DNA of 64,000 bases, taken from positions 992,001 through 1,056,000 of the forward strand of contig JAGPNK010000006.1 of assembly GCA_020746835.1 (NCBI GenBank), written 5' to 3'. Source of the stretch: Stachybotrys elegans. Lineage: Eukaryota > Ascomycota > Sordariomycetes > Hypocreales > Stachybotryaceae. Shown here in pieces: positions 1-64,000 of this stretch. A program made the translations under genes and the position numbers. Under the pieces are notes generated by a model. That model was not told the origin of the DNA. It made no database searches and was given only the letters and a program-made list of their open reading frames with translations. The first letter of the stretch is position 1; each line of letters opens with the position of its first letter.

Positions 1-3000
1 CTGCCATATCTGATGTGGTGATTCTGCAAGGGCAGGGATGGGAGCTGCTAGCTGGCAGGGTTGATAGGGATAGATTTGGTTGGCAGCTTGGTCCAAGCCG
101 TGCGAGCTGTTTTGTTCAAGGCGAGCGATGTTGGTGCCTCTGGTAGTTCGAGTGGAGGCACGTCGTATTCTCCTTCCACTTGAAATGGAGCCACTGCCTC
201 TCCACCATCTTCAGCCTCAGATCTGTGCCGTTTACAAATTTCCGCCCTTCCCCCCTAACGCGCCAGGGCATCTTTATTTACATCATTGCTTCCAAATCTG
301 AGTTTGAGACTATCGATTTCGGTGCTGAATCGTCTCCGAGCCAAGGATTCTTATATATCACACACTGCGTGAGTCGCTAGGCGACTTCTTCCACCGTACA
401 AATCATGACGAGGTGGCAGCTTATCAGTACGCCAATGAACCTGTCGGACATGCTGACAGGATTACCTACAGATAGAAAGCTGCATGAAGAAGCAATACAC
501 TGCAGGGGTCTCTGCCTTCTCATGCGCTCGCAGCCCAGTCGACAGCCTCGAAAACGCCACGAACGGGCGCTCTCATCAGTTCAGATCTGGACTATCCATC
601 GATAAACCTCCTCGGCTTCACTTACTAGCAGCATCCACCCGGCCGCACTAAGTCACTTGCCGACCTGCCGTCGGCGGGACTTTGCGAATCCCGGGAGAGT
701 TGTCCGTCCTACCACACAGACGTGCCCGGCCTAAGTTTCTGGCCCGTCTTGCCCGTCCATCCGAGAGGGCTAGCACCTCCAGCGAGTGTGTTATCAGCCC
801 GACTGAAGCCCCCACTTCAAGATCCCAACATGGTTGCATCGGTACACCCATTTCGTGAATCGCCCCCAATACGGTGGCTGCATGGTTGTTGTACGTGTAC
901 CCGTTGAAGCTTGCCTGGAAGTTCTGGTCGTATTCGCACAACAGATGTCGGGCCATCTCGATGCTTCACAGCAGGGGGTTCGACGGACCCGATAGGTTGG
1001 TTCGACAGTCACAAAAAGACCTGTGCAATGCTGAAAGCGTCACACCATTCTTCTCCAACGAGCCTCCCTCGCCCTCATCTGTCGTGGCCTCGAAGGGTGT
1101 GACTGAGTCCTTCCTCCCAATTCACAAAGTGGCTGAAGTTTTGACCCATGTAAGCAGCCACCGTTATCGTTCCATTATTCATCTCTCAGCTAACATGATG
1201 TCGAGTCACAGACCTTGTCATATCACAATCTCTAACAGGGCTTGTCAAACCAGGGCTGTGATAACCACCTCGAGGCAATTGGTAGATCGCTATCGCTTTC
1301 ACCTCGTACTCATCTCAATGTTTCGCACCTGATAGCGGATAAGTCAAGGCATCATGATTGGAAGAGTGCAGTCGTAGCCCGACTTGGAAGCCAGCTCGTA
1401 CAGATGGATAGGAGCTCACCCTCGCCAAACCTTTTGCGGTCAATGTGCTTGCATCTCTTCTGCTACTTACACCGGTATCTGATTAGCTCGACAATGGAAT
1501 CAGGCTGTAAGACCGCCACAACTCGACACAGATTAGACTATTGAACTACCCTTGGCGATGTAAGGAGTTGCCATGCGGTTCACCATCCGGCAAAGGTTTG
1601 TTAGCTCACGGGCGGTCCACCGCCTCCGGAACCACCCTTAATAAACGAAACAAGCTCTCAGGTGCGGCTGATTCGCGTGTCTTTCAGCTCGGGACGCGGA
1701 CGACAAGATGGTAACCTTGCATTGGCTTGCCGTCGCGATACCGGGAGTGGAGCACGAGCCATGCCAGACGTGCATCAATTATGCAACCTGCCACCGCCTT
1801 GTGGCTCGATGCAACGATAATGACGCAAAGCTGGGGTTGTTTTGCGGATGCTGACATCTGAGGGGAGGCTCTAGAAAGGGGAGGGTGGCAGTGTTAAGAT
1901 GTGATGGAAATGCACACACGTGGCTTTGGATACGAATGACCTCATTCGTTCCATGGGACCTCGTATCTGGTGTATTGGGTCCCTGAACATTGCATGGCAT
2001 ATTTCTCAAGGGATGATGTATATGCGAACAGTAGTGGCCTTGCTACCCGCAGGACCAAAGAACAGAGAACAGAGCCAACAATGAAGGATTTCTTAAGGGA
2101 TATCCTGCAACAACTGGACTTCTCCCATGGCGGCGCGTGGTGGGTTGGGAAATGGATACTCCGTTTATGCCCAACACCGTCTTCCCCGGTATATATGAAT
2201 GCAGTCAACAAGTTTGGAAGATAAGCCACTTTGATGCCACATACAGTCTATTTGAGTGACAATCGATCTGCCGTCGACCGTGCAGCTATACTTGGCCAGA
2301 TTCTATGCTGAACAGGTGGTTGCTTTGTGCTTGCCTTGGTGTTGCCAATTGCTTGGTCACACTACACAAGGCCAGACCTGTTTGATACAGGGAGGTACTG
2401 CATCATGGAGCAATCTGGGGTTATCGAAAACAGAGTCCGTCTCCCTCGATAGATAAGTATTTTTCGCCTCCATGAAATGGATGACCTAATTGCTGTAGCA
2501 CCCTTGAAAGTGCTAGGTGTCGCCTTGTCGTGGCTACGTCACGTGGAGATGAATGAGACAATTGGGCGGCAACAGTGGAATGGGGGAACACGCTTAGATT
2601 TTGAGGGTCCTTGGGAACCATGGTGTAGCGTCCCTCGGCCCTGGAAATCGAGGGCGGCTGGCGGCTGGCGGCTGCCATAGGCCACTGGCTTGGGACGGGA
2701 CAGCAAGGGGCAGGTCATGAAAGGCCAGGAAGGTCATGTCGGCACACGTAATCGAACAGATTTTCTGGGTCCCCAAAGTGGGTCTGTTAGCACGCAACCC
2801 CAGTATAGGTGGCCCTTTGTGCCTTATCGCAACTCTCTGCCTAACAGCGATACCCACCTGACGCAGGCTAGAACATCCAACTGGGTCACGCGCTCGCCCC
2901 GAGGCCTTGCACTTTCAGTTCCCTTGCCCCCCCGAACATCAGAAATGTACTGGGGCCATCCTCATGGCGCTCGTGTCACCGGAGAAAAATAGCACCATCC

Positions 3001-3578
3001 CATCCCAATCTCATTCCATCCACATCCACATCATATCCACGTCCATCACCACCACCACCACCAACCCGCGCAGCCGCAGCCGCATCGCGCATCTGCTTGG
3101 CGCCTCCCCGCCCTGTCGTCGCCCGTTGGAACCAGCGCCCGATCGTGTTTGCCTGCCGTATCTGCTGGTGTTCCTTGTCGCGCTCGCGGCGCCCATCTCC
3201 GCCCCCATTCCCTCTTGTTGCCTTGCACCCCGACGACTCGACCCGATCCGACCCGACGTCTCACCCCAAAAATCCAAAATTTGTATGGCGCCTGCCTGAG
3301 CTTATCGCCATACGTCACCTGCGCTCTCGTCGCCGCGCAACTTGGACTTTGACGACCCCTCTAGCCACGCGACGCTCGTCCTCGTCTCGGGCTCCAACCC
3401 TGTCATCTCTACCCGCGTCCCCTCGGTCGGGCGCGACACGAACGCAACCGTGGCGGCCCTGACCATCCTGAGTCACAACGAAACCACCCCAGAGCTGTCG
3501 CTCCAGCAGCACCTTGAGCTCGCCCCCGATCTGGTGGCCTATAACTCTCTCGTCACGGAGGGGGACTCCGAGCCTTTG
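1..3578. other. Gene-free upstream region of psy2
   Basis: No reading frame here looks conserved; all are short and lack recognisable domains. The last 600 bases are GC-rich with short CCA/CAC-type repeats (about 3015-3065) and probably hold the promoter and leader of the phosphatase subunit gene that starts at 3579. A piece of a dispersed foldback repeat lies at about 2018-2140 and is listed separately. Confidence 0.6.
2018..2140 (+). repeat. Fragment of the 60-kb foldback element
   Basis: The stretch from the 'tatgcgaacagtagtggcc' run to the 'aacaatgaagg' run is the same sequence, with few differences, as the reverse complement of about 60180-60265, inside the large foldback element at 59982-60587. 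Similarity fades after about 2095 but can be followed weakly to about 2140. It looks like a truncated copy of the same family. No coding capacity is visible. Confidence 0.75.
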
Positions 3579-6423
3579 ATGATGGCACAGCAGGTGCCTC
3601 ATCAGGCGACGGACAAGAAGCGCGTCAAGGTCTACGAGCTCCGTAACAATGACTGGTTTGACCGCGGCACGGGCTTTTGCACCGCGACATTTGCCAATGT
3701 AAGCCCCCATCCTCTTTGCTTGCGCGCAAACTTGGTCACGGTGACTAATCGTTTTCCGCCGAACCGCAGGGCGAAGATGGCAGGAAAGATCCTCGCGTCA
3801 TCGTAGAGTCTGAAGAACAGCCAGAGCGCCTGCTCCTCGAGACCAAGATCATGAGGGAGGATGGCTTCCAGAAGCAGCAAGGTACGCGCAATACCTTATC
3901 GTCGACCCTGGCTTCGCGTTGCGCCCGTCTACCGATCCGCTAACGCTTGACAGAAACACTCATCGTCTGGCAAGAACCTGGTAGTGGAGTGGATATGGCC
4001 CTCAGCTTCCAGGAGGCTGAAGGCTGCGCGTTGATATGGTAAGACGGGCCCGAATTTGCTGCGTCCTTGTGATGCCATGTCAGCTAATACCAGCTCAGGC
4101 GTTTTGTGAACAGTGTTCAGCAGGCCCTGCACAATCATATGACTGGAGGTAGGCGTTCAGCTTCCAACTCTTCTTCTATGTCCATGGCTAAATCATTTTC
4201 AGACGACGGTCTCTCCGATGACCTCGCTCTGGAAGTACCAGCCAACATCACCCTCCCGACCGCAGATCTGGGCAATCTTGCCGAAATTGAGTCCAACATG
4301 CGCCTCATGACAACGACAGCTACAGGCCGAGATGCTCTGGCCAAGTTTATCATGTCGGAAGACTATATTGGTAAACTGATCCCACTCGTCGACATGGCCG
4401 AAGACCTCGAAAGCCTGCCGGATCTACACCGGCTTTGTAACATTATGAAAACAGTCATTCTTCTCAACGATACATCGATCATCGAACATTCCGTATCAGA
4501 CGAATGCGTCCTGGGTGTCGTCGGCGCGCTGGAATACGACCCCGACTTCCCCAGCCACAAAGCAAATCACCGCCAGTGGCTCGATAACCAGGGACGCTAT
4601 AAAGAGGTTGTGCCCATTGAGGATGAACAGACGCGACGCAAGATCCACCAAACCTACCGATTGCAATATCTGAAGGACGTGGTGCTGGCCAGGATACTCG
4701 ACGACCCTACTTTCTCGGTACTGAACTCGTTGATCTTCTTCAACCAAGTGGACATTGTTCAGCATCTTCAATCCAACGCCGCCTTTCTCAACGACCTCTT
4801 CAGCATCTTTAGCCCTTCCTTCCGAGATCATAAGAAGAGGAAGGAGGCCGTCCTCTTCATCCAGCAGTGCTGCGGTATCGCTAAGAACATCCAACCCCCA
4901 GCCCGCCAATCCTTGTACAACAACTTCATCGCCCACGGCCTGCTACAGGTTATTCACTACGGACTGAGGCATGGCGATGTGGCAGTTCGGGTCGGCGCCA
5001 CCGACATTCTCATTTCCATCATTGACCACGATCCCCAGATGATCCGCCAGACCATCTACCGCCAGATACACGACAACCAGTCTCCATTGACCGACTGCCT
5101 AATCGACCTCCTGCTTGTCGAGGTGGACCTGGGCGTCAAGTCGCAAATCTCGGAAGCCCTCAAAGTGCTCCTGGATCAGGGTGTCACTATCCAGCCCGGC
5201 CAGGAGGGTCTCGGCAAGACCAACGGAGAGATGGGGGGTAGAGTGAGGGTTATCCCTTCATCGGATCCTCAGCAGGAGCTCTTCTTGACGCGCTTCTACG
5301 AACGCTCTGCCCTGAAGCTCTTCAAGCCCCTGCTGGACCTCAAGGGCCGCACTGATATGAAGTTCACCGTGCACCAAGCCTCCATGTTTAGCTATCTAAT
5401 CGAGATTTTGTGCTTCTTTATCCGACAACATCATCGATTCAGCAGGTACTTTATCATGGAGCACGACATTGCTCACAGAGTCCTGCAGCTTCTCCATTGC
5501 GAGGAGAAGTATCTACCTCTAGGTAGGCATCCCGTCTCACCCGTGCCGCCACCTGCTAATGATGCTTCGCAGTTGCTATCCGTTTCATTCGCTCTCTGGT
5601 GGGGCTTCAGGAAGAATTCTACAACAGGCACCTGCAAGACAAGCTTCTCCTGGGACATATCCTGGGGGTTTTGGAAGAGCATTTGCCGACTGACAGCCTC
5701 CTCTGCTCAGCTGCTCTCGAGATCTTCGAGTTCATTAGGAAGGAAAACTTGAAGGAGTACGTGAAGCATGTTGTTCTAGCGTTTAAGGACCGGGTATACG
5801 CGCTGAGCCACATGCCTACTTTCCGGGACCTGCTCACGCGATACGAGCAGACGTTGATTGAAGAAGCCAATGCCGAATCCTTTATTGAGCCCGAGGAGGA
5901 AGTCCCGAGGCCACCGCAGAACTTTAGGATGATGGAGCACATCACAGTGGACCCGAAGCAGGATGAATACTGGAACAGCCCCGACGAGGACGAAGGGGAG
6001 GATGGATCAGAGGAGAAGCCCAAGGCCAACGGATCATCATCGAAACCACTGGTCGACTATCCCTCAGACGAAGAAGGCGACGAAGCCATGGACGCCGAGG
6101 GTGAAGGGGAATCAGCCAAGGACTCTTCGAAGCAGGACACCACGACTGCTGGATCGAGCCTTCCCAGCGTGGCCCCTCCCGAACGCCTGTCAGAAAAGCG
6201 ACGCCGCGAAGAAGAGGATGATGACGAGCTAGGGAAACTAATGGCGAACAAGAGGCGGAATAGCACCTCGAGTAATGGGAGCACTGGCTCCTCTGGAGGT
6301 GCAGCCCGGAGGCGTAAGAGCTTCACCTCAGGTTCCGGCAATGGTACACCCAAGAAGATCGCCATCAGCCTCTCACCAGCTCTGCGGACTGGAGGCACGA
6401 CGAGATCTGATGAGGACTCGTAA
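3579..6423 (+). CDS. psy2: Protein phosphatase 4 regulatory subunit 3 (Psy2/SMEK family)
   Basis: Non-catalytic subunit that targets PP4 to substrates, known in yeast and animals for dephosphorylating DNA-damage and signalling proteins in the nucleus. Exons: 3579-3698, 3770-3881, 3954-4038, 4099-4148, 4203-5522, 5573-6423; all junctions are GT/AG and in phase, giving about 845 residues. The N-terminal EVH1-like domain starts at 'RVKVYELRNNDWFDRGTG' and runs to about residue 110. The SMEK domain and armadillo-like helices fill the middle. The tail is acidic and Ser-rich with basic nuclear-localisation-like clusters (KRRRE, KRRNS, RRRK). The start is the first ATG of the conserved block (3579; a second ATG follows at 3582). 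Upstream in-frame sequence has no ATG and looks like leader. The fourth intron (4149-4202, 54 nt) is a multiple of three without a stop, so retention would add 18 residues. The family call is secure. Confidence 0.95.
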
Positions 6424-9400
6424 ATCTTGACACATCCTTCTGCTTACGGCGCAGACGGCGTACCGACGGCTACGGCGGGCTTGGAGTATAAAGATCGTGA
6501 CGCAGACGATACGGCTTCTTCGATTACGAACATTATTGACAAATGGACCGGGAGGGAGGGGGGGAGGGGGCGTCGGCCGGCGTTGGGATTGTATTTCTTG
6601 CCTTGATGGCGGTTTGGGCTGTGCTCACATGCGACCTGCACACATGGGCCCGCAGAGTAACGGGCGCACATGCAAAGGCGTTCCGCGAAGAAGCGGTGCA
6701 GCGAGGTGGTATACTCGGCTAATTATCAGCATGGCCGGCGAAGCCAGCGAGCAAGCGCGCACACACAGTCTGGGCAGAAGCCCCGGGCGAGGTGTGAAGT
6801 TGACAGGCAGCTCACGCACAGAAAAGGGGCTACTGATGGGACATGAACGGGTGGCTACTGTGATATGATGTACTGCAAACATTGAGAAAAACATACCCTC
6901 ACCATAGTAACTTGCAGAGCCGGGATGATGATGATAACCAATACAGAAAGAGAGATGAAGTTTGTGTTGGTCTCCGAAAAGCCATTGTGGAATCGTCTGC
7001 TGCCTTTAGAAACATTTCCTTTCCTGTTATCTCCCACATATCTTGGCAGGAGAGCCGTTAGATATCTAGCACAGAGAAGGACCAAAAGGACTATGCCATG
7101 ATGACGACCGGGCATGGTGGAGGCGCACACCGACGTAGTATCAAGCCAATGCACGTTTTGTCGAGAACCATGGTCAGAGGAGAGCCGAGGCCACCACCAC
7201 CCGCCGCTAACAGCGTGGACATTACGAATTACAGTTCAAGCAGCCAGCCGTGTGTGCTGCAGCAGCAGGGTTATGGGCGGTGAAGCTGATGAGGGTTGGT
7301 TTTTGGATGCGGGGAGACATTCTTGGTCCGTAGACGACGTGACCGGTCTGCCAGGTAGGAGCCAATGACAAGCCCAAGGGGGAAGCAAGGGGGTGACGCA
7401 GGTGGGACGCAGTTCATCGGATCAGTCCATTCAAAGATGTGAGAGTGTGTGTGCGAGTGTGCGGGTGTGGATTGGCATCAGTCGGCACTTGGGCTTGGCT
7501 AAGCAGAGCAGCAGAAAGAGTCAGGACCAGCGGATTACCCCAGATAATAGCGGCAAGATCTGATTTGCCTGGGAAGGTCTGGACCGTCTTGGAATCGTGG
7601 GTCGGCCAAGGCGGGCGCACAGGACGGCCGGTGGATTTTGTGCGCTTCCCCGCACTCGTGGGATTAACGAGTCCGGGGAGAGAGAGGAAGGGAGAGAGAG
7701 ACAGGCCGGGTCGCGGTCTACCTATGCGGTTTCTGACCCCGTGCGCGACGAAACATAGCTGTCGAAGAGCTGCCCATTAATCTCCCGGTGCGCCTTTGCG
7801 CGAGTAAGAGGAGTAGACGGGAAAGAGAACTACCCGAGCTACTAATAGAACGAGTTCTGTAATTAGTGTACGCCGTCGTGTTGTAAAGCCCAGCTGGCTC
7901 TCGGGACTCGGGAATGGCGGATGCCACATGCCGAAATAGCAGGCGAGAGGAACAAGATGGAGGGGGGGGGGGGGGGAGAAGAGTGCATGCTTCAGAGCAA
8001 CGCCCGCTGTGCTATGTGATGGGGGGGTTGACGAAAGGCGCTGGGCGGATGCTACCGCACCAGCAAGTACGGAATAAAGAACGAAGGACAGGAAGTCACG
8101 AGCATGTGTGAGGTGAAGATGAGACCATTTGGGCACCAACGGCGGCGCGGTGAACCCGACTGGCACGGCAGTCCGAGCACACGCATGGGAAATAGAGTGA
8201 GGAGGAGGGAGCTCCTTGCAAGTGGCGGTTGTTGCGTGGGGAATGCTTGCTGGCATCATGGTGATATGCATCTAAGGACGAGGTCGACAGGTAGCCAATG
8301 CAGACGGCAGATGTATTCTGGGCGAGCTGATATCGAGATGGCGCTTCGTCGAGTCAGGGGGCGAAGAATACTCGTGGATGCTAGCGAATGCAGGCGGCCC
8401 ATGGAGGTCACACCCAGCCCATTCTTAGCACACGCACTTCTTAGCTACAGTGTCCCTTTGTTCCACGGACAATACTATCGCAAGCCCAGCAGCAAGTATA
8501 AACTAACGGTGCTTTCAGCTGAGGGTAAGCAGCAAGCGAGAGACGACGCGAGGGAGGTCCCCAGGGCCATGGCACCGTCCCTGGAGACAAAGTGGCCGTG
8601 CTGTACGGGAAGCGATATCGCACCTCCAGGATCTCTCATACTACTGTAGCTGTACCATGTACGGAATAGGAGTATAACGGTGATGGCCGCGCAAAGAGGG
8701 ACCATGCCTTCCGCTCCGCCCTCCCTTGCAGACAGGGCCCTTGAACGCCCTGGGGGGGCACATGGGAAGAGAAGGGGGGAAAGGGCTGATCTGGAGCCAA
8801 GATGGCGCCTACGCAAAAGTACCTGCCTTGCTTGTCCTCGTCTCGCACGGCAGACGGATGGCCACCCGGGTCCCTGGGGGGGCCCCTTTTCTGCAGTGCT
8901 TGGCCCTTGCTTTAGCACAAGCCCTAGATGCTGGTAAGGCGGGTGCTTGCTTTGTATGTATGTACAGAAGGAGCTGTGCTGGTTGAGGGCCGTGATGCTG
9001 CTGCTCCCGCCGATCCTTGCTCGTTTGCTACCCCGCAATACAGCACCATTGGGTGACGTCGCCGCCATGGCGCGGGCTGGCTAGGTGCGTAAAATGTGGT
9101 CACTCCTGCCTGTGATAGACCCTGCCGGCTGGGTTTAGCGTCTCTCTTAGTGGCACTAGTCTAGTCTCTCCTCGTCCCCCCCCCTTCACCTTGCCCTTCA
9201 TCCCACCCATCCTTCCCACTTCCTCCGCCACGGGGTTGGTCTTGCCTTCTGAAATCAGCATCAGCAAATACCATGGATCAAGTACTCCGGGGTGGCAGAG
9301 TGGGCTTGGCCACCTAGACCTGTAGTAGGACTAGGTGGGTGAGAGATAGACTCGCTTGGAAAGAGCGGCGGTGGCTGCCTTAGCGCACCTACACCTACCT

Positions 9401-10450
9401 ATGTGTATGCAGGTAGGTACCTGCCAAGGTGAAGGTCTCGTCCTCCTCTTGTTTCTCCTCCATCCTCTAGACGTGATATGCGAACACAGCTTCTCACTCA
9501 ACTCCCCCATTCCGTTGTCTTACGTCCCCTTTGTCTCTGGCCTCAAAGCTCCATCCGCTCCCACCCATATCACGCTTGCCTCCTGCCTCCTCCCTGCCGC
9601 TCGATGAGCATATACCGATACCGCACTCGACAGGAGGAGCGACGATCTTCACAATTCATACAGCATCGCACTCTACGCGCTCCCATCGTTGCCCAACCCC
9701 AACACCAACACCAGCGCCAGCGCCAATCTCCTACCATCTCAGGCCAAAACAACCACCACCTTCCTTAGTTTAGAACAGGACCCGCGAACACCGACGCGAT
9801 CCGCGCAACGTCATCTCCCTCCCTCCTTATTCGAAAGCTTCCAACGTCCACGCCTCTGCGACTTTACCCTAATCAGTAAACGTCGATCTCTCGTCACAGC
9901 CAGACACGTTCCGAACCATTTTTAAAGTTGATTGGCGCACCCACAGCACCACCTTGGGAGGTAGTCCTCGCTGCTCGCTGCCCCCGTCTTGCCTACCACC
10001 CAACACTTCGTTTCGCCCTGTTTCGTCTTGTGCGAAAGCAACCGATTCCTCCTCTAAATTGGACCACACTCGCATTCGTCGCCGCCCATCAGCCCACTTC
10101 CAGCGCCATTGATTATTGGCCGATACCACACACCCACGGTGTGCATAACTACGCCTGCAACTCTACCACACTACATCTATACCCTCCTCATTGCGACCAC
10201 ACGACATTGACCTGTCACCTCCCTGTCGGCAAAAGTACGTGGCCTTTCTCCTCCTCGCCTGCGTCTACATATACTCTACGAGTCCGCACATCCAACCGTT
10301 CTATTCTGTCCCTAACTCTATCCCTCTTTTTACTTCAACTGCCCTCTTCTTTCCCCCACTTTGATTCTCTACACCGGTGCACTTCCTTGCCACCACCTAC
10401 TGCTACCACTCAACGATACACCACGACCAACTCGCCTCTCACTTTCAACA
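6424..10450. other. Long intergenic region and leader of the next gene
   Basis: About 4 kb without a supportable gene. It holds a 15-base G run (7962-7976), a GT-rich patch (about 7437-7470), a TGACGTC box (about 9054-9060, CRE/ATF-like), a TAGGTAGGTACCT-type palindrome near 9410, and from about 9430 to 10450 a C/T-rich, ATG-poor stretch typical of a long fungal 5' leader for the gene at 10451. The psy2 3' end lies at the left. Confidence 0.5.
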
Positions 10451-11314
10451 ATGTCTTCCGACAACGGCCCCAACAACAACGGCGGCTCTGGCCAGCGCCG
10501 AAGCTCCTTTAGCCAAGCGACGCTCAACGGCATATTCCAGCGAGGCAACTCGGTATCTGGCGGCACTCAGCCAACTCCCATTGTCAACGATCCCCACCGC
10601 CGCCGCCTTTCCATCACAACCCTAGGCTTGTCTGGCACTTCCCCAAACAATGCCGTTCCGTTCGGTATGCGCCGTGGAAGTATTTCCACCAACTCCGACT
10701 CCATCGACGAGAGTGCCATTGATGAGGACGACGCTGTTCCGGGGAGTGCCAGAACTGCCCCTACGACGCCCTTTGTTCGCCACATGAGTTTCGGGGCCAA
10801 TGCTATGCGAGGCTTCCGTCCCGGTGGCAGCCCTGGCAATGGTAATAGCCCATACTCTCCTCCTCCCCCTGCTACAGGTCGACCACCTAGTGTCCGGCGA
10901 GCGTCACATGTCTCAAGCACTGGCGGCCCTGCCAGCCCATCGCCCACCATGGGACGCCGTGCCAGCCATGTTCTACCTCCTACTTCTTCTCTCGCTCAGG
11001 CAAGCAACATCAAGCATCCAAGAACATCTTCTGACAAACCTTTTTCTCGCATAGACCAGCAAGGTTACAATTGGTCCGAGCAGTTGCGATCTCGAGCCGA
11101 GAGTACTGTCTCCTCCGCCTCCCGCCCATCTTTCTCCTTCGCCTCGGGCGCGGGCGCCTCACCCCAGAACACTGCCCAGCATGACCGAACCAAGTCGGTC
11201 TCCGACATGCCTCAGCCTCCTACACAAGCTGCAGCGATGAAGCCCAAGCAGGAGCGGCCCAAGCCCGATGCTTTCCAGGAGAGAATCCTGAAGGGCGACT
11301 TTTACATGGACTAA
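10451..11314 (+). CDS. Ser-rich low-complexity protein with five RRxS sites
   Basis: Single-exon frame of 287 residues, starting at an ATG in good context (CAACAATGTC) at 10451. I do not recognise a named family, although the block 'RRRLSITTLGLSG' (about residues 50-62) and the C-terminal 'FQERILKGDFYMD' look like conserved anchors. The protein is rich in Ser, Pro, Gly and Asn and is predicted to be disordered, with no membrane segment or signal peptide. Five R-R-x-S motifs are visible (QRRSS, RRRLS, MRRGS, VRRAS, GRRAS), the consensus for cAMP-dependent protein kinase. An acidic patch (ESAIDEDDA) lies near residue 90. A leader of roughly 1 kb rich in C/T precedes it. Role as a PKA-regulated adaptor is inference only; that it is a real gene is well supported by composition and length. 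Confidence 0.75.
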   Translation: MSSDNGPNNNGGSGQRRSSFSQATLNGIFQRGNSVSGGTQPTPIVNDPHRRRLSITTLGLSGTSPNNAVPFGMRRGSISTNSDSIDESAIDEDDAVPGSARTAPTTPFVRHMSFGANAMRGFRPGGSPGNGNSPYSPPPPATGRPPSVRRASHVSSTGGPASPSPTMGRRASHVLPPTSSLAQASNIKHPRTSSDKPFSRIDQQGYNWSEQLRSRAESTVSSASRPSFSFASGAGASPQNTAQHDRTKSVSDMPQPPTQAAAMKPKQERPKPDAFQERILKGDFYMD

Positions 11315-12692
11315 TGATGCACGGGGCCGAAATATGTCATCATGCCATCAACATCAGACATCCCCCATTCCGCGCCACGCTGTACGATGTGCCACAGGGT
11401 TGCACATGATGTAACCCCCTCAGACCACCATACTCGCATACAAGTGGCATCATCTCCACAGCCTGGCCTTATACGCTGCCTGCTTCCCCTTCCACTTGGG
11501 AGTACCTGCGAGCGATCATGAACCATATATGTCCAGCTATTTTTTCTTTCCGTCGCTGGCTCTCATATGTCACAGGTCTTGAACATGGCAATCCATGAAA
11601 ATAATGGGCTATCGCAACGAATATGATACTATGCGTGAAGCAAGCTGGCTAGCTGGGCTGCCAGCGGAAGATAGGGACGCGCGGACAGTGTAGCGCGTTT
11701 TCAAGTTTTGGTACTTAGCGACTTTGGCAAGCGTTGGGAGGACAGTCGGGAAATTGCATCTTACCTGTGGTTGGCCTGTTCAAGGGGGCTCTATCTAGCA
11801 AAACGATGTATGAATATTTAGGTATCTGGAACTGACGCGGCCCCAGGAGGCGGGGTGCTGCTTGCGGGCGTCGTTTGCTTAGCGATGTTTTGGAGGCGGT
11901 GAACATGTGCCGCGGGGAGAAGAAAGAGTAGCTACATATGAATTTGATAGAGAAGAGAAAGCTACTGTGTCGTTACGAGTTACTCATCTCTGGACCAGAC
12001 TGTGAGGGACCGAGTCTCGGTTACTAACCCTGGCCATCCCTTGGATTCATTCCGCCCTTGTCTCTACCATAACTTGCATAAGTCCACATTGACAATGTAA
12101 CATCCTGTGGTAGTAGCCATTGCAACTGCAACCCAGAGTCGTACGTTTTCTACATGAACGAGTAAATAACAGCGCCACCGCCACCACCCCTGGGCCTTAT
12201 CATGGCATGTGATAGATGGAGCGGCGGCTACATCAGGGTAATCGTAATATTTCCGAGCAGTTTTCCTACCTTCATTCCCCTCCCCCTTTCGCCCTATCCT
12301 ATTCAAGTTGTCTGGATACAATAACCATGACGCTGAAGATCACAGAGATCGCAGAGATGACAGGGATGACGGGGACGACGAGGACGACGGGGACGAAGCG
12401 GACAACAGGGACGACGGAGACGGCGGGGCAGCGGGGGCAGCGGGGACAACGGAGACAACGGGGACAGCGGGGACGACGGAGACGACAAAGGCTTGGCTGA
12501 TAGTGAGCTTGAACTCGAACGTAAGCATACCACGGCACACAGGCAGAGGGGATGAGAACAAGACGAAAGACACTAGACACCATCAATTGGTTCCCTGAAA
12601 ATTATGTTAATGTACAAAAGAGTTTGGCATATTCCAAGGTCAAGTGGGTATATCGGGAAGAAGAACAACATGGCAATGCAATAGCCTCCAGG
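11315..12692. other. Intergenic region between convergent genes
   Basis: Holds the 3' ends of the RRxS protein gene and the Zn2Cys6 gene. The only structure I see is the minisatellite at 12340-12489, listed separately. Confidence 0.6.
12340..12489. repeat. 9-bp-unit GA-rich minisatellite
   Basis: A purine-rich array built on a degenerate 9-base unit of the type GGGGACGAC / GACGACGGA, about 16 units long. It reads open in several frames only because of its periodicity; no flanking coding sequence supports translation. The same kind of 9-base unit recurs at 28566-28716 and 40721-40855. Confidence 0.8.
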
Positions 12693-15469
12693 CTAGAAAG
12701 GAAACATATTCCCATTGGGTAGGTCCTGAATCACATCGTTGAACCACGGCTCGCTCATACCCATGAACATCTTGACGCTTCCCTCGTACATGTCCTGGGG
12801 GTTGCCGCTGTCTAGCCCAATGCCGAGGCTATCGAGGAAGCGGTCGCTGTTGCCGGGAAAGCCGATCCCGAGGTCTGCGGGGGCGGTGCCGGGAGCCATC
12901 CACGCCGACGAGGCGGCAAAGTCGGTGGCCGAGCCGCCACCCATGTTGTGGTTGCTGGGTCCGGCGGCAGCTTGAGGGCCAAGTGAGGGAGGCCTATCGT
13001 GGAAGAAGAATGGTTGCCGGTCGTTAGGCAGGCTAGAATACATGGGTGGCGGCAGTGGAGGATTTGGAGGAGCAACAGCTGAAGATGTCGAGGAATTTCC
13101 ACTCGTTGCGACTTCGGAAAGAAGCTGCAGCGGCGTATTATGCTGCGGCACTGGGCGACTGTTGTCTTCGCTGAGAGTAGGGTTATCCGACATCTCGACA
13201 CCAGGTCTGTCACCCTCCTTGGTCTGCTTGAAGAACCAACTCCTAAGCATGGCAAGGACGAGGAGGAACTTGGCGGCTGGACGGCACTTGTCATCGGCGG
13301 CGGCGGCGCGAAACTTTTCAAGCAGGTTCTCGAGGTAAAACTCGACCCGGAGGTCGTTCTTCTCAATAATCTTGCCGAGCTCGCCGTTGGAACTGGACAG
13401 AGAGAAGTACATCTTGAGAAGGAGAACTATACTATAGGCGACACGGACAAAGCAATACACGGGGAGGTCATGGATGACGTCGATCGGTAGCTCGAGAAAT
13501 GTGGTGAATAAGCTGTTGACGGCGTCGAGGCATGCGGAAAAGGCATTGACTTGTGCCGGAGAAAGGGGTTCCGAGTTGAGAATGCCATCGGTCAGTTGGT
13601 CGGTGTTGAATGGTGGCCGCCACGAGGTGTCGGACCGAAGGGCCACCTCATGCATGTACAAACTGATAAAGTCAAATCCCATTTTAAGCGTAGCTAAGAT
13701 CAAGTCAGTACATCTAAATATGATATAGCCAGAGGACACTCACTCTGGTGAAGCTCCTTCGGTACGCTAGCTCGATACTTCTTAGCATCCAACTCCATGG
13801 CTCGTAGGGAATGCTGGACTCTCGAATCGGTAATGGTGGTGCCCGCATCTTCATCGTCCAGTGAGAACCGCAGGCCCACCTCTTCACCCAGGCGATGCGT
13901 CCAGATGAGATGACACAAATACTTATCCGAGGGCGCCGCATCGGGTGAGCTCTGCAAGACCTCGACACATTGACTCATAAATGGCGTCCAACGGATCAGG
14001 ATCGGTCGGCGTAGTGCCATGGAGGTATTGGCACACAGGAAATGAGCCACGAGCCAAGTCCTCCTCCCCTCGATACTCAAGGGGTCGCAGGGCGCCTGTC
14101 GCCGGAAGGGATGACTATTCCAGGTGAAGGAGGGAACCCCGCGTCGAGGTAGCGAGGGCTTCTTTCCCAGGCCAATGTCAATAGCCATGATGGCGCCGAT
14201 GTGAACCAGCTGGTAGAATTTGAGCTCCTCATAGTTTTCTGGTGGGTAATACCATATCACCGAAAGTTGAAGGGCTTGAACAATCTCAAGGCTCTTCTCA
14301 CCCGACAAGAAAACCTTCTCGGCGAAGAGCAGCATCAATTCCCGCTGCAGTGTGCGCTGGATGTTCGGGAACATGGACGACGTTACGGCCATGACGGCCA
14401 CGAATAGAGTAGGCTTGTTTTTGCGCAGATCCGCGACTGTCATGTGCGGGGGGAAGATGACGGCGGGCACATGTTTGACCATGCGATCGTTGTATCGCGC
14501 GAAAAGCTCAGCAGCAAGGTCCATGGAGAGGATACCACGGTCTACCACATCGCCTTCGATCGACTTTGAGAATATTGTAGGCGTGGAGGCCTTGGCGGGG
14601 GATTTGCCGCGTGAATCATCCGCCAGGTCTCGTCGCTCCGAGCCTTTGCGTTTCTGTCCAGCCATGACCATGGGGGGTGGGAAAGGCGCAGGAATCTGCT
14701 CGCGAGGCGCCGACCCTGCCATGGGCTGTTGAAAGGGACCTTGCGGTATTGGCGGCGTAGGCGTAGTGCTACTGCCCCAGCGTCGATTGCCCCAAAAAGT
14801 AGGCCCAGACGATTCATCGCTCGACATAGCCCCAGACGGTCGCTGCGGGACGGGGGGCGAGCCCACTGAGGCTGCATTGGGGGAGTTTGTCGATGCGCTC
14901 AGGCTGCCTGGCAGCGCAGAAACAGAGGTGGCAGGCATGATGGGGTGAGGATGAGGGGGAGGGGGAAGCGCCGCGGCCGGGAGAGACCCTCTGGCAGACA
15001 GGCTGGCGGTCAACGCATCGATCTTCTTCTCGAGCTCGGCCACACGGCTGTCCGTCTTCTTCCGGCGCTTGCGGGTGGGCAGTGTGACGACGCAGTTGCG
15101 TCCAGCCTTGCTGCAGCGCCTACACGGCGCGTCTTCATTGTCCGGGTCAGGTTCGCAGCGGACCTTGAGGCCCCGGCAGGCTTCGCAGGCGCGCATCTTC
15201 TTGTGCTCGGCGGACTCATGGTCCTGACCTTCGGACGCGTGGTTGTCATGGTCCTCATGGTCATCGTTGATGCTGTCATTGAGGGAGGCGGAAGCTGCGC
15301 CGGGGTAGTACGGGTTGGAGGGGGAGGAAGAGTCAGAGTCGGGCGCTCTGCTGCCGCCGTGCATGTTGCGGATGTTGTCATGACGGTTCCCACCACGTCC
15401 ATCTCCTCCGCTGTTGCCACCGCCGCTGCTGTTGCCGAAATCTCCGGGCCGGAGCCGGTCCAGCTCCAT
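12693..15469 (-). CDS. Zn2Cys6 fungal transcription factor
   Basis: Two exons (15469-13744 and 13693-12693) joined across a 50-nt GT/AG intron give 908 residues. The binuclear zinc cluster is complete: Cys 95, 98, 105, 116, 119 and 126 in the pattern C-x2-C-x6-C-x10-C-x2-C-x6-C, followed by a basic linker (TRKRRKKTD) and a short coiled coil (RVAELEKKIDALTASL) that should mediate dimers. A Pro/Ser-rich spacer leads to the all-helical middle region typical of fungal-specific transcription factors, with a Gly/Pro-rich acidic C-terminus likely serving activation. The N-terminus before the cluster is low complexity (GGGNSGG, DDHEDHDNH). The cluster and linker recall War1-type regulators of weak-acid stress, but I hold this loosely. 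It is nuclear by family. Start: first ATG of the long frame, at 15469. Confidence 0.93.
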
Positions 15470-16431
15470 TTGGGGGGCCGAGGAGCCTTGTGCGAGACAA
15501 AGTGAAGAGGGTCCGGGAAGGGATGTGCTCTGACAGATGGACGGGGTCGTTTGACGCCGACGACCGATGACAGATGCCTGCCAAGAGCAGGTACGTGGTG
15601 GTGTGGATTATGGTTCAGCCAGGCCGAGGGTACCTACTGTTTACATTTGTTTTGTTTTGGGCAAGGAAAGGGAAAGAAAAAAAAAGATGAAACGGCAGGA
15701 GCCTCTGGTAAACAAGGTAGGCCGATTTCAGGTAGCGACAGGGAAATGCAGGAATGAGAAGGAAGGTGGCATGGACTGCCGCAGACTCAGAACTCGGGCG
15801 GCACAGCAGCATGTTAGGTAACCATCCGCCTGGTAACTCTGCAGTACCAAGACGAGCGGCTCGTTCGGGAGTGCAAGCCACAGGCGGCCCTCTGATTATT
15901 TAGTTATTCTGGGTCCCTGCTCCCGCCGCGGAAGACGGATGACGCCTGCCACTCAAAACGCGCATGCCAGGGCCGCGTAGCTGAAAGTCGCCAGCGGACC
16001 GAGACTAGGATAAAAACATGACATCACCGGGTCTCTCTCTATCTATAACAGAGCAAAGAGGCATCAGTTTCAGTGACAACTAATATTATTATCAAGTGGC
16101 ATGTGTAAATGGCATGCGTGTAGTATATCTCATCAATCCTAAAACGCCGTGCTAGATTTCGTGTCATCAAAAACATGGCAGCCTCCCGTAACCATGCCCT
16201 CCTCCCTTCACATATTGTCTGTATGAATAACGTGGTAAATGCCTCTGCGATATGATACAAATTGGGCCGCAATAGGCTACCTCTCCAGGCCTGTGGCGTA
16301 TATCTCGTTTCCCTTCTCTTCTCTTCGTGGTATCTCATTGGTAGAAACAGAAAAATCCATAAAGTAATCCCATCACTTCCCACTTCCTACTGAGAGCGCA
16401 GCTCACATCGTAGGCTGGCCAGATGGCGCAT
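15470..16431. other. Promoter of the Zn2Cys6 gene and 3' flank of the RhoGAP gene
   Basis: About 960 bases with no coding evidence. The right part (about 16030-16400) should contain the 3' untranslated region of the RhoGAP gene; the left part should contain the promoter and leader of the transcription factor, including an A-rich patch near 15675-15690. Confidence 0.5.
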
Positions 16432-19400
16432 CTAGAACCGAGTCTCCTCCCGAAGGCGGCTCTTGGATCCTTGCACCATCAGGCCGCCCATGAACATCGC
16501 ACTCTCACGACGACGGTTTGGTTGATCATAGACTGGGAGGTGGTTGTTCGAATCCTCTGCGGGAGTGGGGTAATTCGGTCGGTCATACGCCGGTGCAGCT
16601 CGGCTGAGAGGATGCGCCTGGTGAGGCTCTTGACCTGGGTGCGAGCCATCGTGATAAGCACGATGTTGACCCGTGCTTGAACCAGGGCGGGGCTGTAGAG
16701 CATAAGGTTGGTCGTAGGGACGAGAAGCCAGTGGCGGTGTCGGAGAACTACGAGCCCCGTTTACCGACATCAGGAGAGGAGGTGTCGGGGTAGATCGCTG
16801 GTGGTCTCTTCCCGGTTCATTTCTGTACTGGCGTTGTGGGGATGAGCTCCCGGACGATGCCGAGGGACGACGTGGTGGATCAAACCGTGGTGTGGCGTCG
16901 GCTCGGCCGTGATCGCCATGCTCCGACTCTGGTGAGGGCAGCTCATACTCCTCCGGCTCAATGCCAAACACTGCCTCATAATTCTGCAGGAAGATGGCAA
17001 AGACCGGAGCAGGAATGTTGAGGGTAGGCGAAAACACAATACCAACATTGCGTACCGTCATCTTGTTCACGTCCGCATTGTTGATAATCTTGATGAGGAA
17101 CGCAATCAGATACTTCAAGAGCGTAGCGTTGGGCAATGGCAGCCGCAGAACCAGGCCTTGGAGGGACCTAAGTTTCTCTTGCCGGTCTGTGAGCTCTGTA
17201 GTGGTCAAGAACTCCAGATGCAGGTCTCGGGTCAGTATCGTCGTTGGCAGCTCTCGAAGGTAGAGCTTCAGCAGCGAGGCGACGGCATGGATGTCGTAGT
17301 ACTGATCGTCCGTCAACAAATTGACGTCTCCTTCCGTATTGAATCGCTCGCGCAGCTGCTTCACCACAATATTCGAGCCACTAAGCCGGAAGATGCCCTC
17401 CTCAAGAATTGCATTTTTGGCATCCAAGTACTGAATGCATCGGTACACGACCGCGGGAAGGGGTACCCTGACATCTGTCGGCGCGTTATACCTGACAGCT
17501 TCTCCCAGAGACGCCCCAAACACTTGACGGACAGGACCATGATACAGAGTCTGAGGAGGCGTGCTCGATAACCCACCCTCACTTCCACCGAACAGGGAAT
17601 CCTGGCCGTCAGACGACGAACGGGTCTTGGGGCCGAACCCGAAGAAGCTGCGCTTCCTCAACTTCTTCTCGTCATTTGTTGGAACACCTAGACCCTGCTT
17701 GTTGCCCCAAGCTGCCGCATCCGGGATGGCATGGGCATCCATCGGCCCAGAAATGACCTTGTTCGGATGAGAGCTCATCGTCTCGCCAGTGTGGATATGT
17801 AGAGCAGGATGTTCAGGATGACCTCCCGATGTCTTTGGCCGAACCGGTGTGGTCGATGGTGCTTCTCCCGCGGAGGTTGAGTCGTATTTGACTCCTACCA
17901 ACGTGTCGGAATCCGACGGGTGATGAGATTTCCCATGGTTTCGCTTAGCCTTGCCGCCACCAGTCTCAGCATTTGCCGTTTTTGGCCGGTCATGCTGCGA
18001 TGATTTGCTGGATTGCTCCTGCTCGTCGGGGTCGCGGTAATCGATCCATCGCAAGAGAGCATCGACCCACGAGTCGCGCTCAGTATCGCTCTCTGCACAC
18101 AAAACGTGCTTGATGTGGGTGCTCGAATCCTTTCTCTTGGGCTCGAGGATGAGGAAGGCGTGGCGATAGTGGTTATCAAAATCCTCGCCGCTTGTAGGAG
18201 TAGGTGACTGTGGGTCACTGCTTTGAGCCTGCTTGCCAATCTGCGCATTCTGCAGCTTGATGGTTCCCAAGTGCGCACCGCCGGGGCATTCGTAGTACTT
18301 GAGATGGGGTCCGTCGAGGACAAAGAACCGGGCTTTCCAGCCTCCAAAGTTCTTGCCTCGCTTGGTCAGATACCCGCTGCGGAACGGTCGCCCGCCAGGG
18401 CCAGACTTGGGACTTTGGCCATCGGTAGACCCGTTGCCAGGCGAAACAATCTCATCAGCATTGGGGGGTAGGGTGTTGGATGACAGGTATTTGCAGAGCT
18501 CTACCGCGGTAGGGGTATCCAGAGGAGTATTGAGCAGCTCGTCCATGTACTGGTCAAGCGCAATGCGTCTGGCGTCCAGCTTCGCGGGGGCGTGGCCACT
18601 GAAGAGCGATTTCTCGGGCGTCTTGGCCGTGAATGCTGGGCACTGCTTCAGGCGCTGATCCAGCTTGGACAACGATGCCGAGTCTTTTTCGACTCGCCAA
18701 AGCTCGCCCCGATCGGATCGAGAAATGATTGCCAGTGTAAAGACAGGGTCCTCCTCGAGCTGTGTGAGAGTTATCAAGCTCGCTCTAGACGGCTTCATGC
18801 GGGAAGAAGCCACACGAATCTGAATAGATGGGAGTGCATTTGGTGGAAGCAAGAGGTCAGGGTACTCTTCAGTGACAAGGCCTTGATAGATGGCTGAACG
18901 CCCATTAAATCGCTGAGACCCAGATTCTTCAACAGCACTCGGTGGGTTGGGCGACATCAAAGAGCCATCCAAGATGGGTGCTCCTCGCGGTGATGCCAAC
19001 GAGGTATTGGGAGGAAGTGGGATTGGCTGGCGCGGTGGTCGTGGCGACAATGGGCCACCGAGAGATGCCAGGCGTGGAGATAAAGGGCCATTCGTTGCGG
19101 GCTTTGCAGACTTGGTGGCTCCTGGTCTCGGGCCACCGAATGGTCGGGGGCTCATTGGCAGACCGGGACTCTTCAAGGCGGTGGGCATCATCAGGTCGTC
19201 GCCGGCGTCGCTCGCCATCAAGTTGGCCATTGAGGTCGGCATGGAGGCTTTTTGCGGCACTGCTACGTTGTGAGAGCTGGTAGGAAGTGCTTCTGTCGGA
19301 GACGCAGGTTGGCTGGATTTGCTCTTTTTGGAAGCACTTCGAGCCTCGGCCTCCTTGATAGCGAGCATCGTGCGCTCCCGGTCGTCTTCCTCTCGCGTCC

Positions 19401-20385
19401 TCCGGCGGCCTCGTTTGTCGTCGATGATCTCGTCAACTTCCAGCAGCTCGTCATAGTCCGAATCACTATCCTCATCCTCCGGCGTCGAAGGCGTCGTGGG
19501 TTTCACTTCTGATTTCAGACGCAATGGGGCTGGGGGCGGTTTCCGAGGTGGAGGGCTAGGGAATTTAGAGAGTCCTTCATCGGGTTGAGGCGTGGCTTCG
19601 ATGAGAGACAGAGCAGGCGGCCTTGGTGGTGGTACCTTGGGTGGGTTGCCGGGCAGTCCCCGAGAGGGCGGTAGTGACATGTTGAAGGGAAGCTCTTTCA
19701 ACTGCTGTTCGGCCTTATCCTTGCGCTCCTGGTCAGCTGCCTTGTCATCGGCTTCATGGTCGAAATTGTCCAGAGCATGTTCCTGGGGCTTCGGCATGGC
19801 CTCCTTAGGGTTGAGAAAATTCTCCACGGCCGACAAGGGGGGAGCGTTAGGTTGGTCCGCAGGAGGAGTGATGGGGTACGGCGCCATGGAGACGTCGAGT
19901 GAGGGAGACAGCTTCTGGCTGTCGGTCTCGACGGTGGGAGAATCTGGAATCAAGACTCTGGCAGCAGGCTTTTCTGCGGCAGGGACGCGTATCTTGGGTG
20001 TTGACCTGGATGCTTCAGCACCGGCAGCCTTGGAGACTGCTGGGTCGGCCATCATCTCCTTGAGCTTGCCTCTGTACTTCTCCTTGTCCTTGAGGGCTCT
20101 TTCGAGATCCTTGTTAAGGCCTAGGATCATAGCTCTCTGCTTGTCGACAAGACGCCATAGTTGGCTGTTCTGCTGGGCCTGTGCTTGCTTCTCCTTGAGA
20201 AGGTGACGAATGACGGCTTCGGGGCTTCCGGCAGCCTTGATGAGGCCGGCTATATCGATCTCGGGCTCCGAAGAGCTTCCCGCGGGGTTTGACTTGGTCG
20301 AGAGCGCAGAGATGGCCGAGTCAATAGACGAGTTTCGAGCGGCTCCAGGGGACGGGCCCCTGGCGGTGGCTCCAGAACCAGCCAT
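16432..20385 (-). CDS. bem3: PX-PH-RhoGAP protein, Bem3-like
   Basis: GTPase-activating protein of the Cdc42/Rho polarity pathway, acting at membranes of polarised growth sites. Uninterrupted frame of 1317 residues from the ATG at 20385. Order of parts: short N-terminal coiled coil (about 70-120, 'QRAMILGLNKDLERALKDK'); a long Pro/Ser-rich spacer; PX-like domain (about 508-635); PH domain (about 668-790, beginning 'GYLTKRGKNFGGWKARFF'); RhoGAP domain (about 960-1150). The catalytic arginine finger is present in 'EEGIFRLSGS' (about residue 998), as are the later 'LLKLYLRELP' and 'NVGIVFSPTL' blocks. The tail is Pro/Ser-rich. The domain set and order match S. cerevisiae Bem3. The lack of introns over 4 kb is notable beside its intron-rich neighbours. 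Upstream leader introns cannot be excluded. Confidence 0.93.
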   Translation of the reverse strand: MAGSGATARGPSPGAARNSSIDSAISALSTKSNPAGSSSEPEIDIAGLIKAAGSPEAVIRHLLKEKQAQAQQNSQLWRLVDKQRAMILGLNKDLERALKDKEKYRGKLKEMMADPAVSKAAGAEASRSTPKIRVPAAEKPAARVLIPDSPTVETDSQKLSPSLDVSMAPYPITPPADQPNAPPLSAVENFLNPKEAMPKPQEHALDNFDHEADDKAADQERKDKAEQQLKELPFNMSLPPSRGLPGNPPKVPPPRPPALSLIEATPQPDEGLSKFPSPPPRKPPPAPLRLKSEVKPTTPSTPEDEDSDSDYDELLEVDEIIDDKRGRRRTREEDDRERTMLAIKEAEARSASKKSKSSQPASPTEALPTSSHNVAVPQKASMPTSMANLMASDAGDDLMMPTALKSPGLPMSPRPFGGPRPGATKSAKPATNGPLSPRLASLGGPLSPRPPRQPIPLPPNTSLASPRGAPILDGSLMSPNPPSAVEESGSQRFNGRSAIYQGLVTEEYPDLLLPPNALPSIQIRVASSRMKPSRASLITLTQLEEDPVFTLAIISRSDRGELWRVEKDSASLSKLDQRLKQCPAFTAKTPEKSLFSGHAPAKLDARRIALDQYMDELLNTPLDTPTAVELCKYLSSNTLPPNADEIVSPGNGSTDGQSPKSGPGGRPFRSGYLTKRGKNFGGWKARFFVLDGPHLKYYECPGGAHLGTIKLQNAQIGKQAQSSDPQSPTPTSGEDFDNHYRHAFLILEPKRKDSSTHIKHVLCAESDTERDSWVDALLRWIDYRDPDEQEQSSKSSQHDRPKTANAETGGGKAKRNHGKSHHPSDSDTLVGVKYDSTSAGEAPSTTPVRPKTSGGHPEHPALHIHTGETMSSHPNKVISGPMDAHAIPDAAAWGNKQGLGVPTNDEKKLRKRSFFGFGPKTRSSSDGQDSLFGGSEGGLSSTPPQTLYHGPVRQVFGASLGEAVRYNAPTDVRVPLPAVVYRCIQYLDAKNAILEEGIFRLSGSNIVVKQLRERFNTEGDVNLLTDDQYYDIHAVASLLKLYLRELPTTILTRDLHLEFLTTTELTDRQEKLRSLQGLVLRLPLPNATLLKYLIAFLIKIINNADVNKMTVRNVGIVFSPTLNIPAPVFAIFLQNYEAVFGIEPEEYELPSPESEHGDHGRADATPRFDPPRRPSASSGSSSPQRQYRNEPGRDHQRSTPTPPLLMSVNGARSSPTPPLASRPYDQPYALQPRPGSSTGQHRAYHDGSHPGQEPHQAHPLSRAAPAYDRPNYPTPAEDSNNHLPVYDQPNRRRESAMFMGGLMVQGSKSRLREETRF

Positions 20386-22500
20386 CGCGGAGCCGTGTGG
20401 TTTGGGAGAGCCTGTGGACGGCTGTGAGGGAGCGAAATCTAGGATACCTCGAGCGTCATTCGGAAATCTTGCGTTGTCGTATCTGCTGTTTCTGCAAGTT
20501 AGGCAACATGTCTTTGACGTCTGACGGTCGAGAACTCGATTCCAACAGATTCGCGTGCAGTCTTAGACGAACCTTGACTGTTGATGGGGGTCTTCATATA
20601 CAATGGGAGAGGTTGGCGAGCCGATGCTGAAGGCACTGTGCTCGGAACCAGGCGAGCGAAGTGTGTTTTCAAAGGGTCGCGAGAAGGAAACCGATAGATG
20701 TCGTCGCTGGTCGTCTGAGAAAGGATCGTGAGAAGAAGTAGGAGTCGAGCAGTTGCTACTCGTCGAGAGAGGACTGGGTATAGGAGGTCTTGGAGACCTA
20801 GGCGCCAGATGGCTCGTCAGCGGAAAGGTCCTCTACAAGGACGCAGACAACGCGGGTGAGGCTCGAACGGCACAGCGCCAAAAGGAGAGTATTGGCACGC
20901 CGGTAGCGCTGTAAGAGACTAGAAGCACAGACGGCACAGACGCGGGCGGACAGGCTCAGACAGCCAAGTCTGCCAGTGAGAGGCTCAAAAACGGCGAAGC
21001 AAACAAAAGAAAAGCGCAATCAAAAGGGTATAATGCTAAGGCAGTGGGGGGCAAAGAGAGAGGACAGGACGAGGAGAGGGTGAGAGGTGTGAACGAGAGA
21101 AAAAAATGGGATTGCTGTATCCAGATAAAGCAGTGGACATTTGGAGGTTGGCAGGAGCAGGGACTGGGCTTGAGGGTCGTGGGGTCACTGGACTCGGGCT
21201 TGCTGGCTCGGAGCACAGTACCTGCCCTGGGTCCCGACCGTGTCCCGCCCAGGTCAACGACAGGGTGCCGTGAACTGATCCAATACCGCCAGCGCAGTAT
21301 AGTCCCGCCTCCCGTCCGAAGTACCTCCCCAACCTTGGCGACCAGCAGGGCTACCGGGAAGTACAACGAGTGGGCGAGACAGGGTGCTGGCTGGAGTATC
21401 TTCTGCTGGATGGATGGATGGATGGATGGATGGGCGTGCCTGGGATTGGGGGAAGGAGAAGCAGGGGGTGTGCATGTGTGTGTGCTGGAGAAGCACGTTG
21501 CCTGCGTCTGCTCTCTACCTTTGTATGTATGTGTTGAAGCAATTGGGATTGGGATTGGGATTGGGATGAAATTGAGGTTGAATGGGTGGGCATCGCGTTG
21601 CTTCATCTCTTCCCCATTCTTCGCTACCAGTGTCTCAGAAACAAAAGGTTCGGCTTACCTGGGTGCTGCTAGGGACGAGAGCGGGAAGTGCATCGAGCGC
21701 CTCTTGTTGTACGTCGGCGTCTCGTCCAGCGCTGGTGACGAAGCCGAAGGAGGAGCGCCAGCCGACTCAGGCGAGTCGTGCGCGCGATGGAGGGCAAGCT
21801 GTGACATGGTGCGCAATGCGACCCCCAAGCCTGGAGTCTGGTTCTGGGTCTGCTGAGCCTGGACCAATTGCGCGAAGGGGGGTTGCCGAGCCGTCGTTCA
21901 ATCCACAGCCGATGGTTTCGAGATGTCAGGCTCACCCTGATCCACGCAGCATGTCAAACCCAGAAGTCGGTAGGGGGGGCTGCACTTTCACGAGCAGTAT
22001 GCTGTGCTTTTGTTGTCCTCGTCTGCTGTGGTTTTATTTTTTTGTTGCTCTTGTTCATGCGTTTCTGGTCCACCGATCACGCGCCTCTTGCTATAATAGG
22101 ATGCAGTTTGCTTGGATCTGCCCAGGCTGGACCAGCAATAGTATGATGTGCACAAAGAAGCCCCAGTTGGGCTGGGGATGCAGATGCGACAGAGCCGGAC
22201 GAGATGTTACCTCCACCCCCAGGGGAACAGCCAAGGCGCCTGGTTGGGATGAATTGCCTGGTATGATGGTACGGGGTAGTTCGGCTGCAGTGTTCCCGTG
22301 TGCTTTGCTGGCACGATATGTTTGGACACGGTAGGCGGTGCCTTTCGTAGATTCGTATGGGCTCGCGATGCGATGCGGTTCGTCCAAGGTGTCGATGGCT
22401 CGGGGCTGGTTGTGTGACGATCGCTTTCAAGGAGTCGGCAGCGTGGGGATCAAGTACGTGGTATGCAGGCCTTGAAGGCATACATGGGTTGTGAAATGGC
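20386..22500. other. Leader and promoter region of the RhoGAP gene
   Basis: No conserved frame. Contains a TGGA tetranucleotide array (21407-21434) and a fourfold ATTGGG repeat (about 21542-21567), both simple repeats. Several open frames exist on both strands but none shows domains or codon-like conservation. Confidence 0.5.
21407..21434. repeat. (TGGA)7 microsatellite
   Basis: Seven consecutive TGGA units lie in the RhoGAP leader region. A related GATG/GATA mix occurs at about 22578-22604. Confidence 0.9.
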
Positions 22501-25500
22501 CCCCAAACCGTCTTTCGAAAGGGGGCTGCCTGTCAAGGTTGAGGCAAGGTAGGGGGAGGTTTGGATGGCACGGGAGGGATGGATAGATGGATAGATGGAT
22601 AGATGGAGGGCAGATCAGAGAACTTGGTCCTCGGATATCAGGGGGCTACAGACGGGATCTTGGACAGAAATTGGCAAAGAAAGCTAGTTCTAACGGCAGC
22701 CCGGAGCACGGGCAGATGAAAGAATTGCATCCGCTTCGTCTAAGCACAGCTCGCCCGGGTCAACACGACTCAGAGCAGCCATGAAGTCTTCCCGGGTATA
22801 GATAGTCTAGTACAGATACTACCTACCTACTTGGCTTGGCTGCCACTCAGCTCGCCAAACTACGCAAGATCATGTACCCAGTACTTTGTGAGCTTGTAAG
22901 CGTGTGCGTCCAGCTGATCACATCTTGGATGCCACCAGTTCGTCGAGGCTCAGCTGCTTCCCTCCGCCTGTTCGTGCCAGAAGTTGCTTTTCCCCCGCCT
23001 GTCCAACAGAGAGCTCAGATTTGTCTCGATATCCTGGCATCGCAATGGGATTTTGTGCTCACTTTTGCTTCTTTCTTCACCGCCGGTACGTCATTTCCAG
23101 GCTGTTATTGGAGTGATATTTGGTTGGTCTTGTTGCCCTCCCATAGTAATAAGAGGACACATCCAGGCTCGGAGATATTTACCGCACCTACCTACAAGGT
23201 ACTTATCATACTAATTGATTGGCTGAGACTGCCACTTTCTCTATCCGTACATACAAGTACTCTATCCCGTGATTTGGCTCATTCGATGGCATCCTCGCAT
23301 CTCCTCATGGAGCAAACGCGCTCCATATCTTTACTTCCTCTCCGTCATTGTAATAATTGTCCCGCTTCTACCGACTAGTTGAAATTGAGGTCCATAAGGG
23401 GTGCATCTACGTTCGGCAATGCTGCACAGGGGTCAAATGGAGACGCAAGCCAATCAATGCTTGCCGACGCTCACTGCTGCCCACGGATCTGCAGCTTCTT
23501 TCTTGTCGGCCGTCCTTGTTACCGACCCGCCAGAGCGCTACGCCGAGCCTGGTGCGGGCGATTTGAGCACTAGCTTCATCGTACGCACGCATGCCTCCAT
23601 GCCCGCAGCAAGACGGACTATCGCACTCTCGAGTCTAGCATGGCACCTTGTGACCAAAAGCTGCGGCCAGCTTCTGTGCTATTGACGCTCGCTCAGCCTT
23701 GTTTGCAGCACTGTTGGCATCAACCTTTCGAGGGTGGGCAGCCAACTGCCGTGATGGACTCCCCCTCCTTCACCTCGATCAAAATCGCTCCTCCGTCTAA
23801 GGTGGTATTGCGGCACCTTGACGCTTGGCACCATGTGGCCTGTGCCACCCATCTCCGGCTCCTCCTGCAGGTACAAGCAACTAATCGCCAACAACCCTGG
23901 CGAGGTGGACCATCCCTCGTCCCTGTCAGACGATTGCTTCTGAGCCTGGACCAAAAATCTTAACACCACAGACCACCTATAGCGTCGTCAACGGGCATCG
24001 GGGCATCGGAGACCGTTTTCTCGTCGGGCTTCTGCTCTTTTGCTTTTGCTGGAGACTTTGGCTGCAGAGGGAATTTACCAGATCGTATGGGCAGCGGCTC
24101 ACATCCAGAAATGGTCCTGAGTGCAGGCGAGCAACGCACGGCCTATCTGGATCGGCTTCGATGTTCATCATGTACCCAATCACGGTTTGCCAACGCTAAC
24201 GGCCAGCTCCCTGTTTGTTACACATGCAGCATCACACTCACGCAGCTGCCAGCTGGGTGGCGTCTCCTGACAGGCTGAAATAGGACGCCCAGAACTCTTG
24301 AGAAGACTGGCCGTCCTGTTCACATGCAGTAGTGATGCGCAATAGACGCTGCCATGCCAGGCTGGCGACGCACCTTCTTTGCGAGCGTCATAGATGCTTA
24401 TCGGCAGGTCACTACTAATGCGTCAAATCTGCATTTCATGCCGTCTCAACACTGACTCTACGTGTAGTCGCCCACAGTACATACATCCCACCCTTCTCCA
24501 TGACTTTATTTGATTGTATCCATTCATACGTCCAGTCCAATCTTTGGTCTCACTCGTCTCCTGGACAGGACCCAATCACAGGTCACGTCGGTCCGTCTCC
24601 ACACCGTCACCAGACGAAACCTCCACTTGCTAGCAAATTGGTAGGGATGGCGGTGAGGTTACTCCGTGATATGAAGGACGAATAAGGGGTCCTCCTCGGT
24701 TCTCAGAGTTGTCTGCTTCAACCCCTTTTCAACCATCCTCTTTTGGACTTGCAAATGCAAGGCATCCCAATCTAACTGGATGCATACCCGCAGGCCCTCT
24801 AAACAAAGAGTGGGTTCTTTCACCTGCATGCAATCGTCGTCCTTCCGTCCAAGCTGTCCCAGTGGACTGGAGGAGCCAGCAGTCTCTGGTTTGATTCCGA
24901 TCTTCTCAGTTCAAGGCAAGGAACATGATGAATATCCGCCCACAAGATCACAGAGTGAGGGATCCGAGCCCGCTAAAGTCGCCCGTTCTACGTCTTCAGC
25001 ATAATGACTGAACCAATGGCGCTTCCACTTCAGCCCCTGCGGTGGTCTTGTGGGACGGCCGCCTGTGCTTCGCATCAAGCTACTGTTTTCAGGATTATTC
25101 ATTCCAGTCGCCCGTTGTCCAAAATATGTCTGGCCGATATACCGACTGCCAAGCTCACGTGGAGCTGAGAATGTCAAACCATGGTCGCGGTGACTCCAAT
25201 AGTCTTTGAGCACGGATGACGACACTTTACCTGGATTGAACATCGCTACGATCTTCAGGGTCTTCTAGTGTCTTTTGTTCATGGCCAGTGGCCCACCAAT
25301 TCTGGCTGCATTTCTCGAGCGTGGAACATCGTTCTTGGTATGAGGGACGACATGGATCTTCTCTCGACTGATTTGCATGTGTTGGCGGAGATACTGTCTC
25401 ATACTATGATATATCAGCACATGTGCACTCGGTGAAACGAAGGTTGTCCACTGTTCGCTTCAAACCCCCAGGCAACAGACTACAATCAAGCTCATCTGGT

Positions 25501-26690
25501 CTGCTCTTGATACAGACCGCGTCGCGCCGAGAATAGCCAGCTAACGCCAGTTCATGCACGGTCCGTAAGCTCGGTGGTCTCGGAAACGACTTGCCGGGCG
25601 GACAATCTGCATCTGTCAAGCGATCTCAATGCATCACAACTGTGTTACAAGGAACGTATCGAGGTTCTCTTGTCCTTGCTCGGGCCGGTGTCGATGGGGC
25701 TTGACGATCAACCAGCGACGCGCTTGATGGCGGGCGCAAGAGTCGATGCTGTACTCCGTACTGAGCAAAAGTCGATAAGACCGGCTTGGAGACTGTACAA
25801 GGGTCACTCTGATCCACAGCCGGAACGGGTTGGACCCTGAGAAAGGTGACACGGGAGGCTATGTACAAGCAACCAGCCGAGCCACGGCTACACCGACCAC
25901 AACCCAGGTCCCAAGTTGCGGAAATATGCATATTCTGCCTCCATATTTCCTTCCCATTGCCAGTCGCAAATATTCCTGCAGACAGCCATTACCCCGCAAA
26001 AGGATATCAGCAGTGAGAGTCGCTGAAACGCCGCCCCCTTGTCTGTGCAATCCATGCCCAGGGTTTCGGCTTGGTTTCGGATGGCTGTAGTTGCGGGGAG
26101 CAATCATCCCAGGGTGAGAAATCGGGCGCGTGACAATATTACCGCCATGCCGGTGCAAGGGATTTCCTTTATTTACTTCCCCGCCTCATCGCCAGGCTCG
26201 CGTCGTGACGTCGCGCCGCATGGGTAAGGGGCTGTCCGCCGGCGGTGATGTGGCACGGAGTTGAGTGGAAACGGACGGACGATGGTACATGGACGATGGA
26301 ACCCCACAACAACGGGACGGCCTCGGGGGCACACGGCTGGTGTTGGCTGTTTGCTTCTGGAAGATGGAAGGGTCTCGACCGGAGAAGCCTGGAGGAGATT
26401 GCTTGGCGGCGCTCCATTTCGAGGGTCCTCCATCAAAGTCCAACGAATCTTTCTACTAGCAGCGGGCGTCGCTGCCACCACCATCAAAGGTAACAACCCT
26501 GCTTGAGCCCAGCAGTCGGGCCTAGCGGGCTTCTGATGCGACGACCAGTCAGGTATTAACTTCTCTAACATGATATATGTGAAGCCTGGGACTGCCGTTA
26601 GCAAAGCCTTGAGCCCTAGAGATGGAAGATGGCTGGTGAAGGTCGGGGATCGCGTGGATTTCAGGATTGCGTAAATGTCAGGATCAAGCT
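22500..26690. other. 4-kb gene-free stretch
   Basis: I find no frame on either strand with recognisable domains, and no splice-connected set of frames that stays open. A short GATGGATA microsatellite is at 22578-22604. Composition is moderate, without strong AT bias. It lies directly left of the accessory island and may be old, decayed sequence or distal regulatory DNA. Confidence 0.45.
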
Positions 26691-26905
26691 ACTAGCGAAT
26701 GGCATTATGAGGGCTGTGAGATTCTGTTGATATTGAATGTAACCATGATGATAAAATGGACCTGTGGGAAAGGATATCAGCCCAAATAAGTGCTCTGCCA
26801 AATAGCAGGTGCATTCGCATTTTTTGGTTCCTTCCAGGACCTATACTAAATCCCCGAGAAAACCTAAGCTAGGAAGCAAACTGCATTAAATGCCGTGAAC
26901 TTCAT
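26690..26905 (-). repeat. Retroelement-related repeat (gag scrap and terminal sequence)
   Basis: Two stretches are shared with other parts of the window. 'ggatatcagcccaaataag' and the 40 bases after it match 45540-45600, inside the gag-like frame of the retroelement; read on the minus strand both give a peptide of the type H-x-L-F-G-R-A-L-I-W-A-D. 'gttgatattgaatgtaacc' and 'aaatccccgagaaaacct' match about 63476-63545 at the right edge. It is therefore a decayed piece of a dispersed retroelement family bordering the accessory island. Confidence 0.75.
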
Positions 26906-27079
26906 GAACTTCATGAATGTCATGTTCTGTAATCCCTCTTCCCATGCTGAAACATCCTCTGTTATATCTCATTCTTCATCTAGCTGCAGGGCGAGTTCAG
27001 CAGCTCTGTCCATGGGTCCTCCAAGGAAGTCCTGGACCCTGCTTATAAGCCTCGGTCCTTGTCTCTCAACCCTCTCAAC

Positions 27080-27236
27080 TCTCTCCGAGGTTGGATGCGG
27101 GATTTCCCATTCGTGTGCTCCAATGGGATACAGACCAGTGACTTCGAGGAGGCCCCCTCTGACGATAAAGACGATATCAGATCACCTTCGCAGCCTTCGT
27201 CACCTTCGCAGCCTTCGTCGCCTTCGTAGCCTTTGT
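27080..27236 (+). repeat. Scrap of the retroelement frame plus short 9-bp repeats
   Basis: On the plus strand this reads 'DFPFVCSNGIQTSDFEEAP' followed by SDDKDDIRS. The minus strand at about 44510-44600 gives nearly the same peptide (DFPFACPNGIQTSDFEEAP). It is an inverted copy of that segment, running into CCTTCGCAG-type 9-base repeats at 27184-27236. A weaker third copy lies at about 29632-29708. Confidence 0.75.
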
Positions 27237-27953
27237 AACCCCACGGGAAGCCCGCCCTCACCTTCTTCCCTACAGCTGATCGGTTAAACTTCTCAAAACC
27301 AAACAAGATGACAAGGGCTTTAGCCACCACACAAGAGCGATTGTTATCATAGTGTTTGGACAGGGTAAGTGGTCTGGGCGGGAATAGGTAACACTTCAAG
27401 CACCTCTCTGGAGGTTGTTGATAACACACACACACAGTGTTGACAAGATGCGTGATAGCCTTCGTCCGTAAAGCAGTCGTGATCGGCACTGTCTTCGAGC
27501 TCAATATCGTCCGTAGGCCTTTTCTCGCACTTGCAGAGTTGACACGACGTAGGTGGGTCAATGTCGCATATGCAATGAAGGCAAAGCAGATGCTCGCCTC
27601 CGTCCGTGAAATGACCGCACGGGTAGTCTGATACCTCATATACCTCGAAATGGCAAGATTCACACGTTTTCTTGTCCTTGAGGCGGTCGATATACCGTAG
27701 ATCGCCAGTCAGGACACCCAAAGGACCTAGTTTCTCAAGGTGCGCGCGAGTGGTATGTAGGGATCGTGGGTAGCGTTCGGAGTGACGATCGCCGTGGTAG
27801 ATTGGACGCGGGGCTTCTTCTTCGCCAGAAGGCAGCAGGAAATTGCTCGGGAAGGTAATTCGCCTTGCTGGGGTTGCTGCGAGTGATCCTCTGTTCGGTC
27901 CCCTGCGTATTGGAGAGTATGAGAAATCTCAGACAAACCAGCCAAGCAACCAT
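27237..27953 (-). pseudogene. Cys/His-rich family, copy 1 (frameshifted)
   Basis: Unrecognised family; probable zinc binder. On the minus strand the frame from about 27721 reads through TCESC, PCGH, then 'GGEHLLCLHCICDIDPP', C-x2-C, then HDC and 'DEGYHASCQHCVC', where the frame breaks. The next +1 frame continues with 'QQPPERCLKCYLFPP', exactly what copies 2 and 3 have in that place. The break coincides with a (GT)6 tract (27424-27436), so dinucleotide slippage is the likely cause. The upstream part (NPSKA...QFPAAFWRRR, about 27880-27780) is also shared with copy 2. After the Cys-rich part comes a basic segment (FNRSAVGKKVRAGFPWGYKG). No intact start codon was fixed. An intron across the tract is an alternative to decay. 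Confidence 0.65.
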
Positions 27954-28097
27954 GTCATCTGGAGTAAGTTCTCCAATGACTTCTCCTGTGTCTCGGTCCC
28001 TCCCACGACCATATTCTCAGAAGAGTTGCAATTCAAACGCATGTTCGGCGACACCATCAAGGAGGCCGGCGACCAGGCTGCCTCTTCGCTGTAGAGG
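27900..28097 (+). pseudogene. KWPT-family fragment (central part), plus strand
   Basis: The plus-strand peptide 'NQPSNHVIWSKFSNDFS' parallels 'NRPSSHGIWRKFVNEAS' of the fullest family member at 28790-29583, then diverges and stops at about 28094. It is a fragment on the opposite strand to the other copies, suggesting an inversion or nested rearrangement. No function is known. Confidence 0.5.
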
Positions 28098-28099
28098 AA

Positions 28100-28425
28100 A
28101 GCACAGAACGGGAAGCTCCGCACCGTAAAGGTCGCAGCGCAAGCCTGGTGCTTTGGGGCTGCCTGACCCACTGTGCCGTCTGGAGGAATGATGAATCGAA
28201 ATTGTTGGTTCGCCACGTCTTGTTGCCATGTTGGAAGTCGCGCGGGCGGTTGATGTCGGAATTGCTTGGGGATGCGCTGCTCTGGATGAATCAGGGGTTC
28301 CGCGGAGAACCAACCAGGATAGTGCTTCTCGAACTTTTCCCATAGAAATTAAGCATCCCTCGGGAAGAGGCTCCGCAGGATAAACGCACGACAGTAGGAG
28401 GTATCATTGGCCCTGTTTCCCAGAC
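28100..28425 (-). pseudogene. KWPT-family fragment (C-terminal half), minus strand
   Basis: The minus strand gives 'TSYCRAFILRSLFP' followed, after a stop, by 'KFEKHYPGWFSAEPLIHP'. These line up with 'ASYSRGFVLRSLYP' and 'DPAYPGWTLPSE' of the fuller copy at 28790-29583. A 26-base nucleotide match near 28300-28325 to 28825-28850 (tctccgcggaacccctgatt) confirms common descent. The reading frame is broken, so this is a relic. Confidence 0.55.
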
Positions 28426-28565
28426 AATAACCCTATATAACGTCTTACTAGTGCTGTGTAAGAGTTATATTTCCTCGGTATTATCTCATTTGTCCTCTCA
28501 GAATACAGAGTGAGTGGCGCCACTTCGGCAAGGACCAAATCACTGCCAATAGCCGGCCACAGCGG

Positions 28566-28716
28566 GGACGACAGAGACGACGGAGACGACGGAGACGACG
28601 AAGACGACGGAGACGACAAAGACGACGGAGACGACAAAGACGACGGAGATGACAAAGACGACGGAGACGACAAAGACGACGGAGATGACAAAGACGACGG
28701 AGACGACGGTGATGAC
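28566..28716. repeat. 9-bp-unit minisatellite (GACGACGGA / GACGACAAA)
   Basis: About 16 units of 9 bases, very regular, with alternating GGA and AAA ends. It lies just behind the 3' end of the KWPT-family pseudogene and keeps its frame open artificially (an Arg/Leu or Val/Ser run on the minus strand, Asp/Gly on the plus strand). Confidence 0.9.
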
Positions 28717-28789
28717 CATCTTGTGCATGCTGCACACAATGTAGAAGGCCTGCGCCGACCCGGTGGCCTTGGCCCGTCACGGCAGTAGG

Positions 28790-29583
28790 AGCAGTCATTG
28801 GAGAACTTTCTCTAGACGAATCAGGGGTTCCGCGGAGACTGCCCGCTGGCGTGCTTGGAAGTCTGGTCGATTTTCGTGGCTTCTCGAGCGGTAGGGTTGG
28901 CTCTGAGTCGGGATTTGCTACGAGCTTCCGCTTCTTGTGTCGGCGAGGTGCTGAGGGCGACGCTTTGCGGTTGGATATCTCGACCTCTTTGGGTGATTCC
29001 GGATCCTCCTCCCTCGGGGGAGTGGAATATCGTTCGTGTACTTCCTGAGGATGTTGGTTGGACGGAATATCGAACCCCTCGCTAGGTAGGGTCCAACCGG
29101 GGTACGCGGGATCGGTCAGTGCTCGAATGCTGCTCAGATATTCCGGGTAAAGGCTTCTCAGGACAAAGCCGCGAGAGTAGGACGCTTCGTTCACGAACTT
29201 TCTCCAGATGCCATGGCTACTTGGCCTATTCACCTGAGATGGCGACAGATACGCGCTCTCAAGACTCCTCGCCAACACGCGGATATGTGAGAGCCACATT
29301 GTTTTCTTGTTAGCTCGAATCAATTCCTCGGCGTCCTGCAAAGCCTGTAGGTGCTCAGGGCTCTTCGCTGATGTAGGCCATTTGACCTGGGAGCCCTTTT
29401 TGGCAGCCATGATGGCCTTTTCAACCAAGGGGGCAACGAGCCGATCGACTTGCTCGTCCCGATGGCGACGCGGCGATGGAACGAACGCTCGTCGGCCAGA
29501 CCGTAGGGCACACTGGTCTCCGGTGCTTTAGGGATCACCTTTGCCCTGGCAGTGCCCTTGGCCTTGCCCTTAGGCTTCTGCAT
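28790..29583 (-). pseudogene. KWPT-family gene, fullest copy (one frameshift)
   Basis: Unrecognised family. From the ATG at 29583 a basic N-terminus (MQKPKGKAKGTARAKVIPKA) reads to about 29440. There the frame must shift (a frame reading DEQVDRLVAPLVEKAIMAAK takes over) to continue into 'KWPTSAKSPEHLQALQDAEE', a helical segment, 'SYSRGFVLRSLYPEYLSS', 'DPAYPGWTLPSEGF' and a basic Ser/Pro-rich tail (RRHKKRKLV). Length would be about 260 residues. It has no membrane segment; the many Lys/Arg clusters suggest a nucleic-acid-binding or nuclear protein, which is inference. Partial relatives lie at 30900-31060, 28100-28425 and 27900-28097, alternating with the Cys/His-rich copies. An intron at the frame change is possible but I see no good GT/AG pair. 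Confidence 0.55.
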
Positions 29584-29631
29584 GGTAGTCTCGCGTTCCT
29601 CGCCGGCATTCACCGGCTCGGCTTTGCTCCC

Positions 29632-29708
29632 TGTGACGATAAAGACGGTATCAAATCAATAGATGACACTTGGCAAAAGAAAATTCGATTGAGTGGGGAT
29701 AATATGTA
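29632..29708 (+). repeat. Third scrap of the 'SDDKD-I-SID' retroelement segment
   Basis: The plus strand reads 'APCDDKDGIKSIDDTWQ', parallel to 'APSDDKDDIRSIDNNWL' at about 44500-44550 (minus strand) and to the copy at 27080-27190. It overlaps the 3' end of Cys/His-rich copy 2, showing that element pieces sit inside the gene array. Confidence 0.6.
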
Positions 29709-30800
29709 GCCGCGAGAGTTCGGAATCCTCAGGATCGGTGTCTGAGTCCATGGATAGAGGGGGAGGCGACGGTGACTGGGAGAAGGTGGTGACGGGCCTG
29801 GTTTGTCGGATAATGGAAACCAAGGGAACCACACGACCTGACTGGATGTCCTTGACCAAATCAAGCTCACAAACACAATCGTGCCAACAAAGGAGTGGTT
29901 CTCGTTCTTCGTTGTGATCTTCTTTGTTGTCACAGTCGCAGCCTTCCTTGGAGATTCTCTTGCACCCGGGACAGCGCGACATCACGGCGTCACAAACGCA
30001 GTGATTGCAAGCCTTGTATATAGGAGGATGCATCTCTCCAGGGATAACTGTTTGGCTGCAAACAAAATGCCTGCACTGGCTTTGCATTTGTGGCGGGAAT
30101 AGGTAACAGTTACGGCACCTCTCGGGAGGCTCTTGGAAGCACACGCAGTGGCCGCAAGCTGCGTGGTACCCGTCGTCGGCCAGACAGTCGTGATCGCCCG
30201 GGAATTCGTTGTCGGCGTCGATATTGTCTTCAAACGCAGGCTTTTAGGGGCGCTTGCAGAGTCCGCAATGAGTAGGGAGGCTCACGTTGCATATACAATG
30301 CAGGCAGGTCAGATACTCGCCCCCCGGTGCAAAGTGTCTGCACCTAGTGTCTGCTGCTGGGGTGCTTTCAAACCCACAAACGCGACAGGTTTCCTTGCCC
30401 TCGAGTCTTTTCGCTATTGACCTTGGACCCGAAGCAGGGGACTCAGCTTCCCGCTGCAGCCAAAGGGATTCTGTGAATAGTTTGAAGTCAGAGAGAAATC
30501 GGTCTCCTCGGTCAGAGTCGTCGCGGTCGGGGCAACAACAGCAGCCGGGATAGGGAACCGGGTCTGTGCGCAGTCCGGACATATTCGGGGTCTAGTGGGT
30601 TGAGAGTCAGGGAGTACTCTTCTTCTTCCAATTCAAGCTCTGCGCGATGCGTATGGATGCTGCGACGATAGTATTGACTGTCGGACCCGCGATAGGTTGG
30701 ACGGCGAGGTTCTTCTTCGCCGGAAGGCAATAGGAAATTGTTTGGCAGGGGGTCTCACCTTGCTGGGGTTATCGGGGGAGGTCTTTTGGCCGGTCTCTTT
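29660..30800 (-). pseudogene. Cys/His-rich family, copy 2 (in-frame stop)
   Basis: Longest member of the unrecognised Cys/His-rich family. Minus strand: an upstream segment shared with copy 1 (NPSK...QFPIAFRRRR, about 30770-30710); 'GCCCCPDRDDSDRGD'; then 'GKETCRVCGFES', CRH, 'GGEYLTCLHCICNVSLP', C-x2-C; an in-frame TAA (30246-30244); then the same frame resumes with GDHDC, 'DDGYHAACGHCVCFQEPP', RC-x2-C, 'SQCRHFVC', 'YKACNHCVC', C-x2-C, and CWHDCVCELD. The core C-x-H-C-[VI]-C...C-x2-C therefore repeats at least three times. The peptide ends near 29660. The stop may mark a pseudogene or an unseen intron edge. Function unknown; zinc coordination is inference from the ligand spacing. Confidence 0.6.
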
Positions 30801-30899
30801 GACGTTCTTTTGCTCCTAGGAGCCATGTAACAATGCACGGAGCTGGGTAGACGACTAAGGCAGTTAGCATCATGGATGACAATGCGGTTAGGTGAATAC

Positions 30900-31060
30900 A
30901 TACCTCGTGATTGCTGTTAATTCACGTAGAAATGAGAGAATGGCATTGTGTCGCTATTCTGTCGAAGAAGCGATTCGGCGTCCTTTAAAACCCGGTAGTG
31001 TTGTAAGGATCTTGCCTTGGTAGGCCAAGGGGTAACGGACCGCCTCTGCCTGGCACCTTA
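30900..31060 (-). pseudogene. KWPT-family fragment (N-terminal part)
   Basis: The minus strand reads P-W-P-T-K-A-R-S-L-Q-H-Y...LKDAESLLRQNSDTMPFSH. This lines up with 'KWPTSAKSPEHLQALQDAEE' and what follows in the copy at 28790-29583 (shared W-P-T, S, H, L-x-D-A-E-x-L-x-R-x-N, M, S-H). It ends abruptly and is a relic. Confidence 0.55.
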
Positions 31061-31149
31061 GATTTGCCTCATGATACCTTATTTGTCGTGCTTATCCTCT
31101 ATCGTGGCGAAGTAGCCGAATATTGTCCTCTGTCAGTCGAAGGACAGCC

Positions 31150-31608
31150 TTATATCGGAAGACATATTGGTTCAGGATCTAGGGAGTACTCCGGTATGTC
31201 GGACAGAGACAAGGGTTCCGTGCCAGTCTTTTCTCTGGCAACTGACTTGCCCTTATTCCTTCGACGCTTCCGTACAACAGGGGATTCGTCCTCTGTCTCA
31301 ACAGTAGGCCTAAGATCCTCCTCATCCTCGGCGTGATTGTCCGGTTCATCGTCGGTGTTATTGTCCGGCTCATTGTTGGCGTTGGGCGTGTTATCATCAT
31401 CGGAATCACTGCCATTATCGCGCTCGTTGTTGCTGAACTCCTCATTGCCATCAGGAGGCGGGCTATCATGTTTTCTCTTAGAGGGGGCTGATCTTGAAGA
31501 CTCTCCGGTCTCCATGGGCTGATCTGTGCCATCCGACTGCCGCTTCTTCATCATGCGGCGCAATAGGTCCTCAGAACCGTTTGGGGTACCCCTTCGCTGT
31601 CCTGCCAT
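31150..31608 (-). CDS. Hypothetical acidic, disordered protein
   Basis: Frame of 152 residues from the ATG at 31608 (MAGQRRGTPNGSEDLLRRMM). It has a basic, Met-rich start, then a long acidic low-complexity stretch of D/N/E (about residues 55-100), then a basic motif (VRKRRRNKGKS). No domain is recognised. Asn/Asp repeats (PNANNEPDNNTDDEPDNHAE) and its position among decayed repeats make it uncertain as a gene; it could be the end of the older coding unit lying upstream at 31760-32500 on the same strand. The charge pattern recalls nuclear or chromatin-associated disordered regions, nothing more. Confidence 0.4.
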   Translation of the reverse strand: MAGQRRGTPNGSEDLLRRMMKKRQSDGTDQPMETGESSRSAPSKRKHDSPPPDGNEEFSNNERDNGSDSDDDNTPNANNEPDNNTDDEPDNHAEDEEDLRPTVETEDESPVVRKRRRNKGKSVAREKTGTEPLSLSDIPEYSLDPEPICLPI

Positions 31609-31759
31609 GGCGAAATCCCGCGAGAATAAGGGACTTTGTTGGGGATCCTGAGGGGCTATGTGAAGCGGTACTGAGTGTGCTCTGGCTCTCTGGGGGCGGT
31701 TGAGATTCGCTCGGAATTTGCTATGGCCGGATGACTTTGTCTGGGCAGCGGAGTCAACG

Positions 31760-32500
31760 TAGACAGGTACAGGCGATGGTGCCTGTGTAAGAAGAGTTGT
31801 AACTGGGTTGGTCTGCCTTCTTGACCTTCTTGCCCTTCTTCGCACGCATAGCCCTAACCTTGATGCGTTTCGGGGGAGATGGCTCATCCTGTTCCTCCTC
31901 AGAGTCTTCGCCCTGTAGCTCAGCCTCTTGAGCCTCCTTGGCCTTCTTGCCCTTCTTCGCACGCGTAGCCCTAACCTTAGTGCATTTTGGGGGAGATGCC
32001 TCGTCCTATTGCTCTTTCTCAGAGTCTTTTTCACCCTAAAGCTCAGCCTCTTAGGCCTCCTAAATCAGCCAAGCCTCTGCCTTATCTTTGTCGTTAGAGT
32101 TTTTAACCAGTCGGGCAGATAAAGTCAATGTCTTCTCTCGAAAGGTTAAGGCAGAACTAAGTTTCTTGGCCTTCTCGGCTGCTGCTGACTTCTTCTCCTC
32201 CTCGATTATTTTGCGGGCTTGCCGCATGTACTTCAAGATGGTAGAGAAGTGTGTAGCCCTAAGTTCGTTTACATCAAGCTGGTAAATAGCATGCCCTTAG
32301 TGGAGACTTTGGCAACCTAGCTAATGAGACCCTGGACAAGGCCAATCTCATTCCGAGACCAGTCTGCCTGCTCCTCTTCTGAAGCCGTGAGCATAAGCTT
32401 GGCAGCGCAGCTAAGCGCATGCCCGAGCTTAATCGTCGAGTTGGTGTGGTATTCAACCTTTAGGCTGCCTTCCATGTCTGCCAGGGCCTGATGACTCGGG
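31760..32500 (-). pseudogene. Decayed Lys-rich coding unit with tandem 120-bp repeats
   Basis: On the minus strand, coherent protein can be followed through several stops and one frameshift: 'VEYHTNSTIKLGHALSCAAK', a helical region with 'AKVSTKGMLFTSLM', then (other frame) 'LKYMRQARKIIEEEKKSAAA', 'SALTFREKTLTLSARLVK', and two copies of a 40-residue Lys-rich unit around 'KVRATRAKKGKKAKEA'. Unit A (31817-31937) is open. Unit B (31938-32060) has stops at three places where unit A has Gln. No domain is recognised. It may derive from a mobile element or from a duplicated host gene. Confidence 0.55.
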
Positions 32501-32868
32501 GTAGGTCCGAGCCGGTTGATTGGAGGCAGGGGTCTGATTGATAGCAGAGGTCTGATCTGGTTGGCTGATGGCCACGAAGATGATCGGAGGTTCGGTCTCG
32601 CCAGGGATTCGAATCTCTTCGCAGATAAAGTGTCGTGGTCAGCTCAGGCTTGCCGCGGGCGTTGAGGCACGAGGCGATGGGGGATGTTACTATGCTCCCG
32701 AGGTCCGAGTTGGCCCGGTCTGTGATGCTCTTGAGCAGGCTGGCTTGATATCGGGGACATGGCTATACTCCTCACGGTCCAAGTCAGAGTGGCGCTGCAG
32801 CCCTTGATTCCCAAAGTGCATAGGGACGAGAAGTGGGAAGTGGCTGAGGAGTGTGCCAGTGCGGTTGA

Positions 32869-33686
32869 CTACTCTTGGGAGCATGTACTGGCTCTATGCG
32901 GCCAGCCACTGAGGGCAAGCTTGGTGGGCGCGATGGACAGCTGAGGCCCGTCCGGGAGGTCGGCGAGGCGAGGGGTGAGGGAGTTGGTGATGCAATAGCA
33001 TTGTATTCCATGGCGATGTGGATCCGGGCATGTATCGGGCGGGTGGGGGCTGGCTTCGAACTCTGCCCTGGACATTTTGGCCAGGACAATGCAAGAGAAG
33101 ACGATGAAAGCCTCGAGAGTCTTGCCGAGGCCAGGCACAGACCCGTTGTATATCCCGTTAAAGAGAGAGGCTAGCAGTACCACTATTGTCTTGTAGGCGT
33201 TGAGCATTTGATATAAAGTAGGCTCAATATCTGGGTTCATTCCAGGCAGGGGGTAGAGCGTAGAGGTAGTGTTTAATGGGTCATAACCGAAGAAGCGGCA
33301 GCCAGGTTCCCACAGAGCTCTGCACCGTGTATGCTCCTGGGCGGGGAAAAGATGACAATTGTAGCACCTGGTAGGGGGGTCTTGAAAGCAGACGCAGTGT
33401 CTGCAGAATCCGTGGTACCCCTCGTCTGTGAAGCAATCGTGGTTGTTGGTGTCGCTAAGATCGTCAAGGAGTTGGGGTTCGTCGATATATCTTTTCCTGA
33501 GATTGCAGATACTGCAAATTCGCGGGAGGTCGATATCACAGACGCAATGGAGGCAGGATAAGTGCTCGCCACCGTCCACAAAGTGACCGCAGGATTCGTT
33601 TTCCGGGTCGTATATGGCGAATTCGCAGTGGAGGCAAGTTTCCTTGCCACGAAGACGGTCGTCACCTGGGTAAGAGGCACCCTCTT
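32869..33686 (-). pseudogene. Cys/His-rich family, copy 3 (best preserved)
   Basis: The minus strand reads, without interruption from about 33686, 'GDDRLRGKETCLHCEF', SCGHF, 'GGEHLSCLHCVCDIDLP', C-x2-C, NHDC, 'DEGYHGFCRHCVCFQDPP', RC-x2-C, 'AQEHTRCRALW'. It then runs to a C-terminal half with two hydrophobic segments ('TIVVLLASLFNGIYNGSV' and 'LEAFIVFSCIVLAKM') and ends at 32869. A stop lies just upstream of the conserved start and no ATG was fixed, so either a 5' exon is missed or the copy is truncated. A cytosolic or luminal zinc-binding head on a membrane anchor is a fair guess. If any copy is still functional it is this one. Confidence 0.55.
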
Positions 33687-34512
33687 ACCCAAGACAAGTG
33701 ATGGATCGAGGGTAGCGTTTGTCGATAGTACTGGCTCAGGGTAGGAAGAGACGACACTTCCAGCACCTGGCAGAGAAAAGCCGATACGGTCGCCCATCAG
33801 ACGACGCTTGGGCGAGGCGGAGGACCTGAGTCTTCGTACAGGCCTCGAGCGGCATGTTCCAGGCGAGGTGGGCACTCTGGGGAAAGATCAGTAAGTTGGT
33901 GACGAACGAAGGGCACCAGGGTGACTTACCATGGTTTCCCATAGGGAATCGACAGGACAGCGCGCCAGGATATGCAGCATGCAGCATGCAACATGCAACA
34001 TGCAAGTGGAGGGTGGGCGGATGTGCAGGGGCACCAAGGCCCCTCGCCAAAGTCCGGACCAAGAGGACGGAGACGAAGAAGGCGAGGAAGGCGAAGATGA
34101 AAAAGATGAAGAAGAAGAAGAAGAAGAAGAAGACGAAGGAGAAGAGGGGGGGAGGGAGATTTATATACCTGACGCTAAAGCGGTGCCAACTGGCAGTTTG
34201 TGGCACCCGACAGCTGATAGCACCCGTTTTCTTCTTCTTTCGCATTAACTAGCCTTGTTTGTGTGATTCATTCCCTGATTCACTGAATGAATGAATAGAC
34301 TGTGTGCCGCTTCAATAGCCCCAGTCAGCGTCTCAGCTTGTGGGTAGCCCTGGCCTGTACCACGCACTCCCGCCATGGACTGCGCAAGACCCAGGGAACA
34401 AGACTGTTTCTTTGGGGGAAACTTGCTTGACAAGCTCGGGGGAATCAAGTTTGATCATTAGTTAGTCTAACACGTTTGCTCACAAACCAATCCGTGCTTC
34501 TATTTGGCTCCC
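33687..34512. repeat. Simple-repeat spacer: ATGCARC heptamers and GAA tract
   Basis: No gene seen. It contains a run of TGCAGCA/TGCAACA heptamers (about 33973-34008) and a GA-rich imperfect GAAGAC/GAA array (34061-34158) that opens frames on both strands. The right end should hold the 3' flank of the CorA-type gene. Confidence 0.7.
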
Positions 34513-37500
34513 TCAAACGTCTCGCCGTCGCACACGAGCTCGATACTCTGGTGCCAGGTATACCCTCTGATACGATCTCGACATTGACGGCATCGTGACC
34601 GATGTGTATCTGTCATCCTCGACGGCAGGCGGTGCCGAAACCTCGTAGATCCTATCCTCTGTTTGCGGCTCGAGATAGACCTGAGACGTCGGCGTCACGG
34701 TCATACCCGGATACCTAGACGCAGACGCCCGCACATCGCGAGGCCGGCCCGTCATCCACGCAAACACGTTGCCTAGCTCGCCCATCCACCAGAGCCCGAG
34801 GGCAATGACAGCCAGGGTCACGGGTATCGCCACCGACCAGTACAACCACTGCGTGGGCTGCATGTCGCGCACGTCCGAGGTGTTCATGCCGAAGATGCCT
34901 GCCACCGCGCTCAGCGGCAGGAAGATGATGGTGACCACAGTGAAGGCGTAGATGGCGTCCTCCTGCCGATCACGCGTGATGCCGAGCTTGAAGATGACTG
35001 ACCGCTTGAGGTCATCGGCGTGCTCCGTGTAGCGTCGAAAGTCAAATTCTCGCTGCTCAATCAGCAGCGCACACTCCATGAAGATGAGCGCCTTGTAGCC
35101 GCCCGGATCGGTCGGTGAAAGCTTGGATGCCGAGTCGAGGTCATCCATAAACTCATTGCTGAAATCCATGTAGTCGTTTGCCTTCGCGCGGACCATGTCG
35201 AGCCTCTCAGATGGGGTGAAACGATCAGACATGTGCCCGTATTCCTCGGGCCCGGAACGAATATGAGCATCCCTCCGACGCGGATCATCGTATACCACCA
35301 CACGATCCCTTCTGACGAGGTCAACTGGTCCCAAAGTTGGTATGAACCTCCGTATGCTGCTGATCAGATACCGCTGCTTGGCTAGTGTTCTCCTCACCAC
35401 TGCCATTTCCTGTTGAGCCAGGTCAAGCATGTTCTGGAACGATCGACTTGGAGGTTTGGACATTATGTCAGACTCCTGGTGAGGCCCCGTTAGCTTTGCC
35501 TTGATGTCGAAGAGAATAGCGTACCAGAAAGTTGAGATATTGTGAGTAGGTCTCGGAGATGTCATCGGCCTTTCGAACCCTGTCTTTCAATAGCCCAAGA
35601 AGTACAAGAGGCATTGTTTCCATGGGCAGAACGGCAACTTTGTCGAGAAGGTTGGTGCTTGACATGCCCCTAAACATCTTTTCCATTCCCTTCTCGATGA
35701 GCTGTTGTATTGCTTCGAAATGATCAAACCATTGAGTAGTTCCCTTGGCGCCGTGAATCATGGCGGACACAATGTGCAGCCAAGCCTCCACAAACTCTTG
35801 CGGCACCTTGATGCACTTTCGCTCTTCGTCGCTCGCATAGGAGAAGACGCTCTGAAATGCCGCAATTTCGGGGTTGAGGTCTCTGAGAAAGGTTCTCAAA
35901 CTGGTGCTGCTGCTTCTGCGAGCTGTGCCAATCTTGTCCATCGATGCCTGTCGAATGAATGAGTTTAGCGCTCAGGGATCGGAACAAGACAACGTACTCG
36001 TATGCTTTGGTCAACAGCGCCCCAGAACTTATTGGCCGTGGGCCCGTTGAAGGATGGAGGCAGGAATAACTGGAACAGATCATCTGCCAGGTTGAAGTAC
36101 TCGACAGATTCCCGTATATGACGTTGGGAAGTGTCGTCCGACTCCGCTTGTTGTGCATCGATAGATTTTGTATCCAAGAATTGGCGGACGGTTTCTCTGG
36201 TCGATGACAGGCATGTCTTGTACGCATTCTGGAAAGGGAAGGATGTCTTTTCCGATAGGAAAGTTTCCGCTGCCGCTAGCTTTTCCTGCACATTTTCTGT
36301 CTCGTTGGCTGTCGTTTCGGTCTTAGGAGAAGGCTTTCCACAGGCTAGATTCAGAAGATGGAGAGGTCTTTGTGATGTTCCCTCCTGAGCCTTCGTACCA
36401 ACTTGCTCCGTAGAGTTCAGGGTCAATCGTGTAGATGGGTCAGGGAGATTGCTGTACAAGTTAGAGGTGGTTCGAGAATGACGTGGGTGAAGGGCTTTGT
36501 TCACCGAACAACCAGTTTTAATGTCAAGATGCCACGGGTGCCATTGGCCAGGCACCATATCTTTGGCCATCGCTCTGGTTTTACAACATGGTCCCTATGC
36601 ATAAACTCGATGGAACCTGGCCAAAACGAGCCAAAGTGACTCAAGAAAGACTGCATCTTGTAAGCTTAATGTATTTATCAGGTCGTTCCTTCACTCACAA
36701 ACCATGTTGAGCATTCCTCGGCGGTAAAGACCCAGGAAATAGAGTTCTCGTATATGACCTTTATTCTCCCGGAATTGCCTTTCAATGCAGGACTTCGGGC
36801 TGGCTCAGAGATCAGCTCCATGGTGTCCCCCCTGAGCTCTGCTGCCGGCATGTTGCCGCACGTGACAAGGAGGTCTAGAGGTATCAGCGTCATTCAAGAT
36901 GTGATAGAGGGAAGATAGTAAGGAGATGGAAAGAGAAGGAAGCGACTTACTGTTACCGACGACAAGGCACCAGAGTTGCTCCACGTGAAAGCACTCGCTG
37001 CCCTTGACTGTTCCTAGCTGGCGAACTGCCTGCTCCATGTCTCTTGTTTTCGCAATACGAGAATACTGGAGCTGCAGCAAAGTCTGGGACGGAAAGGAAG
37101 CCGTATCCGACGCGGACAGCAGTCCAGAATATTCCCCAAGAGAAAAGTACGGCATGCATAGCCATCTGACTGCGCCCGGGTCCTGCTCCGCTGAAGCCTC
37201 TTTGGAGGTTCGTAGAGGAACCTCCAAGTAACTGGGCTCCATGTACCCGACTTTAGCACCTTCCGGGTTGGGTCTGTTCTTGACGAATTTTCTTTTTATT
37301 TCGGCACGAAGCTTTGCAACGGCCGATGTTTCCGAGTCGGAGAGTCGTACATTGCGCGAGATGTTGACCTAGGAGAGATCAGCACCATTGCGGGTTATCA
37401 AGACAAATTACCCAGCCTACCCAAAAGTCGTCAAACTTCATTGTTTCTTGGTGTAAGTGACTGAGAAAGTTAGCTGGCGTTGGGAAACGGGGCAGCCGGT

Positions 37501-38330
37501 CGAGTATCTTACAGCCATCGGAAGAGAGGTTGACTTTGGCCTGTGGGCTCATGAACTACTTTAAACGTGGCACCGTGAGAGCCTCCCAGCTCGCTGCTCC
37601 CGTTGTAGTGTGATGTGTAGATCGAGAGTGCTTGAGACGCCTTTGGTTGGCTCGTATCCTCCACATCGTTGGAGTCGGCGCCTGACGCATCATCGTCCTT
37701 CAACGTCTCTGCCAGCGATCCCAGATATTCAGAAGAAGGCCCGAATGTGAATTTCTTGAATGTGTCCATGTCGTGCTGCCCCTGCCGCCGACCGTTCCAC
37801 TCGAATGGTGAAGGACTGCGATCGTCCCTCATCCGAGGCACACGAGGTCTGTCGGTAGCCCTAATGTCATCCTCTCCGCTGTAAAATGGTGAGCGAGACA
37901 CTGCTTCTGGCGAGCGCTCTATCACAATATCCTTGTAATAGGCAGAAGACCTATTGCGGTTGTCGCCCGGCCCCAGTTCGACTGGTTCTGGCGATGTGCT
38001 GTATGGAACATCGAATTTACCCCTTGCTCGGCGGGCACGATGGTCATTATCGGACGAGCTTTCCCTCCGGCGACGAGGAGTCTGTCGTTGAGGGTTCCTG
38101 GTGCCTATACCCTCACTTTCATCTCCAGAAGCCTCACGAGCTCGCTCATGACCCTCCAGCCAAGGTCTTCTAGAGGCAAAGGCCCTTCTCACAGCAACGT
38201 TGTCTTCATGACGAGGTTCGGCGGGCTTTTATGGATGTTAGCGAGAGATTATGGCGGTAATGCATCATGAACCCACTGCGCGTCTTCGCCTGAAGTTTTC
38301 GCCATTGCTACTCGCCCGGGAGGGATACAT
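34513..38330 (-). CDS. CorA-like divalent cation transporter with large N-terminal region
   Basis: Membrane protein of the CorA/ZntB superfamily (Mg2+ and related ions). Nine exons in phase, 5' to 3': 38330-38277, 38225-37513, 37460-37421, 37368-36951, 36874-36699, 36656-36505, 36451-35998, 35947-35525, 35475-34513; 1130 residues. The two C-terminal membrane helices are plain: 'FTVVTIIFLPLSAVAGIFG' ending in the signature G-M-N (GMNTSDV), a short loop, and 'WSVAIPVTLAVIALGLWWMG'. A helical stalk (EQREFDFRRYTEHADDLKR) precedes them. The N-terminal half is Ser/Arg-rich and disordered, with no domain I recognise, far longer than bacterial CorA but usual for filamentous fungal members. The start exon 'MYPSRASSNGENFRRRRA' was chosen because the next exon has an in-frame stop just upstream of its acceptor. 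The tail is basic. Fungal members are mostly uncharacterised, so the ion is not assigned. Confidence 0.88.
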
Positions 38331-39696
38331 GTGAGCAGTCACTCCCTGGCCGTAGCTGTCTCCGGACGAGCCATGTCGCGCGGGAACCCGAGGGGTTCTT
38401 GGGTAGGTCTGGGGTTCGTCCCGAACCACATAGTGCTCTTCCGCCTCCTATGCTCATGGTCATGGTCAGCAAGTGGAAGAAGAATCTGTTTCATCCGTCA
38501 CAACAAACCGGAGCATGTCGATCATCGTCTCCGCCAAACCGAACATACGTGGGACGATCGCGCGACTCTCGCGAGGCCATGGCTCGACGCCGTAATCAAT
38601 CCAGGCTCAACAGCAGCGCCCTTGTCTATTCGGAGACGGCCGTCGTGTCTTCTTTTCACCCTCCGGAATTTGTCAACTTGGCAGCTGACAGACATTTAAT
38701 TGCCGGTTGCCTTGCCTCATTTTAGTGGGCGCATGGGCGTTTACAGGGGTTGGTAGCGAACGACCCGCTTCCACCTCGGGTCATCATACATCACCATTTC
38801 TATAGCACTGATCCATTGCTCTATGGTAGAGCTGATGCATGCAGAGAGGAAATAGAGAACAATAAAAGGGGTATTAGCCTGTGCAAACCGTAATGATTAC
38901 CCCATTACAAGCCGAGAGTCAGATAACGGGGAATCAGCAGACGACTTCATCCAGTGGATGGAGCAAGAGTGCAAAAGGCGGTAGCAGAAGCCAGTATTAG
39001 CAACAGGGGCAAAAGCTGTTTATTAATATATGTTTGAGTGTAAAAATACTGATCGCAAAGCTTCTTCTTCGCCAGAGGGGAGGAGAGACAAACAACGAGG
39101 CCATCGTCAAGCGTACAGGATAGCCGAGTGGCTGCGACTATATGGTGATCCATACTGCCGCCACGCTCTCAAGGCCAAAGCAATGCACCTGACCTGTATC
39201 GTGCATTGTCTCCATAAGCTTTCTGATCTGGCGCTGGACGTTCCGGTGCCCTACACATTGGTGCCATTTGCCGTCCTTGACTGTTGCAGTCGTCTTCAGT
39301 TTGGCAATAATGGCTTCCCTCTAGGTCGGGAGCTGCTCTTGTTTATGTTACGTTCGACATCTCTCGACGGCTTCCGAGTAATACATGGCCTGGCTTGCAT
39401 GTCTTCTACAGGCAGAAAAACTGAGCACATCGACTTCATGGCATCATGTACGTCTTGACCGGCTGGAGGTAAAGTGAACAAAAGGAATCGAGGGTGTTCA
39501 TTGAGTTTTAGGCTCTATTTTACAAGTGGTGGCACGATTGGCGAATCCCCTTCTCACCCATCGTTCCATCCGGCAATAATCCCTCGGGCTACTCCCTCCG
39601 CTTCCTAAGACAAGAGTAACTGGAATAATCCGATATAGACAGCATCAGCCTTACCACGACCTGGTGATCCAGAGTAGAGGCTCATATAGTACGCGC
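38331..39696. other. Intergenic region between CorA-like gene and atp1
   Basis: About 1.4 kb without a supported gene; contains the promoter of the CorA-like gene at the left and the atp1 3' flank at the right. A short 'cttcttcttcgccagaggg' piece at about 39060 resembles sequence at 27812 and 30712 in the Cys/His-rich copies and may be a stray fragment of that family. Confidence 0.45.
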
Positions 39697-42222
39697 TTAA
39701 GCCAGGAAACTCTTGATGAAGGCAACAGAGACATCCTTGAGCTTGGCCTCGGTCTCCTTGCTGAGAGCGCCCTCCTTGTCAATGGTAGCCAGGAGCTCAG
39801 TCTCGTTGGTCTTGAGGTGCGCAAGGAAGTCGCTCTCCCACTGCAGGATCTTGTCGACGGGGACATTGTCGAGGAGACCGTTGACACCGGCATAGATGAG
39901 AGGAACCATCTCGTTGACGGCCATGGGAGAGTACTGGCGCTGCTTCAGGAGCTCGGTAAGCTGGAGAGTCGTCAGTATCTTAATCCTTTCACTGTAAAAC
40001 TGATATGGTCAACTTACACGCTCGCCACGAGCCAGAGTCTGCTTGGTAGCAGCGTCGAGATCAGAACCAAACTGCGCAAACGCAGCAACCTCACGGTACT
40101 GGGCCAGGAAAAGCTTCAGAGATCCAGCAACCTGCTTCATGGCCTTGAGCTGAGCAGCAGATCCGACACGCGAAACAGACAGGCCGACGTTGATCGCAGG
40201 ACGGATACCCTTGTAGAACAGCTCAGACTCCAGGAAGATTTGTCCCTACACCAAATGTTAATATATCGTCGAAATTCAATATCTTTGGAAAACTTGCACT
40301 ACACCACAGTTAGCATCGCGAATCTGGCACTTCTAAGGACAGGGGAAAAATCACTCTGTGATACTGATGACGTTGGTCGGGATAAAGGCAGAAACGTCGC
40401 CTCCTTGAGTCTCAATGATGGGCAGAGCAGTCATGGAACCACCGCCGTGCTTGTCGTTGAGCTTGGCAGCACGCTCGAGGAGACGAGAGTGCAGGTAGAA
40501 AACGTCACCGGGGTAAGCCTCACGACCGGGAGGACGACGGAGAAGCAGAGACATCTGACGGTAAGCAACCGCCTGCTTGGAAAGATCGTCGTAGATGACC
40601 AGGGCGTGGCGACCCGTGTTCATGAAGTGCTCCGCAATAGTAGCTCCTGTTGGTAGACATTAGATTAGCCGAAACAAGACAGATGAGATGAATAAGATGA
40701 GATAAGATGAGAAGATATCAGACGAAGTAGATGAAGTAGACGAAGGAGACGAAGTAGATGAAGTAGATGAAGTAGACGAAGGAGACGAAGGAGACGAAGG
40801 AGACGAAGGAGACGAAGGAGACGAAGGAGACGAAGTAGATGAAGTAGACGAAGGAAAAAGGAAAGAAAAGTGGGACCGACCGGTAAAAGGAGCAATGTAC
40901 TGCAGAGGAGCGGCGTCCGAGGCAGTGGCAGCGACGACAATGGAGTACTTCATGGCATCGTTCTCCTCGAGGGTCTTGACGAGCTGGGCGACGGTGGATC
41001 GCTTCTGGCCGACGGCGACGTAGACACAGAACAGCTTCTTGGTCTCGTCGTTGCCATCGTTCCATCGCTTCTGGTTGAGGATGGCGTCGAGAGCGACGGC
41101 AGTCTTACCAGTCTGACGGTCACCAATGATCAACTCACGCTGACCACGGCCGATGGGAACCATGGCGTCGACGGACTTGAGACCGGTCTGGACGGGCTGG
41201 TGGACGGACTTGCGAGGCAGGATACCGGGGGCCTTGAGCTGAGCACGGCGCTTCTGCTTGGTGTTGATAGGGCCCTTGCCATCAATGGGGTTGCCGAGAG
41301 CGTCGACGACACGGCCCAGCATCTCATCACCGACGGGAATGTCGACCTGGGCGTGTTAGAGAAATTTTGCTTGCAAGACGGACAACTTACAATTTCACCG
41401 GTACGCTTGACGGTCTCGCCCTCCCTGACCAGACGGTCGGAACCGAACAGCACGACACCGACCTGGCCGGCCTCGAGGTTCATGCACATGCCCTTGACGC
41501 CAGAGGCGAACCTAGAGCAAGCATGTTAGAGCGACTAGAACATGTGGTGCGGATGGGTAGTACTTACTCAACAAGCTCCTCAGCCTGGACGTTGGCCATA
41601 CCGTGCACACGGGCGATACCATCACTAGAAATTGATGCATTAGCTCCAGCTCTTCTGATGGCTCCACGCTGTGCCAATGGGTTGTCGTGGAGGCGTAGCG
41701 ATGAATGTCGCAAGCTGCTCCCAACCCACCGGCATAGCTCTCATGCAACAATAAGCTCCACATACCCGACGGAGAGGACACGACCAGTCTCGGCGAGGTT
41801 AGACTCCTCCTGGACACCACGGATTCGCTGCTCGAGGATAGAAGAGACCTCGGTCGGGGAAGCCTTGGCGTCGGCGGCGTAGGATCGAACCTGGGCGTTG
41901 ATGGCGACTGGTGCGGCATTTCGGACCTGAGGTGGAAAAAAAATCCAAGTTAGCCGAAGCGCAGCCAGCAGGGTACCGAGCCTCGACGGTGGCCGAAAGG
42001 CTCTCAAAAATGCAATGTGCGTGTGACGGAGGCCATTCCGTGGTCCAATTGAGCTCCCATTGCGTTTTTCCGATGGATGCAGGTTGGTTGGGGCGAGGTT
42101 TGGATGGCAATGGCCGTCGAGGTCGGGGCTCGGAGCACGGAGAGACTTACCACGGCGACTCTGCCAGCGGCAGAGACGGCGCCGACAGCGCGAGTCGACT
42201 GACGGAGAGCGTTGCGGAACAT
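39697..42222 (-). CDS. atp1: Mitochondrial ATP synthase F1 alpha subunit
   Basis: Alpha subunit of the F1 motor in the mitochondrial matrix; binds nucleotide and with beta forms the catalytic hexamer. Exons 5' to 3': 42222-42151, 41926-41766, 41624-41568, 41511-41391, 41346-40881, 40646-40355, 40298 (one base), 40245-40018, 39960-39697; 1662 nt, 553 residues. A presequence ([14 protein letters not shown]) is followed by the beta-barrel domain, the Walker A loop GDRQTGKT, and the alpha/beta signature '[20 protein letters not shown]'. The C-terminal helical domain ends in FIKSFLA. The one-base exon (T) is required: without it codons GA|GG do not form the universal ITDGQIFLE and the frame is lost. 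It is flanked by a GT-AG intron (40354-40299, 56 nt, branch GCTAAC) and a GC-AG intron (40297-40246, 52 nt, donor GCAAGT, branch ATTAAC). The 234-nt intron (40880-40647) holds a minisatellite. Confidence 0.97.
40246..40354 (-). other. Two introns flanking a single-nucleotide exon in atp1
   Basis: The 109 bases between two unmistakable coding blocks split into a 56-nt GT...AG intron and a 52-nt GC...AG intron with one T (40298) between them. Both pieces have the normal fungal intron length and their own branch-like sequence (gatgctaac and tattaac). Removing all 109 bases would shift the frame, while keeping the T gives ACA GAT GGA CAA (T-D-G-Q), the conserved residues. Confidence 0.85.
40721..40855. 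repeat. 9-bp-unit minisatellite inside an atp1 intron
   Basis: About 15 units of GAAGGAGAC / GAAGTAGAY on the plus strand (pyrimidine-rich in the transcript) fill most of the 234-nt atp1 intron between the 'LQYIAPFTG' exon and the next. The transcript-strand CTTCGTCTC-type sequence could act like a very long polypyrimidine region. Confidence 0.9.
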
Positions 42223-43398
42223 TATGAGGGAGGTATTTGGGGTATTGAGATGGAGGAAGCAATTGCAACGAGGTGCAATTGGCGGAGGGGAGATTTGGGG
42301 ATGGGGAGGTCTGCCTTTGCAGAGAAGCAAATGGAGGATTTTTGAGAGGACACTGACGGAGAGAGCAGAGTCTGTCTGGCCGACAGGGAGAGGATTAGTG
42401 GGCCCGTCCGACCCAGCGCCCAATCAACGCCCACTGCGCGGTTTTGCCTGGATTTCCCGAAAGCTGCCCTAACAATTTACCTGCTTCGGGACATTCAGCG
42501 GCGCTAGGTCACGGCTGGCAGCCTGAGGAATCCGCCCCTTGCTCCCAACCCAGCTTATGTTGCCGGGTTGGCAGGCCTGCCAGGGGGGCCTCTAAATAAC
42601 CCGGGTGGACGTCCCAGTCTCGGTTCATTTCCAGCCTGGAAGAAAAACCTGCCCGTTGTCGTTGCCCGTACCTTAGCCGGCGCCTCAACACCGAGGTAAG
42701 CTCACCACACCGTCAGCTGCTTACCCTAAAGCCACGATGCTTGTCCGTCATACCTCCGCCTATCCAAGTGAAAAGTTACAGCTTGTTCGCTTGCGCTGAG
42801 AAGATGGTAGATCGGGCGTGGGCGGTCATTGCGACGGTCATTTTATGTCTTAGTATGTTACCTGGGCGATTAAACGATTGTCGCGGGTAAAATATTGTTG
42901 TTTTCAACTGATTTTGTCGACCCCATCCATCTCCTTAGACACGAAGTGCTGTGTATATCCGGCCAATGATTATCATCCCAGCCCAGTTTGATGACATCCA
43001 TTGGGATGGTTAAGCCTAAAAGCTTATTTAAATACTGGGAAAGCTGTGCGGCTGCCGATGGGCAGGTGCGATCATGGCCAGCCTAACATTGACCTTAATG
43101 TAGCTGCTAGCATGATATTAGTAGTGTTGGTACTGGCCAAGGTACGGGCAGCGACAACGGGCAGGTGTTTCTTCCTATAAATGGGCCGGCCACTGTTAGA
43201 TATTCGACTCTGAGTACTCTCAGGTCTCCATGATAGAAGCAAAAGGTGTCATGTACGAAAGGATATCACAAATAGGGCACTTAGCCAATAGCGTCTGCAT
43301 TTGCATTTTTGATCCTCACACGTCAGGACCCCCAGGTCCTCAAAGCGAAGATGCTTCCCAGACAACCTCCACGTCAAGGTCTGTGTGGCTTGTGACGC
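42223..43398. other. atp1 promoter region and right flank
   Basis: About 1.2 kb with no gene. The first 400 bases are GC-rich and should hold the atp1 leader and promoter; they are followed by AT-richer sequence. At about 43258-43325 there is a diverged copy of the gag segment also seen at 26780 and 45540 (ggatatcacaaatagggcac...). Confidence 0.5.
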
Positions 43399-43562
43399 TA
43401 AGTTTGGGGGGGGGGGGATTTCGAGACCCCCTAGATTTCGATCACACCCATGAACTTACAGGGCTTATATTCGAAATACAGGGAATAGCCGGGATTGCTG
43501 ATTAAACATACAGGGCTGTGATCGAAATCTAGGGGTCTCGAAATCCCCCCCCCCCCAACTTA
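43399..43562. mobile_element. Short inverted-repeat (MITE-like) element with G12/C12 arms
   Basis: Two arms of about 47 bases (43399-43445 and 43516-43562) are reverse complements with only single-base length differences. Each consists of TAAGTT(T), a run of 12 G, then 'atttcgagaccccctagatt' and tcgatcaca. A 70-base middle separates them. It has the size and form of a small non-autonomous foldback element. No coding capacity. Confidence 0.85.
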
Positions 43563-43704
43563 CCTGTAGCTTCGATGCACTGGATCCGGTGCATATAGGA
43601 ATTTTTATGTAAGCTGTATCAACACTGCAATAAGGATCACGTGAGACAGTCTCTAGATTGCAGCCGAAGGTCATAGTTACAGATAGCTACTAATATTTGA
43701 ATCC

Positions 43705-43866
43705 CTTCGCCGGCAGCCCTGACGATGACCTCTGCTGGCAGCCCTGATGATGACCTCTGCTGGCAGCCCTGATGATGACCTTTGCCAGCAGCCTAGATCC
43801 TGACCTTCGCCCATAGCCCTGACTATGACCTTTGCTGGCAGCCCTGATGATGACCTTTGCTAGCAG
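43705..43866. repeat. 25-bp tandem repeat, about 6.5 copies
   Basis: Units start at 43705, 43730, 43755, 43780, 43805, 43830 and 43855 with consensus CTTTGCTGGCAGCCCTGATG ATGAC and scattered changes. A single related unit is at about 63346-63370, beside the other retroelement-related repeat. The array ends just before 'agcagtatataaacag', which has a TATA-like look. Confidence 0.9.
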
Positions 43867-43929
43867 TATATAAACAGTTATGTGACCCTTATTGCTGTGC
43901 TGTGTGCTGCTTATATAATTTTGGCTATC

Positions 43930-45939
43930 CTTACTACCGGTGGTGAGCCATCGATCGGGCGGGGGGTTTTCCTCCAGCCGCAGAGGACTTGCTTCGAGGG
44001 GTGGGAGTCAGGTCCCCCGTGGTGGGAGGGACAGAACGACGCTTGGAGATTGGGATGCGTGAGACAGCACCAGTTCCGCCCACGGAGCCATCGTCATCCG
44101 ACGAGTCACTGCTCACATCAATGGTACCGCCCCCAAATGGGTCTCCCGTGCCAGCCGATCGAGGGGGCAGCTCCGGCTCCTCCTCTTCCCCTCCACTCGA
44201 CAGCGTGGGAGTCTCTTCTGGGATGGGGTGGCAGTCTCGATCAAGCCCCCCGGAACAAGCCGTCTCGCGGCAGACTGACTGCGTCACTCGCCAAAGCCAC
44301 ATCATGGACCCTCCGGCGGAAGCCATCTCTGTGCGTTGTGTGCCAATGCAGAAAGGCAGCAGCTCTGATCGAGTCACAAGCCTTCCCCAGGCGGCCGACG
44401 CCACGGCGGCATCTTCTAGGCAATTGCGGTGGCTGGAAAACTTTGACATCCGCCGCAGCCACAAGCTTTTCTCAATCGAGTGTATTTTCTAACCAATTGT
44501 TATCTATTGATCTGATATCGTCTTTATCGTCAGAGGGGGCCTCCTCGAAGTCACTGGTCTGTATCCCATTGGGGCACGCGAACGGGAAATCCCACATACC
44601 ATGGCCCTTGAACAAAGACTCCTTCCTTTCCTCGATGCCCTTCAGTGTATCAGTAGTGATGGAGAAGCCATCGGCGTACTCTCCCAAAGTCTTCCCCGAG
44701 TCATCAACCTTTGCCGTGCCCTTTGGGGTGCCAACCTGCTCCACGGGGTAGTCCGGGTTCTCCAAGTCATCCAGGGTGAGGGTGGTATGAGCGGCGACTG
44801 GGCAAGGCGGAGGGCCCTCCAGATCTGTCCAATCCGGGAAGTGTCGCTTCAAGGCCTTCTCAAAGGTAGTGGAGGCCAGCACCTTCTCCTTCCCAAAAAC
44901 CACTTGCAGAGCCTTCAAGCTCACCGCGGAGTAGCCTCGGCTTGGGCCTCGGCTCGGCGCTCCTTCTCTGCCACAAGTGCCGTCTCCAGTTCAGGGTACT
45001 ACCCCTCGAGGCTAAGCCGAGCAACCTTGTTGTAGAACTTGACTCGGTCCATTATCTCATATGGCCCAACGTTGCCTTCACCGCCCCAGTCAATGAGGTC
45101 ACCCTGGCTGAAGTCCCATTTGATGCATGGGCCATTGTGCTGTATATGGCCGACATGCTGAGTGTCATGGACCATGACCTTGCCGATGATTCGGCCAACC
45201 TCCTCCACATTGCCACAGAGGAAAGGCTCCATGATGGTGATATATTCCTTGATGCCATGGGCGCACCATTTCTTTTCATCTCGGTCGGGGTGAAGGTTAC
45301 CGGCTTGCTCCCCATCGACTTGCTGTCCTGCCTCAACCCCTGTTCTTGAAGTTGGCAAAGTAAACGTGGTTAGCTACCTTATCGGCTCCGCCTAGAACAC
45401 ACAGAGTAGTCCGGACCATTTCAGCAATCTTTCTGTCCCTCAGGGGGAGCTGATTCCCACATCGTTCCACCCACTCGTCAAAGAGACGAAGTCTACCAGG
45501 TCTGTACTCAGGGAGGAGATAGAAGGGAGGTGTGAGGAAGGATATCAGCCCAAATAAGTGCTCTGCCAAATAGCGGGTGCATTCGCGTTTTTTGGTTCTC
45601 ACAGGAGGGTACCCCCTCCTTTCTTTGCTTCTTCTCCGGGGTTTGGCCGTCTGGGTTGCCACGCGACTCGAGAGACAGGTGGTGCTTAGGAGTGGATGGG
45701 TCTGCCTGGTCAGCTGGGAGGTCGAACGAGAGTCTCTTCTTCTTTGCCTGTTGGTGGCTTGGATCATCCTGGGGGGAGACCTTCTCCGCAGAGCCTTCGG
45801 TGGGCGGAGCAGCAGCACTGGGGAGTCCAGCCGCAGCAAAGAAGGCTTCCCGCTCTCCTGGGGGCATGGTAGCTGCCTGGGCGTGAAAGGCTTCAAGCAT
45901 TTCCTTCAATCTTGCCGAGATGGCTCCAGGATCTGCCAT
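43930..45939 (-). pseudogene. Retroelement gag-like coding region, decayed
   Basis: The minus strand from the ATG at 45939 reads 'MADPGAISARLKEMLEAFHA', an Ala/Pro/Ser-rich region and a basic stretch (KKKRLSFDLP). It then continues in other frames with 'LFDEWVERCGNQLPLRDRKI', 'TTLCVLGGADKVANHVYFAN', 'NGPCIKWDFSQGDLIDWGGE', 'ALQVVFGKEKVLASTTFEKA' and 'DFPFACPNGIQTSDFEEAP' to about 44470, and an acidic Ser-rich tail to 43930. At least three frame changes or stops break it. I do not recognise a conserved gag domain; the link to a retroelement rests on the adjacent integrase and on scraps of the same frame at 26780, 27080, 29632 and 43258. It could instead be an element-borne extra gene. Confidence 0.6.
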
Positions 45940-46298
45940 GATGGGCGAGGGGTGTCTTTATTGTGGGAGGTCAAGGCCTGTCCCTGTGCTCTGGGTTGCT
46001 TTGGGGGATCTCCTCCGGTCGGCAGTTGCTGAGGGAAAGACGGGGTATCGAAGGAGGGGGTTGCTCTAGTGAAGTGAGCGAAAGAAAAGACCTATCCGAG
46101 GCCAATAGATTCTAGTAACAACCAGACAGAACCAAGTGTGGTGGTGGTGGTTGAGTAGGAAGTGAGGCCCTAGGGTGGAACGACAAAAGGGTAGAGAGAG
46201 GAGGAAAAAAAGAAAAGAAAAGAAAAGAACAGAAGGATCCGCGAGAAGTAATGAAAAGGACATGGAATGCGCCTCTGTATTGAGCGCACAGACAATGC
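45940..46298 (-). repeat. LTR/leader-like spacer between integrase and gag-like frame
   Basis: 360 bases without coding, read on the minus strand as a C/T-rich sequence with a TTTTCTTTTCTTTTC tract and 'gtctggttgttactagaat' followed by 'tattggcctcggatagg'. Its position, after an integrase 3' end and before a gag-like ATG, is where an LTR plus leader would sit if two elements were joined head to tail. No second LTR was found for comparison, so boundaries are guesses. Confidence 0.4.
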
Positions 46299-47328
46299 TC
46301 AGCGTAGCTTGGAGGTAGGGGGTAGGTCCTCACCAGGTGTTGCCAGCCGGCCGGTTCTAGGAAAAAAGGGCTTGAGGTGATCGTAGTGATAATCATACAA
46401 ACGCCTGGAACTCACTGCGATGGGAGTCCCATTCACATTCTCCAGAGAGTAGGAGGCACGGCCAACTCGTACTTGTATCCGGAAGGGTCCAGTCCATCGT
46501 GGCCTCAGTTTCTTCGGCTTCCCCTCCTGCAATACCATAACCAGATGCCCAGGGTGGTAAGGCGCATACCGGGACAGGTCATGGCGCTCCTGTCGTATAT
46601 CAAGTTCCCGCTTCTCCAGCTCGTCAACATATCGGCGGATAGCCTCACGGGAAGCCACAAACTGTACCACCGCTTCCGCCGCTTCCTCGCAGTCTCCCCA
46701 GACAGCTCTGTCCTCTTCCAGTGAGCCCTTCAGGTTGCTCGTGTCTAGGGGCGGGAACCGCTTATCCAGAGGGATCCTCAGATCTATCCCATACAGTATC
46801 TCAGCTGGGGAATATCCAAGGGATTGGACCACCCGACTGTTCATAGCTTGACTAACTCCGGACAGGTAGGAAACCCAGTCAGTGTCTGGTCCCAGTGTCT
46901 TGCCCAGTACGTCCTGAAGAATACAGTTGTACACCTCGATTCGACCGACCGACTTATGGGACTTGGTAGGGGCCTGAAGGCAGGATATTCCCTTGCTTGT
47001 GAAGGCTCCGGTAAACTCCACGGACCTAAAGGTCGAGCCAGGATCTGTATAGAAGGCTATAGGGGAGGAGGGCAGGTGCGCCAGCCACTTCACAACCTGT
47101 GACACTGTCTCGGTGGCGTTGGTCATCTTGGTTGGATATAACCACACATACTTTGAGAGGTAATCCATAATAACCAGCATATAGCGGGAGCCATCTGGTA
47201 CTGGTGGGAAAGGCCTGACATAGTCCATTCCCACTACCTATAAGGGGGCACTGATCTTTACCAGCAAGTTAGGAAGCTTTGGGGTACTCGGACTGTACTT
47301 GGTACACGGTAGGCATCCGGCGATGTTG
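46299..47328 (-). mobile_element. Ty3/gypsy-type integrase, truncated 5'
   Basis: The minus strand encodes the end of an H2C2 zinc finger ('GCLPCTKYSPSTPKLPNLL', about 47320-47265) and then, from 47234 to 46299, 311 residues of integrase. The catalytic triad is present: Asp in VIMDYLSKYVW, Asp in FYTDPGSTF (usually DNG) and Glu in GRIEVYN. The C-terminal GPY/F module 'RPRWTGPFRIQVRVGRASYS' follows, with a short tail. Reverse transcriptase, RNase H and protease are missing. Upstream of the finger the sequence changes abruptly to a piece of the thioredoxin-like gene (47329-47396). This orders it with Ty3-like elements; it is certainly non-autonomous. Confidence 0.9.
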
Positions 47329-47396
47329 AGACTCACAATCAACTACGACAACCTTGGTAGAACGCAAGATCCCCTTGAAATGCTCGTGGGAGGTGA
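47329..47396 (-). repeat. Inverted copy of thioredoxin-like gene exon 1
   Basis: The minus strand here matches 51062-51129 with about three mismatches in 68 bases, covering the end of exon 1 of the thioredoxin/PITH gene ('SHEHFKGILRSTKVVVVD') and the first ten bases of its intron (tgtgagtctca). The copy is joined directly to the integrase zinc-finger sequence. The source must be the gene, because only there is the segment part of a conserved protein. Confidence 0.9.
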
Positions 47397-47892
47397 AGCC
47401 TAGGTAGGAAGAGGCGGCGTTCTTGCAGTTGTAGTTTATGGCTTAAATCACCATGTTGGGGTCCAGCGTACCCTAGATATATTGGCACAAGCCTTTTACT
47501 TGTGAGACCCAGAGGATCATGTGTGGCCTCGAATGCCAAAGCCGCAACAGTTGAACACGATGCAACGTTATGAGGACTTTAACTGGGCACCAGTCACATA
47601 CAACAGCAGAGCAAACCGAAACTGCAACCATAGCCCACACGGTCTGCACGTCAATGTCGTATACATTATGCATACATCGTGTCCTATGCTCACGCGTTGA
47701 TGCGGACGAGCCTCCATCACAGGAGGGGCATGCATTAAGCCGGCATAGGCGCCGGTCGGTCTCTGAGGCCGTGGCTCGACTCAATTAAGTCGAGCTGATG
47801 CAAATGCAGCGGATATACATGATCGCGTGAAGACTCCCTTTTTTCGCCGTGCCCGTCCCTGGATAAAGACAAGATATCCCCATTTTCCCCGT
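47397..47892. other. Spacer between retroelement and rpl11 3' end
   Basis: About 500 bases. The left part (to about 47470) still reads like element sequence on the minus strand; the rest is rpl11 3' flank with a near-perfect hairpin (CTCGACTcaattAAGTCGAG, about 47776-47795). No gene seen. Confidence 0.45.
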
Positions 47893-48519
47893 TTATCGGA
47901 CGATGCCCTCGAAGCGCTGCTTGAACCACTTGACGGTCTCCTCGCGGCGGATGCGGTGGCTGGCGCCGACCTTGGCCTTCATGCGGCGGCGGCGGGTGAC
48001 GCGCTCACCGGGGCGGGTCATGCAGCAGTAGAAGTCCATGCCATAGATACCGATGGAGGGGTCGTACTTGATACCGAGATCGATGTGCTCGCTGATACCG
48101 AAGCCGAAGTTGCCCGTCTCGGAGAAGTTGCGCTTGCGGAGCTCGTACTCCTTGACCTTGAGGCCACGCTCGAGAATCTCCTCAGCCTGCCGCTGGTTAG
48201 TTGATGTCGGCGCGAGTTGCTTCCGTTGAATATACCTTGGGGCCGCGGACGGTGACGTGGACAGAGATCTTTTCGTTACGACGGATACCGAAGGTGCGGA
48301 CGGTGTAGCGGGCCTTGCCTGAGCGCTGGGGTTAGATGGCTGCCTCCAATTCTGCCATCAGAGGGCTGACTTACTGTAGACAGGAGTCTGACCAGACAGC
48401 TGCTCGAGCACCTTGGCGGCACGGGTGAGTCTGTCACCAGATTCACCGACGGAAATGTTCAGAACGAGCTTCTGAATCTTGAGCTCCCGCATGGGGTTGT
48501 TGACCTTCTCGGAAGCCAT
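47893..48519 (-). CDS. rpl11: 60S ribosomal protein L11 (uL5)
   Basis: Large-subunit protein of the central protuberance that binds 5S rRNA together with L5. Exons 48519-48375, 48318-48236 and 48186-47893; introns of 56 and 49 nt, all GT/AG; 173 residues, the usual fungal length. Begins '[20 protein letters not shown]', passes through '[20 protein letters not shown]', '[20 protein letters not shown]' and ends '[11 protein letters not shown]'. Both introns lie in the coding region and none at the start codon. Starts 334 bp from, and divergent to, the SmB gene, so the two probably share a promoter region. Cytosolic; identity is certain. Confidence 0.98.
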
Positions 48520-48853
48520 GGCTGCTGGTTAGTCGGTTGATGGTGATGAACTTGACGAGTGCAAAATCCGCTATGGAGAATTGGATTTTGTGAGAAGGTC
48601 TAGAAATTTGAGGGTTTCTCTGCCCTCTTGCCGATTGTGCAGCTGGGTGGGTCACGAGCCGCCCCAAACAGGACTAGCGCACATGTACATCTCGCTTGTA
48701 TCTTTTTTCAGCCTTCCGCATCAGGCTCTCAAAAATTAGACCTCCATCAGTCTTGGAGCTTCTGGAGATCGTGACGCGACTCAGCTCTTCGGCACAAAAC
48801 ACAATTTTTTGAACCCAAGGACTGCCTCGGCAAGTCTCACAAATACCGCCAAC
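48520..48853. promoter_or_regulatory. Divergent promoter of rpl11 and smb1
   Basis: The 334 bases between the two start codons must hold both promoters and leaders. A GC-rich block (gggtcacgagccgccccaaa, about 48650-48670) lies in the middle, with AT-rich sequence on both sides. No canonical TATA box is seen. Confidence 0.6.
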
Positions 48854-49772
48854 ATGTCGAACAAGCAGGGAAAGATGGTTCGTCCCCCTGGCCCCCCAAT
48901 TCGTGGCTTGCTGAAGAAATGCTGACCGCTCATATTCTCTCTAGGCCGGTTATGTATGTGATGACCCAACCCAGACACGCAATGTCGTCTATATATTCGA
49001 ATCGACGGGTCGCTAATCCGATTTTCATAGATCAACTACCGCATGCGTGTTACCTTGAATGACGGGCGTTCGATGATCGGTCAGATGTTAGCATTCGACA
49101 AGGTATGCCCACCAAGAAACCTTACCTTTGTGTCTGTCGCTAACCGCAGCAGCATATGAACCTGGTCCTGGCAGATACCGAAGAGTTTCGTCGCGTCAAG
49201 AGAAGGCAGAACAAGCCCACGGCCCCTGGCGGCAGCGCTGCAGCCCAGATGATTGAGACCGAGGAAAAGCGAACGCTGGGCCTAACGATCGTGCGCGGCG
49301 CCCATATCATCTCCCTGTCCGTCGAATCGCCCCCTCCTGCCGACCCGAGCGCGCGACTTGGAAAGGCCACCACCGGAGGTATCGCATCGACCCTCCAGGC
49401 TGGGCCTGGTGTTGCTAGACCCGCTGGTCGTGGAGCGGCGCCCCCCTCTCTGGCTGTTTGTCCCCCTCCATACTCTGAATGTTCGCTGCTAACCCGTCAA
49501 AGGGTCCCGCTGCCGGTGTTGGCGCAGGCGCTCCTCCTCCTGGATTTCCGGCTTTTCCAGGTGCACCTGGCTTCCCAGGCGGTAGAGGTGGTAAGTCAAG
49601 ACATCGATTCCTTCGCAGGGCTTGGCCTAACACTCATATAGCTCCTCCTCCTGGATTCCCTGGTGGCTTCGCTCCCCCGGGTGGTTTCCCAGGAAACCCT
49701 TCTTTCCCACCAGGCTTTAACCCAGCTGGCGGCCCCCCGCCCCCTGGATTCAACCCTCCCCCGCGGAGGTAA
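48854..49772 (+). CDS. smb1: Small nuclear ribonucleoprotein SmB
   Basis: Core Sm-ring protein of spliceosomal snRNPs, nuclear. Six exons: 48854-48877, 48945-48953, 49031-49102, 49153-49455, 49503-49590, 49642-49772; 208 residues. Exon 2 is only nine bases (GCCGGTTAT, Ala-Gly-Tyr) with consensus flanks (ctctctag / gtatgtg). Skipping it would keep the frame. The Sm1 motif is 'INYRMRVTLNDGRSMIGQML' with 'AFDKHMNLVLADTEEFR', and Sm2 is 'GLTIVRGAHIISLSVE'. A Pro/Gly-rich tail of repeated PPPGF and PG blocks follows, as in SmB/B' of animals. The fourth exon acceptor is a tandem CAGCAG; the second AG (start 49153) gives the conserved DKHMN, the first would insert a Gln. The gene is intron-dense for its size. 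Confidence 0.96.
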
Positions 49773-51046
49773 ATATCGAGTACGGAGTCTGCACTATAGA
49801 CGTGATGCAATCGTTATGACACCGCTGGGGAGAAAACTGGATGGGGCAACAATGAGCTATAGCTCGCTGGTTGGAGTTTCGGATACGACATGAGCCAGAG
49901 TCGGTTGGCCAAATGTATGTGCATCCTCTCAAGCTCGCATGGCGCACCACGTTGACATTGAATCGAGTCGGCCGCCCTGAAAAGGAGTTCTTGAGTAAAA
50001 TGGGCACTTGTAGAGTGTCCAACCAGGCCTATGCCAGGGCTTGTTTTTAGAAGCGTACCAATCTCAAGACAATCACGACCTTGTCAACATTTTGTGCACT
50101 TGATGATCAACACTGCCACTATACCGAGGTGCTCGTAAGGACACAGAAGCTGAACATGCTGCTGGAGGTTTGGGGAGGTGAAAGCAACCGCGATAAGACA
50201 ACATAGCCCATTACTGCTATAGGTGGAAGCGGGAATGTTATTAGGAAAGGACAGGCTCGTTGCCGTCGAAGAAGATGGCCATTATGGATTGGGGCCTTTA
50301 TGGTCACAGCTTTCCTTTATTAGCAACAGCAGACTTGACAAGATCAAGACCCTCGCTGCTCTGAGAGTAGCGGTGCAAAACCATGCAATCCTTAACTACC
50401 CAGACATGACATCCTACAAGCCAGACGGGAAGCTATTTGAACCTCAAGCGATGACGCCTCTGGGACCGGTAATGTGGTGATGGTGATGTAAGTCCGTGAG
50501 TACCACCTGAAGCTATCTGTTCCACGACGGCAGCTACTGGTTCCAACAGGGTATCTACAGATGACCATAAGCAAGCAGGCTATTGGTAAAGCAATACGTG
50601 ATACCCAACTTGTAAAATTTGTGACGGGCAACAGCAGCAGATCTTCACAGCTGGCGCTCATGGTACCTTCGCCTAACACCGAATTTGACCACAAGTACCT
50701 ACCTACATCAATACTTTTGGCGCTGGCAGCAGTGACAGTGAGCCTGCAGGTCAAGTGACCCTTAAAAACACACTGCTTACAAATTCCTGCACATAAATTG
50801 ATCAAGATATTTATGATATTTGCAGACATTCTGCTGATTGACCAACGGTGTTTGTGGCGCAGCGTGGGTGTCCGAGGTCATGTATGGAGGCTCTTACTGT
50901 ACCGATGCCCCGCTACAGCGATGCCCCTCATATGCTCAGCAGCACCTTACGTTATTGCGGGCGCTTCTATGGCGTTCTAACACCCGAGCCGTTGCAACCT
51001 CCGTTTCCATGACAAATTGCGACTTCGACAACCAAAAGCCTGCAAC
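49773..51046. other. Intergenic region between smb1 and the thioredoxin-like gene
   Basis: About 1.3 kb. Frames are short and show no domains. Nothing further recognised; the right end holds the promoter and leader of the next gene. Confidence 0.5.
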
Positions 51047-52195
51047 ATGTCTGTCTCCGTCACCTCCCACGAACACTTCAAGGGGATCTTGCGTTCTACC
51101 AAGGTTGTCGTAGTTGACTGTGAGTCTCACCTCGCTCCTTTCGGATCCTGCCACTGCTCCTCGGCCGCATCCTCGACCTCTTGTCCGAGACGGCCGGACG
51201 CCTCGCCAAGCACCTCGTGGCTAACCATGATTCCTTCGTGCTTGTAGTCTACGCCGACTGGTGTGAGCCATGTCGCCAAATCGCACCATACTACGAGAAG
51301 CTGGCCAGCAGCATCAACAGCCCCAACGACTTTGCCTTCCTGAAAGTCGATAGCGATGCCCACCAAGACATCTCCAAAGAGTACAACGTCTCCGTCCTAC
51401 CCACCTTCCTGCTATTCCGAGATGGCAATGTCGCCACCAAGGTCCAGGGAGCGAACCCTCGAGAGCTTAAGAAGGTCATCGAGAGCATCATGAGAGAGAT
51501 GGAGCTGCTAGGTGCCGGCGCTGGAAGCTCAGGCCTTGGCGGTGACGTCTGGAATGGTGCCGCAATCCCCAAGGGCTATGCCGATATCACAAGCGAGATC
51601 GAAGTGAAGGGATGCGAGCTCCTCAACGCAGATGAAGATGGCGGTGCTGTCTCCGTGCTCTTTGCTTCAACCAAGCCGAGTGCTATTGACGGGAAGGGCG
51701 CCCAGGACTGGGTACAGAGCGGAGCGGATGACCAGTTGCTGCTCTTCCTGCCCTTCCAGTCCTCAGTCAAGCTGCATACCATCCAGGTAGGAACCCTGCT
51801 CATGATGCCCGCCTAGATGTCGCCAGCGACGCTGACATGTTCTCTCGCAGCTCACCTCACTACCACCCTCCGATGACGACGACGCACCCGCCCGGCCCGA
51901 GGTCATCCACCTCTACATCAACCGTCCCCGGAATATGGACTTTAGCGAAGCCGACGACACAGACCCGACCCAAGTCATTACCTTGGAGCCCAGCGATTGG
52001 AACGAGAACGGCACCGCCAACATCAACCTGCGATTTGTCAAGTTCCAAAAGACAACAAGTCTCATCATCTATGTGCAGCGAGGACACGGCGACGCGGAGA
52101 GCGTTCGCCTTGACAGGGTCCGACTGATTGGCGATGCAGGAACCAAGAGAGAAATGGGCAAGCTGGTCAAGGTTGGCGATGAGCCGGGAGAGTAG
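51047..52195 (+). CDS. txl1: Thioredoxin-PITH domain protein (TXNL1/Txl1 family)
   Basis: Redox protein that, in fission yeast and mammals, binds the 26S proteasome through its PITH domain. Exons 51047-51119, 51248-51786 and 51851-52195 give 318 residues. Residues 1-110 form a thioredoxin fold: 'SVTSHEHFKGILRSTKVVVV', active site W-C-E-P-C (the common form is WCGPC), 'FLKVDSDAHQDISKEYNV' and the cis-proline loop VLPTF. A Gly-rich linker (GAGAGSSGLGG) leads to the PITH domain (about 140-310; 'QLLLFLPFQSSVKLHTIQ', 'PRNMDFSEADD', 'RFVKFQKTTSLIIYVQ'). The first intron is long (128 nt) and splits the Phe codon of DFYADWC. Glu in place of Gly within the active site should change the redox potential, which is inference. 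A 68-bp piece of exon 1 has been copied to 47329-47396. Confidence 0.96.
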
Positions 52196-53555
52196 AAAAT
52201 TTCCGCCAGCGCGATCTGACTATACGGAGGCGCCTCGCGGTTGTCGAGGGCGAGGACATTGTGTGGCTTGGAGTTTCGGTTTATTAGAAAAGTCGACGGA
52301 GTGATGAGTCGCGGCAACAAATCATAGAAGGCAGTTGTGTTTCATGTGATGCATCGAAAGACGAAGGCAGACATCAATCGATTAGAATTTACACATCTGA
52401 TGCGTTCCAACACAATGGTCGTGATTGGGCAGACTCAAGGCGAAACGAACAAGAGGCTACGGCGAGGAGGCTCTACGAATAAGAATTGTTCGATCTTACC
52501 ACCGATAATTCAAGCTGCGAGAGCATGAGAATCAGATAGTGGAGGGACCGACCTGCAATTGATTCCTCTGCGGCACGACTGACGCTGCGATTATATCCAC
52601 GGAGAAGGATTCGAGCAACACGGGTATGTGAGTTGAGTCATGCCAGCTGCACGAAGAGGAAAGGGAAAAGAAAAAAATTGCACCGCGGCCGCATCGTGGG
52701 AAATTTATTGCTCTCCTGGAGGTGCTAGCTGCTTAGTCACCCACAGTGGCTCCGCACCGCCGGTGGTGCGAATAGCCAAAATTTCACACCACCGGTGGTG
52801 CGGATAGCCTTTGATTGCATACCTCAGCAACGGCAGCGAACAGCCTGCTATGTGTCTACACATTACGACACCCTCCTTTGTACAAAAGGGCATATCGTTC
52901 GAGTTATTGACCTCTGTATCATTCTTAATTCATTTAATGTGAACAAGGGGGTTTCTGTGCTTTGTTGCTTCTAGTTTAATGTTGGCTTACTCACGTGACC
53001 GTTATTGCAGCGTAAAAGGCTATCCGCACCACCAGTGGTGCAACAAATCACTCTCAGATCCTGCACCACCGGTGGTGCGTGTAGCCTGTGCCTCCAATTA
53101 AGCGTCATATGGCCGACTCTCTTTGGGCTTTTGGCAAGAGTATATATAAATCTGACCTTTACATCAGGCCCTCAATGCCCCCAACAGAGTGCAGCCTTGA
53201 CCTTTCCTCACAGCCCTGGAATGAGCTGGTATGATGACGGTCTTCTCTGGCATTCAATAGTCATGTGACCCTTGCTGTGTGCAGCTAAGTTCTCCAAAAG
53301 TACAGCCACACTAGGCGGGCTGCCTACGGAGATGATGCATAAATGGGGAATAGACCAGGCAAGCCACAGCGCAACGCCACAATGACGTGACGAACCGATC
53401 GCTTATCTGAATGATGCATCACGATGGCTGTCTGGCCTTGGTTTGAAGCATCATCCTACAACATCTCACTTTCACTGCTCCAACCTGGACCTTTTCCGAT
53501 CATCTATCCTCGATACTGATTTCTGTATCACATATCAAAGGATTTACGTTCAATC
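52196..53555. other. Intergenic region holding a palindrome-bounded element
   Basis: 1.36 kb between two same-strand genes. Apart from the element at 52751-53080 I see only non-coding sequence: an A-rich tract at about 52660-52677, and the leader of the J-domain gene at the right. Confidence 0.55.
52751..53080. mobile_element. MITE-like element bounded by paired 16-bp palindromes
   Basis: Four copies of the palindrome GCACCACCGGTGGTGC (at most one or two changes each) occur at about 52754, 52787, 53026 and 53064, two at each end. The two ends are inverted relative to each other: each inner palindrome is followed toward the centre by GGATAGCC. The middle (about 200 bp) is AT-richer and non-coding. 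The arrangement is that of terminal inverted repeats of a roughly 330-bp non-autonomous element, whose ends are themselves hairpin-forming. Target-site duplications were not established. Confidence 0.75.
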
Positions 53556-54430
53556 ATGGCTTCAGGAGCTCCTCCCGATTACTGTGAGCACCTTTTACTG
53601 TCCCACCTATTGGGTGCAACTAACAGCCATGAGATGCCATCCTAGAAATATCGGATACTGCGACGACGCAGCAAATACGAGATGCCTACAAGAAGTAGGT
53701 TTCGCTGACTTCCAGTGGCTTGCCTCTACGAGTCTCGCTTCCCGTAAACTGACAGATCCAAGGGCCGCCTTGAAGACGCACCCTGACCGAGTCGCTGGGG
53801 ACTCGCCCGAGCGGGCAGAGCGAACGCGCAAGTTCCAGCTCGTCAACGATGCCTACTTTACTCTCTCAGACGCCACGCGGCGGCGCGACTATGATGCCCA
53901 GCGACGGTTCTTCAAGTCGACGTCGAATACGCCCCAGGACCCCTTCGCCGAGGACGTGCCCCCCGAGGGCAGCACCGGCACGGGTCAGAGCGCATACTCG
54001 TGGGCGTGGAACTTCTTCACCAACAAGTCGGCGGGGCAGAACCCTCCAGAGGACCGCCAGCAGACGGAGAACCAGCAGTTCGAGGATGTCTTTGAGGAGA
54101 TGATGCGCGAGGAGGGTATGGCGGAGGACGGCACGAACCGGCCGACGACCAAGTTCTGGAGCATGCTCGGCGGCGTGAGCGGCGGCGCGCTTGGCTTCAT
54201 CGTCGCCAACGTGCCCGGCATGGTGGCGGGGGCGGTAGCAGGCAATCGGCTTGGCGCCATAAGGGATTCCAAGGGCAAGAGTGTCTATGCCGTCTTCCAG
54301 GTACGTTGCACGTCTGCCGAGCCAGCGACGTTTCTGACGTTTTATCTTGCAGGAGCTTCCAGCCGACGACCGTGCAAGACTTCTGAGCCAACTCGCGGCG
54401 AAGGTATTCAGCCATGTGGTCAGCGTTTGA
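53556..54430 (+). CDS. J-domain (Hsp40) protein
   Basis: Hsp70 co-chaperone. Exons 53556-53583, 53634-53694, 53763-54300 and 54353-54430 splice in phase to 234 residues. The J domain opens the protein: 'PDYYAILEISDTATTQQIRD', the catalytic H-P-D tripeptide at residues 36-38 (LKTHPDRV) and 'LVNDAYFTLSDATRRRDYD'. The middle is Gln/Glu-rich (EDRQQTENQQFEDVFEEMM). Near the C-terminus a Gly/Ala-rich hydrophobic stretch ('GGVSGGALGFIVANVPGMVA') may associate with membranes. The closest known architecture is that of small fungal DnaJ proteins without zinc fingers (class C); I cannot name an orthologue. The three short 5' introns in the J domain made the true N-terminus easy to miss; the start ATG at 53556 is fixed by the PDYY motif. 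Confidence 0.92.
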
Positions 54431-55550
54431 TTGGGCGATGCTTGCTTGTACGACTTGCTGGGTATTGGGATGCGTGCTTCTGCTTGATTTGTCTTCCTAG
54501 GGTCGTTTTGTAATACCACTAATCAAGAGATGAGAGTTTCGTACAGAGAGACTCGGCGGGAGACAACTCGGAGGTGGCCATGGTGAATGACGTCTTGTCC
54601 CTGGCGGTATCCGGAGCGCTCATGATGATCCTTCGACCATGACATCGTCATGACTTCTTGAAGACAGCATCTATAACCTGCTCAGGAATTGCCACAGCTC
54701 TAACTCGGCTCGTCTAAGCTTCGCAGAGCTAGTATGTGTCAGGATGTCTCCAAAGGTCAGCCCCTAGCCTATGCCCGGAATAGTCGGAGGATTGATCAGC
54801 TGAGTGAGGCTCTGGACGAGTTGGGGCTTGAGGAGTGATGCCCGACGATAGGGCGCTTTGTCGTAGCGTCAAGCATGGTCGAGGAGGTCTAGATCTTGGG
54901 ATCGTCATTGCTACGCCCCAAGGAGCTAGGCTTGCGTAGGGGCATTGTGCTAAATCCATGCCGATGGCGCGTAAGGATTGCCACGTTTTTTGCCCTTTGT
55001 TTTTCTTACCGGTTTGTCTTGGCTGGATTTCCTCTTTCTGGTTGATCCCTGGACGGATAGATGGGTTAAATGGGGATGCAGTGGCCGTGTTTTTCAATCC
55101 ACACTGAGCTGGGACTGCAAAACGCCCGCATGTAGGGAACTTTTCTGGCCAATCAGCGTGCCATGGGAGAGGTTCGTGGCCGGCAGTTGATGGAGGTCTG
55201 GCCTTGGCCTCTGCCCTCGCAAGCATCCAAGTGTGGAATCCCGGCCTAGGGGTCGAGCTAAACTTTAAAACCCCTACTGTTAGACCGAGGGTGGTCCGAT
55301 CCGACGGTTTTCGGTTTCTGCTGGCCGCCATGCTCCTGCTCCTGCTCGTGCTCCCGAGGCCGGCGGGCGGCACCCGTCTAGCTGCTGCCATGGCGTTTTG
55401 TTGGTCACTTCCACATTTATTTACTTAGCTGTATCTGCGTGCTGTCATCTTGACCTTGAGCTTGACCTCGACCTCGACCTCGATGACGGCCCCGGCCACC
55501 CCTGCGCTTGTGTCTGCCCCCCTCCGTCGACCCCAAGAGGTGGATGGACC
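54431..55550. other. Intergenic region between J-domain and Clr5 genes
   Basis: 1.1 kb with no convincing gene. A 220-residue frame on the minus strand (54729-55391) has no domain and odd composition and is not accepted. Just before the Clr5 gene, a short GACCTC hexamer repeat (about 55450-55485) may lie in its leader. Confidence 0.5.
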
Positions 55551-57111
55551 ATGTCTGCCTCCGGCTTACCTTCGTTGGCACCGCGGCCTCCCGGCATGAA
55601 GCGGTCTCCCGTCCCACCTAAGCCCATGTCCCGGGAGCACTCCGAGGCTGAGTGGCTGGAGAAGAAGGAGCTGCTCCGCCAGCTCTACGTCGTCGAGGAC
55701 CGGAAGCTGGTCGACATCATGGCCCTTATGGCACACCGCTACGGGTTTGCTGCGAGGTAAGTGGGCGCCCTCCCACCTCATCCGTCTGCAGTGCTGACTG
55801 GGGGGAACGGGTCAAAGTGAGCAAATGTACAAGAAGCGCTTCAAGAGGTGGAATTTCAGGAAAAGACAATACCGGAGATCCACGGCGTCAACTCCTCCCA
55901 CAACCCCAAGCGCACATAGTTCCGAAGACGGTAAAGAAGTTGTACAGCAACCGCGCTCGGCATCAGAGATGGCAATGACCATCTGCCGGCAATCTAGCCC
56001 CGTACATTTTGTACCCCAAGAAGAAGTTCTCCGGAGCGTATTCTCCTGGAGCCAGGGCCAGCTGGATTCTTCTCAAGTGCTGTTAGATCCCATGTCCAGA
56101 TACCTGGCCGGGCCAGGCCAGCCACTCATTGACGATAGTCGTACCATGTACCGGACCTTCGAGTTGGTGTATGAGCTCTGGCGGTTGGGTCGCGGTGACC
56201 TGGCAGGAATGGCTGCCCGGAGAGCATTCTTCTCCCTCGAATACGTGCTCACCAACGACCACCCAGATCTGGTGTGGCACATTCTAGACACCCTCTATGA
56301 CATGATTGAGCAAGGTCACCTGCAGCTTCTTGTGCTGTTTCTGCGGCACGCCAACGAGCTTGCAAGGCGTCAGCTACCTAAACAGCACCCCCTTGTGCGG
56401 ATATTCCGGCAGCTGCAGCAGCGTGACTACCAGATAAAAGAGGTCAGAGACGGGGTACAGCACCTCTTGCGGCAGGCGTGGATGCGCAATGTAGATCTTC
56501 TCGGAGCGCAGATTGGCTCCGCGGTTCCGCAGCACTTTTGGCTATACGAACAGCTCATCTGGGATGGCCGCACCAAACTCCGCAGAAACAGCGGCCTCGA
56601 CCAGAAGCGGGACACCATGATCAAGGCCCTCGGCGAGCTGACCACAACCCAAAGCACCGAGGCCGAGGCCGATGCAAAGACCCCCACCGACCAAGCAAGA
56701 CTTCGGATAGAGGCGCTCGAGCTCGAGTTTACGCAGATGGACCTAGGGAACAAGGTCGAGGCCGAGCAGCTGGCCAAGAGGCTCCTCGAGCACACAGACT
56801 CAGGGTCGAGCAGGCCGTGCGACGACAGGTTCCAAGCGTATGCCCGCAAGATGCTGTCGCGCATCTGCGAGGACAGGCAAGACTGGGTCGGCGCCGAGGA
56901 GAACCTCAAGCTCGCCGTGTCGAAGCGCGAGGCCGCTCACGGAACAGGCAACAACTTGCGCGTGATACGGGACATGTGGGTTCTGGCCGGCTTCTACCAA
57001 CGGGCGGGACGGCCTCAGGATGCGCAGTTTGTGAGGCAAGACGCCCTTGCCAGAGCGCAGCAGTTCCTCTCCGAGCCCCCGGTTGCAGGAGGCAGCGCGC
57101 CTACGACCTAG
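55551..57111 (+). CDS. Clr5-domain protein
   Basis: Fungal protein with an N-terminal Clr5 domain, a helical module named after the fission yeast heterochromatin silencing factor Clr5 and widespread in Pezizomycotina. Exons 55551-55756 and 55818-57111 (61-nt intron with CTGAC branch) give 499 residues. The domain spans about 31-84: 'EAEWLEKKELLRQLYVVEDR', 'LVDIMALMAHRYGF', 'SEQMYKKRFKRWNFRK'; the intron falls inside it as is common. The remaining 400 residues are all-helical, Leu-rich, with TPR-like pairs in the C-terminal part ('ARKMLSRICEDRQDWVGAEE', 'MWVLAGFYQRAGRPQDAQFV'). Nuclear location is inference. Most filamentous fungi have many such genes of unknown role. Confidence 0.88.
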
Positions 57112-57707
57112 CTCTTGTTCTCCTGCATGCCCAGTGTTTTGATATGAAGGAGGCGTGGGAGGGAATTCTGGTATTAGAATATAAGCGTGTACTTGGATAT
57201 ATCATGTGTGGTCTCGAGAAAAGGGGGCATGTACACTTATCATCTCGTGTACTTGGAGCTATCTGTGGTCATGTTCACACAGCTGGCCGCTGTCTCTTTG
57301 TCCATATTAACCAGCTCCCCATCTCATTTTCACAGCCGCTATGGCTCCGTCAGAATTTACTGACGCCATCGCCAATAGCATCATGACCGTTTGCACTGGT
57401 ATCAGCATCCCACATCATCGTATTCTATGCGAATCAACGGGGGCATCTCTGGCGCTCTCCATCCGTTCTAGAGCAGTCCGATCCTTCTCGCCGCGCCCGA
57501 GCCTCGTTCCAACCAGCTTGTTTTCAAGTCGAGGGATACTTTCGCAGCTGGCAACACCTGCTCACCCACCTTGCTCATCAGCTGTCCTTTGGTTGCCAAA
57601 CACCACGCGATGCACCGCAAAACAACACGAGCATCCTCACACCTACAACCTACGACTCTCCATAAGCTCCGCACCGCACGCCTTGCTCGGAAGAAGCACC
57701 TGAAGCC
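57112..57707. other. Intergenic region between Clr5 and BTB genes
   Basis: 600 bases containing the 3' end of the Clr5 gene and the promoter and leader of the BTB gene. No gene seen. Confidence 0.55.
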
Positions 57708-59371
57708 ATGGGGAAACCATCGACAGCGAGAAAGAAGACGAACATCACGGCATCAGTGCTGCAGTATTCCAGCGTGCCAACCGCACAGCCAAAACCCAAG
57801 AGCGCCACGCGTTCGAAGCCGCTGGAAACGCTCGAGGCGACGCCTACAGACACGGTGCGCCTGAAGCCTGCTTCTCCCCCCAAGATCAACCCATGGCATC
57901 GCAAACAAAGCACACCGCCGCGAATTGCGGCCGAGACAAATAAGCCAGATGCCAAACTACGGGAGATTATCGCCGCGGAGCCAGCAACGCCCTCGGTGGC
58001 TAGCAAAAAGACGTACAGCTCAGTGGTTGCTGGACCAAACCGCAACAAGACGACGTGGCCGACCCCTCCTCCTTCGCTTCAAGAGACGCCCAGATCCACG
58101 ACGGCGACCCCAGAGACACCACGAGATCCGAGCGTGGCAGAGGAGGTGGTCCAAACACCCAGAAAGACGCTGACCCCTAACAAACAGGTGCAAAGTGACA
58201 CAGCGCAGCCCAAGAGCTCGCAAACAGAGCGCAGCAGCGACACGTGTTTGAGGCGAAAGCCAGAGTCGGTTGGGAGTCCAGCTCCAAAATCACAAGCCAA
58301 GCACGAGGATGGCAAGTCTGAGAACACAAAACCTGAGAAAGCCAAGCATGAGAAGGAGAAGGGCAAGTGCCTGGTGTCTGGGCCCACGACTGTCTGGAAC
58401 CCAAATGCCGTTTCCTGGCACAGGCAGGAGATGCAGCCAAGCGCATCGTAAGAGCCCCAGGCCGGATGTACGAGGCCGCGTCAAACTGCTAATACCTCTT
58501 CGCCCAGGCTCTGGTCGCTACCTGTCGGGGCGGACGTCATGGTCTGCGCACAGGGGCAGGCGTTCGTCGTGCATCGTTACATCGTCGTCCCCTTGTCAGG
58601 CTGGTTCCGCGACAACCTACCGGCCAGCATACCGGTGAGTACAGCACAGAAAAGAGACGCACAAAGCCCCCCTGCGTCTGTTCGTCCAGCTGATTCTGAG
58701 TGGAAACACGAGTTTGTCAAAGTTGAACTACCGTACGCCGCGGCGGCAGTGGCATGCTGCCTCAAATTCATGTACACCAAGCGTGCGTATCGGGTTCTCG
58801 ACGGGGAGTTCTGGACTGACGTGGCTTAGATATCGAGTTTTGCGTCCCGGATACCCGACCCATGAACATATTCCACCTCCCGCGATGCGTCTTGCTGTAC
58901 TGCGCGGCCGTGTGTCTGCGAATCGACAGCATGGCGGAGAAGATCCTGCACGTGGTCGAAAAGACGGCCATGAGGCTCTGGGAAACGATCGGGATCAACG
59001 CCAAGTTCAACGGCACGACGGAGCTCGAGACAGAAGCCTTCATGGGCAGCCTAAGGAGCGCGCTGGAGCTGACGCACACGGAGCGCGACCAAGGCCTGAT
59101 GATGCCCATGCGCCTCGCCCTGGCGAGCGTCCTCGACGCCTCGATGCTCTTCATCATCCGGCAGCCGAGCAAGATCAGCATCATGAGCACCGACTTTTGG
59201 CAGAACAACTCGGACAAGATTTGCGAGGACCTGCAGTTCTATCGCGCCATGGCGGGCAGCCTTGGCCCCGAGCGCAAGTTCTACGTGCTGCACGAGAAGG
59301 TGCTCAAGATGATATTCGACGATTGCCTGTCGCAGAAACGGTGGCAGCACAACAGGCTTATTCAGGCTTGA
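57708..59371 (+). CDS. BTB/POZ domain protein with disordered N-terminus
   Basis: Exons 57708-58447, 58508-58634, 58701-58782 and 58830-59371 are in phase and give 496 residues. The first 245 residues are Lys/Pro/Thr-rich and disordered, with repeated Lys-Pro and Glu-Lys-rich runs (TKPEKAKHEKEKGK). A BTB fold follows (about 250-345): 'GADVMVCAQGQAFVVHRYIV', 'SGWFRDNLPASIP', 'KHEFVKVELPYAAAAVACCL' and 'KFMYTKHIEF'. A helical C-terminal region comes next ('LYCAAVCLRIDSMAEKILHV'). BTB domains mediate dimers or link to Cul3 ubiquitin ligases; no further partner domain is visible. The third intron acceptor (before 58701) is the only one that keeps the frame. Function is unknown; this architecture is common in filamentous ascomycetes. 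Confidence 0.85.
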
Positions 59372-59981
59372 CGTTACGGTGGCAGCATACGCGGTGGAAC
59401 AGTAGGTCGATTGCGTCTCGTTTGGAAGCGCGGCCTGGCCACTAGCTGACAATGTGAATTGCTGGAGAGGAAGGGCCCTGGATGTTTTTGGGTGTTTGGG
59501 CTTTTGCATTGGCCCTCTACGTGAGATGATGGGATATGGACATACGATCAAATGGCCTAGATGGTCTGACTAGCTGCGGCGGAGGTTATCCTCAGGAGGA
59601 TGTGATGATGGTGAGATGGGTCAAGATCATAGGGCGGCAAATGCCTGACATTGCTTATATGTTGGAATCATAAATGATAGCATTTGACATATGAATGATG
59701 TTGGTGGGTGACAGCTCTTAGCAGTCCTCTGCCCTGGAGCATAACTTTTCTTTCTTGTTTGCACTTTAATAAACCTAGCCACTTCTTTTCTTCTCTGCTT
59801 CTCTTCTTCCTCTTCTCTTTTTCTCTTATCTTTTCTTTATCTCTTCTTATTCTATATATGTAATGCCTTGTCGCGATTCTTTAGGGCTTTATTTAACTCT
59901 ATATCTTTTAGTGTCTAGAGTAAGATATCCTACCTCTTGATATAATATAGTAGGTATATCCAGTATAGAAAAAAGAACTCC
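59372..59981. other. CT-rich and AT-rich intergenic region
   Basis: Non-coding. About 59740-59870 is a strongly pyrimidine-rich tract (ttcttttcttctctgcttct and similar), followed by AT-rich sequence up to the foldback element. The BTB gene 3' end lies at the left. Confidence 0.55.
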
Positions 59982-60587
59982 CGACCTCGGCGCATCGCTC
60001 TCGCACCTTCGAGGGCAGCCTCGTCAGAACACACGCCGACGAACGGTATGTACACACATCGAGGCCAGTCTGCTAACCGTAGGTCCCCCCGACTTCATAC
60101 GCTTGTACGTGGTTGCTGCCGCTGCCGCTGCTGCAGCCCCCTCATTGTTCTCTGGCTCCGGCCAATGGGTGATGTCAATTGTATGCTACAGTCTGACGAT
60201 CCCTTCATTGTTTGACACTGTTCTTTGGTCCTGTGGGTAGCAAGGCCACTATTGTTCGCATATACTATTGTTCTTTTTTCCACACTGGACGCACCTACTG
60301 CATCATAGAAAAAAGAACAATAGTATATATAAATAATAGTGGCCTTGCTATCTATAAGACTAAAGAACAGTATCAAATAATGAAGAGATTGTCAGATAAT
60401 ATCTCCCATTAGCTAGAGCTAAAGAACAATAAGGGGGCTATACAGCGGCAGCAGCAGCAAGTACAAGCATATAAAGTCAGGGGGACATACGGTTAGCAGA
60501 CTCAATGTATATACATACCGTTCGTCAGCGTATGCTCTGACAAGGCTGGCCAAAGGTGACGTACCGAGAGCGATGCACCGAGGTCAG
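59982..60587. mobile_element. 606-bp foldback element, almost a complete palindrome
   Basis: Two arms of about 290 bases (59982-60279 and 60305-60587) are inverted copies of each other around a loop of about 25 bases (acactggacgcacctactgc and five more). The ends are CGACCTCGG / CCGAGGTCA. The right arm is markedly richer in A and T than the left and differs from it mainly by C-to-T and G-to-A changes. No coding frame. A fragment of the family is at 2018-2140. A transcript would form a very long hairpin. Confidence 0.88.
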
Positions 60588-61224
60588 GATGCCGTACGTA
60601 CCGCGATTCCGGCGGAAGTCCCTACCCTTTGATATATTATGTATATTCACCATATCGGAAGCATAGCAAGGCTTACCGAAGAGATCGTCAATAAAGTTCG
60701 ACATGCCGCCAAAGGCCGTTACGTCCGGCAACCTTTCCGGAGGGTCTGGATCAGGATCTGCCCAGCCTAACACACCAGAGACAATGAGCGTTACAGCTTG
60801 GAAAGACACTCATATCAGCGATGATCCGGACGACCCAAGCGACGAAATTCGGTGCCATGGTTGCCTCAAGGTACTAGCAAACAGTGGCCGGAGGAATCCA
60901 GACGGAACGTATAACTTTGAGCATGTTCATCTGTCATCTCGCTCGATATCCCGCCGCATCACATTCCTGCGAATGCGTGACTTGTGACGAAGCCGCAGCC
61001 ACCTGTGGCTCAGCCACTCGGCCAGGCGGCGGCCCTGTACGCAGGGGCAGCCTGACGATGGCCTCGTTGTTGTTTCTCTCTATTGTTTACGACTGCATTG
61101 GTTGCCGGGTCACTAGGCACCACCCCTACTGTTTATTTGCTCTCTACTGCTTACAACTCACACTGTACACTCTTTTCATCATCATAAGATAGTTGCTGGA
61201 TAATAAGGTTATTCTCTCGTTGTG
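60588..61224. other. Intergenic region with one doubtful frame
   Basis: Contains the small frame at 60703-60987 (listed separately) and the 3' flank of the FAD oxidoreductase gene. Nothing else recognised. Confidence 0.45.
60703..60987 (+). CDS. Doubtful 94-residue protein with a CxxC motif
   Basis: Frame from the ATG at 60703: a Gly/Ser-rich start (SGNLSGGSGSGSAQPN), an acidic stretch and a C-H-G-C motif followed by 'NPDGTYNFEHVHL'. In the next frame a further Cys-rich run (SCECVTCDEAAATC) begins at about 60965, so a frameshifted or spliced zinc-finger peptide is possible. No family is recognised. It lies against the foldback element and could be decayed. Confidence 0.25.
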   Translation: MPPKAVTSGNLSGGSGSGSAQPNTPETMSVTAWKDTHISDDPDDPSDEIRCHGCLKVLANSGRRNPDGTYNFEHVHLSSRSISRRITFLRMRDL

Positions 61225-62993
61225 TTACGCCGGAATCTTGAAGCCAGACCCTCGGAGCTTCTGGAACACGCCGTTGGGGTCGTACTTGGCCGACGCCGCC
61301 TTGATCTTGGCCACGGCCTCCTCGCCGAAGCTGGCGATGACGTCCTGGCTGCTGTGAGCGTAGTTCAGGTACTTCCAGTCCCACTTGAGGCCGAGGGAGT
61401 CTGAGTAGGCGTCGAGGTCGTCGATAAAGGCGGCCATGAGAGGAAGAGCAGCCTCTTCGTGAGCCTCGGTGCCGGTGAGCGCAAGCGTCAAGAGGAACAT
61501 GATGCCGTTGCCATCCTCGGTGTAGGCGTCGAGACCCATGACGTTGCCCCCGTTCTGCACACCCTTCTCGGCAATAGACTTGGTGATGGGCTGGAACATG
61601 CAGAGCGTGTTGAGGCCTGTCTCGCTGGACGGGGCGACTTCCTCGAGCGCCGCGTTTAGTTCCTCGAACTTCTCCACGGCGTAGTTCATGGGGCGGGCAT
61701 CGTTCTTGAAGGACGCCGCGAACCACATGTTGCTGCACAAGCACAAACAGAGGACGAATTAGCGATGGGACCAGAGGTTTTGTGAAGGACGGACATATTT
61801 CCGTACCGGAAACCAGGCGGCTGACCAGACCCTAGCTGGTTGGCGACGTTGGACAGGGTGTCGACGACGGTGGTATCGCTGTAGATTCCATCGACGGCGT
61901 AGTACACGTCGAAGGCGGGCGGCTGGACGGTGGCCATGGTATTCTCGATGGCGGCGTTGAGGATGGTCCCGCCGATGAGAGCAGGCAGGTAGGCCCAGTA
62001 GATAATGGAGGAGCTGTTCTCGTCTTTGTACACGTTGTCGGTGAAGTCGACGAGGGCATCGATGACAACCGGGCCCGATTCGAGATCATAGAAGAGGTTG
62101 CCACCCTAGACGACGGACCTGACGGGATCGGCATACTCAATGGGGTACATGTCGAAGCGAGTGATCAGGCCGAGGTTGCCGCTGGTGCCCTTGAGCGCCT
62201 CGAAGAGGTCAGAGTTGCTAGAGGCGTTGGCGTTGACGATGGAGCCATCGGCAAGGACGACCTCGAAGTTGGCGACGGTGTCACATGCCATACCGTGAGA
62301 GGCAGAGTAGAACGAGTTGCCTCCTCCGGAGACGAAGCCGCCCGTACCGACAGTGCCGGCACGGCCGCCGGCGACGGCGACGCCATAGGGGGCGAGCTCG
62401 TCATAGACGGTCTGCCAGTGGCCACCGGGTTGGATGGAGACGAGCCTCGTGTCCGGATCCCACGTGGTGCTGTTCATGTTTCCTGTGCGCAGTTGGCGTC
62501 AAGTCGCGGCCTCGACACACGACCACTGCTCGGTCGGTTAATGCATCCTAGGTCACATACCGAAGTCGATGGTGACGCCCTTGTCGACGGCATTGGAAAG
62601 CTTGTGGGCGCCGTGCCCTCCGCCACGGATGCCAAAGGGACATTCGCCGGCCACCAAGGTCTTGATGATGACGGAGACATGCTTGGCGGTGGAAGGCTGC
62701 ACCATGCACCACGGGGACAAGGCGGCACTGAGGGACCAGTACGAGTCGAGGCGGTTCTCGTAAGCCGTCGAGTCCGGCAAGTAGACCTTGCCCTTGAGTT
62801 CGGGCACCTTGGCCATGCTCAGGCACTGCAGAGCCGGTAGAAGATTGATTAGCCATGCAGTTCAACGAGGAAGAAAAAAGGGACGGGAGAAGATGAGTCC
62901 GCAACGTACGCACTGAGACACGCAGTCCTCAGTGGCGGCCGCGGCGACAGTGCCGATGGCTGCGGCAAGCACGAGCTGGGTGCAGGACTTCAT
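61225..62993 (-). pseudogene. Secreted FAD/BBE oxidoreductase with a premature stop
   Basis: Flavoenzyme of the FAD_binding_4/BBE (berberine bridge) family, usually secreted or vacuolar oxidases of secondary metabolism or sugars. Exons 62993-62910, 62825-62561, 62482-61807 and 61732-61225 splice in phase to 511 codons. Signal peptide 'MKSCTQLVLAAAIGTVAAAA'; FAD site 'GIRGGGHGAHKLSNAVD', 'VSIQPGGHWQTVYDELAPYG', 'GTVGTGGFVSGGGNSFYS'; C-terminal BBE segment 'ASAKYDPNGVFQKLRGSGF'. The only defect is an in-frame TAG at codon 242 (62108-62106), in S-V-V-stop-G-G-N-L-F-Y, where the family normally has Trp (VWGG). TGG to TAG is a single G-to-A change. No intron can remove it: the possible donors just upstream give introns of 31 and 43 nt, both frame-breaking. 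Recent inactivation is therefore most likely; stop readthrough or a sequence error are alternatives. Confidence 0.88.
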
Positions 62994-63470
62994 GGTGACA
63001 AAACGCGTAACGCTATCAAAGAAGGAAGGGACATAGGCGGATTGTGTACGATTGGGCTACACAACATATCTTACCTTGGGCTGTCACATCCACAGCCACG
63101 TCTTGCCTCGGCAGTTGTCCAAGCATGGCAGATTATTTACATACTAGGTACATGTACGTTGTACCTTGGAGGGCAGTACAGAGGTAACCTCATGTGGGCA
63201 CACACAAGGTTAGCACGGCAAAATTTCGTCTCGGTCTACATTCAGGGCTGCCGACAAAATAACCAGCTGCAGATGTCAGGATCCAGGCTGCCAAAGGTCG
63301 GGGCCGCCGGCAGAGACCAGGGCCACTATTAGATGCAAGATCTTGATGACCTTCGCCGGCAGCTATGATAATCTCCCCCTACTATGAGTAGGTGCGTGAT
63401 CAGTGAAGCGAGCGTATGCATCGCATAAGGCGTTTGGGGGAGCAAGCAAGCTCAACACTTGTTGTGAATG
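62994..63470. other. Upstream region of the oxidoreductase gene
   Basis: Contains the promoter of the oxidoreductase gene (with a GTACATGTAC palindrome at about 63150) and a single 25-bp unit (63346-63370) of the array found at 43705-43866. No gene seen. Confidence 0.5.
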
Positions 63471-63471
63471 A

Positions 63472-63600
63472 TTCTGTTGATATTGAATGTAGCCGTTATG
63501 ACGGAATAGAGCTATGTGAAATCCCCGAGAAAAACCTAAAGCCAGCAAGAGAATTGCGTTGAATACCTTGAATGCCCTCTCCTCGGCCTTTACCCTTACA
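63472..63600 (-). repeat. Retroelement-related repeat shared with 26.7 kb
   Basis: 'gattctgttgatattgaatg' and 'aaatccccgagaaaa' followed by acctaa occur here and at 26720-26865 with the same order. This copy lacks about 65 bases in the middle that correspond to the gag scrap. It forms the 3' flank of the coiled-coil frame at the window edge. Confidence 0.75.
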
Positions 63601-63621
63601 TAGAATCTCTCTTCTTATGCC

Positions 63622-63999
63622 TCAATATTCCATCCCTTCCTCATCTTCCTCCATGTCCATGATCCCCAGGGCAAAGCTGCGTGCACTCTTTATGAACCCT
63701 ATAAGGGAATCACACGTTTTCGTGATAAACCTCTTGTAGTAGCGCTGACCCTGGTTCTCAATGCGCCTAAACCGCTCGTTGTTATCCTCCTCAGACTTTT
63801 CAATGTAGTTTAGGAGGGTTTCGCAAGTATCCCTGAGGTTTTGGACTTCATCTTTGAGTTGTTTGATGCGGGCGTGATCCTCTGGATTCAACGTAGGATG
63901 AGATCCTCCAGGTATAGTGGGGGGTTTGGGGACCTCTCCCGAGCTGGCCGCTGGCGTGCCTGAATATCTGCATCGTTTCCGCGATTCCTCGGGGGCCAT
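63622..63999 (-). CDS. Coiled-coil protein at the window edge, element-associated
   Basis: 125 residues from an ATG at 63999 (possibly an internal Met of a longer protein beyond the window). Ser/Pro/Thr-rich start (KRCRYSGTPAASSGEVPKP), then a coiled coil (about 40-90, 'ARIKQLKDEVQNLRDTCETL', 'EEDNNERFRRIENQGQRYYK'), ending in an acidic tail (MDMEEDEEGMEY). Unrecognised. The shared 3' flank with 26.7 kb suggests that it belongs to the same dispersed family, perhaps as a gag-type or element-borne product. Confidence 0.5.
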   Translation of the reverse strand: MAPEESRKRCRYSGTPAASSGEVPKPPTIPGGSHPTLNPEDHARIKQLKDEVQNLRDTCETLLNYIEKSEEDNNERFRRIENQGQRYYKRFITKTCDSLIGFIKSARSFALGIMDMEEDEEGMEY

Positions 64000-64000
64000 C

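Follow-up and report, generated by a model that had tools for sequence, protein, structure and literature searches.

Structure of the atp1 locus

The window analysed here is a stretch of 64,000 nucleotides of the Stachybotrys elegans genome (contig JAGPNK010000006.1), and all positions are counted from its first letter. On its minus strand lies atp1, whose product is the mitochondrial ATP synthase F1 alpha subunit: its homology to known alpha subunits extends over the full length, and the best PDB match is 2xok chain A (E 1.8e-267, query residues 26-551). The joined-exon gene model, with the two introns discussed below, is as follows.

39697..42222, minus strand: atp1, mitochondrial ATP synthase F1 alpha subunit; 9 exons, CDS of 1662 nt, 553 aa plus stop
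42222-42151, minus strand: exon 1
41926-41766, minus strand: exon 2
41624-41568, minus strand: exon 3
41511-41391, minus strand: exon 4
41346-40881, minus strand: exon 5
40646-40355, minus strand: exon 6, 292 nt, with the 3' end ...ATC ACA GA
40354-40299, minus strand: predicted intron 6, 56 nt, GT-AG, GTGATT...GCTAACTGTGGTGTAG, branch-like GCTAAC, acceptor TAG
40298, minus strand: predicted exon 7, a single T, third base of the Asp-390 codon GAT
40297-40246, minus strand: predicted intron 7, 52 nt, GC-AG, donor GCAAGT...TATTAACATTTGGTGTAG, branch-like ATTAAC, acceptor TAG
40245-40018, minus strand: exon 8, 228 nt, with the 5' end GGA CAA ATC TTC CTG GAG
39960-39697, minus strand: exon 9

A preliminary description of this DNA had placed 109 nt (40354-40246) between two secure coding blocks of atp1 and had proposed that one T alone, at 40298 (an A on the plus strand), is kept there between a 56-nt GT-AG intron and a 52-nt GC-AG intron, the latter with the donor GCAAGT, and that a branch-like motif lies in each. 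When we rebuilt the nine-exon CDS, these coordinates, lengths and signals proved right. With T40298 the CDS is open, has 1662 nt, which is divisible by three as had been claimed, and encodes ITDGQIFLE at the junction of exons 6, 7 and 8. The immediate context of the base is TGTAG^T^GCAAGT (carets mark exon borders), so that it is flanked by AG and by a donor dinucleotide, here GC and not GT; CTAAC and TTAAC are the branch-like sequences, and both introns exceed 50 nt. This is the setting of a single-nucleotide spliceosomal exon with signals in each of its introns. The T is also needed for the frame and for the conserved protein sequence: when it is left out, the CDS falls to 1661 nt and a premature stop arises at codon 426. 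Retention of intron 6 leads to a stop at codon 391, and retention of intron 7 to one at codon 415. Apart from the region of exon 7, the CDS requires no repair.

Splicing solutions across the interval

We enumerated splicing solutions with GT or GC donors, AG acceptors and introns of at least 20 nt over the gap plus 60 nt on each side. This yielded 136 one-intron and 1,907 two-intron solutions (2,043 in total), 315 of which keep the frame open. Only two of the 2,043 rebuild ITDGQ, each by way of a single T: T40298, between introns of 56 and 52 nt, and T40329, between introns of 25 and 83 nt. An explanation by a single intron was rejected, since none of the 136 GT/GC-AG pairs gives ITDGQ; the top-scoring one removes 126 nt and thereby deletes residues.

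The preliminary description held that only this single T would serve. This stands for canonical solutions in which both introns have at least 40 nt, T40298 being the only such enumerated solution that gives the conserved sequence, but it does not stand in general. If the one-nucleotide exon were T40329 instead, the mRNA and the protein would be identical and the introns would again have GT-AG and GC-AG ends, with the donors GTGATT and GCCAGA; since the two mRNAs are the same, spanning reads alone cannot pick between the two positions. A 25-nt intron, however, has almost no space for a branch point, and the acceptor AAG and the donor GCCAGA are both poor, the latter far off consensus. We consider an exon at T40329 extremely improbable. 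The two-intron reading with T40298 that had been put forward is thus supported as a prediction.

Two short introns lying side by side in a filamentous ascomycete also bring stwintrons to mind, in which one intron is nested in a splice signal of another and the whole is taken out as one contiguous stretch; stwintrons have been described in several filamentous ascomycetes, for example in Hypoxylaceae and Aspergillus. They resemble introns 6 and 7 of atp1 in consisting of two adjacent introns that are removed in two successive splicing reactions, but they differ in that one intron interrupts the splice signal of the other and, in the cases described, no base is kept between them (PMC6616335). The parts of a stwintron would leave nothing behind here, and the tested contiguous removals, starting no more than 40 nt ahead of the gap and ending no more than 40 nt behind it, never restore the aspartate, and none gives ITDGQ. 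Where such a removal yields the deposited S. elegans protein, considered below, its outer ends are non-canonical. A stwintron at this place is therefore scarcely credible, unless the protein does contain Glu.

Conservation of Asp-390 and the deposited protein

The aspartate that the single T would complete is conserved in the sequences examined. Among the 120 full-length homologues listed (8,000 scored), 119 have the residue pair TD and read ISITDGQIFL; the one exception is the deposited S. elegans protein (P0001), which has TE and reads ISITEGQIFL. We also searched the exon 6 and exon 8 peptides against proteins, seeking gene calls that run into introns. TD was present in 102 of the best 120 of 7,600 exon-6-type fragments, next to one PD, one TN and 16 in which the search pattern was unmatched, some of these 16 terminating at the residue pair; for exon-8-type fragments (best 120 of 3,363) the counts were 96 with TD and 24 unmatched. 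Genome contigs were queried with the S. chartarum alpha-subunit protein; of at least 568 confirmed loci, 80 were kept, all bacterial by title, and TD occurs in 80/80. A search of viral contigs yielded no locus. Glu at this position was thus seen nowhere among the listed alpha subunits counted except in the deposited S. elegans model.

Three of the 120 exon-6-type fragments (P0278, P0305 and P0319) end in ISITG..., the form expected if a phase-1 intron interrupted this Asp codon behind its first base. In other lineages, too, introns may sit in this codon.

The deposited protein has 553 aa and matches the one-base-exon model from end to end, with D390E as the sole difference. If it were correct, a single 108-nt intron with non-canonical ends would be removed and Glu would take the place of Asp (ITEGQ). 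V-type ATPase B subunits have ITEGQ at the corresponding place. Given these, Glu at residue 390 is not unthinkable, and D to E is a chemically mild change that the deposited sequence itself carries. Contiguous removal, however, can produce that sequence in three equivalent 108-nt ways only, with the ends AG-GT, GT-TA or TG-AG, none of which is a normal intron; the other 119 listed homologues have D; and a canonical solution that yields D is available in the same sequence. No enumerated GT/GC-AG solution has the score of the deposited protein, 978.3, the list dropping from 982.3 to 969.3. We regard the deposited reading as highly improbable, and D390E in the public protein is likely a database error. 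We read it as an apparent misannotation at a one-base exon that the public annotation seems to have missed: the annotation pipeline may have absorbed the exon into its neighbour, and a one-base exon forced into a neighbouring exon would produce the deposited protein with its one changed residue. The genome analysed here is presumably one of those from the project on 41 root-associated fungi. That project combined PacBio assembly, Illumina transcriptomes and JGI annotation, and S. elegans is not named in the main text of its paper (PMC8664821).

Chance expectation and the possibility of a lost base

An assembly indel is the main rival to a one-base exon. A base missing at an exon edge (for example, ACAGAT^GTGATT) would leave one ordinary GT-AG intron of ~108 nt and no one-base exon. 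Loss of a single base would account for the frame with a single canonical intron; introns of 141, 224 and 234 nt are present in the same gene; and the same transcript could also have yielded the odd deposited model. Against this, the lost base must be a T or a C, and neither exon edge holds a run of T or C; the remainder of the CDS is intact; and it would be left unexplained why a branch-like motif, TAG, T and GCAAGT stand in mid-intron at the needed spacing.

We estimated how often such an arrangement arises by chance by leaving both ends of the 109-nt interval in place and filling the inside with random genomic sequence or with mononucleotide shuffles of the real inside. The strict setting comprised a T exon, a YAG acceptor, a branch-like motif, a donor of at least 5.5 bits (the real GC donor of intron 7 has 5.94 bits) and introns of at least 40 nt on both sides. 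An internal T exon then appeared in 90 of 400,000 genomic fills and in 117 of 200,000 shuffles, which is 2.2e-4 to 5.9e-4, or 2-6 in 10,000; the thresholds were set after the case had been seen, and these rates and the following ones are orders of magnitude. With any single base allowed, the strict counts were 371/400,000 and 448/200,000, and for a T exon without the donor threshold they were 1,076/400,000 and 2,118/200,000 (0.27-1.1%). Taking these points together, we consider a lost base quite improbable.

The scores of introns 6 and 7 fall inside the range spanned by a crude set of 34 introns taken from 264 kb of this genome: percentile 26 for the donors, 41 and 76 for the acceptors, and 100 and 38 for the branches. 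These percentiles are rough, as the set is small, noisy and preselected (donor score at least 2, branch score at least 4). A first set had held 16 introns and the looser one 34, and both must be far below the true number in the region.

Proposed splicing mechanism

Based on these findings, we propose that S. elegans atp1 very probably carries a constitutive one-nucleotide exon, T40298, between two short introns that are recognised separately. With lengths of 56 and 52 nt, each intron would be recognisable as a unit, and the spliceosome would remove the GT-AG and the GC-AG intron by intron definition in two successive reactions; succession would be needed because two complexes hardly fit on the shared sites together. 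Ligation would make the T the last base of the codon for Asp-390 (GA^T^GGA), and the frame and the ITDGQ motif would thereby be restored. The preliminary description had considered exon definition inadequate to explain such recognition. This is right for the one-base exon itself, but no paradox follows, since both introns are short and intron definition could recognise them.

Intron 6 is the one that we would expect to leave earlier, because transcription reaches it before intron 7 and because pairing with U1 is stronger at its donor (-4.4 vs -1.6 kcal/mol for the GC donor of intron 7; the consensus has -12.3). By duplex energy the GC donor pairs weakly with U1, and it gains nothing from the removal of intron 6. 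Improved U1 pairing was therefore discarded as an explanation of the order, the duplex energy being -1.0 kcal/mol after removal of intron 6 vs -1.6 before. As skipping of the T or retention of either intron leads to a premature stop, wrong products should be non-functional, and they may be degraded. The spliced junction would read ACAGATGGACAA, and contrary readings predict ACAGAGGGACAA or ACAGAGGACAA. Splicing via T40298, with its order and efficiency, is what we infer from the genomic sequence.

Comparison with known one-base exons

One-nucleotide exons are established in plants and in Fusarium. In Arabidopsis, one was described in APC11 by Guo and Liu in 2015 (PMC4674806), and Yu et al. in 2022 followed those of APC11 and VPS55 across land plants (PMC8831610). 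As proposed for atp1, these are one-nucleotide exons between spliceosomal introns and are required for the proper protein; they differ in belonging to plant genes, in having GT donors and in being supported by cDNA, reporter constructs, RNA-seq or RT-PCR (PMC4674806, PMC8831610). For APC11, Guo and Liu proposed intron definition with successive removal on a steric argument, and the interval there is 422 nt long, vs 109 nt in atp1 (PMC4674806).

A close parallel is the cytochrome P450 gene CYP621A of Fusarium, for which Nelson and Syed reported in 2026 a one-nucleotide exon that they call the first for a fungal gene (PMC12940212). Both cases come from filamentous Hypocreales, and in both a single base in the codon of a conserved motif is needed for the frame and the total interval is short (139 nt in F. 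graminearum CYP621A, 109 nt in atp1). Of the database transcripts that its authors list for CYP621A, only one has the exon right (PMC12940212), and the deposited model of atp1 appears to be off as well. CYP621A has AG^G^GT, with a GT donor and the middle base of a Gly codon, and is backed by 20 orthologues and 18 RNA reads (PMC12940212). The atp1 case has AG^T^GC, with a GC donor and the third base of an Asp codon, and is predicted from genomic sequence in a core respiratory gene of one species. The one-base exon of placozoan cox1 is not known to be spliceosomal. It shares the single base with atp1 but belongs to a mitochondrial gene described with trans-splicing introns (PMC5436844).

Our literature search, which covered titles and the beginnings of abstracts, chiefly outside the subscription journals, listed no paper on such an exon in a gene for ATP synthase and none on GC-AG introns with fungal microexons. 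The earlier view of such exons as very rarely reported is borne out in that very few are described, with the qualification that plants and Fusarium already provide them. What sets the predicted atp1 exon apart is its host gene and the GC donor after the single base. If the prediction is true, the range of one-nucleotide exons widens from a handful of plant genes and a single fungal P450 that is rarely expressed to a core respiratory gene. atp1 is presumably highly expressed and essential. The fungal spliceosome would then have to handle a one-base exon followed by a GC donor, and atp1 would offer a natural minimal substrate for the question of how two splicing reactions share adjacent sites. 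The case would also show how annotation can hide one-base exons, with one residue of the public protein changed, apparently via a non-canonical intron; this pattern could be searched for systematically.

Possible origin of the two introns

TAAC and TGGTGTAG are common to introns 6 and 7 at the 3' end. The alignment score of the pair, 10, was reached by none of 5,000 shuffles of the interior, and by 13.7% of the shuffles that kept the last 18 nt. Among the 325 pairs formed by 26 introns, this pair ranks third overall and second on the last 17 nt, where it is tied at the top score. As a sign of duplication, the similarity is suggestive only; an intron may have been duplicated locally, with the T at the exon edge lost afterwards. 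For Fusarium CYP621A, Nelson and Syed suggest that the loss of a base was rescued by a cryptic exon (PMC12940212). A 221-base query over both introns, searched in the whole genome (43.4 Mb, 61 contigs) at E <= 0.001, matched itself and nothing else, which speaks against introner-type copies at that threshold, from which diverged copies could escape.

A more far-reaching scenario, which we find doubtful although worth stating, would make the one-base exon a relic: the 3' part of an intron would have been copied in tandem, after which the exon edge would have lost its T and a T within the duplicated intron would have taken its place. The GC donor would then be the first to abut a one-base exon among the published cases compared, and obligatory ordered splicing, in which each wrong product has a premature stop, would tie ATP synthase output to splicing fidelity.

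In the sampled set, the 3' end GGTGTAG occurs in none of the 34 introns, and the last 8 nt are shared by none of the 561 pairs among them. An Rfam search gave no structured RNA match across 39600-42400. Intron 5 of atp1 has the donor GTCGGT, which scores 1.26 bits and is under the 2-bit cutoff of the intron reference set. The same intron contains a 9/27-nt tandem repeat (window positions 40720-40855) with the unit AGACGAAGG on the plus strand, amounting to 15.1 copies of the 9-mer with 91% matches.
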